From NCBI GenBank assembly GCA_017539565.1, contig JAFYCS010000097.1, positions 1-54,673 of the forward strand: a stretch of 54,673 nt of DNA, read 5' to 3'. The first letter of the stretch is position 1. The number at the start of each line of letters is the position of its first letter. A program made the translations under genes and the position numbers. This DNA comes from Lachnospiraceae bacterium (GTDB taxonomy: Bacteria > Bacillota > Clostridia > Lachnospirales > Lachnospiraceae). Shown here piece after piece: positions 1-54,673 of this stretch. The notes under the pieces are model-generated. The model did no database searches, was not told where the DNA came from, and saw only the letters and a program-made list of their open reading frames with translations.

Positions 1-152
1 ATCTTTGCGGTATCACCCTTTGACAGGTCTATCCATGGACGGCGTCCGAACTCAAATACCTGCGGTGCCCCGGTCACGCATTTTTTCTCGTGTCTGCATT
101 TATCTGAATCCCAGAATACTGTTATATCTTCGGTTTCATACAGTCTGTGCAT
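1..152 (-). CDS. Divergent 4Fe-4S mono-cluster protein (YjdI/Fer4_19-like), 3' end outside window
   Basis: Translating the minus strand from the ATG at 150-152 gives 50 residues running off the left edge. The product begins MHRLYETEDITVFWD and continues with DKCRHEKKC and a PWIDL motif. This pattern (I-V-W-D, two spaced Cys residues, then RPWID) is what I know from the small YjdI-type iron-sulfur family (Fer4_19), which is thought to bind a 4Fe-4S cluster in the cytoplasm; the electron partner is unknown. AGGAGA lies about 8 bases before the ATG, and a promoter with a 17-bp spacer lies at 181-209. The last part of the gene, with any further Cys, is not visible, so the function is inferred from the N-terminal half only. 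Confidence 0.7.
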   Translation of the reverse strand, partial: MHRLYETEDITVFWDSDKCRHEKKCVTGAPQVFEFGRRPWIDLSKGDTAK

Positions 153-180
153 ATGCTTCTCTCCTATGCAGATTTTTTTC

Positions 181-209
181 ATCATAGCACAAATCCGCCC
201 GATGGACAA
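181..209 (-). promoter_or_regulatory. Sigma-A-type promoter for the 4Fe-4S protein gene
   Basis: Read on the minus strand, a -35 TTGTCC (204-209) and a -10 TATGAT (181-186) are separated by exactly 17 bp. The start codon follows about 30 bases downstream with a good ribosome binding site. Confidence 0.6.
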
Positions 210-263
210 ACGCTCTCCGATATATTATCATGTTTCTGTCCTGAATTTAGGAGGGGATCTGGT

Positions 264-468
264 ATGAAACTGAATTTTAAACAAAGAAGCTCTTTGACCC
301 ACTTTTGCTTTTGTAGGAAACGCCCTAATGGCAAAGATCTACGCTAAAGCAGGTATGCCTCAAAAAGCCCTTGAATATATCACCGCAGTGGAAAACCTGC
401 CTAAAAAAACCGCTTTACAATCACAGGCGGCACAATATCTTCGTAACAAGCTACCACGCACACAATGA
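264..468 (+). pseudogene. Small decayed ORF, possible frameshifted remnant
   Basis: AGGAGGGG at 249-256 precedes an ATG at 264, whose frame stops after 27 codons. In another frame an open stretch runs from a TGA at 295-297 to a TGA at 466-468 and encodes a helical, plausibly real C-terminus (MAKIYAKAGMPQKALEYI and onward, from ATG 328). The good ribosome binding site belongs to one frame and the protein-like sequence to the other, which suggests a gene broken by a frameshift. The family is not recognised; the segment is TPR-like in composition, but too short to call. The rest of the 153-474 gap holds only the promoter at 181-209 and nothing else I can identify. Confidence 0.3.
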
Positions 469-474
469 TGCATC

Positions 475-3400
475 TCATAAGATCACACTCTTTATCTGTC
501 CAACCAGCTCTTTGGCCGCTTCCATATCATACTGGTCTACTGCGTATCTGAGTTTTTCCAAAAGCTCCTGCACCGAAGGCTCATAGCTGTACTCATCTAT
601 CTTCTTAAAGATATCTTCGGCCTCATTAACATCGTATTCGTCTACAACCTTGTCCATACTCTCAATATGTGTAAGTAACACCGCATTATCACCTGCCGGC
701 CGCTCCCCTTCATCTTCGGGGATCAGCTCCTTGAGCTTGTCCTTATAGGAACACCACTGCGAAATAAATACATCATGAAGCTTTTCTATAACGGTATCAT
801 CTCCTTCAGCTGCTGCCTTTTCCAATGTCGCTGCCATACCGGCTAATGGCACGATACCGATTATCGCAGCAGAACTCTTCATGGAATGCACCTTTATCCT
901 GTATGCATTCAGATCTTCTCTCATGCCGTTCAGCATATCAGCCGAAATATCGATACTGTTGTAGAAATCCCTGATGGTGTCCATAAGGAATTCATGATCG
1001 GGCAGGTGCAGCTTTGCATAATCCCAGTCAAGGCCGGAGATGGTCGGGTATTCATACTCTTCCTCATCTTCTTTATCCGTGACTGTTTCAAATGAATGCG
1101 AAGGTTCAGCTGCGGATTCCGTATACGGCTTTATCATATCCTCCGGCAGCTTTTCCTTGATGGCCTGCTCCAGTTTTTCTGATACTATGGGCTTGGCGAT
1201 AAAGCCGTCAAAGCCTTCCGAAAGATACTGTTCTTTTACTCCCGACAGAGCATTTGCCGTCAGCATATAAATGGGGATCTTGTCATAACCTTCGATCTTC
1301 CTCATGTGATGCAGTGTCTCCACGCCATCCATCCCCGGCATCATATGATCCAGAAATACCATATCAAAGCGCGTTTCCTCTGCCAGCTTAAGGGACTCCG
1401 CTCCGCTTGCCGCTTCACTCACCTGCATATTGAGATGTTTGATAAGGCTCTTAAATACTCTTAAGTTTAATGCATTGTCATCAACTACCAGTACCTTTGC
1501 ATCAGGTGCCGTAAAGCTTCCGCGGAATCTGATATCATCATCACCTGCCCCGCGTTCTATACTTCCCATCGGAGTGTGATCGACTATCTTCTGCTTTATA
1601 TCAAAATAGAACTTTGATCCCTTTCCGTAGGTACTCTCAACCTTAAGCTCACTTCCCATCAGCTTAAGCAGCTGAACGGTAATGTTCATTCCCAGGCCCG
1701 TACCTTCTATGTTACGGTTGCGTCCTTCTTCGATACGCTGATATGCTTCAAACAGTTTGGGGATATCCTCTTCCTTTATGCCTATACCCGTATCCTCAAC
1801 TTCTATATGAAGGTTCAGTTCTTCGCCTTCCGCGCTGCCTGAAACACGCAGCGTCACGCCGCCCTCATGGGTATACTTGACTGCATTGGTAAGTATATTG
1901 GTCACTATCTGCCGCAGTCGTACGTCATCTCCGAAAAGCACTGCCGGCAGGCTCTCATCAGCCTCTGCCTTCAGCAGTAGATCTTTATCCTGTGCCTTAC
2001 GGCTTATCATATTTACAAGGCTGCGTATAAGCTCCCTCAATTCGTATTCTACGGGTACCAGCTCCATCTTGCCCGATTCGATCTTTGAGGAATCCAGGAT
2101 ATCATTGATAAGAGCCAGAAGGGTGTTACCGGCTGAATATATATCTTCCGCGTACTCCCGGATCTCTTTTTCATTACTCTCCCTGAGTATCATCTCATCC
2201 ATACCCAGAACGGCATTTATAGGGGTGCGGATCTCGTGGGACATATTGGCCAGGAAACGGCTCTTGGCCTTGTTCGCATATTCCGCTTCTTCCTTCGCCT
2301 CACGTATCTGATCATACTGGCGGTTGATAACAGCCATATTTCCCATCTTAGCGATCATCCATGCCAGGAATGCAACGAGCATCGTTCCCACAAACACCAG
2401 ATAAAGCTTGTAATAACCCATCTCATAAAGCTCTGCGTCTTTATGCAGATAGAAAACCTTCTCCTTCTTTACGACGCCGCTCAGCTCATCCAGCACTTTG
2501 ATGCTTAAGCTGTAATCACCGTGAGGCAGGTTGTTGTAATACAGATCAGGCAGCTCACTCTGATGGAACAAAAGCGGCCTTGTATCAACGCCTTCGAGTT
2601 CGATTGCCAAAAGCGGATCGGATACCGCATAGTTTAATACCGCAGGCTGTATCTGTATCCTGCCTTTGCCTGAAGGTATCTGATATACGCCGTTTTCTTC
2701 AATGACAGCCTGCTCGCCTTCTTTTACGGAAGACAGCCTTATATCGTAATTATCGTTGAGGGTATTAAAGTTTTTTGTGTCAACGCTCCGCACTCCGTCT
2801 GCGCAGCACAGATAAAGCACATCCCCGAAAACGGCACTGTGCGCATTGGCAGTTAAAGATGCATTGAATCCCCGGTTCCTGTTAAGAAGTACATACTGAT
2901 ACTCCTCATCTCCCAGCAGATCCGAAAGGTTCACAACGTATATGCCGGCACTCGAGCTTACCCATGCAACTCCCGCTTTCGTGATATAAACATCGTAAAC
3001 GTTATTATAAGGGAAGTTCTCAAGACGCCTTACTTCAAAGCGCTCATTCAGGTAATACAGGCCGTTACTGGTAACAACGATAAATCCGCCCCCGGCAGGT
3101 ACGATACGCATCACGACCTGTGAAAGAAGACCTTCATCACTGCCGATATGGCCTGTAACCGATCCGCCGGAAATACGGTATATACCGCCACCGTCAGTAC
3201 CTGTAAGGATGCTTCCGTCTTCACACTCCACAGCGCAAAGCACCTGGGGGACCTCAAGTCCCTGCTCCGTACCTATACTGCCAACAGGCTTATAATCCTT
3301 AAAAAGATCTATACCGTCCGTAGATGCTGCCATTACTGTACCGTCCGAAAGCTCGAGACAGAAGCGGTATCTGCTTCCTAAAAGCCCGTCTGTCTTTTCA

Positions 3401-5196
3401 TTGAACGAGACGATATTTCCCAGCATATCCATTCCCATCAGGCCTTCCTGGGCATAGGTGGATATCCAGAGATGCCAGTGGCTGTCCCTGTAAAGATGCC
3501 TTATCCTTATCCCCTCAAGCCGCTCAGTCAGTGAATTCTCTACTTTTTTTCCTGTTTTCAGATCTATGATATGAAGACCGGTATCTGTACCGATATATAG
3601 ATTTCCCTGATCCGCCAACAGTGCATTTGCCGCAGAAAGCTGAATCCCGGCGGCAAGTGCCGGATCCGTAAAGGATGAAGGGCTCATCTTAAGTATGCCC
3701 TGCTGCGAAGATGTAAACCACAGATTACCCTGATCATCTGTGATGGCATCGGTAACAGCGGCATCAAAGCCCTCCTTGCTCAGATTCTCTACGTTATTAT
3801 ATCTGTCTATCAGGAACAGCCCTCTGGTTGCAGCCACCAGATATCCGTGTGCCTCTTCCGACCAGGCGATATGATTCACGTAATTAAGATCCTCGACGCT
3901 GAATCTGCCTCTCTCACTGAGTACTCCATCCGGGCTTATACTGTAGTGGTAAAGCATATCGGCTGAAGTTCCTGCCAGCACTTCTCCGTCAGGTGTGGCC
4001 GCTATCGCTGTGTAGCTGTATGAATCATCACTCTTTTTTGTGCAGACGACTTTTCCTTCCTTCATAACAAAGATAAGGCCGTTTTTTGTCACACCGGCGA
4101 TACAGCCGTCTCCCATATTCTTTAAGGAATATATGCAGCGCAGATCCGTTTCATCCGTAAACACCTTTATCTGTCCGTTATAAATACGGCACAGCTCCTT
4201 AGTGGTGCTGACATAAATACCGCCCTCATCATCTTCGCAGATCGACCTTATGGAATCAGCCGCCAGACCTTCGTTAACCGTATAGAAATCCACCTGTGCG
4301 GTATTTGTATCATAGCAGGCCACGCCGCTGTCGTTTGTTCCTATCCAAAGCCTGCCCGAATGATCTTCAAAAAGGTAGATAACATTATTTATGCGTTTGT
4401 CCGGCTGTATCTGTGAAAAGCTCCGGCCGTCATAACGGTAAAGCCCCGAATATGCTCCGGCCCAGATATATCCGTCGGCTGTCTGGGCTATGGTATTTAT
4501 CTCCGCAGAGGTAAGACCGCTGTCCTCCCCGTATACCACCGTACTGTGATCAGCTTTTATACTGCCTGCAGCCATAGTCTTTAAAGGCATCATAGCCCCC
4601 GTGACCATGGTAATGAGCACTATAGAAGTTACGATCTGCTTTTTATCTTTTATCTTACGTGCGCACCAGAGGATCAGCATCGTTACAAGTATGCAGATTG
4701 CCTTATCCGGCATGTTGACCAGGAGACAGCCTGCCAGACAGCGGAATGCCGCAAAGTTCACATTCTCCGCCAGCATATCCACCAGTGCATCCCCCCAGAC
4801 ATTACCGGTATATCCGTCATTAAAATACATATTGAGGGGTGTGCAGACCACACTCATGACAAAGCCGGCAAAAAGTGCCGTAGCTATAACCGAAAAAGAA
4901 TCTATCTTGCGGTCCCGTGGGAAGAATACTCCCACTGCCAGACCTCCGCATATGCTGACTATCGCAAAAGGAAGCATCCCGGGCGAGAAGAGTTCCATTA
5001 CCACATTCATAAGCGCACCTGAGACCGCACCTGCCACAGGTCCCAGTGTCACTGCAGATATGAATGTCCCGATGGAATCCAGCCACCACGGCAGATTGAG
5101 CTTACTTGCAAACATCCCGCCCACGATGTTGATCAGAGTCCCAAGAAGTATCAGGGCTATACTGCCCGCATTTATCTTAAATAACCATTTTTTCAT
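475..5196 (-). CDS. Hybrid sensor histidine kinase: ECF-S-like membrane domain + two-component propeller + HisKA/HATPase + receiver + Hpt
   Basis: A 1573-residue membrane sensor. Residues 1-210 are about six hydrophobic segments with a Gly-rich motif (DSIGTFISAVTLGPVAGAVS) that resembles ECF-transporter substrate-binding S components. Residues ~215-830 are repeated two-component-propeller blades (G-x-L/I-W-x-G/S-T). A Y_Y_Y-like beta domain follows, then one membrane helix (~930-952). The HisKA box FLANMSHEIRTP has its phospho-His near residue 986, and the ATPase shows NAVKY, DTGIGI and GTGLGM. The receiver FLDHMMPG has its Asp near 1283 and a K in AKPI. The Hpt domain HSMKSSA has its His near 1436. 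All relay residues are present. I chose ATG 5196 (MKKWLF): the longer reading frame to 5328 starts at a TTG, overlaps the purB leader and adds non-family sequence. No strong ribosome binding site is visible. No response regulator is adjacent. Confidence 0.88.
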   Translation of the reverse strand: MKKWLFKINAGSIALILLGTLINIVGGMFASKLNLPWWLDSIGTFISAVTLGPVAGAVSGALMNVVMELFSPGMLPFAIVSICGGLAVGVFFPRDRKIDSFSVIATALFAGFVMSVVCTPLNMYFNDGYTGNVWGDALVDMLAENVNFAAFRCLAGCLLVNMPDKAICILVTMLILWCARKIKDKKQIVTSIVLITMVTGAMMPLKTMAAGSIKADHSTVVYGEDSGLTSAEINTIAQTADGYIWAGAYSGLYRYDGRSFSQIQPDKRINNVIYLFEDHSGRLWIGTNDSGVACYDTNTAQVDFYTVNEGLAADSIRSICEDDEGGIYVSTTKELCRIYNGQIKVFTDETDLRCIYSLKNMGDGCIAGVTKNGLIFVMKEGKVVCTKKSDDSYSYTAIAATPDGEVLAGTSADMLYHYSISPDGVLSERGRFSVEDLNYVNHIAWSEEAHGYLVAATRGLFLIDRYNNVENLSKEGFDAAVTDAITDDQGNLWFTSSQQGILKMSPSSFTDPALAAGIQLSAANALLADQGNLYIGTDTGLHIIDLKTGKKVENSLTERLEGIRIRHLYRDSHWHLWISTYAQEGLMGMDMLGNIVSFNEKTDGLLGSRYRFCLELSDGTVMAASTDGIDLFKDYKPVGSIGTEQGLEVPQVLCAVECEDGSILTGTDGGGIYRISGGSVTGHIGSDEGLLSQVVMRIVPAGGGFIVVTSNGLYYLNERFEVRRLENFPYNNVYDVYITKAGVAWVSSSAGIYVVNLSDLLGDEEYQYVLLNRNRGFNASLTANAHSAVFGDVLYLCCADGVRSVDTKNFNTLNDNYDIRLSSVKEGEQAVIEENGVYQIPSGKGRIQIQPAVLNYAVSDPLLAIELEGVDTRPLLFHQSELPDLYYNNLPHGDYSLSIKVLDELSGVVKKEKVFYLHKDAELYEMGYYKLYLVFVGTMLVAFLAWMIAKMGNMAVINRQYDQIREAKEEAEYANKAKSRFLANMSHEIRTPINAVLGMDEMILRESNEKEIREYAEDIYSAGNTLLALINDILDSSKIESGKMELVPVEYELRELIRSLVNMISRKAQDKDLLLKAEADESLPAVLFGDDVRLRQIVTNILTNAVKYTHEGGVTLRVSGSAEGEELNLHIEVEDTGIGIKEEDIPKLFEAYQRIEEGRNRNIEGTGLGMNITVQLLKLMGSELKVESTYGKGSKFYFDIKQKIVDHTPMGSIERGAGDDDIRFRGSFTAPDAKVLVVDDNALNLRVFKSLIKHLNMQVSEAASGAESLKLAEETRFDMVFLDHMMPGMDGVETLHHMRKIEGYDKIPIYMLTANALSGVKEQYLSEGFDGFIAKPIVSEKLEQAIKEKLPEDMIKPYTESAAEPSHSFETVTDKEDEEEYEYPTISGLDWDYAKLHLPDHEFLMDTIRDFYNSIDISADMLNGMREDLNAYRIKVHSMKSSAAIIGIVPLAGMAATLEKAAAEGDDTVIEKLHDVFISQWCSYKDKLKELIPEDEGERPAGDNAVLLTHIESMDKVVDEYDVNEAEDIFKKIDEYSYEPSVQELLEKLRYAVDQYDMEAAKELVGQIKSVIL

Positions 5197-5253
5197 AATC
5201 TTGATGATATCACAAACATACATGGTCTTCCATATGCAAAAACGAAAAAGCAT

Positions 5254-5282
5254 TTGAACAAAAGATGGTAATATACTATAAT
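5254..5282 (+). promoter_or_regulatory. Promoter of purB
   Basis: -35 TTGAAC (5254-5259), a 17-bp spacer and a perfect -10 TATAAT (5277-5282), about 40 bases before the purB start. It lies in the 132-bp divergent gap between purB and the hybrid kinase. Confidence 0.75.
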
Positions 5283-5328
5283 ATCGCCTGGACACCGTTT
5301 CTAAATAACCGATCAGGAGGATGAACAA

Positions 5329-6765
5329 ATGCCTACAGACATTTATACCAGTCCCTTATCCGAGCGCTATGCCGGTAAGGATATGCAGTACGTTTTCTCA
5401 CAGGATATGAAGTTCAAGACCTGGCGCAGGCTCTGGATCGCACTTGCCGAAACAGAGATGGAGCTGGGCCTTGAGCAGATCACGCCTGAGATGATAGAGG
5501 AGCTTAAAGCTCATAAAGATGACATCAACTATGATGTGGCCAGAGCCCGCGAAAAGGAAGTACGCCACGATGTTATGAGCCATGTTTATGCATATGGCCA
5601 GCAGTGCCCTACCGCAAAAGGTATCATCCATCTGGGTGCTACTTCCTGCTACGTAGGCGATAACACCGACATCATCGTGATGAAGGAAGCACTTAAGCTT
5701 ATAAAGAAGAAGCTGGTCTGCGTTATCGATGAACTTGCAAAGTTCGCAAAGGAATATAAGGATCTGCCTACACTTGCATTCACACATTTCCAGCCCGCAC
5801 AGCCCACTACCGTCGGCAAGCGCGCCACCCTGTGGATCAACGAGTTCATGATGGATCTGGAAGATCTGGACTACATCTCCGGAAGCTTAAAGCTGCTTGG
5901 TTCAAAGGGAACCACCGGAACACAGGCAAGCTTCCTTGAGCTGTTCAACGGCGACAATGAGACCATTGACAAGATCGATCCCATGATCGCAGAGAAGATG
6001 GGCTTTGATGCATGCTATCCCGTTTCGGGCCAGACCTATTCACGTAAGGTAGATACCCGCGTGCTCAACATACTTGCCGGCATCGCTGCTTCCGCTCACA
6101 AGATGAGCAACGACATCCGTCTGCTGCAGCATCTTAAGGAAGTTGAAGAGCCCTTCGAAAAGTCACAGATCGGTTCATCTGCTATGGCTTACAAGCGTAA
6201 TCCCATGAGAAGTGAGCGTATCGCTTCACTCTCACGTTATGTTATAATCGACGCTCTCAACCCTGCCATCACTTCGGCTACACAGTGGTTTGAGCGTACT
6301 CTGGACGATTCCGCAAACAAGCGTATCTCCATCGCCGAAGCATTCCTTGCTACGGACGGTATCCTGGAGCTGTGCCTTAATGTTGTTGACGGCCTTGTTG
6401 TTAACGATAAGGTCATCACAAAGCGCCTGCTCTCCGAGCTGCCCTTCATGGCAACCGAAAATATCATGATGGATGCGGTAAAGGAAGGCGGCGACCGTCA
6501 GGAGCTGCATGAGGAGATCCGTGTTATGTCCATGGAAGCCGGAAAGCATGTTAAGAAGGACGGTCTGGACAATGACCTGCTGGATCTGATCGCAGCCAAT
6601 CCGAAGTTCAATACCACCAAAGAAGCTCTGGAAGCAAAGATGAATCCCGCCGATTATGTAGGCCGCTCCCCCAGACAGGTGGAAGTATACTTAAGAGATT
6701 TTGTACAGCCTGTGTTGGATAAAAATAAAGACCTGCTTGGTGCGAAGGGTGAGGTTAACGTGTAA
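5329..6765 (+). CDS. purB: Adenylosuccinate lyase
   Basis: A 478-residue cytosolic enzyme of purine biosynthesis. It releases fumarate from SAICAR to give AICAR, and from adenylosuccinate to give AMP. The fumarase/aspartase superfamily signature is clear: GSSAMAYKRNPMRSERI near residue 282, with the earlier THFQPAQPTTVGKR and GTTGTQASF segments that build the active site. The length matches the ~475-residue PurB form of Clostridia. AGGAGG lies 8 bases before the ATG. purC, whose product feeds the same two-step stage of the pathway, lies immediately downstream in the opposite direction, so the two genes are neighbours in function but are transcribed convergently. Confidence 0.97.
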   Translation: MPTDIYTSPLSERYAGKDMQYVFSQDMKFKTWRRLWIALAETEMELGLEQITPEMIEELKAHKDDINYDVARAREKEVRHDVMSHVYAYGQQCPTAKGIIHLGATSCYVGDNTDIIVMKEALKLIKKKLVCVIDELAKFAKEYKDLPTLAFTHFQPAQPTTVGKRATLWINEFMMDLEDLDYISGSLKLLGSKGTTGTQASFLELFNGDNETIDKIDPMIAEKMGFDACYPVSGQTYSRKVDTRVLNILAGIAASAHKMSNDIRLLQHLKEVEEPFEKSQIGSSAMAYKRNPMRSERIASLSRYVIIDALNPAITSATQWFERTLDDSANKRISIAEAFLATDGILELCLNVVDGLVVNDKVITKRLLSELPFMATENIMMDAVKEGGDRQELHEEIRVMSMEAGKHVKKDGLDNDLLDLIAANPKFNTTKEALEAKMNPADYVGRSPRQVEVYLRDFVQPVLDKNKDLLGAKGEVNV

Positions 6766-6768
6766 GAA

Positions 6769-6841
6769 AAGATCCTTCGCTTCGCTCAGGATGACATGAC
6801 TGTTCACTCAGGATGACATGCATTTTGCTCAGGATGACATG
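6769..6841 (+). repeat. Dispersed GATCCTTCG...CAGGATGACA repeat with a threefold CAGGATGACATG array
   Basis: The first unit (6769-6798) is AAGATCCTTCGCTTCGCTCAGG plus ATGACATG. The tail (C)TCAGGATGACATG then recurs at about 6807-6820 and 6828-6841, giving three copies spaced about 22 bases. Related units occur at 7750-7784, 18611-18638 (inverted) and 32913-32946, always between genes. The half-units GATCCT and AGGATG can pair as a short hairpin. Confidence 0.7.
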
Positions 6842-6843
6842 AT

Positions 6844-6870
6844 AAAGCCCCCGGATTTCCGGGGGCTTTT
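6844..6870. terminator. Bidirectional intrinsic terminator between purB and purC
   Basis: AAAGCCCCCGG and CCGGGGGCTTTT form an 11-bp GC-rich stem around an ATTT loop. There are A residues before and T residues after, so it works in both directions. It sits between two convergent genes and ends five bases from the purC stop. Confidence 0.9.
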
Positions 6871-6874
6871 GAAA

Positions 6875-7732
6875 TTAAAGATCTTTGCCGGTCAGCAGTT
6901 TGTATGCCTGCAGGTATTTCTCAATGGTCTTGTCCACGATATCCTGGGGCAGCTTCCAGTCATGCTCGTTACTCTTGAGCCAGTCACGTGCGAACTGCTT
7001 ATCAAAGGAAGGCTGTGACTTGCCGGGCTCATATCCCTCAAGAGGCCAGAAACGAGAACTGTCGGGTGTCAGCATCTCGTCACCCAGCACCATCTCACCG
7101 TTCTCATCAAGACCGAACTCAAACTTGGTATCGGCGATTATGATGCCCTTGCTGCGTGCGTAGTCTGCGCACTTTACATACAGGGCCAGGGTGTAATCGC
7201 GGAGTTTCTTTGCGTATTCCTCGCCCTTTCCGGGGAACTCTTTTTCAAGTACTTCTATGGATCTCTCATAGGAGATGTTCTCATCATGATCGCCTATCTC
7301 AGCCTTTGTACTGGGAGTATAAATAGGCTCAGGCAGCTTCTCCGATTCCTTAAGGCCTTCGGGAAGCTTGATCCCGCATACAGTGCCGTCCTTCTGATAG
7401 CTTGCCCAGCCGCTGCCGGTGATGTATCCGCGAACGATGCACTCTATAGGCAGCATGGTAAGCTTCTTGCACATCATGCTGTTGCCGGTAAACTCGGGCT
7501 TTCTGAAATACTCGGGCATATCATTGACATCGGTGGATATCATATGATTCTTTACGATATCACCGGTCATATCAAACCAGAACTTGGACATCTGGGTAAG
7601 GACGGTGCCCTTCTTCTCGATGATGTTCTTGAGGATCACGTCAAAGCAGCTGATCCTGTCCGTTGCCACCATGATAAGGCTGTCGCCGTTATCATAGATC
7701 TCTCTTACTTTACCTTCTTTGATGGGTTTCAT
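6875..7732 (-). CDS. purC: Phosphoribosylaminoimidazole-succinocarboxamide synthase (SAICAR synthetase)
   Basis: A 285-residue cytosolic ATP-dependent ligase joining CAIR and aspartate to make SAICAR, the substrate of PurB next door. Recognisable segments: EGKVREIYDNGDSLIMVATD (the N-terminal nucleotide-binding part), SCFDVIL, the ECIVRGYITGSGW signature, PEPIYTPSTKAE and IIIADTKFEFGLD. The protein belongs to the longer (~285-300 residue) PurC form rather than the ~236-residue form of Bacillus. AAAGGAGG lies 8 bases before the ATG. The upstream gap carries a copy of the dispersed repeat, and no clear promoter was seen there. Confidence 0.96.
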   Translation of the reverse strand: MKPIKEGKVREIYDNGDSLIMVATDRISCFDVILKNIIEKKGTVLTQMSKFWFDMTGDIVKNHMISTDVNDMPEYFRKPEFTGNSMMCKKLTMLPIECIVRGYITGSGWASYQKDGTVCGIKLPEGLKESEKLPEPIYTPSTKAEIGDHDENISYERSIEVLEKEFPGKGEEYAKKLRDYTLALYVKCADYARSKGIIIADTKFEFGLDENGEMVLGDEMLTPDSSRFWPLEGYEPGKSQPSFDKQFARDWLKSNEHDWKLPQDIVDKTIEKYLQAYKLLTGKDL

Positions 7733-7749
7733 ATTCTTCCTCCTTTATT

Positions 7750-7784
7750 AAGATCCTTCGTCGCTGTGCTCCTCAGGATGACAT
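7750..7784 (+). repeat. Dispersed GATCCTTCG...CAGGATGACA repeat, copy 2
   Basis: AAGATCCTTCG, a variable centre, then CCTCAGGATGACATC. It lies in the 57-bp gap between the coiled-coil membrane protein gene and purC, just upstream of the purC ribosome binding site, so it is probably transcribed. Confidence 0.7.
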
Positions 7785-7789
7785 CACAA

Positions 7790-8992
7790 TCAATTAGCCT
7801 CATAGCGGCTTACTATGCCTTCTATCTCATCCGCATATTGGGGATAAGCCATTACCAGATCCTTTATCTTATCCTGGGCACGCCCGGTGATCTGCTTATT
7901 ATACTCAAGGTGTTCCCTGAGCTTGCCGCGCCGTCCGATCAGCGCATGCCTTACTTCCACCATCTCCCTGGGATCCACCAGCGCCCGGACCTGTCTGGTC
8001 CATATCTCCGGATCCTGTATACCGCATTTACGCAGGGTATCCGTAAGCTTCTCATAATAGTATTCCAGATCCTCACGCAGCTTCTCATCTTTGATGCGGG
8101 CGTTCATCACGTCTATGTAATCAGCCCAGTCAGCCTCCAGATCCTTTGATGAATTAACATCATACTTTGAATACATATATGATAAAAGATTGGTGTTGTT
8201 CACATAGCGGATCTTTACGGTGTTGTGCAGTACGGTGATCTTGTCACGCGCTTTTCTTAACTGCCTGATCTCCTTTGCCGCATCCTGGTATTTGACGTAC
8301 ATCACGGTAAGGGCTATCGCCCCCGCGCCGCCTGTCAGCATATATCCCCAGCTGACATCCATCTTGAACATATACTGCATTACCGCCAGCAGCAGTATCG
8401 CAAATATCACAGCCACCGCACAGATGACCGCCACGCCTTTACTGTTGGAGAGGGTGATGATCGCTTCCCTTGTCTGGTATCGGTTTGAGGCTTTCTCCGC
8501 CTCCATCTTACGCAGATCCATTTTCACCAGACGGCGGTATCTCTCTGCTTCCTTCATCTTCTCTATAGCCGCAGGGATACCGTCTTCGTAACGCTTTAAC
8601 AGGTCCATCCTGTAATCATCCAGGATCAGTCCGTCTTCAAATGCCTGGCGGCGTTCCTTCTCCAGCTTCTCTATCCTCTGGGCCTGGGTGGTTATGCTGG
8701 AACGCACATCTCCCACCAGGGATTCTATCTGCTCCATATCGGTGAGCAGAGCCGTGACCGCATCATATTCGCTCTGATACTGGGCTGCCTTTCCCGCAGC
8801 CTCACTCATCTGCTGTAGTGTCTCAAGAACATATACGGTACGTGTATCGGCATCATTAAAGTATCCGGCCTTCCTGGCAGCCACCGGCTTTTCATCTTCC
8901 AGTGACTTCTCGTCCCACTCTTCTTCCTCTTCCTCAAAGTCACCGAAAAACCACTTTTTCCATTTTTCCTTCAGCTTTTGAAAGAAACCCAT
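7790..8992 (-). CDS. Coiled-coil membrane protein, last gene of the DUF5716/5717 operon
   Basis: A 400-residue protein with no family I can name. The N-terminus is basic and aromatic (MGFFQKLKEKWKKWFFG), followed by an acidic run of six Glu. Residues ~50-185 are charged heptad-like helices, probably coiled coil. Two hydrophobic segments follow at ~187-209 and ~216-236, separated by a short turn, so both long helical ends should lie on the same side of the membrane, probably in the cytoplasm. The C-terminal ~160 residues are again helical. GGAG lies about 10 bases before the ATG and overlaps the upstream stop region, so it is translated with the TPR-like gene. I infer it is the membrane anchor of the complex encoded by the operon. 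This is not demonstrated. Confidence 0.75.
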   Translation of the reverse strand: MGFFQKLKEKWKKWFFGDFEEEEEEWDEKSLEDEKPVAARKAGYFNDADTRTVYVLETLQQMSEAAGKAAQYQSEYDAVTALLTDMEQIESLVGDVRSSITTQAQRIEKLEKERRQAFEDGLILDDYRMDLLKRYEDGIPAAIEKMKEAERYRRLVKMDLRKMEAEKASNRYQTREAIITLSNSKGVAVICAVAVIFAILLLAVMQYMFKMDVSWGYMLTGGAGAIALTVMYVKYQDAAKEIRQLRKARDKITVLHNTVKIRYVNNTNLLSYMYSKYDVNSSKDLEADWADYIDVMNARIKDEKLREDLEYYYEKLTDTLRKCGIQDPEIWTRQVRALVDPREMVEVRHALIGRRGKLREHLEYNKQITGRAQDKIKDLVMAYPQYADEIEGIVSRYEAN

Positions 8993-8999
8993 TTACCGA

Positions 9000-9815
9000 T
9001 CACTCCGACATATACTTTCTGTATCTTTCCTTTTCATCCAGAAGGAAACCGAATGCCTCCGCTGCGTATTCATTACGATCACTTCCCATGCGGAGCTTCC
9101 TCAGACTGTCCGTCATCTTGCCCCTGTCGGAATCGGAATACTGCCTGAGTGCCTGTTCCATCACTTCTTCAAGATGTGCAGATACAGTGGTATCCTTTTC
9201 AAAGTTTGAGATGAATTCCAGATATTCCATGTCTCCCAGCTGCATGCGCTTTGCTGCCAGCAGCGGGAACAGTATATCCTCCGACGGTTCCAGCTCATAA
9301 GCCTTCATATAGTATCCTGCCGACTCCTCAAAGCAGAAGAGTCTGGCATAGATCACACCCAGGTTCACATATATCCTGACCAGCTGGTGCTCATCGGGTC
9401 CGTCTTCCGTCATTCCCAGAAGACGTGTATATGTGTTCAGCGCCGGCATGAAATTGCCTCCACGCAGGAAGTAATCCGCCAGCACCATCAGCCTGCCTGT
9501 CTCAGGCATGCTGCGGTTGGCTCTGATAACCCTGGAGATCCGCTTTAATTCTTCATCATCAACATAATCAGCCGCGTTCAAGATCTCCGCCACAAAGCTT
9601 TCAAGCTTAACGCTCTGACGCCTTACAGTCTTCAGCTTTATCGCCAGATCCTTTAAGCCGCACTCATCAGCCACCCAGTCTATCAGCTCATCGGACGCAA
9701 AGTTATCCTCCAGAAGATCCGCATTCTCACAGATGTAATAACACAGTTCTTCCAGACACCAAACCCTGATATATGTATTTTTGATCGTCAGGGGCTCAGA
9801 TGCATAACGCCCCAC
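9000..9815 (-). CDS. TPR-like helical protein of the DUF5716/5717 operon
   Basis: A cytoplasmic, all-helical protein of 271 residues from the GTG at 9813-9815. This start gives MGRYASEPLTIKNTYIRVW followed by EELCYYICENADLL. I prefer it to the upstream ATG at 9911 (303 residues), because that start would overlap the previous gene by 65 bp and its sequence is less protein-like. AGGAG lies 11 bases upstream of the GTG. The central region (~residues 100-215) has TPR-like helical pairs: an LADYFLRGGNFMPALNTYTR block, then LGVIYARLFCFEESAGYYMK and AYELEP. It is the third gene of the operon, 31 bp after the Hsp70-like gene and 7 bp before the membrane protein, which fits an adaptor in one complex. 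I recognise the N-terminal EELCYY segment only from Lachnospiraceae proteins of unknown function. Confidence 0.75.
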   Translation of the reverse strand: MGRYASEPLTIKNTYIRVWCLEELCYYICENADLLEDNFASDELIDWVADECGLKDLAIKLKTVRRQSVKLESFVAEILNAADYVDDEELKRISRVIRANRSMPETGRLMVLADYFLRGGNFMPALNTYTRLLGMTEDGPDEHQLVRIYVNLGVIYARLFCFEESAGYYMKAYELEPSEDILFPLLAAKRMQLGDMEYLEFISNFEKDTTVSAHLEEVMEQALRQYSDSDRGKMTDSLRKLRMGSDRNEYAAEAFGFLLDEKERYRKYMSE

Positions 9816-9846
9816 ACACTGAAATACTCCTGTCAAGATCCTGTCC

Positions 9847-11160
9847 TCACAATATACTGAAACTGCTCTCCCATTCCAGGCCGGATGGAGCAAATATCTC
9901 ACCGAAGCCAAGGTCCGTAACTATAACGTTTACCTTGGTCTCCGACAGCATCGAAAGCTTAAGATGTATCCTGGTAGCCCTCCTCTGTCTCCTGGGAAGT
10001 CCTGTAAGATACATAGGTACAATCTTGGTATTCTTGCCGTTTAAAGGTGTGACTATAAAGTCCAGCCTGTCTCCGGGTTCCAGCATCAGCTCGCATTCCT
10101 TGTAGCTGTCATACCAGTTCCTGCCGGCATCGAGCAGGGCCATATATGCCTCTCCGCCGCCGCGCATGACGCTCATGCCGATATTGGCTTTGACCTTGTC
10201 CTGGCCCAGGAACACGCTTTTCTTTTCCTCTTCGGAAGGTTCGAGCTTCTCCCGTGCACCGTAACATGCACCTTTCGAAAAAAGGTTGTTACCCTTGAAT
10301 GCCCTGCGTCCTTTACATATATACTTAAGGCTTTCCGAACACCAGTCGCCCTCAAAGCCGTCTCCCAGCAGGTATACCGCTGAGACACGCCGGTCTTCCA
10401 GCATGCCGTAAAGTATCTGATAAAATTCCTGGTCCTTCTTATATTTCTTGCCTTCGGCGTTCTTTACTCCTTCGAATACCTCCGGAACGAAATCCTCGAA
10501 AATGCGCTCCGTCATTATAACAACATGAGGCCTGGTCTGTATGTTTTCGGAAAAGAGTGTCAGCTTAAGCCCTGTGCTCCTTAAGTCACAGATACAAACA
10601 TCCGCTATCCTGACATCCTTTGCCTGGTGCATGATGTAATGGTATGCACTCTCCGAATGGCTCTGGAAAAACACCCTCTCGGGTTTGAGCCTTAAGGTCT
10701 TTACGACCTGCCCCAGTATCGCTATCATCTGCTCATCCGGTTCCTCGACGGTTATCACTATAGCCGCAACCTTCTCAAGGGGTGCTACCGAATACAGCCT
10801 CGACAGGCACTTGCGTATGAACAGGGCCAGCAGGTCAACAGGATTGTAATCAACTGCTTCGACCTCGACTGCACGGCCGCTGCGAGCCCTCTCTATCAGA
10901 CGGTCTACAGGGAAAGCCTCATCTGCGGAGCTTAACTCCATGGCATCCTCACCGTAGGTCCATGCGCTCTCACCGTACTTCTTTGCAAGCATCGTAGGTA
11001 TGCACAGCCTGTCTGTCCCCGCTATAAGGCTGGGGGTTACAGGCTCCTCAGATCCGCAGGCATAGCTTACCTGTGAGAACTCGTCACTTAGATCTATTCC
11101 TATATAAAAGCGATCCTTGGCACCGCTTATAACATTTTTTATGCTCTCGATGCCACTCAT
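9847..11160 (-). CDS. Hsp70/actin-fold protein (DUF5716-like) with altered nucleotide-binding motifs
   Basis: A 437-residue protein whose layout follows the Hsp70/actin nucleotide-binding domain. Near residue 20 is FYIGIDLSDEFSQVSY (phosphate-1 position), then PTMLAKKYGESAWTYGEDAM (compare the Hsp70 P-S-V-V...V-G-E-x-A strand). AAIVITVEEP and FFQSHSESAYHYIM sit where Hsp70 has V-I-T-V-P and NEPTAAALAY. VCICDLRSTGLKLTLFS near 190 is at phosphate-2 (normally DLGGGT), and VYLLGDGFEGDW near 261 at the adenosine motif. The Gly/Thr-rich loops are largely replaced, so catalysis may be lost. The C-terminal ~110 residues look like beta strands. I recall this family as DUF5716; this was not checked. 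The start overlaps the upstream stop (TAATG), so the two are translationally coupled. Confidence 0.75.
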   Translation of the reverse strand: MSGIESIKNVISGAKDRFYIGIDLSDEFSQVSYACGSEEPVTPSLIAGTDRLCIPTMLAKKYGESAWTYGEDAMELSSADEAFPVDRLIERARSGRAVEVEAVDYNPVDLLALFIRKCLSRLYSVAPLEKVAAIVITVEEPDEQMIAILGQVVKTLRLKPERVFFQSHSESAYHYIMHQAKDVRIADVCICDLRSTGLKLTLFSENIQTRPHVVIMTERIFEDFVPEVFEGVKNAEGKKYKKDQEFYQILYGMLEDRRVSAVYLLGDGFEGDWCSESLKYICKGRRAFKGNNLFSKGACYGAREKLEPSEEEKKSVFLGQDKVKANIGMSVMRGGGEAYMALLDAGRNWYDSYKECELMLEPGDRLDFIVTPLNGKNTKIVPMYLTGLPRRQRRATRIHLKLSMLSETKVNVIVTDLGFGEIFAPSGLEWESSFSIL

Positions 11161-14100
11161 TACTTCTTTCCTCCGCGGCCTGATCCTGCCGGTATGAACA
11201 GTGCTTCCGTAAGGTAAGACTGCCTGTTATAATCTTCCATCAGCTTAAGGAAGGTTATCTCATCGTTCATATCCCTGGCTATGGCCATGTTATTCACAAG
11301 GGTGAAGCGGTCTTCTCCCTCTTCGTGCTCATCATCCCTGTATTCCAGCAATGCCGAACGTGTAAGACGCTCGTTACGCCCGTCTTCCTCGGTTATATAG
11401 TAATGTATGCGTTCCCCGTAAAAGAGTGAGAAACGTTTAACATATATGCCTTCATAAATATGCTGCATTTCCTCACGGCGGTATTCCGGCTCAGCTTCGG
11501 AACCGCTCTCGACCGCGTAGTGCAGCACTACCTGGCTGTCCTTGTGGCCCCTGTATTCGATAAAGCTCTGGCCTGCCATAACCCTGCAGAGAGGGTCTAT
11601 AGCAGAAAAGGCAGTGAAGAAGGGCAGGAAGATATCTCTCACGTGCATCTGCTCAAGGAATTCCCTGCAGAGCGCGATCTCGTCCTCATTAAACTCCCTT
11701 TCCTTTATATGATCCGCGGCCTTCTTAAGCCACCCCAGCACACATACGGTCTGTATGGGCTCCTCCAGACGGTAAAGCTGTGCGGCACGCTCAAACACCT
11801 TATCCTCCATGTTCTTCTGAAGGATGAAGTGATCGTAGCACAGACGCGCAAGATAAGCTCTCTCAAGCTCTGCACCCACACCACCGCTTAAGTGATCCAG
11901 GTAAATCGCTGCTTTCTCATCTATATCCGCACCGGTAAAGAGCACCTGAAGCATCATGCTCTCCAGCAGATCCTGTACGTCGAGCCCGAATGAATCGGCG
12001 GCTCTCCACAACTCCTTACGCCCCTTTAATGTTCCCTTGCCGTAACGCAGAAGGTACAGGAGTACCTCTTCATCATATCTGCCCTGGGCCATTATCCTGC
12101 AGCAGAGCTTGAGCATCTCCGGTATGTATTCCATATCGTTGCGTGCCATCAGCCTGTCACAGAGACGTACCAGTATCTTTATATCTATTCCTTCACAACC
12201 GCAAAGCTTGATCCACTCAAAGGCCTCTTCATAAAAGCCCCTGGCCACCATGATACGTATGCAGCGCTCCCTGTCCACGGCATCCATGGTAAGGGGTTCG
12301 AAACGTCCCAGCAGTTCATCCAGCGGAGCTATATCATCATTATCAAAATAGAACTCGGCCAGCGCTATCCTGATGCGCAGACGGTAGTCTTCATTTATCT
12401 CGTCACATTCGGAAAGACGCAGCAGCACCGCCGCATTCTCCCTGCTTACGGACAGGCTGTCGCCACCCTGTTCTGCAAGGCTTAACATTCCGCCTACGGA
12501 AAGCTGAGCCTCTGCTGTCAGCCGCTTTGAATCCGGCTTTTCCTTGAGCAGCGGCCGCATATCATACATACTCTCGTCGATATAGCGGTTCCCCCATTCA
12601 TCCTCGAGGAAGAGGCAGTAATGATCACCGTATACCGGTATGTACACCTCGTCCAGATAAAGGGGATAGACCTGCTCATCCTTAAGATGTTCATATACCA
12701 GTACCAGGTTAACGACACCCGGATGTTTGATCCTTATCTTCATGGTAAACATCAGCTCGGTATATGCATCCGTAAGCTCCTGTTCCTGCTTTCTTCCGGA
12801 GAGCAGCTTCTTATAGATATAGCCTAAGTTATCATCCACCCTGCCTTTTAATATCTGTTCCTTTGCAAAAGCCGTGATAACCGGCAGATACTGCTCATAG
12901 AGCTCCTGGTATTCATTCTTGTGGCGCAGTACATTCGCATAAAGGAAGGCATTGCGGTCCACATCCAGAGGCGAACGGTATGCAAAATACATAAGGACTA
13001 TACGGGGAAGACTTCCCTTGTAATCCAGAGGCGCGCTCATCACATAATATTCGTAAAGACGGCTCAGACGAAGTTCACGGTCCACCGCCAGTTTGTACCA
13101 TTTAAAATGCTCCCCGCTGCTCTTGTTCCCGCGCATGAGATGCAGGGTTATAGCCTCAAGGAGTACGATACTCTCCTCGGGATAATAGCATTCCTTAAGC
13201 AGAGAGCACATCTCTTCGGAATAAGAGTGTACCTCCATAGACAGAAGGGCGAAACGCTCCTTCATCTCCCTGGTCATTATGCCTCTCTTAAGCGCAAAAT
13301 GTATGAGGGCCAGTTCGAACTCGCCGATCTCTTCCATGCGCTTGGGTTCCTGAACGATTATATGATAGGCTTCGAGCAGCATGATCGGGGATGCATTACC
13401 GTAATTAACGTACTGATCCTTTATAAGCCGCCACTTCTTTTTCTCATTGCCTTCAAAATCAGGATCCATGGACATATATGCCCAGGCCAGACGCCAGTTG
13501 CCTTCATCATTGAAATACAGGCCTTTTACGTGGTCACACAGCCTGCGTTTATATTCATCATCATCCGAACAGAGGCTCTGCATATAAAGCCTGTATGCCT
13601 CCTGAGAAGTGCTCACCCCGTTCTCATCAGCCAGTACGGCCACGCGGTCAAGAATGCCCTGTGCCTCTTCGAAACGCTTCTGCACCACCAGCATCTGCGC
13701 CTGGTACAGACGGTATTCCAGGTCGTCCGGCCTGGATCTCAGAATATTGTCTATCAGCTTTTCCGCATCAGTAACAAAGTCGCCAAGAGTCATGGCTCCC
13801 GTTCTGTAGGCAAGATAAAGCTTGCACAGATATGCCCTGTTCTTATGCTCCGCATTCTCTGTTTCCCTGCAGGGAACGTTCACACACACCGGTATGACGA
13901 ACTCATCCAGCCTGTCCTTTACGATGATCTCGCCTAAGTTCTCCCCCGGGATCAGTGCTTCTCTTTCTATAACATAAGGTATCTCCGCAACATTGCCCGA
14001 AAAATCTTCATCCGTCAGTACATCCTTTTCCGGATACAGGAAATCCCCGCGGCACTCTATATGAAGTTCGGAAAAGCCCCAGCCTTCTTTGACCAGCTTC

Positions 14101-14738
14101 AAATGCCGGCGCATGCTCTTTCTGGGCAGGACCATATCCACCCGTTCCGTTTCCGGAGCGTATTCAGGCCTGGTCTTTTTACGGCTGACCTCAAGGAACA
14201 TCTCCATATTGGCCGAATTTGATGCCTGATGTGAGAAGCCCCTGTATGCCGTGATAAAACTCTTATCCGATCCTTCCAGCACATTCTTAAACGCAGGCGA
14301 ATAGAACAGATCCTGCGCCTCATTCCAGTCGGCCTTAGCCAGATTTGCAAAGTGGAAAAGGTTGCGTATCTCTCCCATGGAGGAGTCAGGAAGACTGCCG
14401 CTGACGACTATCTTCCATGGAAGCTCATATTCACCGTGATCGGAAACTATAAGAAGACGCCCTTCTCTTACCGCTCCGTGGGGCAGGCCGTGGGTGTCGA
14501 TAGAATATCTTATCTCGCAGTTCTTGCCTTCGAATTCTTCCTCTTCAATAATAATGCGCAGATCGTCGGAATAGATATATCCCTTTGCCCCGTCCGCGGC
14601 ATACACATTAAAACTGCCGCGCAGGACCATATCCGGAAGACTCTCCGAATAGATCTCGTCACACGAAAACGAGAGAGGAAGCCTCTCCTCTCCGAAGTCA
14701 TATTCACCGCTGAGTATCTTTTCGAGTATCTCTTTCAT
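11160..14738 (-). CDS. Giant beta-sandwich plus helical-repeat protein (DUF5717-like), first gene of operon
   Basis: A 1192-residue protein with no signal peptide or membrane segment, so probably cytoplasmic. Residues ~1-110 and ~210-310 look like two related beta-sandwich modules (repeated G-x-I-x-x-D, E-I-x-Y-x-I, E-x-x-x-P-W/V patterns). Residues ~320-1050 are long paired helices of TPR/HEAT type (for example YRLYQAQMLVVQKRFEEAQG). The C-terminus is mixed. I recall this as the DUF5717 family, seen almost only in Lachnospiraceae beside DUF5716; not checked. Start: ATG 14738 (MKEILEKIL) has no ribosome binding site but lies about four bases after the predicted transcription start, so the mRNA would be essentially leaderless. 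A longer reading frame to 14777 would begin upstream of the -10 element, in the -35 and terminator region, and is rejected. Confidence 0.75.
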   Translation of the reverse strand: MKEILEKILSGEYDFGEERLPLSFSCDEIYSESLPDMVLRGSFNVYAADGAKGYIYSDDLRIIIEEEEFEGKNCEIRYSIDTHGLPHGAVREGRLLIVSDHGEYELPWKIVVSGSLPDSSMGEIRNLFHFANLAKADWNEAQDLFYSPAFKNVLEGSDKSFITAYRGFSHQASNSANMEMFLEVSRKKTRPEYAPETERVDMVLPRKSMRRHLKLVKEGWGFSELHIECRGDFLYPEKDVLTDEDFSGNVAEIPYVIEREALIPGENLGEIIVKDRLDEFVIPVCVNVPCRETENAEHKNRAYLCKLYLAYRTGAMTLGDFVTDAEKLIDNILRSRPDDLEYRLYQAQMLVVQKRFEEAQGILDRVAVLADENGVSTSQEAYRLYMQSLCSDDDEYKRRLCDHVKGLYFNDEGNWRLAWAYMSMDPDFEGNEKKKWRLIKDQYVNYGNASPIMLLEAYHIIVQEPKRMEEIGEFELALIHFALKRGIMTREMKERFALLSMEVHSYSEEMCSLLKECYYPEESIVLLEAITLHLMRGNKSSGEHFKWYKLAVDRELRLSRLYEYYVMSAPLDYKGSLPRIVLMYFAYRSPLDVDRNAFLYANVLRHKNEYQELYEQYLPVITAFAKEQILKGRVDDNLGYIYKKLLSGRKQEQELTDAYTELMFTMKIRIKHPGVVNLVLVYEHLKDEQVYPLYLDEVYIPVYGDHYCLFLEDEWGNRYIDESMYDMRPLLKEKPDSKRLTAEAQLSVGGMLSLAEQGGDSLSVSRENAAVLLRLSECDEINEDYRLRIRIALAEFYFDNDDIAPLDELLGRFEPLTMDAVDRERCIRIMVARGFYEEAFEWIKLCGCEGIDIKILVRLCDRLMARNDMEYIPEMLKLCCRIMAQGRYDEEVLLYLLRYGKGTLKGRKELWRAADSFGLDVQDLLESMMLQVLFTGADIDEKAAIYLDHLSGGVGAELERAYLARLCYDHFILQKNMEDKVFERAAQLYRLEEPIQTVCVLGWLKKAADHIKEREFNEDEIALCREFLEQMHVRDIFLPFFTAFSAIDPLCRVMAGQSFIEYRGHKDSQVVLHYAVESGSEAEPEYRREEMQHIYEGIYVKRFSLFYGERIHYYITEEDGRNERLTRSALLEYRDDEHEEGEDRFTLVNNMAIARDMNDEITFLKLMEDYNRQSYLTEALFIPAGSGRGGKK

Positions 14739-14748
14739 ACAGATTAAC

Positions 14749-14777
14749 AGTATAACATCATCCGGCAAAAAAAACAA
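14749..14777 (-). promoter_or_regulatory. Promoter of the DUF5717-DUF5716 operon, overlapping the upstream terminator
   Basis: Minus strand: -35 TTGTTT (14772-14777), 17-bp spacer, -10 TATACT (14749-14754). The -35 lies inside the U-tract of the lipoprotein gene's terminator. The expected start, about 14742, leaves 3-5 bases before the ATG at 14738. Confidence 0.65.
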
Positions 14778-14802
14778 TCGGCTGCCTTATTCAGGCAGCC
14801 GA
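14764..14802 (-). terminator. Intrinsic terminator of the lipoprotein gene
   Basis: Minus strand: TCGGCTGCC and GGCAGCCGA form a 9-bp stem around a TGAATAA loop, followed by TTGTTTTTTTT. It lies 27 bases after the stop of the 492-residue lipoprotein gene, and its T-run doubles as the -35 region of the next operon. Confidence 0.85.
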
Positions 14803-14828
14803 CCGCAAGATAATGTTCAAATTGCTTT

Positions 14829-16307
14829 TTACTGGAAGATCTGATCAAATGCATCGGTATAATCATCGGGCTCCCAATCGGAAACCTTTGAAGAATCGAG
14901 CATTACCTGGCACCAGTTTCCGTCACCGTATTCAAAGGTGATATAGTAGGTTGCATAAGAGAAATCACTTGCTGACTCATCATACTCACCATCTACTGCA
15001 GCGAGAACGGGGAATCCGTCATAAGTAACGCCCAGATCAACAACCATCTTGCAGTTGGTTCCGTCCATCAGGACATAGTAATCGTAGCCGTCATCGGTTA
15101 CCTTCTCACCGTTCTGCATAACATCTTCCCAGTCAGCCCAGCCGGTGCAGCTTACATAATAGTAAGACCAGCTGCCGTCAGTATACATAAGGCTTGTCTT
15201 GCTGGAATACTCTTCCTGAAGCTCATAGCCCTTAAGAGGTGCTACATGTGCAACATCCTTGTCCATCCAGTCATACAGGACAACTGCTCCGCTGGAAGTA
15301 TACTCAATATCGCTGGTGCTGCTGCTTGAGGTATCATCATCGTCACCGTCATCCCAGCCGTCGTCGTCCCAGTCATCACCGCCGCCCAGGTCAAAGCCTG
15401 ATTCTACAGCGTTGTTCTTTACATCCTTGGGAACCTCAACCTCAACATCATTCCAGTCGCTGAAGGTGAAGTTAAATGCCAAAGCTGAGATATCGATGCT
15501 GATGCTGTCCAGATCTATACCAAGACCGGAAGTCATATCGCCGAAATCCTTACCTGCCTGCTTAAGGAAACCGTCTACATCGGTCTCTGCAAGGTTAAGA
15601 TCCATAGCTACCAGATAGCCGTCTTTCTTGGAAGCATATACGTTAGCATCTATATTGATATAGCTGAGATACTTAACTATAGTCTTCTTATCTAAACCTG
15701 CATCTGCGGCTTCTTCGGTAACTTCATCGCCAAGAGCATCCCATACAACATCGATAACACCGTCAAAAGCATCCAGGGTTGTATTGAGCTTGAGCACGTA
15801 GCAATCCTGTCCCTCTTTCTTCTCGGTCTTCTTCTGAAGCTCTGCACCCTTGAGTACATCCTTCACTTCATCAATGATCTTCTCACGTGACTTCTTATCA
15901 AGGGGATTCTCATCAACCTCAGCCTTGGTAAGGGTCCAATCGCCGGTGTCGGGATCCTTAACATAAGTAGATACTTCCTTATCATCGGTAATGATGTAAG
16001 ACTCGGTCTTAACCTTCTGGCTGGAACCCATAGCGGATGCCTTAAGGTCCATAGTCATATGGGAAGCGGGTGAATCCTCATCACTGTTGTCAACTTCGGA
16101 CTCAACTGTTCCGCTTGCTCCCAGATCGATGTTCATGCCGCTTATGCCGGCTGATACATCAACGTCCATGTCCATGGTCATCGCAAAACTCTCTGTGTCC
16201 TGATCGAACATCTTGTCCACTATCGATTCGGTAGTGGCACCGCAGCCGCTAAGAGCTGCCATTGTGAGGGCTCCTGCCCCCAGCAGTACTGCTAATCTCT
16301 TTTTCAT
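14829..16307 (-). CDS. Secreted lipoprotein, unknown function, with acidic linker
   Basis: A 492-residue lipoprotein: an N-terminal MKKR, a hydrophobic core and the lipobox LSGC give a lipid-anchored Cys near residue 22. The next ~270 residues resemble the repeating beta strands of LolA/LppX/DUF6612-type lipoproteins (alternating TMDMDVDVSAG and HMTMDLKASAMG strands), a fold that often carries a hydrophobic ligand; this is a fold impression only. An unusual Asp/Trp/Gly/Ser-rich linker follows at ~310-335 (DDWDDDGWDDGDDDD). The C-terminal domain of ~150 residues is rich in Tyr/Trp and may be a separate binding module. GGGAGGG precedes the ATG. It has its own promoter at 16354-16382 and terminator at 14764-14802, so it is monocistronic. 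Nothing in the context fixes a role. Confidence 0.8.
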   Translation of the reverse strand: MKKRLAVLLGAGALTMAALSGCGATTESIVDKMFDQDTESFAMTMDMDVDVSAGISGMNIDLGASGTVESEVDNSDEDSPASHMTMDLKASAMGSSQKVKTESYIITDDKEVSTYVKDPDTGDWTLTKAEVDENPLDKKSREKIIDEVKDVLKGAELQKKTEKKEGQDCYVLKLNTTLDAFDGVIDVVWDALGDEVTEEAADAGLDKKTIVKYLSYINIDANVYASKKDGYLVAMDLNLAETDVDGFLKQAGKDFGDMTSGLGIDLDSISIDISALAFNFTFSDWNDVEVEVPKDVKNNAVESGFDLGGGDDWDDDGWDDGDDDDTSSSSTSDIEYTSSGAVVLYDWMDKDVAHVAPLKGYELQEEYSSKTSLMYTDGSWSYYYVSCTGWADWEDVMQNGEKVTDDGYDYYVLMDGTNCKMVVDLGVTYDGFPVLAAVDGEYDESASDFSYATYYITFEYGDGNWCQVMLDSSKVSDWEPDDYTDAFDQIFQ

Positions 16308-16353
16308 TTTACATCCCTCCCTTATATACGGTATTCTGTTTCATACCGCGGTT

Positions 16354-16382
16354 ATTATACAAAAACGGGAACCCATTTGCAA
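16354..16382 (-). promoter_or_regulatory. Promoter of the lipoprotein gene, embedded in the htpG terminator
   Basis: Minus strand: -35 TTGCAA (16377-16382), 17-bp spacer, -10 TATAAT (16354-16359). The -35 occupies the terminator loop and the spacer contains the right stem arm and the T-run. Confidence 0.65.
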
Positions 16383-16391
16383 GGGTTCCCG
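16361..16391 (-). terminator. Intrinsic terminator of htpG
   Basis: Minus strand: CGGGAACCC and GGGTTCCCG form a perfect 9-bp stem around an 8-base loop and are followed by TTTTTG. It lies 26 bases after the htpG stop. Confidence 0.88.
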
Positions 16392-16417
16392 CCCAAAAGT
16401 AGCGAAAGTGCGCGTAT

Positions 16418-18487
16418 TTAGAGCAATAAGCCCATTATCTTGTTGCTTCTTGCCACGAATTTGCTCATAGCCTCGGGATCCAGCGGTGCGTTCTGGATAA
16501 GAGCCAGATCGTAGAGCTGTTCGCAAAGGAGCTGTACGTTCTCTCCTTCCTTGTCCTCGAGTATCTTCTGGACCAGCTTGTTATTTGCATTAAGCACCAG
16601 GGTGTAACCCTCTTTGCCAAGGCCGCCCATGTTGAGTCCCTGCATGGAGTACATCTTCATCATGTCCTGCATGCGGCGTGTCTCCTCGGATACTGTTATC
16701 ATGGAGGAGATATCCTTGTTCTTAAGCTTCTCAACCCTGACTGTCAGGTTATCCTTCTTGATGGCCTTCTTGAATATCTTTGAAAGCTCCTCAGTCTGGG
16801 CATCCAGCTCTTCCTGGGCTTTCTTGGATGTCTTTGCCTTAAAGTCATCGGTAAGATCCGCATCTATGCGAAGAAACTTAACTCCCTCATTCTTGCTCTC
16901 CAGCTGGGTGATGAAGGGCTGGTCTATCTGATCCTTGAGTACCACCGCATCCTTGCCGGCTTTCTTAAACATGGCGATATACTGGCTCTGCTGCTGCTCG
17001 TCGGTCACATAATAGATCTGCTTATCCTTCTTCTCTTCCTCAGCGCCTTCGGCCTTCTCCTCTTCGGGAGTATCCTCTACCACTTCGGCTTCCACCTTAT
17101 TGCCGTCTGCATCCTCTGCCTTCTCCTCGTCGCCGGGATCGATAGGCTTTACTTCAAGGCACTCGGGCAGGCTCTCGTACTTGCCGTCCAGGTTCTTGAA
17201 TAAGATGTAATCCGTCATCTTCTCACAGAACTTGTCATCCTTTAAGCAGCCGTATTTAATGAAGGGGCTGATATCGTCCCAGTATTTCTCATACTCCTCA
17301 CGCTCGGTCTTGCACATGCCGGAAAGCTTGTCCGCCACCTTCTTGGAAATGTATTCGGATATCTTCTTAACAAAACCGTCATTCTGCAGTGCGGATCTGG
17401 ATACGTTGAGGGGCAGATCCGGGCAGTCGATAACGCCCTTTAAGAGCATAAGGTATTCGGGGATAACTTCCTTGATGTTGTCCGCGATGAATACCTGGTT
17501 GTTGTAAAGCTTGATAACACCTTCGATGGACTCGAACTCGATGTTGATCTTAGGGAAGTACAGTATACCCTTTAAGTTGAAAGGATAGTCCATGTTAAGG
17601 TGTATCCAGAAGAGGGGCTCCTTGTAATCGTGGAATACCTTACGGTAGAACTCCAGATACTCCTCCTTTGTGCAATCGTTGGGATGCTTTGACCACAGTG
17701 GCGTGGTGTCGTTAAGAGCCTCCGGACGCTTCTTTATCTTAAGGCGCTTCTTGGGCTCCTCCTTATCATCCTCTTTCTTTTCGGGTACTATCTCTTCGAT
17801 GACAACGTCGGTATCTTCCTTCTCATCCTCATCGATGGTCTGGGTAAGCTCTTCGCCCTTCTTTTCAAGATAGATCTCATAAGGCATAAAAGAGCAGTAT
17901 TTCTTAAGCACTTCTTCTGCTTCATACTTGTTGCAGAACTTAAGGCAGTCCTCGGTAACATGCAGGATGATCTCTGTACCTACCTCTGTACGGTCCCCGT
18001 CCTCCATGGTGTATTCGGTGCCGCCGTCGCAGCTCCAGTGTACCGCCTTGGATCCTTCCTTATAGGAAAGAGTGTTGATCTCTACGGTATCGGATACCAT
18101 GAATGCAGAATAAAATCCCAGACCGAAGTGTCCTATGATCTGGTCCTCATTTGCCTTATCCTTATACTTCTCTATGAAATCGGTCGCACCGGAAAATGCG
18201 ATCTGTGTGATGTATTCTTCTACTTCCTCTGCCGTCATGCCAAGACCGTTATCTACTATTCTTATGGTCTTGTCCTCGGGGCTCACCTCAACAAGTATCT
18301 TTGCCTTATAGTCATCCGGAAGGGTATACTCGCCCATCATCTCAAGCTTCTTTAACTTGGTGATAGCGTCGCAGCCGTTGCTGACCAGCTCCCTGTAGAA
18401 GATATCATGGTCCGAATATAACCATTTTTTGATAATGGGAAAGATATTTTCACTGTTGATGGATAAAGTTCCCTGTTTTGCTGCCAT
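16418..18487 (-). CDS. htpG: Molecular chaperone HtpG (bacterial Hsp90)
   Basis: A 689-residue cytosolic ATP-dependent chaperone. The GHKL ATPase domain is intact: YRELVSNGCDAITKL, then VDNGLGMT and GHFGLGFYSAFMVSD. The middle domain shows PLFWIHLNMDYPFNLKGILY and CPDLPLNVSRSALQND. The protein is ~60 residues longer than E. coli HtpG because of two acidic/charged insertions, near residues 215-260 and 470-515 (Glu/Lys/Asp-rich). It ends NKIMGLLL with no MEEVD. AGGAAG lies about 9 bases before the ATG. A good promoter lies at 18533-18561, with a perfect CIRCE just upstream of it, so HrcA probably controls it. This differs from Bacillus subtilis, where htpG is outside the HrcA regulon. Confidence 0.97.
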   Translation of the reverse strand: MAAKQGTLSINSENIFPIIKKWLYSDHDIFYRELVSNGCDAITKLKKLEMMGEYTLPDDYKAKILVEVSPEDKTIRIVDNGLGMTAEEVEEYITQIAFSGATDFIEKYKDKANEDQIIGHFGLGFYSAFMVSDTVEINTLSYKEGSKAVHWSCDGGTEYTMEDGDRTEVGTEIILHVTEDCLKFCNKYEAEEVLKKYCSFMPYEIYLEKKGEELTQTIDEDEKEDTDVVIEEIVPEKKEDDKEEPKKRLKIKKRPEALNDTTPLWSKHPNDCTKEEYLEFYRKVFHDYKEPLFWIHLNMDYPFNLKGILYFPKINIEFESIEGVIKLYNNQVFIADNIKEVIPEYLMLLKGVIDCPDLPLNVSRSALQNDGFVKKISEYISKKVADKLSGMCKTEREEYEKYWDDISPFIKYGCLKDDKFCEKMTDYILFKNLDGKYESLPECLEVKPIDPGDEEKAEDADGNKVEAEVVEDTPEEEKAEGAEEEKKDKQIYYVTDEQQQSQYIAMFKKAGKDAVVLKDQIDQPFITQLESKNEGVKFLRIDADLTDDFKAKTSKKAQEELDAQTEELSKIFKKAIKKDNLTVRVEKLKNKDISSMITVSEETRRMQDMMKMYSMQGLNMGGLGKEGYTLVLNANNKLVQKILEDKEGENVQLLCEQLYDLALIQNAPLDPEAMSKFVARSNKIMGLLL

Positions 18488-18532
18488 AAATAAGCACTTC
18501 CTTTCTGTGAATGTATTACTTTGACAAAAGGA

Positions 18533-18561
18533 AGTATAATTCTCCGGCAGTGAAAAGTCAA
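18533..18561 (-). promoter_or_regulatory. Promoter of htpG
   Basis: Minus strand: -35 TTGACT (18556-18561), 17-bp spacer, -10 TATACT (18533-18538). The predicted start is near 18526, giving a ~39-base leader with AAAGGAAG. Confidence 0.8.
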
Positions 18562-18568
18562 GAAAAAA

Positions 18569-18595
18569 TTAGCACTCAATTATATTGAGTGCTAA
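18569..18595. promoter_or_regulatory. CIRCE operator (HrcA binding site) upstream of htpG
   Basis: A perfect inverted repeat, TTAGCACTC, nine bases, GAGTGCTAA. The spacer contains a TATAAT on the minus strand (18579-18584), a possible second -10 lying directly under the operator. The operator lies 7 bp upstream of the -35 of the stronger promoter. Confidence 0.95.
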
Positions 18596-18610
18596 CAACC
18601 ATACTTTTAG

Positions 18611-18638
18611 TGTCATCCTGAGCGAAGCAAAGGATCTT
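18611..18638 (-). repeat. Dispersed GATCCTTCG...CAGGATGACA repeat, copy 3 (inverted)
   Basis: On the plus strand TGTCATCCTGAGCGAAGC then AAAGGATCTT, the reverse complement of the other copies. A second partial unit (GGTGTCATCCGATCC) follows at 18645-18659 and runs into the end of the next gene. Confidence 0.7.
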
Positions 18639-18648
18639 TCCCCCGGTG

Positions 18649-19080
18649 TCATCCGATCCTTACCAGATGTCCGCCCATACCTTCGATCTTTACTTCAACT
18701 ATATCATTTCCGAACCCGCCGCTCATCGAATCATCAACCAGTCCTTCATAAGCAACTATCGTACCGTCCGGCTTGATCCATTCCTTTTCCCAGTTGCCTT
18801 TAAAGTCACTCACAAAAAGCAGCGTCAGTATCGTAGATCCCTCCGGTTTAACCGATTCGATAACATGATATACCAGAGCATTATGAGCATCTTCAAAGCT
18901 CCTTACAAAATTACGATACCTGTCATCAGCCTGTATGGATTTTATCGAAAACTCCGCCGAATAATAAAGCTCTTCCGCTCTCAACTTGTCCACCAGATCA
19001 TTCCCCAGCCTGAATCTGTCACACAGTTCCTGCATTCTGTCCAGCGCTTCACCCCATTTATCGAATTTTGCTATATTCAT
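18649..19080 (-). CDS. Small conserved-looking protein of unknown function
   Basis: A 143-residue protein with no signal peptide and no membrane segment. The N-terminal ~85 residues are helical (MNIAKFDKWGEALDRMQELC), and the C-terminal part is beta-rich with STILTLLFVSDFKGNWEKEW and a GGFGNDIVEVKIEGMGG tail. I do not recognise the family. AAGGAGGAG lies about 6 bases before the ATG, which supports translation. Its stop codon lies within a partial copy of the dispersed repeat, so the last residues may derive from the repeat. It lies between the metalloprotease genes and the htpG regulatory region on the same strand. Confidence 0.7.
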   Translation of the reverse strand: MNIAKFDKWGEALDRMQELCDRFRLGNDLVDKLRAEELYYSAEFSIKSIQADDRYRNFVRSFEDAHNALVYHVIESVKPEGSTILTLLFVSDFKGNWEKEWIKPDGTIVAYEGLVDDSMSGGFGNDIVEVKIEGMGGHLVRIG

Positions 19081-19112
19081 TCCTTCTCCTCCTTCTGAAT
19101 ATGCCTGTCCCC

Positions 19113-19147
19113 GCCGGGCATAGCTGAGAGTATCAGCTATGCCCGGC
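19113..19147. repeat. Strong 15-bp inverted repeat after the M6 metalloprotease gene
   Basis: GCCGGGCATAGCTGA, a five-base loop, and TCAGCTATGCCCGGC pair perfectly. On the minus strand, where the flanking genes lie, no T-run follows, so it is not a standard terminator. It lies between the M6 gene stop and the start of the small protein, and may attenuate or protect the upstream mRNA. Confidence 0.75.
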
Positions 19148-19189
19148 AGAGATTCTTTTTGATCTGCAGCGTTTGTTCTTTTTACCCTC

Positions 19190-22100
19190 TTACTTTTTAA
19201 TATTAAATGTTACTATCTGGGTTCCGAAATAATTTCCCTTTCCTGTATCCGTGATGACCATAACCAGCTTACCCGGAAGAACATTGTTGTAACAATATAT
19301 TTCTACTTCATTGGGATCAAGAATGCCATTCTTATCTACCGGATCATATCCCTTGGGAACGGTTATCACAAAATCCTTACCGTACTCGGGATATATCGGC
19401 TGTCCTGTAGCCTTAAAGCTCTTCGTCTTTTTCTTTACTTTAAGCTTCTCCACCACATCCGTTTTCTTTACCGTGATCAAAGTGTAGGTCTGTCCTGTAA
19501 AGTTGTCATTCTTAGGCGTTATATAAGCTATGTACTCACCCTCATCCGTAAGCTTCTGGACTTCTCTTCCCATCTCGTTAAAGTAACGGATATCATATTC
19601 TTTCTCGTTAACCTTCTGACCTGTCCCAGCCCAGATAAATACGGGTTTAGCTTTCTGGGGCTTACCGGTGTGGGCAACGGCTCCGGTAAAAGGATACGCA
19701 TCTTTACCCAATGTAGCAGGGCTGATCAGGAAGTCTACTTTCTGTGCCTTCTCTTTCTTATATGCTTTAAGGAAGGTTACCTTTATCTCTCCCACGCCGG
19801 CATTCTTATTCTTCTTGTTGTTGTAACTCAGTTTGTAATCCTTACCCTTAGTCAGGATCTTAACACCGTCAAATACGTTCACTTCAGGTTTCTTAACACT
19901 GCCGTCATAAATACACTCTTCCAATACGGATCCGCACCAGCGCTTATTAAGATAGCCGCCTGCCTCAAACTCAGCCATAGTCATTCTTCCCATAAGATTC
20001 TGAGACATAAACATCATAACGCTGTCATAATCATTACCGTATTCATTCTTAAGAGCTGATACGACTTCTTTAGCAGCATCAGCTGATACGGTGACTTTGC
20101 ACTCCGATTTTGCTCCCGAAGGAGTCTTAACGGTGATGACTGATTCACCCAGGGATTTTGCCTGTATCCAGCCGTTCATATCAACAAAAACACAGGGATT
20201 GCTGGATTCAACGCTAAACTGTGTATCTTCACTCAGTTCACCCATCAGCGGATAATATTCGCCTTCGCAAAGGATAAGCTCAGATCTGTCAAGCTTAACA
20301 TTTTCAATGGAATAAGCTGCACGGATACGTTTTGTTACCGGATACAGATTTCCCTCGTATTCATATAATGTTACCGCCTTTACAACGGTATTCTTCGTGA
20401 TCTGAATAGGATCCTTATAAACAAGGCTTCCCTGCCCCGGCTCGCTGCCGTCCACGGTATACCATACAGTACAGCCTGCCGGTATGTCTTTTATCTCCAC
20501 TTCAAAGGCTTCATTATAAACCCCTGAAGGCTTTGAAAAGCTTATGGCTCCCATCACCATGGAATCCATATAATTAACAGGGGCCATTATCTCATCAGCA
20601 GCAATTCCGTCAGTTGACATTATAAGGCCTTTAGGCACTACCAGCATGCCGTCCGTCATTCTTGCATTTTCATAGGTAAAATATAATGTACAGTGATCTT
20701 TTCCGTACTCATACTGAGGATCACGTCCTATAAACACCTTACCCTCCCAGGGCTCGTCATATACCGGCTGCATGGTCTCCTCATCCAGATCATATACGGT
20801 TGCTTCGATATCGGAACGGAAATTTACGGGGCGGTCAAAGACAAGCTTGGTGTAGGGAATCCCTGCTTCTGCATCTATACCGGACTCAATCTCCTTTACC
20901 TGAGGCCCGGTCACCTTATCCTCATTAAAGCTTACTTTAAAACTCAATACATCGTTTCCGCTTACAGCCTTAATATCCGTAATGCTTATGCCGCTGTTCT
21001 CAAGAACGGTGTCTGCAAGCATACCTTTTCCGACACGATCAAGATAAAAATCTGATGTGGGATCGGTATTCTCCGTAAGCTCGTCACCGCTGCGGAAGAA
21101 TCCCCAGTCTTTATCACTGCTGCATACATAATTTTCGATAAGCGGTATCTGGGCATCACTCATGTTGGTAACTACAAAGCCATCCTTCGTATCATTAAGC
21201 CTTGCATATATATGATACAGACGAATACCTTCCTCCGGCTGATCAAGTACGATTATGCTGTTATCAGACAGACTGCGTCTCTTTCTGTTGTACTCATCCA
21301 CAACATCATTCTTTACGGATTTATAGTGCTCTGCCAGGATAAACTGTGAATAGATACCGTATTGATTTTTCTCTTCCTCCGGAAGGATTATGGCTATATC
21401 GCCTGTCTCCGCGTATGGACGCAATTCCACGGTTTCGCCCGAACTAACCCAGTGTACATTTTCTTCAGGCAGCCATCCTAAAAGCATCTTGGCAAAGCCA
21501 TCCTGGTCTCCGCCGTTAGTACACATCATTGCAAAAGTATCGAGCTTGCTGAGATCACTTTCATAAGAATAATAATCATCAAGTCCAAGCTGATGACCGG
21601 TTTCGTGTGTAAATACCACTATCGTATCCTGGATATCATCCAGCCCCGATTGTCTTTCATGCATCCTGTCTACTATCTGGATAACGGAAGGAAGCTGGTA
21701 TGATCCTATATAGATCCGCATACCCGATGTACGATATGCCCACCACTGGCTTGACCAGCCGGTATGTCCGCCTGCAACCACAAAGTAGCATCCGTCTATG
21801 ATCATATCTCCGTCAGAATCATATTTTGCAAGATAATCGTTTAAATATTTAAGATTAGATACCCCTGAATCTGCAGGGTTACCTGATATTATCTGGCCTG
21901 CCCAATAATCCAGGACCTCCTGATAAAGCGGTGAATTATCCTGATATTGATTATCATAGTAGGATCTTTCATGCTCCGATGAGTATGCTATAAGATCACC
22001 GGATATGGATAACTTTCCAAAGGATGCTCTCTGATAATAAGCATTAAGGCTCTCCAGGGGATAAAAAGGATCGTTAACGCTATCTTCCGTATCCGGTTTG

Positions 22101-22567
22101 AACATCTGAGCCGCCAGCTTTTCCTGATAGCCTTCTGCAAACTTGCAGTCTGCAAAGTCCGTCATGATAAGGATAGTATTCACCTGTCCTTCTGAAGGCA
22201 TTATCGGATTAATCCCTGTAACAGGCAGCGCTGCATAGTCAACAGACTCTTCACTGCTGTCCTGCTCATACTTTTCCAGGTTACGGTACAGGTTATTCTG
22301 AGTTTTTGTTTCTTCGGAAGGATCGACTTTTTCAATACGTACAAAGCTCTCCTCTTCCACGTCCACATCCGCTTCCGTTTCGCCTGCTGCCTCTTTTCCG
22401 GATGCAGTTTCGTCTGCCGCAGTATCATCAGATGCTGTTTCTTCAGCTTCAGCTTCCGCTACTGCTTCCGTCTCTCCGGCTGCCGTAACCGGCATCACTG
22501 AAGCGAAGATGCTCTCAAAGGACATAAGCCCTGTGAGAAGCCACGCCATGATCTTTCTTTTCTTCAT
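19190..22567 (-). CDS. Secreted M6-family metalloprotease with CHB_HEX_C and Ig-like domains
   Basis: A 1125-residue secreted protease. The signal peptide (MKKRKIMAWLLTGLMSFESI then ...VTAAG) is followed by a low-complexity Glu/Ala/Thr linker to about residue 75. The catalytic domain (~120-480) carries the zinc site FTHETGHQLGLDDYY near residue 320, the HExGHxxGxxDxY form of M6 (immune inhibitor A-like) proteases. A chitobiase C-terminal-like domain with CTVWYTVDGSEP lies near 690-770, then a BIG2-type Ig-like domain with ESSNPCVFVD and WIQAKSLG. The C-terminal ~250 residues are further beta modules. No LPXTG motif is visible. AGGAGGG lies 6 bases before the ATG, and the gene starts 42 bases after the M13 peptidase stop, so the two are probably one operon of secreted metalloproteases. 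Confidence 0.9.
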   Translation of the reverse strand: MKKRKIMAWLLTGLMSFESIFASVMPVTAAGETEAVAEAEAEETASDDTAADETASGKEAAGETEADVDVEEESFVRIEKVDPSEETKTQNNLYRNLEKYEQDSSEESVDYAALPVTGINPIMPSEGQVNTILIMTDFADCKFAEGYQEKLAAQMFKPDTEDSVNDPFYPLESLNAYYQRASFGKLSISGDLIAYSSEHERSYYDNQYQDNSPLYQEVLDYWAGQIISGNPADSGVSNLKYLNDYLAKYDSDGDMIIDGCYFVVAGGHTGWSSQWWAYRTSGMRIYIGSYQLPSVIQIVDRMHERQSGLDDIQDTIVVFTHETGHQLGLDDYYSYESDLSKLDTFAMMCTNGGDQDGFAKMLLGWLPEENVHWVSSGETVELRPYAETGDIAIILPEEEKNQYGIYSQFILAEHYKSVKNDVVDEYNRKRRSLSDNSIIVLDQPEEGIRLYHIYARLNDTKDGFVVTNMSDAQIPLIENYVCSSDKDWGFFRSGDELTENTDPTSDFYLDRVGKGMLADTVLENSGISITDIKAVSGNDVLSFKVSFNEDKVTGPQVKEIESGIDAEAGIPYTKLVFDRPVNFRSDIEATVYDLDEETMQPVYDEPWEGKVFIGRDPQYEYGKDHCTLYFTYENARMTDGMLVVPKGLIMSTDGIAADEIMAPVNYMDSMVMGAISFSKPSGVYNEAFEVEIKDIPAGCTVWYTVDGSEPGQGSLVYKDPIQITKNTVVKAVTLYEYEGNLYPVTKRIRAAYSIENVKLDRSELILCEGEYYPLMGELSEDTQFSVESSNPCVFVDMNGWIQAKSLGESVITVKTPSGAKSECKVTVSADAAKEVVSALKNEYGNDYDSVMMFMSQNLMGRMTMAEFEAGGYLNKRWCGSVLEECIYDGSVKKPEVNVFDGVKILTKGKDYKLSYNNKKNKNAGVGEIKVTFLKAYKKEKAQKVDFLISPATLGKDAYPFTGAVAHTGKPQKAKPVFIWAGTGQKVNEKEYDIRYFNEMGREVQKLTDEGEYIAYITPKNDNFTGQTYTLITVKKTDVVEKLKVKKKTKSFKATGQPIYPEYGKDFVITVPKGYDPVDKNGILDPNEVEIYCYNNVLPGKLVMVITDTGKGNYFGTQIVTFNIKK

Positions 22568-22609
22568 TTCTTCCCTCCTTATTATCTTCAGCCCTGTCCG
22601 GGCATTTAT

Positions 22610-24742
22610 TTACCAGACTGCCACGCGCTCTTCAGGCGCAAGATACATTCCGTCACCTTCTTTGATATCATAGGTATCATAGAATTCCTGGTACTGCTGC
22701 ACGGTAACATTGGTACGCATGTAAGGCAGAGGATGAGAATCCTGCATGATACGCTGTAACTCCGTCTCACGTGTCCTGATGAAGGCCCAGATATGCGCAT
22801 AGGATGTAAAGAACTTATCATAATCAAAGCTGTCCTTTCCCTTTGCAAGAGTAAGCATCGCCTTCATTCCGCCAATATCAGCTATGGCTTCTGTCTGTAC
22901 ATTATCGCCAAGAACATTCTGTCCTTCCCATACAGTGAGCGTATTGTAGTGATCTATCAGTTTCTGCGCACGCTCCATAAATGCCATATAATCTTCCTCA
23001 GTCCACCAGAAAGCGTAATTTCCGTCCTTATCAAACTGGGCACCGGATGTATCGAACGCGTGGCTTATCTCATGGCCTATCACCATGCCTATGCCTCCCA
23101 TAAGCTCTTCATCGCTCATACCGTCATAATAGAAAGGCTCACCTAAAAGTCCCACTATGATATTGATCGAATTATCAACAGCTGAATAATAAGCATTGGC
23201 TTCCAGGATATCAAAGCCCCATATCTCTTTGTCTACTTTTCCGTTAGTCAGTTCAACATTTTTTTTCATTGAAAAATCGCTGATTACTTTATTACATTCA
23301 AAATATGAAAGGCCGGTCAGATCCATCTTACTGTAATCTTCCCATTTGTCAGGATATACGGCATTGATCTTAAGATTATCAAGCTTTTCAATAGCAGCGG
23401 CACGTGTTTCTTCCGAAAGCCATTCCTCCTCAGCCAGGATATCGCGGTAAGCAGATGCTACGTTTTTGCATATTTCAGTTATACGCTTTTTCGCCTCGGT
23501 TGCATCATAACGTTCCAGATATGCACGGTCCATAGGAGTAGTCAGGGCACTGCGCACCAGATCAAATGCCATGCTCTCATCCGATACTCTTCCTTCCGAA
23601 CCGGATAACATATTAGACATATTTACATAAACATCATAGGAAGAACTGTCAAGGAAGGGGGACATAGACTCAACATACTTTACAACCATATAATTCTTAA
23701 GCTGCTCAAGATTGTCATCCATATAGATCTCATTCAGGCGCTTAACCCATTCCGGCTCCGGTACCATGATCTCTTTTGCTTTTCCGAATCCGAAAGCGTT
23801 TATCAGTTTTTCTCCCGGGAAAGCCGGTGCCAGTGCCCATGCTTCATCAGGTTTATAAATATTGTTTATCTTATCATAGTAATCCGGGCTCATCATATCG
23901 GCAGTTGTCAATGAAACCTCAGCCAGTTTTGTCTCCAGATCGATCACGCTGTCAAACATGGCTTTAGCCTCATCCTTAGTGTATCCCACCTTGGGAAGCA
24001 TCTCCTGTGCGAGGTAAAGCTGTGCTTCATAATACAGATCTCCCATTTCCGTACGCTGGCTGTATTCGGCAGCATCACCTAAAAGGAAGCCTTCCCCTCC
24101 TATCATAAGGATATAAGAATTTGAATCGTTGATATTGGTGCTATTATAGAAAGACATAAAGCAGGGAACACCGTAACTACGCTCCGGATCACAGATAAAC
24201 TCACTGATCTCCTCAATACTTGAGAGAGAACGTATATCATCTACTGAAGCCTGGATAGGGCTTACACCGGCTGCATCCCTGGCATCCCAGTCAAGGATGG
24301 CGTTATACAGCGAACGTACCAATTCCGCATCATGTCCGGTGAGGGTATCATCCTGAAGCAGCGCAGTAGCTTTTGCTTCTGTATCAAGGGCAACCTGCGT
24401 AAACGCTCCGTACTGGGCATAGCCGTCAGGGAACTGCGCATCCTTAAGCCAGTCATAATTCTGATACAGATGAAAATCATCTTTTAAAGAAAGCGCCATT
24501 CCGTCACTTATGTTTTCCTTAAGGTCTGAATCTATCCAAGGAGAACCGCCGCCTGTAACTGCCTCATCAGCAGGCGCTTCCTCCTCATTTACAGTCTCTT
24601 CCGGTTCTTCGGCCGGAGCTTCCGTAGGCCCCGGAGTTTCCTCGATCTGCTCAGGTTCAGCTGCAGGTATTTCACTACCCTTGCATCCCGTATTCAGGAC
24701 CATTACCGCCGCCAGCAAAGCGACTACCCATTTCTTTTTCAT
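22610..24742 (-). CDS. M13-family (neprilysin-like) metallopeptidase lipoprotein
   Basis: A 710-residue membrane-anchored zinc peptidase. Start at ATG 24742 (MKKKWVVALLAAVMV) with GGGAGGAG in front; a 44-residue longer frame is rejected because only this start gives a lipobox (LNTGC) and a ribosome binding site. A Glu/Pro-rich linker follows. Zinc ligands: GHEISHAFD near residue 555 and the downstream EAIADIGG motif. KINAVYPDKWEDY and NAYYSAVDNSINIIVG match the substrate-cleft region of the family, which cleaves short peptides. The C-terminus ends in VAVW, where the family usually ends CxxW (here without the Cys). M6 follows in the same operon. A 5' leader hairpin lies at 24773-24798. Confidence 0.93.
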   Translation of the reverse strand: MKKKWVVALLAAVMVLNTGCKGSEIPAAEPEQIEETPGPTEAPAEEPEETVNEEEAPADEAVTGGGSPWIDSDLKENISDGMALSLKDDFHLYQNYDWLKDAQFPDGYAQYGAFTQVALDTEAKATALLQDDTLTGHDAELVRSLYNAILDWDARDAAGVSPIQASVDDIRSLSSIEEISEFICDPERSYGVPCFMSFYNSTNINDSNSYILMIGGEGFLLGDAAEYSQRTEMGDLYYEAQLYLAQEMLPKVGYTKDEAKAMFDSVIDLETKLAEVSLTTADMMSPDYYDKINNIYKPDEAWALAPAFPGEKLINAFGFGKAKEIMVPEPEWVKRLNEIYMDDNLEQLKNYMVVKYVESMSPFLDSSSYDVYVNMSNMLSGSEGRVSDESMAFDLVRSALTTPMDRAYLERYDATEAKKRITEICKNVASAYRDILAEEEWLSEETRAAAIEKLDNLKINAVYPDKWEDYSKMDLTGLSYFECNKVISDFSMKKNVELTNGKVDKEIWGFDILEANAYYSAVDNSINIIVGLLGEPFYYDGMSDEELMGGIGMVIGHEISHAFDTSGAQFDKDGNYAFWWTEEDYMAFMERAQKLIDHYNTLTVWEGQNVLGDNVQTEAIADIGGMKAMLTLAKGKDSFDYDKFFTSYAHIWAFIRTRETELQRIMQDSHPLPYMRTNVTVQQYQEFYDTYDIKEGDGMYLAPEERVAVW

Positions 24743-24772
24743 CTCTTCTCCTCCCAATTTAAATAATATCTG

Positions 24773-24798
24773 CCGGGTAAACCTTTCAGGTTTACCGG
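24773..24798 (-). promoter_or_regulatory. Leader hairpin of the M13-M6 metalloprotease operon
   Basis: Minus strand: CCGGTAAACCT, GAA, AGGTTTACCCGG form an 11-bp stem with one bulged C. It begins a few bases after the start site predicted from the -10 TATACT at 24808-24813 and ends about 30 bases before the ATG. Likely roles are 5'-end stabilisation or an operator; no known riboswitch fits. Confidence 0.5.
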
Positions 24799-24807
24799 AC
24801 CCACAAT

Positions 24808-24835
24808 AGTATATTCTACCAAACTCCCGCCGCAA
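24808..24835 (-). promoter_or_regulatory. Possible promoter of the M13-M6 operon
   Basis: Minus strand: -10 TATACT (24808-24813) with TTGCGG (24830-24835) 16 bp upstream. The -10 is good and the -35 is weak. Confidence 0.45.
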
Positions 24836-24868
24836 ATCAATACACTTTACCCCCCCCGCAAAATAAAT

Positions 24869-24900
24869 CGCCAAAAATGTAGAATTCTACACTTTTGGCG
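24869..24900 (-). terminator. Hairpin terminator of the PrsA-like gene
   Basis: A 32-bp near-perfect palindrome (CGCCAAAAGTGTAGAA / TTCTACATTTTTGGCG on the minus strand, with one G-U pair) begins 6 bases after the PrsA-like stop. It is followed by ATTTATTTT, a weak T-run. The G-U pair forms only in minus-strand RNA, which supports this direction. Confidence 0.65.
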
Positions 24901-24906
24901 ATCATG

Positions 24907-25947
24907 TCAGAAAAAGAATCTCTCATATATCTCGAAGAAATCCGTGCCGCCGTGGTCTGCGACATCCGTAAGTTCTATAGCATTCCACAGATCTTCATTT
25001 AAGTATATCTCCATACCGGCTGCAAATTCATTATAGAGTGCATCAAAAGCTGCCTTTTTACGTTCCTCGGCCAGCGTCCTTTTACGTTCCTCAGTCTGCT
25101 GCCGGTCGTAAGTGCTTATACACTTATATATATATACGCCGTCGCTCATCGCCAGCGGGCTGCTTATCTCCCCCTCCGCAAGAGCGAAACATACCGACTC
25201 CACTTCCGGCGCTTCCACGCCTTTTACCATATCCACGCTTATCTGGCCGCCTTCGTTATATGCATAAGCCAGCGTATCAAAATCTTCCCCGGCCTCCAGC
25301 TTCTCCGCTATCTCATCAGCCTTGCTCTTCAGCTCATCTATATCCATATAGACAGCACTGCCGTCTTCGGCCGTCTGCTGCCGCATCAGCGCTATCCGGT
25401 GGAGCCTTACAACACGCGCTTCATCATCGCTTATCTCCGTATTCACATCTTCCGTAAGCTTATCATAGAGCATACCTGCCACCGCATATTCTTCGTACAT
25501 CTTCTGCGTCAGTTCCTGTGTAAGACCGCCCATCAGTTCAAGCTCACCCGCACTAAGTGAAGAATAATACATCTGTGCTGCCTGCTGTGCTTTAGTGATA
25601 TCTGCGCTGCTTAAGCTTACCTGGTAGCGTTCCGCCAGGATATTCATAAGCTTTACCTTGGCAATCCTGGCCAGCACGGTCTGCTTAAGGTTCTGCTTAA
25701 GGTCCACGCCCTCTCCGCCTGCATTCCATATGCCGCTGCCGTAAGCACTCTCATACTGCTCATGCAGATTATACAGATACACCATCACCTCTGCCTTTAC
25801 ACAGCGCTGCCCCTCCACACGGAAGACCTCATCCTCGCCAAACCCCGTGGTGAGCACTATCTGCTTACCACCGCAGGCGCTAAGGAGCATGACCAGGCAC
25901 AGAAGCACGGCCAGCAATACTCTTTTTACCGTAGCTTTTTTTCTCAT
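24907..25947 (-). CDS. PrsA-like foldase lipoprotein (SurA/parvulin type)
   Basis: A 346-residue lipoprotein: MRKKATVKRV, a hydrophobic core and the lipobox LLSAC. The N-terminal helical chaperone part (residues ~35-180) is followed by a parvulin-like domain (~190-285) with VVRLHRIAL, AGEDFDTLAYAYNEGG and LAEGEISSPLAMSDGVYIYK, the usual peptidyl-prolyl isomerase strand pattern. It should help secreted proteins fold outside the membrane, which suits the two secreted proteases and the lipoprotein nearby. It ends in an aromatic tail ERFFF. There is no ribosome binding site; the ATG lies about one base after the start site predicted from an extended -10 (TGGTATAAT), so the mRNA appears leaderless. 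A start 9 codons upstream would lie inside the -10 and is rejected. Confidence 0.85.
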   Translation of the reverse strand: MRKKATVKRVLLAVLLCLVMLLSACGGKQIVLTTGFGEDEVFRVEGQRCVKAEVMVYLYNLHEQYESAYGSGIWNAGGEGVDLKQNLKQTVLARIAKVKLMNILAERYQVSLSSADITKAQQAAQMYYSSLSAGELELMGGLTQELTQKMYEEYAVAGMLYDKLTEDVNTEISDDEARVVRLHRIALMRQQTAEDGSAVYMDIDELKSKADEIAEKLEAGEDFDTLAYAYNEGGQISVDMVKGVEAPEVESVCFALAEGEISSPLAMSDGVYIYKCISTYDRQQTEERKRTLAEERKKAAFDALYNEFAAGMEIYLNEDLWNAIELTDVADHGGTDFFEIYERFFF

Positions 25948-25954
25948 GCCCACG

Positions 25955-25983
25955 ATTATACCATAAAAAAACACTACCTGAAA
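25955..25983 (-). promoter_or_regulatory. Extended -10 promoter of the PrsA-like gene, embedded in the clpB terminator
   Basis: Minus strand: TGG followed by TATAAT (25955-25960) is an extended -10. The -35 position (25978-25983, TTTCAG) is weak and sits in the terminator loop. The predicted start, ~25948, is directly at the ATG (25947). Confidence 0.6.
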
Positions 25984-25998
25984 CAGGCAGTGTTTTTC
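25964..25998 (-). terminator. Intrinsic terminator downstream of clpB
   Basis: Minus strand: AAAACACTGCCTG, TTT, CAGGTAGTGTTTT pair along 13 bp with one G-U, then more T residues. On the plus strand the same position would be an A-C mismatch, so it acts in the minus direction. Confidence 0.8.
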
Positions 25999-26003
25999 AT
26001 TTG

Positions 26004-26075
26004 CCGTGGATCATTCCCCCGGCGGATCATCCTCTCCTGAATCATCCATTTACCGCCGGGGGGGATGACCCACGG
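26004..26075. repeat. Long imperfect inverted repeat just after clpB
   Basis: CCGTGG-ATCAT-TCCCCCGGCGG at 26004-26024 pairs imperfectly with CCGCCGGGGGGGATGA-C-CCACGG at 26053-26075, around a ~28-base loop that holds two ATCATCC copies. It lies directly after the clpB stop and before the intrinsic terminator. It may be a REP-like element or an mRNA 3'-end stabiliser. Confidence 0.6.
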
Positions 26076-26077
26076 AG

Positions 26078-28660
26078 TTATTTCTTTACAGCCTTGAGGT
26101 CATCGCCATCAGCTTCAATCAGGATGGTATCTCCCTGGGAGATATTTCCGGAAAGTATCAGTTTTGCGGATAAGGTCTCCACTGTCTTCTGGATGTAACG
26201 CTTAAGCGGCCTTGCGCCGTAGATGGGATCATAGCCCTCATCTACTATGAGCTTGCGCGCATTATCTGAAAGCTCCACGCTTATCTCCTTCTCGGCAAGA
26301 CGTGCGTTCAGATCCTTCATGATCAGGTTAACGATACCGCCGATGTTATCCTTGGTCAGAGGCTTGAAGAGTATTATCTCATCCAGACGGTTTAAGAACT
26401 CCGGCCTGAAGTGCAGCTTAAGCTGTGCTTCTGCGGCGTCCTGCGCCTCCTGCGTGATATTGCCCTCATCGTCTATGCCTTCCAGCAGGCTCTGGGATCC
26501 AATGTTGGATGTCATGATAAGTATGGTGTTCTTAAAGTCCACGGTACGCCCCTGGGAATCGGTGATACGCCCGTCATCCAGCACCTGCAGCAATATATTA
26601 AACACATCGGGATGTGCCTTCTCCACCTCATCAAAGAGGACTACGGAATAAGGCTTGCGGCGCACCGCCTCCGTAAGCTGGCCGCCTTCATCGTAACCTA
26701 CGTATCCCGGAGGCGCTCCGATCAGCCTTGATACGGAATGCTTCTCCATATACTCACTCATATCGATACGGACCATGTTGCTCTCATCATCAAACAGCGT
26801 TGCTGCCAGCGACTTGGCCAGCTCCGTCTTACCTACACCGGTAGGCCCAAGGAACAGGAATGAACCGATGGGCTTTGACGGATCCTTGATGCCCGCCTTG
26901 GATCGGATGATTGCTTCGCTCACCTTGGTGACCGCAACGTCCTGGCCGATCACACGCTTATGAAGCTCTTCATCAAGATGCAGTGTCTTGTTGCGCTCGC
27001 TCTCATTTAATTTGCTTACCGGGATGCCTGTCCATCGCGATATGATACGTGCTATCTCCTCATCGGATACGTTCTCGTGTACCAGACGGTTATCCTTTTT
27101 GCCGGCGATCTCTTCTTCCTGCTCAAGGGCACGTTTAAGTTCAGGCAGCTTACCATAGGACAGTTCCCCGGCCTTTTCGTAATTGCCTTCACGCTGTGCT
27201 ATCTGGATCTCGTTATTTACGCTCTCTATCTCCTCACGGATCTTCGAAACCTTATCAACCGCTGCCTTTTCGTTCTCCCACTGGGCCTTGGCCTTTTCGA
27301 ATTCTTCTTTCTCTCCGGCCAGCTCCTTCTGAAGATCCTCAAGACGCTCACGGCTTAAGTTATCGTCTTCCTTCTTAAGTGCAGCCACCTCTATCTCCAT
27401 CTGCATGATACGGCGTGACGCCTCATCAAGCTCGGTAGGCATGGTGTCCAGCTCTGTCTTTATAAGGGCGCAGGCCTCATCCACCAGATCTATTGCCTTA
27501 TCCGGCAGGAAACGGTCTGTGATATAGCGGTTTGAAAGTACGGCTGCGCTCACCAGTGCATTATCAAGTATCTTTACGCCGTGATATACTTCGTACCTTT
27601 CCTTAAGTCCACGAAGGATGGAAATTGTATCCTCCACAGTGGGTTCATCTACCTGTACAGGCTGGAAACGTCTCTCCAGAGCGGGATCCTTCTCTATATA
27701 TTTCCTGTATTCATCCAGGGTGGTGGCACCTATGCAGTGCAGCTCGCCCCTGGCCAGCATAGGCTTTAACATGTTGCCGGCATCCAGTGCGCCGTCGGTC
27801 TTGCCTGCTCCCACTATGGTATGCAGCTCATCGATAAAGAGGATTATCTGTCCGTCGCTTTTCTTAACTTCCTCCAGTACGGCTTTGAGACGCTCCTCAA
27901 ATTCGCCCCTGTACTTGGCACCAGCCACCAGGGCGCCCATGTCCAGGCCGAATATCTTCTTATCTTTAAGGCCGCCGGGAACATCGCCACGCACGATACG
28001 CTGTGCCAGGCCTTCAACCACGGCAGTCTTACCAACACCGGGCTCACCGATAAGAACGGGATTGTTCTTGGTCTTTCTTGAAAGGATACGGATAACGTTA
28101 CGTATCTCCGCATCACGGCCTATGACGGGATCCAGCTTCTGCTTTCTGGCCTTTTCCACCAGATCCTGGCCGTATTTTTCATGGGTATCATAGGTAGCTT
28201 CGGGATTATCGCTGGTCACACGCTGGTTGCCTCTTACGGTCTGGAGAGCCATAAGGAATCGCTCCCTGGTAAAGCCGTATTCCGTAAACAGCGCTTTTAT
28301 CTCCTTATTGGGATGGGCTATCATCGAAAGCATCAGGTGCTCCACGGAAACATACTCATCTCCCATGGCTTTGGCTTCATCCTCTGCGCTGATCAACACC
28401 TTATTGAGATCCGCTCCTATACGCAGGTCTCCGCCCTGGACCTTAACCCTCTTCTTCAGAGCCTGCTCCGCCCTGTCCTTAAAGTGCTCCGTGTTGATCT
28501 CCATCTTCTCCACGAGCTTAAGTATCAGGGAATCCTCAAGTCCCAGCAGAGCATTCAGCAGATGCTCCTGTTCTATTTCCTGATTGCCGTATTCCACTGC
28601 CAGCTTTTCACAATCCTGCACCGCCTGCATGGAATTCTGTGTAAATTTCTGAATGTTCAT
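26078..28660 (-). CDS. clpB: ATP-dependent disaggregase ClpB (Hsp100)
   Basis: An 860-residue hexameric AAA+ chaperone that, with DnaK, extracts proteins from aggregates in the cytosol. Order of domains: Clp N-domain ([18 protein letters not shown]), AAA1 with Walker A GEPGVGKT near 203 and Walker [10 protein letters not shown], the coiled-coil M-domain (~400-530), AAA2 with [13 protein letters not shown] near 603 and [11 protein letters not shown], then the C-terminal domain. It has the M-domain typical of ClpB and no ClpC-type tail. Start ATG 28660 is fixed by a perfect AAGGAGGTG 10 bases upstream; a longer frame to 28693 has no support. A CIRCE operator overlaps its promoter, so control is by HrcA. 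There is a hairpin at the mRNA 5' end. Confidence 0.97.
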
Positions 28661-28692
28661 AGATTTCTTCACCTCCTTAGCATCTGCAAACA

Positions 28693-28725
28693 AATAAACG
28701 TAAGGCCGTTCACCTTACGTTTATT
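28693..28725 (-). promoter_or_regulatory. 13-bp inverted repeat spanning the clpB transcription start
   Basis: AATAAACGTAAGG and CCTTACGTTTATT are perfect inverted repeats around a 7-base loop. The first arm abuts the -10 element. With a start near 28719 the mRNA would open with a blunt 7-bp hairpin. It could be a second operator or a 5'-end stabiliser. Confidence 0.6.
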
Positions 28726-28754
28726 ACTCTAGCCCGGTTGTTAGCACTCGTCAA
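28726..28754 (-). promoter_or_regulatory. Promoter of clpB
   Basis: Minus strand: -35 TTGACG (28749-28754), 17-bp spacer, -10 TAGAGT (28726-28731). The -35 lies in the centre of the CIRCE element, so bound HrcA should block RNA polymerase directly. Confidence 0.7.
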
Positions 28755-28767
28755 GGGAGAGTGCTAA
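28741..28767. promoter_or_regulatory. CIRCE operator (HrcA binding site) of clpB
   Basis: A perfect TTAGCACTC, nine bases, GAGTGCTAA, overlapping the clpB -35. The arms are identical to those upstream of htpG. Confidence 0.95.
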
Positions 28768-28811
28768 CAATTTTAAATTTCTGTGGGATATGTATTTGTT
28801 CTTTTTCTATA

Positions 28812-31265
28812 TTACATGATCTTACCTTCCGGAAGATGCTTTCTGATCATATCTTCCAGCATAACAGGCGTAAAAGGTTTTGACAGGTAATCCGAAAAAC
28901 CTTCTTCTATATATTTCTGCCTGATATCCTCTCCTTCGTTCGCCGTGAGCAGGACCACAGGTGTATCGGCATTGATACCTTCATGATCCTCTTTCAGTTT
29001 TTGGAATACCTCTATTCCGTTCATGCCCGGCATTCTCAGATCAAGGAAAATGATATCATATTTCTTTTTTGCAGCAAGTTCCAGCGCTGCCGGACCATTC
29101 ATTGCAGTATCAATATCTATCTGACTGTCCTTAAGCAGAATACGTACGAGCTGGATGTTCATCTCCGTATCATCCACTACAAGGATGGATGCGTTTCCTG
29201 CTTTCAGATCACCCCATTCTTTTCCTGCAGATGCCGAAGGATTATCTGCCCCCGCATCCTGCGGTATTTCCTGATCGATCACGAAGGAAAACTGTGATCC
29301 CTGTCCGTATACGCTGCGGATCTCCAGTTTTGAATCCATCAATGCCAGCAGCCGGTTTACTATATTAAGTCCCAGACCGGTTCCTTCGACTTTGTAATTC
29401 TTTGAGTGATCAACTCTTTCGAACGGGTTACTGAGCTTTTCGATATCCTCCGGTTTGATCCCGATCCCCGAATCTGAAACACGTATCTTCAGTCTGGCAT
29501 GTTCTTTATCCATGACGCTCGAGTTCACTGCAAAGATCACCTTTCCGGAAGGTGTATACTTTACAGCATTGCTGAGCAGGTTAAGAATGCACTGCCGTAT
29601 CCTCTTTTCATCTCCGTAAAGAACTGCAGGCAGCTCGCCATTCAATGCATAAACAAGCTCCAGTCCCTTTTCTTTTGCAGAATAGGAGATCATCTCCGCA
29701 AGTTCATCCATCATTTCTTTTGCATGATACTCCACCGGAACGATCTCCATCTTTCCTGCTTCAATCTTCCCGGTGTCCAGTATATCATTGATGAGCTGCA
29801 GCAGGAGTTTGCCTGCGCTTTTGACATTGCCTGCATATTTAAGGATATTCTCATCCCCGCATTCCTTTAATATCATCTCGTTCATGCCCAGTATGGAATT
29901 GAGCGGAGTACGTATCTCATGTGAAACCGCAGAATAAAACACCGACTTAGCGCGGTTTGCTTCCTCAGCTTCTCTCACTGCCATGATAAGATCCCCGGAC
30001 ATCTCCTTAAACATTCTGGAAAGCCTGTCATGAAACGGGACAAGTACAGGATCCGAAAGTTCTGTATCCTCTGTCTGTCCGTTTTTTTCTGTTTCATCCG
30101 TTTTACGTAAAGGCACTGCAACCCCCGTCTCTTTCAAAGAAACAGAAACCAGTGCGCTGTTCAGCTCTCCGCCTTTTCCGTCCAGATAAAACAATTCTCC
30201 GAATCCGTATACCGCAGCAGCTTCTTTTATTTTTTTTCTGTATAGTTCGATCTCCTCATATTCACGCTCTTTCAAAAGATTTACACGGTTTACGCATACG
30301 ATCAGAAATCCTGCCTGTGCTTCAAAAGCAGATATTTCTTCCGTATCTTTTTTCACTTCCATAAACAGATCATCCGGATTGCCGTAGCTTAATCTTATCC
30401 TGTCATTTAAATATACGGGTGCCCCGAAGATCAGCTGTCCTTCCTTGGGGCCCGTGATACCGATACGGGATACACGGATGCCATCCCTTTCTATGATCAA
30501 AGGAAATTCACTCAGATTCTGGGGAACGATCTGATCGTTACGAAGCCCCAGATAACGGTTATACACATATGATGCATCTTTTCCGTCTATCTCATCAACG
30601 AAAAAGGGATTCTCCTCTTTTGTGACAGTCATGATCTTTCCTACCGGTGTCCAGCCGAGATTATAACGTGCCCGTACTTCCAATGACTCTCCATGAAATA
30701 TCATCGCAAGAAGCTGTCCTTCGATGACTTCTTTACCGGGTTCGTATCCGAAACACTGATAGCCCTGATGCAGGGAAGTTTTGATCCCGAAAACAGGAAT
30801 GTCTTTCAGATCTTTGAGCTCTGCCAGAACGTCTTCCATCGAACTGACATAATCCGGCGGCACCAGATACACTCCTTTCGGATCCTTTGTATTCAGGATC
30901 AGTTCTTTGAGCTCACGTCCTTCCCTGTCTTCTTCACGATAAGCTGTCCTTATGCCATAAAGGGATACAGCGGAATTTTCAAAAAACAAAAAGGTCAGGA
31001 GATATCCTCTGTCATCCCCTGATCCGTCCATAATATTATAAAGGAGATCTTCTCTGCTGTGTGAGTTTGATCCAATGACCGTAAAATCAGAAAACCTGTC
31101 TGCTATCTCCTGCCTGAATGCAAGAAAACTTTCCTCCTCCCAAAGCTGTGTCCATGTCAGCAAAACTTTGCAGGAAGCAGATCCGTAAACAGACATATCA
31201 TGTATCTCCGCTGCAATACCGGAAATCTCTTCTATACTGTCTACTTTATATGTTTTTTGGATCAT
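28812..31265 (-). CDS. FIST-domain hybrid sensor histidine kinase
   Basis: An 817-residue kinase with no membrane segment, so probably cytoplasmic. Residues ~1-380 form a FIST sensory domain (a weak FIST-N, then PVFGIKTSLHQGYQCFGYEP, NLGWTPVGKIMTVT and DASYVYNRYLGL), a module thought to bind small ligands such as amino acids. A short coiled linker leads to HisKA (AVSHEIRTPLNSILGM, His near 448), the ATPase (NAVKYT, DSGIGI, GTGLGLNI) and a C-terminal receiver (IIFLDLRMPG, Asp near 742; SKPF). There is no Hpt domain, so a separate phosphotransfer protein or output would be needed. The start at ATG 31265 is set by GGGAGGT 8 bases before; a nine-codon longer frame begins at a TTG. It lies between clpB and the HU gene. 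Confidence 0.9.
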   Translation of the reverse strand: MIQKTYKVDSIEEISGIAAEIHDMSVYGSASCKVLLTWTQLWEEESFLAFRQEIADRFSDFTVIGSNSHSREDLLYNIMDGSGDDRGYLLTFLFFENSAVSLYGIRTAYREEDREGRELKELILNTKDPKGVYLVPPDYVSSMEDVLAELKDLKDIPVFGIKTSLHQGYQCFGYEPGKEVIEGQLLAMIFHGESLEVRARYNLGWTPVGKIMTVTKEENPFFVDEIDGKDASYVYNRYLGLRNDQIVPQNLSEFPLIIERDGIRVSRIGITGPKEGQLIFGAPVYLNDRIRLSYGNPDDLFMEVKKDTEEISAFEAQAGFLIVCVNRVNLLKEREYEEIELYRKKIKEAAAVYGFGELFYLDGKGGELNSALVSVSLKETGVAVPLRKTDETEKNGQTEDTELSDPVLVPFHDRLSRMFKEMSGDLIMAVREAEEANRAKSVFYSAVSHEIRTPLNSILGMNEMILKECGDENILKYAGNVKSAGKLLLQLINDILDTGKIEAGKMEIVPVEYHAKEMMDELAEMISYSAKEKGLELVYALNGELPAVLYGDEKRIRQCILNLLSNAVKYTPSGKVIFAVNSSVMDKEHARLKIRVSDSGIGIKPEDIEKLSNPFERVDHSKNYKVEGTGLGLNIVNRLLALMDSKLEIRSVYGQGSQFSFVIDQEIPQDAGADNPSASAGKEWGDLKAGNASILVVDDTEMNIQLVRILLKDSQIDIDTAMNGPAALELAAKKKYDIIFLDLRMPGMNGIEVFQKLKEDHEGINADTPVVLLTANEGEDIRQKYIEEGFSDYLSKPFTPVMLEDMIRKHLPEGKIM

Positions 31266-31293
31266 GGCAGACCTCCCTTTTTCCTTCATCAAT

Positions 31294-31309
31294 ATTTATC
31301 CGGATAAAT
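31294..31309. promoter_or_regulatory. 16-bp perfect palindrome in the leader of the FIST kinase gene
   Basis: ATTTATCCGGATAAAT lies 28 bases upstream of the start codon. It is operator-like, but no regulator is known for it. A separate inverted pair (31311-31325 and 31408-31423, AAATACAGGATACGG against its complement with one extra base) lies in the same 217-bp gap. Confidence 0.4.
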
Positions 31310-31441
31310 TAAATACAGGATACGGTTTTATGATATCCGATAAAGAAATATATCACCTACATTATATCATCAACTATTTCATCAACGCACTTTATCGTTA
31401 TATCATTCCGTATCCTGGTATTTACCGGTATAAGCTATTAG

Positions 31442-31470
31442 AAAAGGCTGCACAGATACACCATGCAGCC
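31442..31470 (-). terminator. Terminator of the HU gene
   Basis: Minus strand: GGCTGCA and TGCAGCC form a 7-bp stem around an 11-base loop, followed by TTTTC. It lies about 12 bases after the HU stop. Confidence 0.7.
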
Positions 31471-31482
31471 ACAATCTTTAAA

Positions 31483-31767
31483 TTATTTCTTATTACCGTT
31501 TACAAGATCCTTAAGAGCCTTGCCTGCTTTGAACTTGGGCACAGTTGCTGCAGGGATCTTGATAGCCTCGCCGGTAGCGGGGTTCTTACCCTTACGAGCT
31601 GCTCTCTTGGAAGTCTCGAAAGTACCGAAGCCTACAAGCTGTACTTTACCCTTCTTCTTAAGCTCCTTGGATACGGCATTGGTAAAAGCCTTAAGTGCCT
31701 TGTCAGCATCGGTCTTTGAAAGGCCGGCTTCTTTTGCCATAACATCAACTAATTCTGCTCTGTTCAT
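31483..31767 (-). CDS. hup: HU-family DNA-binding protein
   Basis: A 94-residue histone-like protein. The N-terminal helices MNRAELVDVMAKEAGLSKTD, the GFGTFE strand and the DNA-gripping arm RKGKNPATGEAIKIPA, ending in the PKFKAGKALKDLV helix, are textbook HU. As a dimer it bends and compacts DNA. AGGAGGAG lies about 7 bases before the ATG. It has its own promoter (31824-31852) and terminator, so it is monocistronic. Repeated residues and high Lys/Ala content fit high expression. IHF-type specificity residues cannot be judged by eye. Confidence 0.97.
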   Translation of the reverse strand: MNRAELVDVMAKEAGLSKTDADKALKAFTNAVSKELKKKGKVQLVGFGTFETSKRAARKGKNPATGEAIKIPAATVPKFKAGKALKDLVNGNKK

Positions 31768-31823
31768 TTTTCACTCCTCCTGAATGTGTTATATGCTCAA
31801 TGATATGAGCTTTTGACAGGAAA

Positions 31824-31852
31824 ATATTACCATATAAAAAGTCAGTATTCAA
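31824..31852 (-). promoter_or_regulatory. Promoter of the HU gene
   Basis: Minus strand: -35 TTGAAT (31847-31852), 17-bp spacer, -10 TAATAT (31824-31829) preceded by TGG (extended -10). A small hairpin (GCTCA/TGAGC) lies in the leader. Confidence 0.55.
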
Positions 31853-31897
31853 TAGAAAAGAAGCAATTTCAATCACTTTAAACTTATCTATATCAGT

Positions 31898-32410
31898 CTA
31901 TGCTCCTTCACGAACACATTTATTCGATAACAACAGATTGATCAGGCTCAGAATTTCCATAACTACATTTACAAAAAATGTAGTACGTATCAATCCTGAC
32001 AGAGCATCCCAGTACGGTAAGAAATAAGTGATTATAAGGATTATAAACGTCATGATCATCGAAAACACAAAGTTCACCGGTCCGATGATCAAAGCGATCG
32101 CGGATATATCGCTGTAATATTTGAAAGAATAGTTTTTATTTGCCTTAATGAAATTTTGTATCAGAAGAAAAATCTCGGCCACCGCTGTGATAAACGCAAC
32201 TACCAAAAAACCGATTCCAAGTAAAAGTAAAAATTTACTAATACCGTCAAGTATCAGAGTCGGTTCTCCGTCAATGGTTCCTCCGCCTACATAAGGCAAC
32301 GCGGCAAACCCTTTTACAACACCCCATGCAGACAATGCGGCAAAAACCAGTCCTTCCAGGGCATAAATAAATACGATCAATACCGAAGCTATGCCAACGA
32401 ATTTTTTCAT
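31898..32410 (-). CDS. Small integral membrane protein, unknown function
   Basis: A 170-residue protein with four hydrophobic segments (about residues 5-32, 55-85, 100-128 and 138-162) joined by short loops, one of them Lys-rich (NFIKANKNYSFKYY). No catalytic motif or recognised family is visible. GAGAGGGAGAA lies just before the ATG, so translation is likely. It is on the same strand as HU, upstream of it, but the HU promoter lies between them. Its role cannot be inferred from context. Confidence 0.65.
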   Translation of the reverse strand: MKKFVGIASVLIVFIYALEGLVFAALSAWGVVKGFAALPYVGGGTIDGEPTLILDGISKFLLLLGIGFLVVAFITAVAEIFLLIQNFIKANKNYSFKYYSDISAIALIIGPVNFVFSMIMTFIILIITYFLPYWDALSGLIRTTFFVNVVMEILSLINLLLSNKCVREGA

Positions 32411-32477
32411 TGTTCTCCCTCTCTATGTATATTATTGTCTTATAAACTATCAATCAGAGAACTGTCACCTGATTGGT

Positions 32478-32515
32478 CAAAAAACGCCTGCGGGGAGGTA
32501 TATTCCCCGTAGGCG
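32478..32515 (-). terminator. Terminator-like hairpin after the transposase remnant
   Basis: Minus strand: CGCCTACGGGGA and TCCCCGCAGGCG form a 12-bp stem with one mismatch around a 7-base loop, followed by TTTTTTG. It ends transcription of the remnant or isolates the membrane protein gene. Confidence 0.7.
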
Positions 32516-32579
32516 GTCAATTTTATTGATATCATATCTGATTTCAATAGATTGCGATACATACCAAAAAGCAAATCCT

Positions 32580-32951
32580 TTAAGCTGTCTTTACATTTGA
32601 ATACTTCTCTATATATGCCATGGCTTCCTCAGGGTTAAGGTTATAGTTCTTTTCCAGCTTTTTCCGGATTATTTCTACCGGTATCTCATCTTCCAGTTTA
32701 TCTTTAATAAATATCCCTATTCCTTCGGCTTTACCTTCTGCTATTCCTTCCCGGTGTGCTTTGATCACGTCAAGCTCTATTACCTGTCCACCCATAACTT
32801 CCACCACCTTTCCCTGGACTTTTTCTTTCTTCCTGGTCAGATTATATGCAACTTTGTGTGTTAAGCTTATTATAACACTTTTAGAAAATACCGACAAGCG
32901 ACCTGCTGAGGCAAGATCCTTCGTCACTACGTTCCTCAGGATGACATACAT
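32580..32951 (-). pseudogene. C-terminal remnant of an Rpn/PD-(D/E)XK-type transposase-nuclease
   Basis: An open frame of 123 codons. Only the last ~75 residues are protein-like: HREGIAEGKAEG and the helices IPVEIIRKKLEKNYNLNPEE with an AYIEKY end. This is the typical tail of Rpn-family recombination-promoting nucleases (old PDDEXK transposase family), with its R/K-E-G repeat. The catalytic N-terminal ~230 residues are missing, and the 5' part of the frame is built from a copy of the dispersed repeat (32913-32946). A start at 32795 (MGGQVIELDVI) would give a 71-residue product. I treat it as a broken gene. Confidence 0.65.
32913..32946 (+). repeat. Dispersed GATCCTTCG...CAGGATGACA repeat, copy 4
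   Basis: AAGATCCTTCG, variable centre TCACTACG, then TTCCTCAGGATGACAT. It is the same layout as copy 2 and lies at the junction with the transposase remnant. Confidence 0.7.
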
Positions 32952-32998
32952 AAACCCGCTGCATTCAGCAGCGCCTTTTAAAATGGCACATCTTGCTG

Positions 32999-33004
32999 TA
33001 TAAT
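32999..33004 (+). promoter_or_regulatory. -10 element of the DUF1963 gene
   Basis: A perfect TATAAT about 40 bases before the start codon. No good -35 is visible (TTTTAA at the 17-bp position). Confidence 0.4.
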
Positions 33005-33045
33005 ATCCGGGTAGTCACAAATCCCAATGAAAGGTATGTCTGACA

Positions 33046-33876
33046 ATGACCGAAGAGAAAGCAAAGATCCTTAAAAAGAATGCAGAGATCACCGCGATGG
33101 ACGCATTTCGTATAAGCACAGTAACCGGTAAAACACCTGCTTTAACAGACAGTAAGTTCGGCGGGATCCCGTACTGGGTCCCTTCAATGGATTATCCCCT
33201 GTCTTCGAATGGCGAAAAGCTTGTCCTTCTGGCCCAGATCAATTTTGCGGAGCTCCCGGAAAACAATGTTTTTCCCAAAAGCGGACTGCTGCAGTTTTTC
33301 GTGGCATTGGATGATGTTTACGGAGCAGAGTTTTCTACCCCGGATATCCAGAAAGATTTCCGGGTGATATTCCATAAGGCCATCGATCCTGCTGTTACGG
33401 CAGAAAGCCTTGCTGATCTTCAGCTCCCTACAAACGTGGACGGCAGCGATGTCGGTTTTCCTATCCAGCGTGAAATGGCGATCAGCTTTGAAAAGACCGT
33501 GATCTCTATGGGCGTAACAGATTACCGCTATATGGATAAGATAAGAGAGGCAGCAGATTTTGTCGGTGAACCACGTCCCGAAGGAGATGACGCATACGGC
33601 TTTCTTAAGGGAAGCGAATATGACAAAGAATCCAAAAATACCAGACACTGGCTCCTGGGCTATCCGTTCTTTACCCAGGATGATCCACGCAGATACTCTG
33701 AAGGTCTCAGACGTTTTGATACCATGCTGTTACAGATCGATTCCGAATTCTCCAGGGAAAATCCCGATTACGAGATAATGTGGGGAGATGCAGGCGTAGC
33801 CAACTTCTTCATAAACAGTGAAGCATTAATGCGAAATGATTTCTCCGAGATCATGTACACCTGGGATTGCGGCTAA
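33046..33876 (+). CDS. DUF1963 (YwqG-like) protein
   Basis: A 276-residue cytoplasmic protein. It matches the YwqG/DUF1963 pattern: SKFGGIPYWVPSMDYP near residue 37, KLVLLAQINFAELP, then LQFFV, an HWLLGYPFFTQDDPR segment and the C-terminal LLQIDSE...WGDAGVANFFI. The family's function is not established; the conserved Gly-rich and Gln-Ile-Asn/Asp segments suggest ligand binding. The ribosome binding site is weak (AAAGG, 11 bases upstream). It is the first of a short run of plus-strand genes, 56 bases ahead of the MBOAT gene, and may be co-transcribed with it. Confidence 0.88.
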   Translation: MTEEKAKILKKNAEITAMDAFRISTVTGKTPALTDSKFGGIPYWVPSMDYPLSSNGEKLVLLAQINFAELPENNVFPKSGLLQFFVALDDVYGAEFSTPDIQKDFRVIFHKAIDPAVTAESLADLQLPTNVDGSDVGFPIQREMAISFEKTVISMGVTDYRYMDKIREAADFVGEPRPEGDDAYGFLKGSEYDKESKNTRHWLLGYPFFTQDDPRRYSEGLRRFDTMLLQIDSEFSRENPDYEIMWGDAGVANFFINSEALMRNDFSEIMYTWDCG

Positions 33877-33932
33877 AGCTGTCATCATACACACAAATGA
33901 CCACTTTATAAATGATAACCGAGGCACTATAA

Positions 33933-35327
33933 ATGGTATTCAGTTCGGATGTATTTCTGCTATTGTTTTTACCGATAGTTTTTGTCGGAAATCTATTAGT
34001 AAAGAAATATTCAAACTTTTTTCTTCTGCTTGCAAGCTTATTCTTTTATGCATGGGGCGAACCATATCTTGTCCTGCTCCTGATGTTTTCTATCCTGTTA
34101 AACTGGAGTATCGGCTTAGGCTTGTCCAAAACCACCGGAACGATCAGGAAGATATTACTGTTATCCGGTATAATCTGCGACCTGGGAATACTTGTTTTTT
34201 ACAAATACGCCGGATTCCTGGCTGAGATAATATATGCCATATCCGTAAAGGCATTGATTCCCGTATTTAATACAACGTTACCGATCGGCATATCCTTCTT
34301 CACATTCCAGGCTTTATCATACATTATAGATGTATATAAGGGTGATACTGATGCTTCCGTAAATCCGGTGAACACAGCCTTATATATATCATTCTTTCCG
34401 CAATTGATAGCCGGACCGATCGTTAAGTACAGAGATATAAATAAGCAGATTGAAAAACGTTCAATAAGCATTACAGATGTATCAGACGGATTCAAACGTT
34501 TTATTTACGGTCTCGGCAAAAAGGTTTTGATCGCAAATGTTCTGGGGATGTGTGTCGATACTATATATACATATGATATCACCATTATCGATTGTAGAAC
34601 GGCATGGATCGGAGCAATAGCATACACATTTCAGATATACTATGATTTCTCAGGCTATTCGGATATGGCCATCGGTCTGGGAAAAATGTTCGGTTTCAGT
34701 ATTCCCGAAAACTTCCGCTATCCCTATCTCTCCCATTCAATAAGTGAGTTTTGGAGAAGATGGCATATTTCACTTGGCTCCTGGTTCAAAGAGTATGTTT
34801 ATATACCGTTAGGCGGAAACAGGAAGGGAACAGCCAGAACCTATATCAACCTGATCCTTATCTTCATTCTGACAGGACTCTGGCATGGTGCAGATATGTC
34901 ATTCATAATCTGGGGACTGTTTCATGGTCTCTTCATCATACTTGAACGGATCGGATTAAAGAAACTGCTTGACCGGTCAAAAATACTGTCAGTAGTATAT
35001 ACATTCTTTATCGTAAATATAGGATGGGTTTTATTCAGGGCAGATGATACCCTGAGCGGTCTTACATATATTTCAAAGATGATATTCCCACAAAATAACC
35101 CCGATGTAAATATCGCCCTCTGGAATTATATGGATAACAAAACAGTATTTGTCTTTATATGCGCACTCGCGGGAATGGGTATTATAAAAACACTTACCCC
35201 TGAAAAAATAAAAAAGCTATGGAATAATTCCGTTATAGAAGCTGTTTATTGCGTATGCGTACTGCTGCTATGCTTAGCTTCTATTGCCGCTGATACATAT
35301 AATCCGTTCATATATTTTCAATTCTAG
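33933..35327 (+). CDS. MBOAT-family membrane O-acyltransferase (AlgI/DltB-like)
   Basis: A 464-residue protein with about 11 membrane segments. Signature sequences: LASLFFYAWGEP, PIGISFFTFQALSYIIDVYK, FFPQLIAGPIVKY, DFSGYSDMAIGLGKMFGF, FWRRWHISLGSWFKEYVYIP and the catalytic-His segment FILTGLWHGADM. It should pass an acetyl group across the membrane to an extracellular acceptor enzyme for modification of a surface polysaccharide. GAGG lies about 10 bases before the ATG. The AlgX/AlgJ-like gene follows by 8 bases, and its product is the expected partner. No acyl-carrier or DltA/DltC genes are present, so D-alanylation is unlikely. Confidence 0.93.
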   Translation: MVFSSDVFLLLFLPIVFVGNLLVKKYSNFFLLLASLFFYAWGEPYLVLLLMFSILLNWSIGLGLSKTTGTIRKILLLSGIICDLGILVFYKYAGFLAEIIYAISVKALIPVFNTTLPIGISFFTFQALSYIIDVYKGDTDASVNPVNTALYISFFPQLIAGPIVKYRDINKQIEKRSISITDVSDGFKRFIYGLGKKVLIANVLGMCVDTIYTYDITIIDCRTAWIGAIAYTFQIYYDFSGYSDMAIGLGKMFGFSIPENFRYPYLSHSISEFWRRWHISLGSWFKEYVYIPLGGNRKGTARTYINLILIFILTGLWHGADMSFIIWGLFHGLFIILERIGLKKLLDRSKILSVVYTFFIVNIGWVLFRADDTLSGLTYISKMIFPQNNPDVNIALWNYMDNKTVFVFICALAGMGIIKTLTPEKIKKLWNNSVIEAVYCVCVLLLCLASIAADTYNPFIYFQF

Positions 35328-35335
35328 GAGAAGAA

Positions 35336-36451
35336 ATGAAAGAGAAAAAAGCAGGACGCATTATCATACTTATCGCATTCGTGGTGATAATATGTTTATC
35401 TAACGTTATCCGGCTTTTTGCCGGAAAGATCGTTGATACGACCAGCCGCGAAAACAGGACGCCGGCAAAAAAACCTGAAATGACAGCTGATAGTTACGGA
35501 ACGTTTTCGTCTGATTACACTTCATACTATAATGATAACCTGCCATTCAGAAACAATCTGATCACCTTAAATTCCGCGATAGATTATTTTTGCTTCGGAA
35601 GACCAAGCAGCGATCATGTGGCGATCGGTACTGATAACTGGCTGTTTTACACGAAGAAAGATGACGGAGATCCCATCGGATGCTATCAGGGGACAAATCT
35701 GTTTACTGAGGACCAGCTCAATGCCATTACCCAAAACTGTATGGAAATGCGCGATCTTATTGAATCACAGGGAAAGGAATTTGTCATACTGATAGTGCCG
35801 AATAAAGAACGTATCTATTCGGAGTACATGCCGGAAAGATATGGAAAACCGGCAGACAACTATGGTGCCCTGCAGATCTATGATCATCTTAAGACTAATA
35901 CCGATCTGCGTGTTATATATCCGTACGATGAGCTGATGGCCGCAAAAGAACAGGTATCGGAAAACATATGGTATAAAACCGATACACACTGGAATATGAT
36001 CGGCGCATATGCAGGTGCATCATCACTGATGAAGGAACTGGGGATCGAAATGCCGTCGCTTAACAGTAACACTGTTACTATCAAAACCGGAGAAGAAACC
36101 TCCGGTGACCTGGCTGATATGCTAAGCCTTCATAAGCAGCTGCTTTTTGCAGACAGACAGTATACGGTGGAAGGATATGATATGCATGATCTTAAATGCA
36201 GCGGAAAAGGGTTTGATAATATGATCAACTATCATGCGACAGGTGCAGACCCCAGAAGCATTTATATCATCAGAGATTCCTTTGCAACGCAGATGGCAGA
36301 CTATATAGGAAGTCAGTTTAGTGATACTTTTCTAAGGTATGCGGCTTCTTACTCATATGATGAGCTGCTGAGGTGCGATCCGGATATCGTAGTTTATGAA
36401 ACAGCTGAACGTTATGCCGACAGGCTGCGCAGATTCTCCATTCAGCAATAA
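35336..36451 (+). CDS. AlgX/AlgJ-like SGNH-type polysaccharide acetyltransferase
   Basis: A 371-residue protein with one N-terminal membrane anchor (residues ~7-27), the rest outside the cell. Domain features: SSDHVAIGTDNWLFY, FVILIVPNKERIYSEYMP, the catalytic-pair-like segment TDTHWNMIGAYAG, and the nucleophile segment IYIIRDSFATQMADYI. It should take acetyl groups moved by the MBOAT partner encoded 8 bases upstream and place them on an exopolysaccharide. AGGAGAAGAA precedes the ATG. It converges with the first DUF2142-type gene with only 33 bases between them and no clear terminator. Confidence 0.9.
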   Translation: MKEKKAGRIIILIAFVVIICLSNVIRLFAGKIVDTTSRENRTPAKKPEMTADSYGTFSSDYTSYYNDNLPFRNNLITLNSAIDYFCFGRPSSDHVAIGTDNWLFYTKKDDGDPIGCYQGTNLFTEDQLNAITQNCMEMRDLIESQGKEFVILIVPNKERIYSEYMPERYGKPADNYGALQIYDHLKTNTDLRVIYPYDELMAAKEQVSENIWYKTDTHWNMIGAYAGASSLMKELGIEMPSLNSNTVTIKTGEETSGDLADMLSLHKQLLFADRQYTVEGYDMHDLKCSGKGFDNMINYHATGADPRSIYIIRDSFATQMADYIGSQFSDTFLRYAASYSYDELLRCDPDIVVYETAERYADRLRRFSIQQ

Positions 36452-36484
36452 TATGATCTGCAGCCCGGTATCCGCCCGCTCTGG

Positions 36485-38359
36485 TTAATAAGTTATACGG
36501 CTCATTACCTCGATGATGACCCCAAGATAGGCAAACCATGCGATACCCGTAAAGTACTTTCTGTTTACTTTAAGCGGTATCCTGCCCACGGAGAAGCTGT
36601 AAAGAACCGGCACCATAACAGGGATGAAATACCTTCCCTGTATGCCGTCTATGATATTTCTGCCATATCTCGTGTAAGAAAGAGTCATAGTTATCAGTAT
36701 ACCCGCTATAATACAAGCGGAGGTCGCCAGAGCTACAACTCTCTGTCTGATCCCGGGTACGGAAGTTTTCTCCTGAAACAGCTGATTTAATACGAGCATT
36801 ACCAGATATGCCTTGATGTAAGTATCCGATATGGATACCGTTGTTCCTGCAAGACTATACCCGACCGCCTGCATAAGGAATAATCCGGCATGTTGTTTCA
36901 CTGTCTTTATCAGCAATTGAAGGAAAGCACCGGGCTGCGTCATTATATAGTTCATATCATAATAGGGATTTGCCTCTCCGAAAGTACTCCCGTCAACTCG
37001 TCCGACGATATCCGGTAATCTTGTCAGCCCCAGTATGGCAACAGCAAATATGATCACCGGGATACACATGATCAACCGGCCCTTAAGTCCTTCAAACTGT
37101 TTTGACGGTATCATGAACAACAACAGAAAAAGGGCACAATATACTACTTTTACCGGTCCCAGTGTTCCGAGGATACATGCGCAGATCAGTGCGTTTTTCC
37201 AGCCGAAGTTTTTCTTTTCGTCTATAAGCCTTAGTATATAAGCAAAGAAAACAAATGAAAGCCCGTTTACCGTCATGTCGTAAGAGAGAGATGCCGCCTG
37301 ATGCATAGCCATCGGCATAATCCCCACCATTAGTATCAGTTCTTTGTTACGGGGCATAAGCCGGATAGCCAGCCACACCAGAACAACATATAGCAGAAGA
37401 TTTAACAGACGGGCCAGGGAGTACGTCAGGTAATAATTCAATCCAAACAGCCGCCCTATCGTGATCCCGATACCCGAAGCCAGATAAGCCACCGGCTGCA
37501 CAAAGGAAAAAGTATTGCGTTCGATAAATGTATCTTCCCGGTCCTCCTGCACGGGCGGCCAAATGTTCTGTATGAGTTTCATAAATGATTCATTGGAATT
37601 AAAATGCTGTTTAAGTCCGGCATTATAATCCCCTTCGATCTCATTTAAGTTTTCCCTGCCCAGCATCAGATTTGATACTTTAAATGCCGAGTAATAATGT
37701 GTATTTTCATCTGTCTGGCTTGAAGGTGACATGATAAAGAACATGATAAGCCCCGTTCCCAAAAGTATCCAGACTGACCATTTTTCAACCGGTTTCTCTA
37801 AACTGAACCACCAGATATTTGCCGTGATAAAAAGAAGCACAAGAGCAATGACTGCGAAATAATTCCGTTCTTTCCTGTATGTGGAAAACCCGCTGACAAA
37901 GACTGAACTCTCCGCATCCGATCTTGGTGCAGAAACCTCTATACAGTATTCATTTCCCTCTGTTAAAAGCTCCGCTCCGGCTTCATAGAAGATCCACCTG
38001 TCTTTTCCCTGTTTTGTATCAAGTATCCTCATCTTATCGGTTGTCCAGGACTTAAGACTTTCTCCGGAAACATTCAAAAGGCTGACCTCATAACTGCCGA
38101 TATAATCCTTTGAATCAACATGAAGCTCAAAGCAGTCTTCTCTCCCGGTACAGATAAAACTATGCCTGAACTTAATGCCTCCGTATACTTCCGCTTCCTG
38201 TTCAAACTTCTGTCTGCTGATGCAATACTCTTTTAACTGGTCAACAGGTCTTTCGCCAAGAAGTATGACCATCATAAGCAGCAGGAGCAGATTTATCAGA
38301 AGTGCTCCCACCACTAAACGTATCACGGATGAATTTTTTTTCGCCTTGTACTTTTTCAT
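36485..38359 (-). CDS. DUF2142-type polytopic membrane protein, paralogue A
   Basis: A 624-residue protein: an N-terminal helix, an extracellular beta domain (residues ~30-165), then about 10-11 membrane segments. The motif FFIMSPSSQTDENTHYY near residue 211 (family: P-x-D-E-x-x-H-Y) and the late IQGRYFIPVMVPVLYS are the hallmarks of DUF2142 proteins, which resemble GT-C glycosyltransferases with an acidic catalytic loop. A role in adding sugars from a lipid donor outside the membrane is therefore plausible but unproven. It is the same length and very similar to the gene at 45902-47776. It follows the large surface protein gene, 76 bases and one terminator-like hairpin later. Confidence 0.85.
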   Translation of the reverse strand: MKKYKAKKNSSVIRLVVGALLINLLLLLMMVILLGERPVDQLKEYCISRQKFEQEAEVYGGIKFRHSFICTGREDCFELHVDSKDYIGSYEVSLLNVSGESLKSWTTDKMRILDTKQGKDRWIFYEAGAELLTEGNEYCIEVSAPRSDAESSVFVSGFSTYRKERNYFAVIALVLLFITANIWWFSLEKPVEKWSVWILLGTGLIMFFIMSPSSQTDENTHYYSAFKVSNLMLGRENLNEIEGDYNAGLKQHFNSNESFMKLIQNIWPPVQEDREDTFIERNTFSFVQPVAYLASGIGITIGRLFGLNYYLTYSLARLLNLLLYVVLVWLAIRLMPRNKELILMVGIMPMAMHQAASLSYDMTVNGLSFVFFAYILRLIDEKKNFGWKNALICACILGTLGPVKVVYCALFLLLFMIPSKQFEGLKGRLIMCIPVIIFAVAILGLTRLPDIVGRVDGSTFGEANPYYDMNYIMTQPGAFLQLLIKTVKQHAGLFLMQAVGYSLAGTTVSISDTYIKAYLVMLVLNQLFQEKTSVPGIRQRVVALATSACIIAGILITMTLSYTRYGRNIIDGIQGRYFIPVMVPVLYSFSVGRIPLKVNRKYFTGIAWFAYLGVIIEVMSRITY

Positions 38360-38383
38360 TTACGACCTGTTCTTTTACAATAA

Positions 38384-38408
38384 GCGCCGCCCCACGTAAG
38401 GGCGGCGC
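38384..38408 (-). terminator. Terminator-like hairpin after the large surface protein gene
   Basis: Minus strand: GCGCCGCCC, seven bases, GGGCGGCGC, then TTATTGT. The stem is very strong and the T-run weak, so some read-through into the DUF2142 gene is possible. Confidence 0.65.
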
Positions 38409-38435
38409 CGTAAAGACATAAAGCTGTCCCCGTCT

Positions 38436-41400
38436 CTATTGCGTTACATTGACCGTAATACTTATGGTCTTGGAATCTACCTTGGCTGTAAACTTGCACT
38501 TTCCTTTTTTCCTTGCTGTCACATTTCCGTCTACATCCGCAACCGCTACATCCGCATTGCTGCTCTTAAAGATGACCGGCTGGTCCACATCTGCCAATTC
38601 AAGTGTCATATTCTGCCCTTCTGCTATGACCAGTTTATATTTGTTACCCTTGGTATTTTTCAGGTCATATTTATCTGCCACACGTACCGGGGTAATAGAA
38701 ATATCATCTACCATTACGGTCATAGTATAGCTGTGCAGCTCTCCTTCAGCTACCAACGTAACGGTTCCGGCTTTCTTACCGGTGATCTTTGCCTTCTTGA
38801 TATTTACGATCTCTTTCTCTTCATCAGTGGTTCCTTCTGCATAATCCCAAACGGTCTTCTTTACTCCGCTCAGTTTAACAGACTTGGATCCACCTGTTGC
38901 TAAGTGCAGGGTACGCTCTGCAACAGCGCTTGGCTCCTTGACGCTGACTGTAGCTGTATATGCCATTCCGTTTGCATAAGCCGTGATCTTTGCACTGCCC
39001 TTTGCCAATGCTGTTACATTACCATCCTCATCAACGGAAGCCACATCAGGAGCTGCACTGTAATAGTATACCTCAATATTATCAGCATTCTTGAGTGCTA
39101 CACTGCCTGTATCCTTTCCGTCCACACCTGCTTCCAGCTTAAGCTTCTTGTTTGACAGTTCGGGCTTGGTGATATTTGCCGAAATGCTCTGTACCACATT
39201 TCCGCTCACATCTTTCTTAACTATCACTGCCGTTCCGGCATTCTTTACCTTTACCTGGCCCTTTTTGTTTATACTGATAAGCTTCTTATAAGCTTTAAGC
39301 TTAGCTCTATCCTGATCATCCAGGCTCCAGCCCTGCAGGGTAAACTTCTGTCCCTTTACCAGCCACAGCTCTGTGGTATCATCATTTATCTCAGGCACGG
39401 GATCAAGAGGATTATTACCGCTTACCGTTATATCCGGACCGGGATCAGCTTTTTCAGTCCATTTTGCATAGAGTATGGTATCGGCCGATACGGTATCTTT
39501 ATAAAAATCCCACTTATTCGTACATGCCTTCTCTTTATACCAGCCGCCAAAAACATAGCCCTCTGCTGTGGGAGCTTTCGGTTCCGTCACCTTTCCGCCC
39601 TTTGCAACATTCTGGCTTACAGGTGCATTTCCGCTTACCCCGTTCAGATCAAAGGTTACTGTACAGCTATCCTCTATTTTGATCCATTTTGCATAGAGTG
39701 TTATATCTTCCGTTACGGTATCAGTGGTAAAATCCCATTTATTCGTACATGCCTTTTCCTTATACCAGCCTTCAAAAGTATATCCATCAGCTGTCGGTTT
39801 ATCGGGTTCAGTCACCTTTCCGCCTTTTGCGATATTCTGGCTTACAGGTGCGTTTCCGCTCACGCCGTTCAGATCAAATGATACTGTATAGGTACCCTCT
39901 TTTTTAGTCCATTTTGCATAGAGAGTGATATTCTCAGTTACAGTATCGCCGGCGAAATCCCACTTGTTCGTACATTCCTTTTCCTTGTACCAGCCCTCAA
40001 AAGTATATCCATCAGCTGCCGGCGCTGTCGGTTCCGTCACCTTTTCACCATCCTTAACAGCCAGTTTTCCGGGTGCATTTCCGCTTACGCCATTCATATT
40101 GAAGGATACGGTATAATAGCCAGCTTTTACTGTCCACTTTGCATAGAGTATGGTATTGTCCGATACGGTATCCAGCTCAAAATCCCACCAATTTGTACAT
40201 TCTTTTTCTTTGTACCAGCCCCCAAAAGTAAATCCTTCAACTGCCGGAAATGTCGGGCTCTTCGCCCTTCTGCCTTCCTCAACGATCTGGTCTTCCGGCG
40301 CGATGCCGCTTACACCATTCAGATCAAAGGATACGGTATAAGTATCCGGGTTTTTGATCCAATATGCATAGAGTGTCATATCACCCGTTACGGTATCAAC
40401 GGCGAAGCCCCATTTACTTATACATGCCTGTTCTCTGTACCAGCCTCCAAAAGTATATCCCTCAGCTGTCGGCGCTGTCGGTTCCGTCACTTTTCCACCG
40501 CTCTCAACACTCTGGGCTTCCGGTACGGGCTCTCCCATTCCGTTCAGATCGAAGGACACAGTATAATGAGCCTTCTGTGCTTCAGTCCATTTTGCGTATA
40601 AAGTGATATCGGCCGTTACGGTATCATTGGCGAAATCCCATTTATTATTTAAGCCTTTTTCCTTATACCAGCCTTCAATAACTATTCCTTTCACAGCCGC
40701 CGGTTCTGTAGCTTTCCCGCCGTCCTCCACAAACTGGTCCGGAAGGTTCCAGGCTTCATATTCAAGCACAAAAGATACCTTATGTGTATCTTTATCAGAT
40801 AAACTTACCTCTGCCGGTGCACCGGCAAGATCACTCTCATTCTCTCCCCTGACATCCTCTGCCAGCAGGTAAACATGGTAATCAGTTCCCCAGGTACCTT
40901 TAACCTTATCGGTATCAAGCGTAAATGTACCTGTCCCGCTAAGGGCAAAAGAATCTATATCCAGCTTGGTATACTGAAGCAGCTTGGCTCCCTCACTCCA
41001 GCCCTTGTCCGTCCATGTACCGTCAGTAACCACTACAGATACCCTGTCAGGCTCAGCATCACTGCTGTTATCTGCTATCGAATACGGAACGGTGATAGTA
41101 TTGCCGGCAGCTTTAGCCACGGTCGCACCTATGGACAGGCCGTCATCTTTAAGCGTGAGCTTATATACCGGGTTGTACGGATCCTGCATAATAAACGGAT
41201 CAGACGGATCATACCCCAGATCATTGAGCAGAGTAGAAAAAATGACGGATGAAGGCTTAACATTAAAGGCAGGGCTCACTCCCACCGGTACAGTCCAACT
41301 CTCGCTAGCCGTCCAGCCGTCAGCCCCGACAGTTACAATCTCAGTATAAGGCTCCCCTGTATATTGACTATGCAATTCTACCTTTGACCGAAGCCAAAAA

Positions 41401-42053
41401 TAATCATCCGCCCCCTTTTTATGACAGACAGAACCGGTATAAAAATCCCATCCTTCATAAAAATCATCATAAAAGCAGCCATAATCGATTCTTGTTACTT
41501 CTGACTCATCCAGAAGGAAAACACGGTCATTTGAAAGAGGAGTAAATACCCCGCTCCCCTTATCATTGTCTTTAGCTGTCTTAGCACTCTTGGTGCTTGA
41601 GGCAATGGCCGTTCTTTCGGCAGCCGTAAATACAGCCGAACTGTTCAGAAAATCACCGCTGTTAAGCCAGGCTCTAAGTTCACTGTCAGCCCAGTCCGCA
41701 CTGTTATCATCAAAACGTTTTTTTTCAAGAACACTGTCACAATCCAGAAGCATGCTCCCGCCGTCCACTCCGTATTCGGTGGAATCCTTATCCAATACCC
41801 TGTATTTAACCGGATTCGAATCATACTTTCCGTAGTATACATAGCTGCCGCTCCAGGGCTGACCCCCTTCCTCTCCTGTCCAGGCACCTGCATATTCCTT
41901 AGGATCAGTGATGGGCTCTGTGCCAAGGCCTGTTACGGTCTTCTCGCCTTCCGCATACACCTTAAGTTCGGGGACATACATATCCCCGACGCAGAGTACC
42001 AGCGTCAGCAGCATCGTAACCAATCGGTTCACTTTTTTGTTTCTCAGTCTCAT
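38436..42053 (-). CDS. Large secreted surface protein: DUF6273 domain, six InlB-type B-repeats, BIG2-like tail
   Basis: A 1205-residue secreted protein. Signal peptide MRLRNKKVNRLVTMLLTLV...VYA; a DUF6273-like domain (~65-275, with VKYRVLD, LRAWLNSGDF, DYFWLRS and VSPAFNV); an Ig-like segment; then six InlB/Listeria-Bacteroides B-repeats at ~420-880, each 74-75 residues with EGWYKEKxCTNKWDF and TLYAKWT. The C-terminal ~230 residues are BIG2-like modules. There is no LPXTG motif. The repeats are near-identical at DNA level, so copy number may vary. A consensus promoter (TTGACA-17-TATACT) and GGAGG give high expected expression. Its C-terminus is almost repeated by the gene at the right edge. 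Likely an adhesin or wall-associated protein. Confidence 0.88.
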   Translation of the reverse strand: MRLRNKKVNRLVTMLLTLVLCVGDMYVPELKVYAEGEKTVTGLGTEPITDPKEYAGAWTGEEGGQPWSGSYVYYGKYDSNPVKYRVLDKDSTEYGVDGGSMLLDCDSVLEKKRFDDNSADWADSELRAWLNSGDFLNSSAVFTAAERTAIASSTKSAKTAKDNDKGSGVFTPLSNDRVFLLDESEVTRIDYGCFYDDFYEGWDFYTGSVCHKKGADDYFWLRSKVELHSQYTGEPYTEIVTVGADGWTASESWTVPVGVSPAFNVKPSSVIFSTLLNDLGYDPSDPFIMQDPYNPVYKLTLKDDGLSIGATVAKAAGNTITVPYSIADNSSDAEPDRVSVVVTDGTWTDKGWSEGAKLLQYTKLDIDSFALSGTGTFTLDTDKVKGTWGTDYHVYLLAEDVRGENESDLAGAPAEVSLSDKDTHKVSFVLEYEAWNLPDQFVEDGGKATEPAAVKGIVIEGWYKEKGLNNKWDFANDTVTADITLYAKWTEAQKAHYTVSFDLNGMGEPVPEAQSVESGGKVTEPTAPTAEGYTFGGWYREQACISKWGFAVDTVTGDMTLYAYWIKNPDTYTVSFDLNGVSGIAPEDQIVEEGRRAKSPTFPAVEGFTFGGWYKEKECTNWWDFELDTVSDNTILYAKWTVKAGYYTVSFNMNGVSGNAPGKLAVKDGEKVTEPTAPAADGYTFEGWYKEKECTNKWDFAGDTVTENITLYAKWTKKEGTYTVSFDLNGVSGNAPVSQNIAKGGKVTEPDKPTADGYTFEGWYKEKACTNKWDFTTDTVTEDITLYAKWIKIEDSCTVTFDLNGVSGNAPVSQNVAKGGKVTEPKAPTAEGYVFGGWYKEKACTNKWDFYKDTVSADTILYAKWTEKADPGPDITVSGNNPLDPVPEINDDTTELWLVKGQKFTLQGWSLDDQDRAKLKAYKKLISINKKGQVKVKNAGTAVIVKKDVSGNVVQSISANITKPELSNKKLKLEAGVDGKDTGSVALKNADNIEVYYYSAAPDVASVDEDGNVTALAKGSAKITAYANGMAYTATVSVKEPSAVAERTLHLATGGSKSVKLSGVKKTVWDYAEGTTDEEKEIVNIKKAKITGKKAGTVTLVAEGELHSYTMTVMVDDISITPVRVADKYDLKNTKGNKYKLVIAEGQNMTLELADVDQPVIFKSSNADVAVADVDGNVTARKKGKCKFTAKVDSKTISITVNVTQ
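39440..40800 (-). repeat. Tandem array of 222-227-bp InlB-repeat units
   Basis: The landmark GCATAGAGT (or a close variant) recurs near 39467, 39690, 39915, 40143, 40367 and 40592, i.e. every 222-227 bp. The units nearest 39440-40000 are most alike and the 40592-40800 unit is most diverged. Confidence 0.85.
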
Positions 42054-42099
42054 TTTTTTCCTCCAATCAGTACTTAAACAAGCTGTTTTTTATTATCTG

Positions 42100-42131
42100 A
42101 ACGGATGATCCCGCCCTTATCAAAATCCGTT
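42100..42131 (-). promoter_or_regulatory. Leader stem-loop of the surface protein gene
   Basis: Minus strand: AACGGAT and ATCCGTT pair 7 bp around an 18-base loop at the very start of the ~74-base leader. It may be a 5'-end stabiliser; no known riboswitch is evident. Confidence 0.4.
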
Positions 42132-42133
42132 AA

Positions 42134-42162
42134 AGTATATCACTCTCAACACTTAGTGTCAA
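42134..42162 (-). promoter_or_regulatory. Strong promoter of the large surface protein gene
   Basis: Minus strand: consensus -35 TTGACA (42157-42162), 17-bp spacer, -10 TATACT (42134-42139). It is the best promoter match in the window. Confidence 0.85.
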
Positions 42163-42178
42163 AAACACCGGCCTTCTA

Positions 42179-42751
42179 TCATGTGTCCCGGTTCACGTAG
42201 TTATTCACTTCCAGCCTCCTTTTTACCTTCGCGGGGATCCCGGTCAATACCACATGCCCTTCTTCAAAGCTTTTTGTGACCACCGCATTGGCTCCTATGG
42301 CTGATTCATCGCCTATCACGACAGGTCCGAAGATCTTTGCTCCCGGACCAATGTAAACGTAATCTCCTATCACCGGGCACTCATCCAGTTTTCCGGCACG
42401 GGTCGCTATACATGCGCCCACATGGATGCGGCAGAATCTCCCTATCTTTGCATGGCTGTTTATTATGATCGATCCGTAATGTCCTAAAGAAAGCCCTTCT
42501 GCACATACATTCAGCGGGATATGCCATCCGTACTTTACGCGGGCATGCTCAAGCCTCAGATAAAGAAATGCTTTATAGGGCCAGTACAGGAAGCTTTTCT
42601 TACAATTAAAATAATACTCACATTTCCTGAGGATCTTCAAAAAACGGATCTCATGATGAAACATCGGAAACCTGATCCGTCTGTAGTCAAAGCCATTGGC
42701 TATGCAGTCACATTTTAAATAATACTTATAGGATTCTTTTGAAGTTATCAT
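42179..42751 (-). CDS. Hexapeptide-repeat acyltransferase (serine-acetyltransferase-like)
   Basis: A 190-residue cytosolic left-handed beta-helix enzyme. The hexapeptide pattern runs from about residue 85 (GLSLGHYGSIIINSHAKIG) through CPVIGDYVYIGPGAKIFGPV and IGDESAIGANAVVTKS, with a PAKV end typical of the family. Placement in the polysaccharide locus points to O- or N-acetylation of a sugar (compare WcaB/CysE-like transferases of capsule loci) rather than cysteine synthesis. The N-terminal ~70 residues are rich in Tyr/Phe/Arg (YYLKCDCIANGFDYRR). It is the last gene of the locus before the surface protein, 62 bases after the flippase. Confidence 0.88.
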   Translation of the reverse strand: MITSKESYKYYLKCDCIANGFDYRRIRFPMFHHEIRFLKILRKCEYYFNCKKSFLYWPYKAFLYLRLEHARVKYGWHIPLNVCAEGLSLGHYGSIIINSHAKIGRFCRIHVGACIATRAGKLDECPVIGDYVYIGPGAKIFGPVVIGDESAIGANAVVTKSFEEGHVVLTGIPAKVKRRLEVNNYVNRDT

Positions 42752-42813
42752 ATGTCATCCTCTCCGTTTGCCATATTATAAGTCATCACAGCTTAATTCC
42801 TTAGTATCATGAA

Positions 42814-44247
42814 CTATCTTATCGCGTTAATGATGTTCTTTACGCAATCCCTTTTAAGCAGCATAACAAACAGGCCTGTCAGTATTATCACGTATCTGAT
42901 GACCATATGATCATAAAGCAGCACCATCATTTCCCCCACAAGCAGTAATAGAACGGATATGATCAATATGATCACCGGGTTAAATACTTTTTCGGAATTC
43001 TCCTTCTGTGAGATCCTGTTTGCTATAATAAAGTGTGCTGCAGCCAGACATGCATGACAGAAAAGCGTTGTATACCCTGCAGCGGTCCAGCCGAATTTCC
43101 CGATCAGCACATAATTCAGGAATATGTTCAGAATGCCTGCAAACGACGAAACAACAGTGATCAGCTTCGTTTTCTCATAATAAAACTCAAAACAGCAAAA
43201 CAGATTATAAGCAAACATAAAATACACGCTTCCCACTAACGGAACTATAACTTTCGTTGCAATGTGGTAATCCGCAGGAGCCAGTATATACAGTACCTCA
43301 GGTGTTATCGTGATAATCCCTAATCCTGCAATTGCGATCAGTATCAGTACTCCGTATGACGTTTTAGCAATTTTCTGTATTTCGTGTTCCTTGATCCTCT
43401 TAAAGATCCAGGGATGCATTGAATGAAGGACTGCACTCGTGATCATAAACAGCATCCAGGCCCAGTTATGCCCCAATCCGTATATACCCGCTTCAGAATC
43501 ACCCACCAGGGATTTTATCATTATCCGGTCAGTCTGATTTAATATGATGCCTGTCAGATAATGGGGGATCAACGGAATGTTTAATGTAAGAAAATATCCC
43601 CATAGCTTCTTATCATAAAACCTGCCCTTATTCACCAGATAAAAGAAAAATCCGCCATAAGTGATCGTTTCAACCAGAACAACAGAAAAAAAGCGGACTT
43701 CTGCCTTATTCTCCTGCATAAAAAAGACTGCGGCTATCCCGATAAGCGGCTCTGCTATGGCAACAAAAACAGAAACTGCGATCTTGGCTTTATATTTATA
43801 TTCGTTCTTTTGAACAGACGTCCATATATCGCACATCAGGCCGGCCCAGGCAAGTATTATCATGCATCCGCAAATAAGCGTATCAAACCCTAAAAGCGGG
43901 TTCAGCCATTGATGTAACAGAAAATACACTCCAAAAACAACTATTGAAGTGAATGTACCAAGGCCTGCAGCTGCGGCCATCAGATCATTTTTTCTTGTAT
44001 TATACTTAACCAGCGCCTGCTGGAAAGAACCATCGGACAGGTTCAATGTGGAGAATACAGCTATTACTTCCAGCCAGGAAAAAATGACCGTATATACACC
44101 GTATTCCCCGGTAGTCATCAGCCTTGTGAATACCGGCGTAAACAGGACACTTATCCCCATCTGAAAAACCCTGCAACATATTATCGCAAGGGAAGCCTGT
44201 GCCGGTTTGGATAATGACTGCCATTTAGCCTTAAGCGGATTATTCAT
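42814..44247 (-). CDS. Oligosaccharide flippase (Wzx/MATE-like)
   Basis: A 477-residue membrane protein with about 12-14 segments. The N-terminus (QASLAIICCRVFQMGISVLF then TPVFTRLMTTGEYGVYTV) is typical of RfbX/Wzx-type exporters, which flip lipid-linked repeat units across the membrane. It overlaps the preceding glycosyltransferase by eight bases, so the two are translationally coupled. A flippase implies a Wzx/Wzy route. No clear Wzy polymerase was seen unless one of the DUF2142-type proteins has this role. Confidence 0.9.
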   Translation of the reverse strand: MNNPLKAKWQSLSKPAQASLAIICCRVFQMGISVLFTPVFTRLMTTGEYGVYTVIFSWLEVIAVFSTLNLSDGSFQQALVKYNTRKNDLMAAAAGLGTFTSIVVFGVYFLLHQWLNPLLGFDTLICGCMIILAWAGLMCDIWTSVQKNEYKYKAKIAVSVFVAIAEPLIGIAAVFFMQENKAEVRFFSVVLVETITYGGFFFYLVNKGRFYDKKLWGYFLTLNIPLIPHYLTGIILNQTDRIMIKSLVGDSEAGIYGLGHNWAWMLFMITSAVLHSMHPWIFKRIKEHEIQKIAKTSYGVLILIAIAGLGIITITPEVLYILAPADYHIATKVIVPLVGSVYFMFAYNLFCCFEFYYEKTKLITVVSSFAGILNIFLNYVLIGKFGWTAAGYTTLFCHACLAAAHFIIANRISQKENSEKVFNPVIILIISVLLLLVGEMMVLLYDHMVIRYVIILTGLFVMLLKRDCVKNIINAIR

Positions 44248-45082
44248 CTTTAGTTTTCTCTTCTTTTATCCTGTTTGCGATCAGTATGCGCCTTAAGTAC
44301 TTAAGATCCTCCAGCAAAAGAAATGCGGCATACTCTAAGATATTAATACTTCCTCTGTTAAGGCATCCGTAAATATTCTTTTTAAACCCTTTATGCATGC
44401 GGGCAGTATTCCCGCTCAGCCCCTTTTCCCCGAAGGGATTTTTCCCATGTCCTGCAGAAAGCAGTTTATCCGGTATATAATATATCTTTGCTCTTTCTGC
44501 CAGTCTGCATATGAAATCGCTGTCCTCGGCATACCTCATGCTTTCATCAAACATACCGGATTTAAGCAGCTCATTCCGTTTAACGATCAGTGACGGCACC
44601 GGCGGCCATAAATACACAAGCTCGTCTTTGACCTTCATTCCGTACAGTTCATATCCCGAAGAATTATTTACCTTCTTTCCGGGCTTCAGATTCAATTGAT
44701 CCCAGCCTGTACCTAAAGCCTTTATCCCGGGATATCTTCTTAAAATGCCCAGCTGTATCTTCAGTTTTTCCGGCTTCCATTCATCATCAGCATCCAGAAA
44801 AGCAATATGGTCACCCCTGCTTATCTCAATGCCTCTGTTCCTTGCCGCTGAAACACCCCTGTTTTTCTTAAATCCGGTAAGAACCAGCGTAAACTGTTCC
44901 TCTGCGTTCTTCTTCCACTCTTCAACGACCTTTGCAGTATCATCTGTCGATCCGTCATTAACCACGATCACTTCATAAACGTACTGCACCGCCGTCTGAT
45001 GCAGTACGCCGTTAAGCGCATCTTCTATTGTTTCCGCACTGTTATATGCCGGTATGACTACCGATAATTTAATATCTCTCAT
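44240..45082 (-). CDS. Family 2 glycosyltransferase (GT-A)
   Basis: A 280-residue enzyme. The GT2 pattern is complete: KLSVVIPAYNSAETIEDAL, VIVVNDGSTDDTAKVVEEW, GVSAARNRGIEISRG and the metal-binding FLDADDEWKPEKL. It transfers a sugar from a nucleotide donor to the lipid-linked repeat unit in the cytosol; the sugar cannot be told. The C-terminus is Lys/Glu-rich (IKEEKTKDE) and overlaps the flippase start. Its start overlaps the end of the preceding glycosyltransferase by 14 bases, which marks a tight operon. Confidence 0.93.
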   Translation of the reverse strand: MRDIKLSVVIPAYNSAETIEDALNGVLHQTAVQYVYEVIVVNDGSTDDTAKVVEEWKKNAEEQFTLVLTGFKKNRGVSAARNRGIEISRGDHIAFLDADDEWKPEKLKIQLGILRRYPGIKALGTGWDQLNLKPGKKVNNSSGYELYGMKVKDELVYLWPPVPSLIVKRNELLKSGMFDESMRYAEDSDFICRLAERAKIYYIPDKLLSAGHGKNPFGEKGLSGNTARMHKGFKKNIYGCLNRGSINILEYAAFLLLEDLKYLRRILIANRIKEEKTKDE

Positions 45083-45887
45083 TGCCGATGTTTTTATAGT
45101 TTATTTCTCCCAGTGAATAAAACTTCATAATGCATTTTGCAAGAGGTTCCGGCCAGAATTTAAGGAACATGGCAAGGTCCTCCTTTGCCCTCTCCTGCCG
45201 GTAAATAAGCTGTGCCGTAGCTGCATTTTTATGAATGCGGTGAAGTAAAAGTGCATGGGGTTCATATATGAATCTGCCCTGCCGTCTTGAAAGCTTTTCC
45301 CAGGTATCCCAGTCAATATTACTCTTAAACTCCGATAAAAAAAGGGTTTCAGGAAGCACCGCCGTATTATAGGTAACCGTCGGACACATAATGGGATTGC
45401 CGAATGACAGTATCCACCTTTCAGCCTGTTTGATATCTTTTAAAATCGGGCACTTAAGCGGAAAGAGCATAGCCCTTTTAACAGCGGTATACGGACTGAT
45501 ATCAAGCTTTCTTCCGTTTCGAAGCTCCGCATAATCGGTAAAGCAAAGCAATGCCTCTCTCTCTTCTTCAAGTCTGCTTATTACCTTCTCCATATAATGG
45601 GGAAGGTAAATATCATCCTGGTGTGCTATCGTTACGTACCTTGCGGTCTCCCGCGCCTTTTCATATGCATACTCCCAGTCGGAAGCAATACCGCATTTTT
45701 TTTCATTTACATATAACGGCAGCTCATATCTTTCGACCAGATCCCGTACAGATGCAGCCGATGTAGATGTAGCAACAATGATCCTGCTCTTTACTGTCTG
45801 AGCCAGCAGGGATCTTATACATGCCTCCAGATAGGGGCTTTCTTTATACGCACAGATCACAAATACGTGGTCATCATAATATCTCAT
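45069..45887 (-). CDS. Glycosyltransferase, GT2-like
   Basis: A 272-residue enzyme starting at ATG 45887 (MRYYDDHVFVICAYKESPYL), set by GGGGAG 6 bases upstream; the longer frame begins at a TTG. It has a GT-A fold with LEACIRSLLAQTV, a short central strand and YVTIAHQDDIYLPHYMEKV, where HQDD replaces the usual D-x-D. A conserved-looking SNIDWDTWEKLSRRQG segment lies near the end. It is distantly related to family 2. It is probably one of at least four sugar transferases building the repeat unit. Confidence 0.85.
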   Translation of the reverse strand: MRYYDDHVFVICAYKESPYLEACIRSLLAQTVKSRIIVATSTSAASVRDLVERYELPLYVNEKKCGIASDWEYAYEKARETARYVTIAHQDDIYLPHYMEKVISRLEEEREALLCFTDYAELRNGRKLDISPYTAVKRAMLFPLKCPILKDIKQAERWILSFGNPIMCPTVTYNTAVLPETLFLSEFKSNIDWDTWEKLSRRQGRFIYEPHALLLHRIHKNAATAQLIYRQERAKEDLAMFLKFWPEPLAKCIMKFYSLGEINYKNIGNERY

Positions 45888-45901
45888 GTAATTCTCCCCA
45901 C

Positions 45902-47776
45902 TCAATATCTTATCCGGCTCATCACTTCGACGATGACTGACAGATATACGATCCAGGCAATCCCGGTAAAATATTTCCTGTTTATTATTTTAGGTATCCT
46001 GCTTACGGAAAGACTGTACAGCACCGGAGCCATTATGGGGATAAAATACCTTCCCTGTACCCCGCTTACTCTTTCACTGCCATAGTAGGTATATGCAAGC
46101 GCCATTGTGGTTACTATCCCCACCAGGGTAATGACTGACATGCCAAGCGCCACGGCTCTCTGCCGGATTCCCGGAGCATCATTCTTTTCCTGAAACAGCT
46201 GATTCAAAACAAGCATGAGCAGATATGCCCTGATACACCAGGGAGCAAGACTGACCGATGTTCCCGCCATATGGTATCCCACAGCCTGATAGATATACAT
46301 TTTTCCGTCATGCCATATGCTGTTTGCCAGCAGCTTCATAAATCCAAAGGGGTGCCCCATCACGTAATTCATATCATAATACGGATTTACCTCTCCGAAA
46401 TTGCTCCCGTCTACACGTGAAACAATGTCCGGTGATCTTGTTATCCACAGGATCCCGACAGTAAAAGCAATAATAAACATACACTTAAACAACCGGTCCT
46501 TAAGTCCCTTAAACTGTTTTGACGGGATCATAAATACCAGTAATACCAGGGTACAATATACAACCTTTACCGGTCCCAGGGTACCCAGAATGCCTGCAAT
46601 GATCATGGCATTTTTCCAACTTAATTCTTTCTTTTCATCAATGATCTTAACTACATAGGCAAATAAAATAAGCGAAAGACCATTCACTATCACATCATAC
46701 GAAAGCGAAGCCGCCTGATGCATAGCCATCGGAAGCATGCCGGCCATCAGTATCAGTTCTTTGTTATAAGGCATGAGCCTTATTGCCAGCCAGGCCATAA
46801 ACACAAAGAATAAAAGATTAAAGAAGCGTGCCAGGGAATATGTCAGATAATAATCAGCCCCCAGCAACCGCCCTATCGACATTCCGATGGCAGGTACTAT
46901 ATAAGAAGCCGGCTGGATAAAGGAAAAGGTATTGCGGCAGATGAACGCATCTTCATGCCCATCCGTTCTGCCGGTACCAATGTTCTGCATAAGCTTCATA
47001 AAAGACTCATTGGAATTATAATGCTGCTTAAGCTTGGCAAAATACTCTCCTTCGATATCATTCAGATCCTCTCTGCCAAGGATCAAATTGGATACTTTCA
47101 GCGTTCCGTAATAATGATTGGCCTCATCCGTCTGACTTGAAGGAGACATGATAAAGAACATGATAAGGCCTGTTCCCAAAAGGACCCAGAATGACCATTT
47201 CTCTATCGGTTTCTCTATATTAAACCACCAGATGTTTGCTGTGATAAACAGGAGTATAAAGGCCGCAACTGCAAAATAGTTCTTATGCATCCGGTAGACC
47301 GAATAACCTTTGACCGTAACAGAATCATTCTCATTCAGTTCCGGTGCGCTGACCTCGATATAATATTCATTTCCGGCTGCCAAAAGATCCGCATCCGCTT
47401 CATAGAATAACCACCGGTCTTCACCCTGCTTTTCGTCCAGGATCCTCATCTTGTCCGTAGTCCATGTCTTAAGCTGTTTACCTTCACCGTTAAGAAGCGT
47501 GACCGTAAAGCTGCCCTCATAACCTTTTGAATCCATGTACAGTTCAAAAGAATCCTCTCCCCCGTGGCAGCTAAATCCCAGGGTAAACTTAAGATCACCG
47601 AACACTTCCGTTGCCGTATCAAACTCCTGACGGCCGGTATAATACTCCCTGAACTGATCTGCCGGTCGTTCATCCAGCAGATTAAGCATTACCAGCAGGA
47701 GAAGTCCGTTGATCAGCAGGGCTCCTATAGCCGGTCGGATCCATGATGTTTTTTTATTTCCCTTAAGCTTTTTCAT
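45902..47776 (-). CDS. DUF2142-type polytopic membrane protein, paralogue B
   Basis: A 624-residue protein, the same length as the gene at 36485-38359 and alike along its whole extent: the same beta domain ending in SWTTDKMRILD-like sequence (TWTTDKMRILD here), the same FFIMSPSSQTDE motif near residue 210, the same QGRYFIP segment and the same EVMSRI ending. Start at ATG 47776 (MKKLKGNKKTSW), matching the paralogue; it overlaps the preceding gene by 14 bases. A candidate lipid-linked-sugar glycosyltransferase or polymerase-like protein of the polysaccharide locus. The pair are direct repeats about 9.4 kb apart. Confidence 0.85.
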   Translation of the reverse strand: MKKLKGNKKTSWIRPAIGALLINGLLLLVMLNLLDERPADQFREYYTGRQEFDTATEVFGDLKFTLGFSCHGGEDSFELYMDSKGYEGSFTVTLLNGEGKQLKTWTTDKMRILDEKQGEDRWLFYEADADLLAAGNEYYIEVSAPELNENDSVTVKGYSVYRMHKNYFAVAAFILLFITANIWWFNIEKPIEKWSFWVLLGTGLIMFFIMSPSSQTDEANHYYGTLKVSNLILGREDLNDIEGEYFAKLKQHYNSNESFMKLMQNIGTGRTDGHEDAFICRNTFSFIQPASYIVPAIGMSIGRLLGADYYLTYSLARFFNLLFFVFMAWLAIRLMPYNKELILMAGMLPMAMHQAASLSYDVIVNGLSLILFAYVVKIIDEKKELSWKNAMIIAGILGTLGPVKVVYCTLVLLVFMIPSKQFKGLKDRLFKCMFIIAFTVGILWITRSPDIVSRVDGSNFGEVNPYYDMNYVMGHPFGFMKLLANSIWHDGKMYIYQAVGYHMAGTSVSLAPWCIRAYLLMLVLNQLFQEKNDAPGIRQRAVALGMSVITLVGIVTTMALAYTYYGSERVSGVQGRYFIPIMAPVLYSLSVSRIPKIINRKYFTGIAWIVYLSVIVEVMSRIRY

Positions 47777-48494
47777 CTGTATCCTGCTCTTTATCAACCT
47801 TCTTTTTCCCTATGCGGCGATATATAACATACGCCAGCCATTCCGTAAATGCTGTGAAATACAGACACATAAAGCATTTAGGCATCATCATATTTACCGG
47901 ATCCTCACATCCCGTGATCTCCATGACAAGGTCACCTTCCGCTTCAGCTTCATTTATCATAAACTTCCCTTTTACATACCAGTCCGAAGGGATATAATAC
48001 AAAAGAATATCTTCTCCGTCTTCCGTATCTTTAGCGGATATATCAACGCGGAATCTCCTTCCGATCACATCTCCCTGCTCCAGAGGCTTTCTTACGTTTA
48101 CTATGAAACTTCCGTCTTTTTCTACAGTGTTGAGCGGCACCTCCCAGTTTCCGATCTCAGTGCCGGTTTCATCGTCATATAATCCGACGAGTATAGTTCC
48201 TTTTTCCATATTTTTCAGGGTCACAACCTTAAGTTTTATTCCCGCAACATTGAGCAGATCACAGATAAAGGTCTGACTGACCTTCTCAGCGGATATCGAT
48301 ACACTTGCAAACTGACTCTCCGGTATCGTATCAGAATTTTCGACGATAACCCCTATGGCATAGGAATACGGATGTCTTCCCGAAACAAGATCAACCAAAA
48401 CAGGCATAAAACACAGTAAGGCGATCACTATACAGATGACCGCATACGTTTTATTCTGCTTTATTTTTTCAAACCACTCTTTCTGTCTTTCCAT
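47763..48494 (-). CDS. Bitopic membrane protein with an extracellular beta domain
   Basis: A 243-residue protein: one membrane helix at ~18-38, an extracellular beta-rich domain of ~160 residues (TFICDLLNVAGIKLKVVTLK, then GTILVGLYDDETGTEIGNWE and RRFRVDIS), a second hydrophobic stretch at ~208-226 and a charged cytoplasmic tail. The beta domain resembles in layout the extracellular domain of the DUF2142 proteins, the second of which follows with a 14-base overlap. I infer a partner of that protein. The family is not otherwise recognised. Confidence 0.7.
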   Translation of the reverse strand: MERQKEWFEKIKQNKTYAVICIVIALLCFMPVLVDLVSGRHPYSYAIGVIVENSDTIPESQFASVSISAEKVSQTFICDLLNVAGIKLKVVTLKNMEKGTILVGLYDDETGTEIGNWEVPLNTVEKDGSFIVNVRKPLEQGDVIGRRFRVDISAKDTEDGEDILLYYIPSDWYVKGKFMINEAEAEGDLVMEITGCEDPVNMMMPKCFMCLYFTAFTEWLAYVIYRRIGKKKVDKEQDTDEKA

Positions 48495-48517
48495 AGCAAT
48501 CTCCGAAACGATACTCT

Positions 48518-49486
48518 CTACGATTTATTACACAGCCTGTCCAGCACTGCTTTTTTCAACAGGTTTTTTGTCTGTATTTTCCAAAGCCTGTAATACTGAA
48601 CCGGTTCAGCACCAAAACGCCTGTTATGCTCCGCTATCGAAGGGATCATCGATCCCTCAAGATCAAAGCCCCTGCCGGTCTCACAGGCAAACTTTATCAT
48701 TTCATATGTCATAAACGCTTTCAGATTTTCCGATCTTTTCCCGGGCACTGTTCCCACCAGCAGCTCGTATACATAGTTTTTATCAAACACGTACAGTCCG
48801 GCACAGCATATATCTCCCTGCGCATCCTTAACAGCCGCCATTTTGCATGCACCATGCGCCCGGCAGGCTTTGTACAGCCTTTTATACACCACTTCCGGAT
48901 TCGGATTCTTCATCCCCCTGCGCTCAAAAGAAGCACTTATGATCTTATATAACTGCTCCGGGGATCTGAGTTCCTCAAGCCGTACCGTGCCCGATGCCTT
49001 ACGTATCATTGCCCTGCAGGCCCGGTCCATCTGCGAAAGGACATCTTCGCTCCTTTGCCCCGGCGGGATAATAAAAGAATATCTTACTTCCTGCCTGAAT
49101 CCTTTCCAGGCAAAAGGCTCACCGTTCCGTAAGCTGCCGGATAATTCCATGTCATAAAAATCCGCGCCAAGATCTGAAAGCCTCTTTGCTATCTCCCCGA
49201 TCCACTTAAACCGGTAGTGCAGCGCACGTTCTGTCTTTAAACCTTTCAGAGGCTTGATCCAGATATCAAAGCACTGGGTAAGCTGCGGCTGCAGCACGCC
49301 GTTTATACAGAAGCGCTTCTTTCTGTGATAGGGAAGTGCCGCCACCACCTCACCGTTCTCCTCTATCACTACAGCATCCCAGTTATTCTTACCGCACACT
49401 GCATCCAGCCAGAACGGCATATTATAGATACGCATATCATCCCGGGTACTGATAAATCTCACATATTTTTCTTTATCGCCAAGCAT
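48518..49486 (-). CDS. FemAB/GNAT-like acyltransferase
   Basis: A 322-residue cytosolic protein. The layout fits FemAB-type double-GNAT enzymes: MPFWLDAV near the start (compare S-x-x-W/F-x-x-A), VVIEENGEVVAALPYHRKKR, a helical middle with SQMDRACRAMIRKA (compare the family's R-x-x-I-R-K-A), and DICCAGLYVFDKNYVYELLV with a C-terminal FDLEGSMIPSIAEHNRRFGA. Relatives in polysaccharide loci probably acylate amino sugars; Fem proteins add amino acids to peptidoglycan. AGGGG lies 9 bases before the ATG, and it follows the dehydrogenase gene by 21 bases. Confidence 0.8.
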   Translation of the reverse strand: MLGDKEKYVRFISTRDDMRIYNMPFWLDAVCGKNNWDAVVIEENGEVVAALPYHRKKRFCINGVLQPQLTQCFDIWIKPLKGLKTERALHYRFKWIGEIAKRLSDLGADFYDMELSGSLRNGEPFAWKGFRQEVRYSFIIPPGQRSEDVLSQMDRACRAMIRKASGTVRLEELRSPEQLYKIISASFERRGMKNPNPEVVYKRLYKACRAHGACKMAAVKDAQGDICCAGLYVFDKNYVYELLVGTVPGKRSENLKAFMTYEMIKFACETGRGFDLEGSMIPSIAEHNRRFGAEPVQYYRLWKIQTKNLLKKAVLDRLCNKS

Positions 49487-49507
49487 CGATCGATCCCCTG
49501 CCCTCTG

Positions 49508-50581
49508 TCATGAGTCAAATCTTCCGATATGATCCCTTGTGCTGCCTTCTTTAAGCGGAAGCCTTACAGGACATCCTTCCGCCGCCGAACGGTAAATGGC
49601 CAGGACCAGCTCCATAGCCTGCTTTCCCGCCTCACCGTCTATATAAGGCTTCCGGCCGTTACGTATCGCATCGATCATATCCTTATAGAGCGGCGTGTGT
49701 CCGAATCCGTACACATTGGGCGGATCCTCGGCATAAAGTGCTTTTACGCTGTCCGGATCATCCGATCCCTCGGCAAATTTCCATTCTTCTATAACATTCA
49801 CACTTCTGCCGCCGGCTTTTACGGTTCCCTTTTCCCCAAAGAGACACAGCGTCTCCTCCAGGTTTTCCGGATATATGTTTACGCTTCCCTCGATAAGTCC
49901 GTAGGCACCGTTCTTAAACTTAAGCATGGCCATGCCGAAATCCTCGGCCTCAATATACGGATGCATAAGACGATCCGTATACGCCATGACCTCTTCCACC
50001 TCGTCTCCCAGCATCCATAACAGCAGATCGATATTGTGAATGCACTGGTTCATAAGGCAGCCGCCGTCCATTTCCCAGCTGCCGCGGGAAGGTACCTGCC
50101 CATAATAATCTTTACTGCGGTTCCAGCGCACGTTAGCTGTACCGTGCAGCATCCTGCCAAAGCGTCCTTCTTCCACAGCCCTGCGTATATACTGTATAGA
50201 CCTGTTAAACCTGTTCTGATGACAGACGCATACCGCTACACCCTTTTCCCTGCCGGCACGGATGACTGCATCCGCATCCGCAACAGATAAGGCTATGGGC
50301 TTTTCTATAATAACATTACATCCTGCCTCTATACATTCAAGGGCAATGGCAGCATGCTTTCCTGACTCTGTTGCGATGGCAACTATGTCGGGATGTTCAT
50401 TTCTGATCATGGCCTTATAATCTGTATACTGCCCCAGGTGATCCGCCCCGAACTTCCCTGCCAGTTTTGAAACCGCTTCAGGATTAACATCACAGATCCC
50501 GGCTATTTCCAGATCATTATTTATTGCTGCCTGCATATGGTTAGGCGAAACCCGCCCGCAGCCTATCAAAGCATATCTCAT
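49508..50581 (-). CDS. Gfo/Idh/MocA-family sugar dehydrogenase (WbpB-like)
   Basis: A 357-residue NAD(P)-dependent oxidoreductase. N-terminal Rossmann motif GCGRVSPNHMQAA, then DIVAIATESGKHA, the catalytic EKPIALS, and HQNRFNRSIQYIRRAVEEG. The NVRWNRSKDYY and CLMNQCIHNIDLLLWMLG segments are those of the UDP-GlcNAc uronic-acid 3-dehydrogenase group (WbpB/WlbA). Together with the DegT aminotransferase two genes upstream it would make a 3-amino sugar from a UDP-linked uronate. The further enzymes (UDP-GlcNAc dehydrogenase, epimerase) are not in the window. GGAGG lies 5 bases before the ATG. Confidence 0.9.
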   Translation of the reverse strand: MRYALIGCGRVSPNHMQAAINNDLEIAGICDVNPEAVSKLAGKFGADHLGQYTDYKAMIRNEHPDIVAIATESGKHAAIALECIEAGCNVIIEKPIALSVADADAVIRAGREKGVAVCVCHQNRFNRSIQYIRRAVEEGRFGRMLHGTANVRWNRSKDYYGQVPSRGSWEMDGGCLMNQCIHNIDLLLWMLGDEVEEVMAYTDRLMHPYIEAEDFGMAMLKFKNGAYGLIEGSVNIYPENLEETLCLFGEKGTVKAGGRSVNVIEEWKFAEGSDDPDSVKALYAEDPPNVYGFGHTPLYKDMIDAIRNGRKPYIDGEAGKQAMELVLAIYRSAAEGCPVRLPLKEGSTRDHIGRFDS

Positions 50582-50609
50582 TTCTGCCTCCGGCTTTTAC
50601 CTGTCATCA

Positions 50610-51500
50610 TTATCTGCGCCTTACCTTTATTGCCAGCGGGTTAACCGGCGCATGTTTTTCCCTAAGATGCTTTATCGTGTGTATAAACTCTTTAACCCCG
50701 TAATCCATAAGGCTTTGCAATACCAGAGTCCTGGCAGATATGCGCGTATCCGCATAGGCGCTTTCCGGTAAATGCTCCTTAAGGAATCCGGCCTGTTCAA
50801 TATAAACATCAATACGCTTACGGAAGCGCTCTTTATTCTTTGTGGTTGTCAGCGTCCCTTCACTCTCCGTAATGCAGTATATGACATCACTCGTTGCTTT
50901 AACAGACTTTGCATGGTAAGCGCAGCGTACGGAAAACATAACATCGTTTGCCACGGGTGATACGGAAGACTTAATACCGTTTTCCGTGATCAGGCTTCTG
51001 CGTATCATTTTGGAAGTATCGGGAACGGACAGATATCTTAAGCGCATCTCGCTCTCCTGTCCGGGATCCGTAACAAAACGATCCACAAGTTTTTTATATG
51101 GCACATGCCGCGATGACATCCCTCCGTCGCTTTCCCTGATGCTGGTAGGCGCAAAATAAATAACATCTGCCTCATCATCAGTGTAACGGTGCATTATCTC
51201 AAAAGCATCCTTTGTAAAATAATCATCCGAATCTGCAATGATTATCCATTTTCCCGTTGCTTTTTGAATGCCCAGATCCCTGCAGGTTCCGGTGCCTTTT
51301 ACTTCCGTAGTATTATCGATCCAGATACTGCCCTTTGCTGCTGCATATGCTCTTGCATCCGCAAGCTTCTTTCCGTCAATATCCGATTTATCATCCACTA
51401 TGATATGCTCGATCCGGTCATCTTCAGGAATGGAATCTATAAGCCTTCGCAGCGTATCCGGCATATTATAATGCGGTGTGATGATCGACAGTAAGATCAT
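50610..51500 (-). CDS. Family 2 glycosyltransferase
   Basis: A 296-residue enzyme from ATG 51500 (MILLSIITPHYNMPDTLRRL), with GGGGAAAG about 8 bases upstream; the longer frame runs back into the aminotransferase gene. GT-A features: HIIVDDKSDIDG, GTGTCRDLGIQKATGKWII and the metal-binding IADSDDYF. The later part (MFSVRCAYHAKSVKATSDVI) fits acceptor binding. It starts 17 bases after the aminotransferase stop and is part of the same operon. Confidence 0.9.
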   Translation of the reverse strand: MILLSIITPHYNMPDTLRRLIDSIPEDDRIEHIIVDDKSDIDGKKLADARAYAAAKGSIWIDNTTEVKGTGTCRDLGIQKATGKWIIIADSDDYFTKDAFEIMHRYTDDEADVIYFAPTSIRESDGGMSSRHVPYKKLVDRFVTDPGQESEMRLRYLSVPDTSKMIRRSLITENGIKSSVSPVANDVMFSVRCAYHAKSVKATSDVIYCITESEGTLTTTKNKERFRKRIDVYIEQAGFLKEHLPESAYADTRISARTLVLQSLMDYGVKEFIHTIKHLREKHAPVNPLAIKVRRR

Positions 51501-51516
51501 AAGTTTCTTTCCCCGC

Positions 51517-52641
51517 TTATACTGACAATATGGTCTCACAGACCATATCCGCTTCTTCATCTTTCAGATACGGGTGGATCGGAAGACTTAAAGCCCGCGA
51601 CGAAGCCTCCATTGAATTAAGGTAATCCGCATCAGAGTATTCTCTTCCCTCAAATGCTTTTTGCCGGTGCAGGCATCGGGGATAATAAACAATCGTCGGA
51701 ATATCTCTGTCTTTCAATCTTTTTTGCAGTATATCCCGTTCCCCGGCATCCTTACACAGAATGGTATACTGTGCCCATGAAGATCTGAATCCCGGAAGGA
51801 CTGCAGGTGTTAAAAATCCGTCTTTCAAACGCTGTGTGTAATACTCTGCCATTCTGTTCACATTATCAAGCTCATATTCTTTGAACGCCTTAAGCTTCGG
51901 AATAAGAATTGCCGCCTGAAGCGTATCAAGACGACTGTTGATACCTATAATATCATTACAGTATTTATCTTCTTCGCTTCTTCCGTTAGCACGCAGGCTC
52001 CTTAAGCGGCGGGCTGTTTTTTCATCATCCGTAAATACCGCACCGCCATCCCCGTAGCAGCCAAGGGGCTTAACCGGAAAAAAAGAAGTGACTGATACGT
52101 CTCCGAAAGAGCATGCCTTTTTATCACGGATGCTGCCTCCAAATCCCTGGGCAGCGTCCTCAATTACTTTAAGACCGTATTTATCTGCTACAGGTATGAT
52201 GCTGTCATGATCCGCCGGCTGTCCGAACAGATCCACCGTGATCACCGCCTTCGGCAGGAGTTTGCCTTCCTTCATGACCTTTTGGATCTGATACTCCAAA
52301 GACTCAGGACTCATGTTAAAAGTCCGGATATCGATATCAGTAAAGACCGGTACCGCTCCTCTTACAGCAGCTGCCCCCGCACTTGCAATATAGGTAAAAT
52401 CCGGAACAAATACCGCATCCCCAGGGCCTGCGTTCATACTCATAATGGCCAGTATAAGCGCATCTGTTCCGCTTCCGCAGCTTACGCAGTATTTTCTGCC
52501 CACATATTCTGCAAGCCTTTCCTCCAGCTCCGCAACCTGCTTTCCCAGTATAAAGGAAGAGCTGCCGATCACCTCTTCTATCTGAGCGTCTATTTCGTTT
52601 TTAAGCGCCAGGTACTGCGCTTTTAAATCCTTAAACTGCAT
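51517..52641 (-). CDS. DegT/DnrJ/EryC1 sugar aminotransferase (WbpE-like)
   Basis: A 374-residue PLP enzyme that aminates a keto-sugar nucleotide. Segments: FILGKQVAELEERLAEY, the cofactor-phosphate site CVSCGSGTDALILA, VFVPDFTYIASAGAA, the EDAAQGFGG aspartate, and the PLP-lysine region SFFPVKPLGCYGDGGAVFT. It pairs with the WbpB-like dehydrogenase, which should supply the 3-keto sugar; relatives make UDP-GlcNAc3N uronates. Start at ATG 52641 overlaps the stop of the preceding glycosyltransferase (TGATG); the longer frame to 52686 lies inside that gene. Confidence 0.93.
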   Translation of the reverse strand: MQFKDLKAQYLALKNEIDAQIEEVIGSSSFILGKQVAELEERLAEYVGRKYCVSCGSGTDALILAIMSMNAGPGDAVFVPDFTYIASAGAAAVRGAVPVFTDIDIRTFNMSPESLEYQIQKVMKEGKLLPKAVITVDLFGQPADHDSIIPVADKYGLKVIEDAAQGFGGSIRDKKACSFGDVSVTSFFPVKPLGCYGDGGAVFTDDEKTARRLRSLRANGRSEEDKYCNDIIGINSRLDTLQAAILIPKLKAFKEYELDNVNRMAEYYTQRLKDGFLTPAVLPGFRSSWAQYTILCKDAGERDILQKRLKDRDIPTIVYYPRCLHRQKAFEGREYSDADYLNSMEASSRALSLPIHPYLKDEEADMVCETILSV

Positions 52642-53891
52642 CAGCCGCAGATCTCCCGTAACAGTTTTATAGTATTTACAGAGCAATCATAATCTTCTTT
52701 CCAGGATGTATATGCCGCAGACCTCAATTCTTCACGTTCCTTATCAGTCATATCCGAATAACGGTTTATCACGCGGCTTAATTCCTCATTATTAAAATCC
52801 GCGCTTAACAGAAATCCGTTCCTTTCGCTTACTATCTCCGTATTACCCCCGACTTTAGCTGCGATGGCCGGAACCCCGTAGCTCATACATTCCATCAACG
52901 CTGTGGGCACTCCCTCCGATCCGCTTACATTGATAAACAGATCCACCACATTCGAATTATAATACTCATGGATCTTTGCGTTATCTGCTTCTCCCATAAA
53001 ACGATAGCGAATGTTTTCTTTGTTTACAAGCTTCCCGGCCGCAAGTTTTTTCATTTCTTTAAACAGGCTGCCCTTGCCAAAATGAGTCCACTCGATATCC
53101 CTGCCATCCCAGGATGCCAGGAAATCTATGATCCGGTCTATCCTTTTTACCGGGACCACATCGGAACAGGATAATAATCTCAAGATACCATCCGCGGATC
53201 CGGGAACCAGACGCTCAGGATACAGCTTTCTGCTGGCCAGATGGATAACAGAAGTTTTATCCAGGTCCCTTCCGGAAATGATATTCCTAACATCGCGGCA
53301 GTATCTATCCCGCATCACATCAGAGATAAAAAAGACATGATCACAGTAATGGTGTTTCATCCTGTTATAGCCATAAGCCGCATATGGATTCCTCAGGCAG
53401 TCGATCTCGAAAGAATGCGCTAAAGATACAAAATGCACTTCCGGATATTTCCTCTTAAGTTCTGCACCGGCCATTGCCTCCGATGAAAACCAGGTGGATA
53501 AAATGACCGTATTCTCTTTATCCGCCAGCCCGTTTTCAAACATCCTGCTTACAGCTTTCACAAAGCAGTCTGCCCATATATTATGAACAGCTATGATCTC
53601 TGTAAGCTTCACGACAGGAAGTTTATTCCCTGCTGCCCGTAACAGCAGTTCCCATGAATCCTTTTTCAGAAAATACAGCGGCAGTTTGATCACCCGCTGA
53701 TATGCCTTTTCCCTTGGGATAGCTAAAAAACGTACTTTACTGTATTGGCTGTGCAGCCTTTGGTCCGCACAGGACACCGGATAAACATAATAAATTTTAT
53801 CAAATACCGTCCCCGCATAATACAGGATATTCTGCATAAAGGTCGGTATCTCATACTGATAATTCAGGACGATCAGATCTTTTCTTTTCAT
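52641..53891 (-). CDS. Family 4 glycosyltransferase (GT-B)
   Basis: A 416-residue enzyme. The C-terminal donor domain is clear: LRLLSCSDVVPVKRIDRIID (residues ~235-255), ADNAKIHEYYNSNVVDLFIN and the E-x7-E segment EGVPTALMECMSYGVPAIA followed by VGGNTEIV. The N-terminal acceptor half (LIVLNYQYEIPTFMQNI and onward) is specific to this protein. Start at ATG 53891 (MKRKDL); no ribosome binding site is obvious, and the longer frame starts at TTG two codons earlier. It is the first gene of the operon seen here, 46 bases after the surface protein at the right edge, with a strong hairpin in between. Confidence 0.9.
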   Translation of the reverse strand: MKRKDLIVLNYQYEIPTFMQNILYYAGTVFDKIYYVYPVSCADQRLHSQYSKVRFLAIPREKAYQRVIKLPLYFLKKDSWELLLRAAGNKLPVVKLTEIIAVHNIWADCFVKAVSRMFENGLADKENTVILSTWFSSEAMAGAELKRKYPEVHFVSLAHSFEIDCLRNPYAAYGYNRMKHHYCDHVFFISDVMRDRYCRDVRNIISGRDLDKTSVIHLASRKLYPERLVPGSADGILRLLSCSDVVPVKRIDRIIDFLASWDGRDIEWTHFGKGSLFKEMKKLAAGKLVNKENIRYRFMGEADNAKIHEYYNSNVVDLFINVSGSEGVPTALMECMSYGVPAIAAKVGGNTEIVSERNGFLLSADFNNEELSRVINRYSDMTDKEREELRSAAYTSWKEDYDCSVNTIKLLREICG

Positions 53892-53903
53892 GTGCAATAT
53901 ATG

Positions 53904-53929
53904 CGGGCCGCCTTTTTACAGGCGGCCCG
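53904..53929 (-). terminator. Hairpin between the second surface protein gene and the polysaccharide operon
   Basis: Minus strand: CGGGCCGCC and GGCGGCCCG form a 9-bp stem around TGTAAAAA. No T-run follows (GCATATATTG), so this may be a partial terminator. The position relative to the surface gene is the same as that of the hairpin at 38384-38408. Confidence 0.55.
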
Positions 53930-53937
53930 GGATATTT

Positions 53938-54673
53938 TTACTTTACGTTTACGCTTATTGTTATCGCCTTGCCGTTAACCTTGGCCGTGAACTTTGCTTT
54001 TCCTTTACCACGCGCCTCGATGTTTCCGTTCTCATCGATAAAGGCTATCTCCGGCTTGCTGCTCTTATAGATCACAGGCTGGTCTACGTCGGCATAGCTT
54101 AGCGTGATCTTCTGCCCCGCTGCTATAGTAAGAGTATATTTATTGCCTTTATTCTTCGCCAGATCGTACTTATCCTCCTCATGCAGCAGGATTATTGCAG
54201 GGTCATCTACCTTGACTGTCATTATATAGCTTGTCATTGCATCCTTAGCCACCAGGGTGACGATTCCGGCCTTTTTACCGGTGATCTTTGCGCCCTTAAG
54301 GCTTACGATTGCTTTTTCTTCCTCTGTCGTTCCTTCCGCATAATCCCAAACGGTCTTCTTTACTCCGCTCAGCTTAACAGACTTTGACCCGTCTGTTGAT
54401 AAATGCAGTGTACGTTCTTTTACAGCACTTGGCTCCTTTACGCTAACTGTAGCGGTATATGCTGTTCCGTTTGCGTAAGCCGTGATCTTTGCACTGCCCT
54501 TTCCGACAGCTGTGACATTGCCGTCCTGATCTACCAGCGCCACATCCGGTGATGCACTGTAGTAGTATACATCAATGTTATCTACGTTCTTGAGTGCTAC
54601 GCTTCCCGTATCCTTACCGGCCACACCGGCTTCCAGCTTAAGCTTCTTGTTTGTCAGTTCAGGCTTTGTGATA
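53938..54673 (-). CDS. Second surface protein with BIG2-like tail, 5' part outside window
   Basis: The reading frame is open to the right edge, and only the last ~244 codons are visible. They are nearly the same as the C-terminus of the 1205-residue surface protein: KPEL(T/S)NKKLKLEAGV, GKDTGSVALKN, KLSGVKKTVWDYAEGTT and the late YKSSKPEIAF are matched residue for residue over long stretches, and the DNA is also very similar. The two BIG2-like modules carry the usual G-N-V/I-x-A-x-x-K/R-G-K/S pattern. The upstream part, perhaps with InlB repeats, cannot be seen. It ends in ITISVNVK with no anchor motif. Confidence 0.85.
   Translation of the reverse strand, partial: ITKPELTNKKLKLEAGVAGKDTGSVALKNVDNIDVYYYSASPDVALVDQDGNVTAVGKGSAKITAYANGTAYTATVSVKEPSAVKERTLHLSTDGSKSVKLSGVKKTVWDYAEGTTEEEKAIVSLKGAKITGKKAGIVTLVAKDAMTSYIMTVKVDDPAIILLHEEDKYDLAKNKGNKYTLTIAAGQKITLSYADVDQPVIYKSSKPEIAFIDENGNIEARGKGKAKFTAKVNGKAITISVNVK

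Follow-up and report, generated by a model that had tools for sequence, protein, structure and literature searches.

Based on sequence comparisons and structure models, we rate as about evenly balanced the reading that a four-gene operon of Lachnospiraceae encodes a small chaperone-scaffold complex around a lidless pseudo-Hsp70, which would be the ATP-independent remnant of a larger system. The protein at its centre, DUF5716, is an Hsp70 fold, namely a nucleotide-binding domain (NBD) followed by the beta part of the substrate-binding domain (SBD-beta), in which, judged by profiles and a predicted structure, lid and active-site residues have been lost and NBD subdomain IIB is largely missing. 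Nearly all sampled genomes of this major gut and rumen family carry the operon, to which no function has been assigned to date: Pfam describes DUF5716 and DUF5717 as families of unknown function, and no description of their relation to Hsp70 or of the larger locus was found among the papers listed.

The operon and its conservation

The window, i.e., the whole stretch of DNA analysed, comprises 54,673 nucleotides of a Lachnospiraceae bacterium. All four ORFs were found on the minus strand within 7790..14738:

14774..14806, minus strand: terminator-like hairpin of the preceding gene, 14-pair stem then T run; probable upstream operon border
11160..14738, minus strand: g1 (DUF5717), 1192 aa; PF18984/PF18983
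9847..11160, minus strand: g2 (DUF5716), 437 aa; PF18980
9000..9815, minus strand: g3 (TPR-like protein), 271 aa, GTG start; TTG 9836 possible
7790..8992, minus strand: g4, 400 aa, with two TM helices between coiled coils; optional subunit

Since the hairpin lies upstream of g1, the operon probably starts with this gene. The g1 stop and the g2 start have one base in common (TAATG), the likeliest g3 start (GTG 9815, with TTG 9836 as in-frame alternative) leaves a gap of 31 bp after g2, and g3 and g4 are 7 bp apart; overlap and gaps thus agree with the first-pass annotation. The ORFs resemble real genes: compared with their closest relative, L156, dN/dS amounts to 0.03–0.10, a value which is indicative only because dS exceeds 1. 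Searches for Rfam families and tRNAs in the window found nothing, and its proteins gave no useful match to NCBIfam or PADLOC models.

The system was detected in 147 of 150 Lachnospiraceae genomes, mostly with one match per genome. Among the 80 loci kept, which are the best-scoring ones and therefore biased toward the window, all four genes occur in order in 71 of the 74 with at least 4 kb beyond g1 (including L187, in which g2 is split into two ORFs). A second sample, picked via g1 or g2 matches, took in 22 other Lachnospiraceae genera with one locus each. Here, g1-g2-g3 is present in 22/22 loci, with g2 and g3 fused in L106 and g1 recognised by its C-terminal part only in L060, but g4 is found in just 9/22. 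No convincing g4 copy was detected elsewhere in the 13 genomes without a local one, both controls being positive. Thus, the core of the system is g1-g2-g3, and g4 is an optional fourth gene. The first-pass annotation had named conserved co-occurrence and order as a check, and genes that are not neighbours in relatives as a refutation; they are neighbours, and its proposal is not refuted on this point, except that the membrane anchor, counted as part of the system at that time, falls outside the core. Pairwise distances of the four proteins correlate at 0.92–0.96 over 73 loci. The operon has no constant neighbour, the commonest cluster (valS, by eye) accompanying it in 11 of 40 loci. A PF18980 search of 291 genomes of the class and a search of 398 genomes of the phylum with a profile of the g1 C terminus gave 10 and 5 matches, respectively, every one within Lachnospiraceae, although versions beyond the reach of either profile are conceivable.

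DUF5716 and its putative partner proteins

The g2 protein is a clear member of PF18980 (E 2.7e-98, 329 bits, gathering cut-off 34.7) and does not match the Pfam HSP70 family PF00012 at E up to 1; the DUF5716 family profile has no credible match in PDB. Its relationship was recognised by profile alignment of DUF5716 with Hsp70 using hhalign (98.4%, E 6.2e-15, 409 columns) and by its AF2 model (pLDDT 92), for which the best Foldseek matches are Hsp70s (E 4.1e-19) and which matches Hsp70s in VIA across residues 17–437, covering NBD and SBD-beta. The Hsp70/actin fold proposed earlier is borne out by these comparisons. Two parts can be assigned:

10204..11115, minus strand: Hsp70 NBD fold of g2 (residues 16–319), subdomain IIB largely missing, active site not retained
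9850..10188, minus strand: SBD-beta of g2 (residues 325–437), no alpha lid after it

For the active site we used what we take to be the DnaK numbering (D8, T11, K70, E171, D194, G197, T199) and, likewise, the presumed borders of IIB. In the 80 DUF5716 sequences nearest to the window, one of which (L187) is the longer piece of the broken gene, all seven residues are kept in none; Lys70, the TT motif and the GGGT motif are lost. The phosphate-1 aspartate D8 is kept in 76/80 and the adenosine-motif glycine in 80/80, so weak nucleotide binding may still be possible. The C-terminal stretch, counted from the adenosine motif, is 172 (168–174) residues long, compared with 313 in the DnaK of L052, i.e., no SBD-alpha lid is present. 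Between the phosphate-2 and adenosine motifs, DUF5716 has 76 (60–78) residues as opposed to 144 in the same DnaK and 126–153 in 24 outgroup orthologs; the wider IIB comparison covers 22 sequences. Given the lost active-site residues and the largely missing IIB, the nucleotide-binding-like core assumed in the first-pass annotation is doubtful. The Hsp70 relation of DUF5716 is visible only via outgroup orthologs, profile comparison and fold.

The g1 protein matches PF18984 (E 7.3e-256, 851.7 bits) and PF18983 (E 1.1e-82, 278.1 bits), each with a cut-off of 25. Its AF2 model (pLDDT 87, pTM 0.59) predicts two Ig-like beta sandwiches of PapD/ASH type, a TPR-type alpha solenoid with an inserted beta module, in line with the giant helical-repeat protein described earlier, and a C-terminal beta domain:

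14397..14681, minus strand: g1 beta sandwich 1, PapD/ASH-like (residues 20–114)
13869..14171, minus strand: g1 beta sandwich 2, PapD-like (residues 190–290)
11577..13856, minus strand: g1 alpha solenoid (residues 295–1054, beta module at 665–729), from AF2 secondary structure; weak TPR matches under cut-off
11343..11567, minus strand: g1 C-terminal beta domain (residues 1058–1132), from AF2 secondary structure

Structure look-ups with this model, including VIA, gave for the most part TPR solenoids and various Ig-like sandwiches; the fold class alone was taken from them. A PDB profile search with DUF5717 reached a best E of only 0.31. Few columns are invariant throughout the order, and some of these lie in the C-terminal beta domain (FYGE..YY region).

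Neither g3 nor g4 matches a Pfam family above cut-off. For g3, TPR_2 scores 21.2 bits with a cut-off of 27, but its outgroup ortholog exceeds the cut-off by far (E 2.2e-21); the TPR-like nature suggested earlier is supported, clearly so only in the outgroup. The coiled coil of g4 was judged by eye, and two TM segments were detected by hydropathy in 70 of 73 homologs, consistent with the coiled-coil anchor described before:

8378..8434, minus strand: g4 TM helix 1 (residues 187–205), by hydropathy
8297..8347, minus strand: g4 TM helix 2 (about residues 216–232), by eye; under threshold in the window protein

Some lineages carry a membrane coiled-coil protein, c20, which is unrelated to g4. No locus has both, although of the eight c20 loci only L239, L240, L242 and L248 show this exclusivity in full, the other four stopping short of where g4 would lie.

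A larger Hsp70 locus elsewhere in the order

Other families of the Lachnospirales carry a larger, colinear locus of about 7–9 genes, which lay outside the observation of the first-pass annotation. It encodes a dedicated protein with a GrpE domain, three Hsp70s that have no lid but keep their active sites, one of them with a vWA domain instead of the lid, a degenerate Hsp70 (H2), DUF5717 and a TPR protein. DUF5716 groups with H2, the sole degenerate Hsp70 of this locus. The outgroup DUF5716 ortholog matches PF00012 (E 1.9e-16) besides PF18980, and does not match MreB at E up to 0.1. In the active-site comparison, the second locus set was limited to Hsp70 ORFs >380 aa, leaving out the split H4 of L047/L091, and two of the 24 H2 (L244, L255) were assigned at only 24–27 bits; tree and IIB comparison leave out a wrong-frame ORF labelled as the DnaK of the window genome.

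The GrpE domain (PF01025) is found in the outgroup c8 protein with 54.6 and 46.1 bits (cut-off 25.8), and the protein weakly matches the GrpE structure 4ani_A (E 0.0017). It is 564–644 aa long in 20 loci and 279 aa in G026. Its profile found nothing in 391 genomes of the class at E 1e-10 but does match within the order, which shows that the query works. The outgroup Hsp70s H1–H4, one protein each, remain below the NCBIfam equivalog cut-offs for DnaK (best 349.7 vs. 648 bits) and HscA (287.4 vs. 708.55 bits); no HscC model was among the matches listed. Separate DnaK and GrpE are present in the window genome, and a dnaK-grpE pair was recognised by eye in G027, which also has the large GrpE-like gene. 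Intact outgroup-type Hsp70s were not found across the whole genome of the window, nor near the operon in the other loci of the family.

Proposed function and known Hsp70 systems

We propose that, in the larger system, DUF5717 holds clients by its solenoid and the GrpE-like factor and the active Hsp70s act on them in an ATP cycle; DUF5716 would bind substrate without cycling itself. Lachnospiraceae would have lost the ATP-driven part, and DUF5717, DUF5716 and the TPR protein may remain as an ATP-independent holder. SBD-beta could grip extended segments fast and with low affinity, and beta-sandwich and TPR surfaces may cradle client or partners. By analogy with yeast Ssz1, which in RAC works with Ssb, clients might be handed to the housekeeping DnaK, and in lineages with g4 the complex would be tethered at the cytoplasmic membrane face; a membrane-tethered chaperone came nearest among the earlier guesses. 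Colinearity and the common degenerate H2 suggest that the change was a loss in Lachnospiraceae and not a gain in the other families. That the Lachnospirales possess a dedicated chaperone machine outside the DnaK/HscA types (lidless active Hsp70s including the vWA form, giant GrpE-like factor, pseudo-Hsp70, PapD-TPR giant, TPR protein and alternative membrane coiled coils), of which Lachnospiraceae shed the ATP-driven parts and the exchange-factor docking subdomain to leave an ATP-independent holdase/scaffold in the core genome, we hold to be slightly less probable than not.

A review of bacterial Hsp70 machines distinguishes three prokaryotic types, DnaK, HscA and HscC, with an SBD-alpha lid in the figure legend (PMC8215388), and GrpE is given as the only exchange factor encoded by eubacterial genomes in a review of such factors (PMC4753570). 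The larger locus departs from both pictures. One system would be available in two natural stages, with and without its ATP-driven partners, and the joint loss of IIB and the GrpE-like gene clearly predicts which Hsp70 the factor served. If true, this is a natural case of an Hsp70 machine retaining its grip and losing its motor.

Two other functions appear improbable to us, though worth weighing. DUF5716 might still be a nucleotide-switched chaperone, which binds ATP weakly, changes shape without hydrolysis and is regulated by DUF5717, g3 and housekeeping DnaJ or GrpE. The retained aspartate and glycine speak for such a switch, as does Ssz1, reported to bind ATP without hydrolysis (PMC7083937); the lost Lys70, TT and GGGT motifs argue against it, as does the absence of most of subdomain IIB, the exchange-factor target (PMC4753570). 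To the same low degree we credit a structural factor that serves the assembly or quality control of one particular conserved complex in the membrane or envelope, with the pseudo-Hsp70 as a fixed adaptor and not a general holdase. The near-universal single match per genome, the PapD-like domains of g1 and a membrane coiled-coil subunit (g4 or c20, never both at one locus) in many lineages fit this function, but g4 is missing in 13/22 genus-level loci and no neighbour is constant.

Far less probable is a defence or conflict system with a degenerate Hsp70. Related architectures exist: the GAP1-N2 GTPase-centric systems of Kaur 2020 combine HSP70, GrpE, a second HSP70 and FNIII fused to TPR or DnaJ (PMC7159879), and CoCoNuT contains CnuD, a degenerate Hsp70 NBD/SBD that, like DUF5716, stands beside helical repeats, HEAT-like ones in its case, and for which the authors favour RNA binding (PMC11090510). 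However, no GTPase, McrB included, and no nuclease domain was found among the 22 locus proteins scanned with Pfam, and up to four Hsp70s are encoded in our loci. A locus present in nearly all family genomes differs from a scattered conflict system, and the correlated distances also argue against defence. PADLOC matches are only weak: a single one in the window (E 0.033) and, in the outgroup, PDC-M71B (2e-9, TPR protein), PDC-M61B (5.5e-9, Hsp70-3), JetC (4.7e-5, g4) and ZorA (2.9e-5, coiled-coil part of c20). An actin-like cytoskeletal element, raised as an alternative in the first-pass annotation, is the least probable of all. Although the NBD has the actin fold, Hsp70s match the structure best, across both NBD and SBD-beta, active-site residues have not been retained, and the outgroup ortholog matches HSP70 and PF18980 instead of MreB; a cytoskeletal role is therefore unsupported.

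For the preferred chaperone-scaffold complex, the closest comparisons are Hsp70 machines. With DnaK-GrpE(-DnaJ), the system has NBD and SBD-beta in common, and the outgroup locus likewise pairs Hsp70s with a GrpE-domain protein; it differs from DnaK in the subthreshold NCBIfam scores of H1–H4 and in having no lid. Yeast RAC consists of Ssz1, a non-canonical Hsp70, with Zuo1, serving Ssb. Like DUF5716, Ssz1 is an Hsp70 fold without SBD-alpha lid and with complete SBD-beta; Ssz1 does not hydrolyse ATP and works beside an active Hsp70 (PMC7083937). We regard DUF5716 as a fold relative of Ssz1 and claim no orthology; Ssz1 is among the top VIA rows for g2 but tied with DnaK, and hence not a specific match. 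No J-domain is among the listed Pfam matches of 14 proteins (four from the window, ten from the outgroup). Whereas the partner of Ssz1 is a J protein, those of DUF5716 would be DUF5717 and the TPR protein, and 4gni_B, the ATPase chain of Ssz1, is 384 residues long compared with about 300 in the DUF5716 NBD.

Operon layout and core genes

The four open reading frames of the first-pass annotation were confirmed, all on the minus strand, including the overlap of the first two genes and the subsequent gaps of 31 and 7 bp.

11160–14738 (−): g1, DUF5717 protein
9847–11160 (−): g2, DUF5716 protein, a lidless pseudo-Hsp70
9000–9815 (−): g3, TPR-like protein
7790–8992 (−): g4, coiled-coil membrane protein with two transmembrane helices

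A terminator-like hairpin lies directly upstream of the operon, and g4 is followed after 57 bp by purC (assigned by eye). Scanning the window proteins against Pfam gave PF18984 and PF18983 on g1 and PF18980 on g2, and no family at the cut-off for g3 and g4. dN/dS against the nearest relative, locus L156, was 0.03–0.10, an indicative value since dS exceeds 1. Across 73 loci, pairwise distances correlate at 0.92–0.96 among the four proteins, as expected for genes inherited as a set. The spacer between g4 and purC carries a palindrome-like repeat (7752–7782, −) with 10 copies in this genome at up to one mismatch and 0 copies of its reversed control; a looser copy is found at 32915–32945.

Gene order was assessed in the 80 best-scoring loci, 74 of which reach at least 4 kb beyond g1. 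The order g1-g2-g3-g4 was found in 71 of these 74, and g4 was absent in three. In a second sample of 22 loci from 22 other Lachnospiraceae genera, selected from g1 or g2 matches, g1, g2 and g3 were present throughout and g4 in nine. No convincing copy was detected elsewhere in the 13 genomes without a local g4 using the g4 profile, which matched both positive controls; the sole extra match (genome G454) covered 71 positions at E 5.8e-5. Based on these results, we conclude that g1-g2-g3 is the operon core. Among the 22 loci, g1 of L060 was recognized by its C-terminal part alone, and g2 and g3 are fused in L106, where DUF5716 profile positions 28–96 have no match; a single 684-aa ORF (L106, 11834–13888) comprises both proteins. 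The DUF5716 profile, which also detects other Hsp70s, found one gene per locus in the sequence retrieved around each of the 80 loci, in two pieces in L187.

Distribution and published descriptions

DUF5717 was present in 147/150 genomes and 146/149 genera of the Lachnospiraceae. In the window's genus, 23 of 24 genomes were positive. Among the three negative genomes, G345 (67% complete) has DUF5716, and G353 and G415 lack both. Seven of 16 other families of the Lachnospirales, with one genome each, were positive. Outside the order none was found: PF18980 matched 10/291 class genomes and a g1 C-terminal profile 5/398 phylum genomes, all of them Lachnospiraceae. Among the best 80 of at least 564 relatives, the named ones are mostly Lachnospiraceae, many being rumen and gut MAGs; RGIG2882 is closest of those kept (89% identity), and strains include NC2008, Butyrivibrio proteoclasticus P6B7, Acetatifactor muris and Parablautia intestinalis. 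On the strength of these names we identify the order sampled here with the Lachnospirales.

The matches listed in open-licence literature held no account of DUF5716, DUF5717 or the locus, an absence which is no proof; the one paper among them naming DUF5716 concerns curcuma derivatives. Of the published systems found, the GAP1-N2 systems (Kaur 2020, PMC7159879) and the degenerate Hsp70 of CoCoNuTs (PMC11090510) come closest.

A larger locus in other families

Elsewhere in the order, DUF5717 is frequently encoded by a pair of neighbouring genes, of about 400 and about 900 aa, with several Hsp70-like genes after them.

Genes of the larger locus in genome G029 (regions L049/L092) and their Pfam matches
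Hsp70-1 (H1): PF00012, 1.8e-77
645-aa protein with C-terminal GrpE domain: PF01025, 1.4e-14
Hsp70-2 (H2, the DUF5716 ortholog): PF18980, 1.8e-25; PF00012, 1.9e-16
Hsp70-3 (H3): 2.5e-57
Hsp70-4 with vWA domain (H4): 2.5e-95
TPR protein: 2.2e-21
Coiled-coil membrane protein

The layout was checked in another 20 regions, each located through its GrpE-like gene (proteins of 564–644 aa). The C-terminal part of g1, H1, the GrpE-like gene and H2 were ordered in 17/20, with a peptidase gene inserted in L247 and a short ORF in L248; H3 and H4 each occurred in 17/20, and the TPR protein was recognized in 13/20. No g1 adjoins these genes in L245, L249 and L250; H4 and g3 are missing from L241, and H3 from L243 and L253. 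A valS-like gene comes next in five loci (G026, G029, L243, L244, L255). The GrpE-like protein is short (279 aa) in G026, which among the outgroups has the DUF5716 ortholog closest to those of Lachnospiraceae; in this genome Hsp70-4 with vWA consists of two overlapping ORFs (L047, 340–2384). In eight loci where g4 was not seen, a coiled-coil membrane protein from an unrelated cluster (c20) was observed upstream of DUF5717, resembling ZorA models weakly and in the coiled-coil part only.

Positions of c20
L048: 5770–7155
L051: 5625–6932
L052: 6709–7650
Also present: L238, L239, L240, L242, L248

Gene order in the window operon matches that of the larger locus, with H1, the GrpE-like gene, H3 and H4 missing; we infer that the direction was one of loss. 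The window's genome, the one covered by a genome-wide check for H1, H3 and H4, encodes one DnaK with an adjoining GrpE, its one true GrpE, and a further Hsp70 with intact motifs on a different contig, besides three weaker partial Hsp70 matches. The GrpE-like profile matched 78/196 order genomes at E 1e-5; matches below 1e-20 came from 14 other families, and weak ones resemble ordinary GrpEs in ORF size. The single Lachnospiraceae match among these 196 genomes, whose share of that family is not given, was a 239-aa ORF (1.1e-6). At 1e-10, 0/391 class genomes matched.

Degeneration of DUF5716 and a proposed role

Seven active-site residues (D8, T11, K70, E171, D194, G197 and T199 in DnaK numbering) are all present in 24/24 H1, 20/20 H3 and 18/18 H4, and the full set in 0/24 H2 and 0/80 DUF5716. 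Thus, degeneration of this subunit is not limited to the family without its partners. Since DUF5716 keeps the phosphate-1 aspartate (76/80) and the adenosine-motif glycine (80/80), its sequence makes weak nucleotide binding possible. From phosphate-2 to the adenosine motif, 80 DUF5716 proteins span 76 (60–78) residues and 22 wider ones 60–79, as against 146 (126–153) in 24 H2 and 144 in DnaK. The gap corresponds approximately to residues 185–268 of the L052 DnaK, presumably most of subdomain IIB. The lid is missing in DUF5716, H1, H2 and H3 (medians of 172–199 residues past the adenosine motif versus 313 in DnaK), and H4 has a vWA domain at its position. H1–H4, with one protein each scanned, fall under the DnaK and HscA cut-offs. 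According to a review, GrpE opens DnaK through rotation of IIB, the target of all exchange factors (PMC4753570).

Sequences and structural models show the Hsp70 fold, the lost parts and the preserved gene order. The proteins may form a complex that binds peptides and holds segments which are unfolded or not yet assembled, without being powered by its own ATP. Clients would then be handed to DnaK. The model for this is Ssz1, which binds ATP without hydrolysis, has no lid and passes nascent chains on (PMC7083937).

Two genes upstream of the operon lies an htpG-like gene (16418–18487, −; Hsp90 by eye), which places an Hsp90 near an Hsp70-derived operon. A lipoprotein-like gene stands between them, and both neighbour clusters also occur upstream in four other loci from this genus (L042, L043, L045, L046). 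Elsewhere in the window, a 1617-aa ORF (475–5328, −) appears by eye to join in a single chain a membrane domain like an ECF-type S component, a beta-propeller sensor, a histidine kinase, a receiver and an HPt domain.
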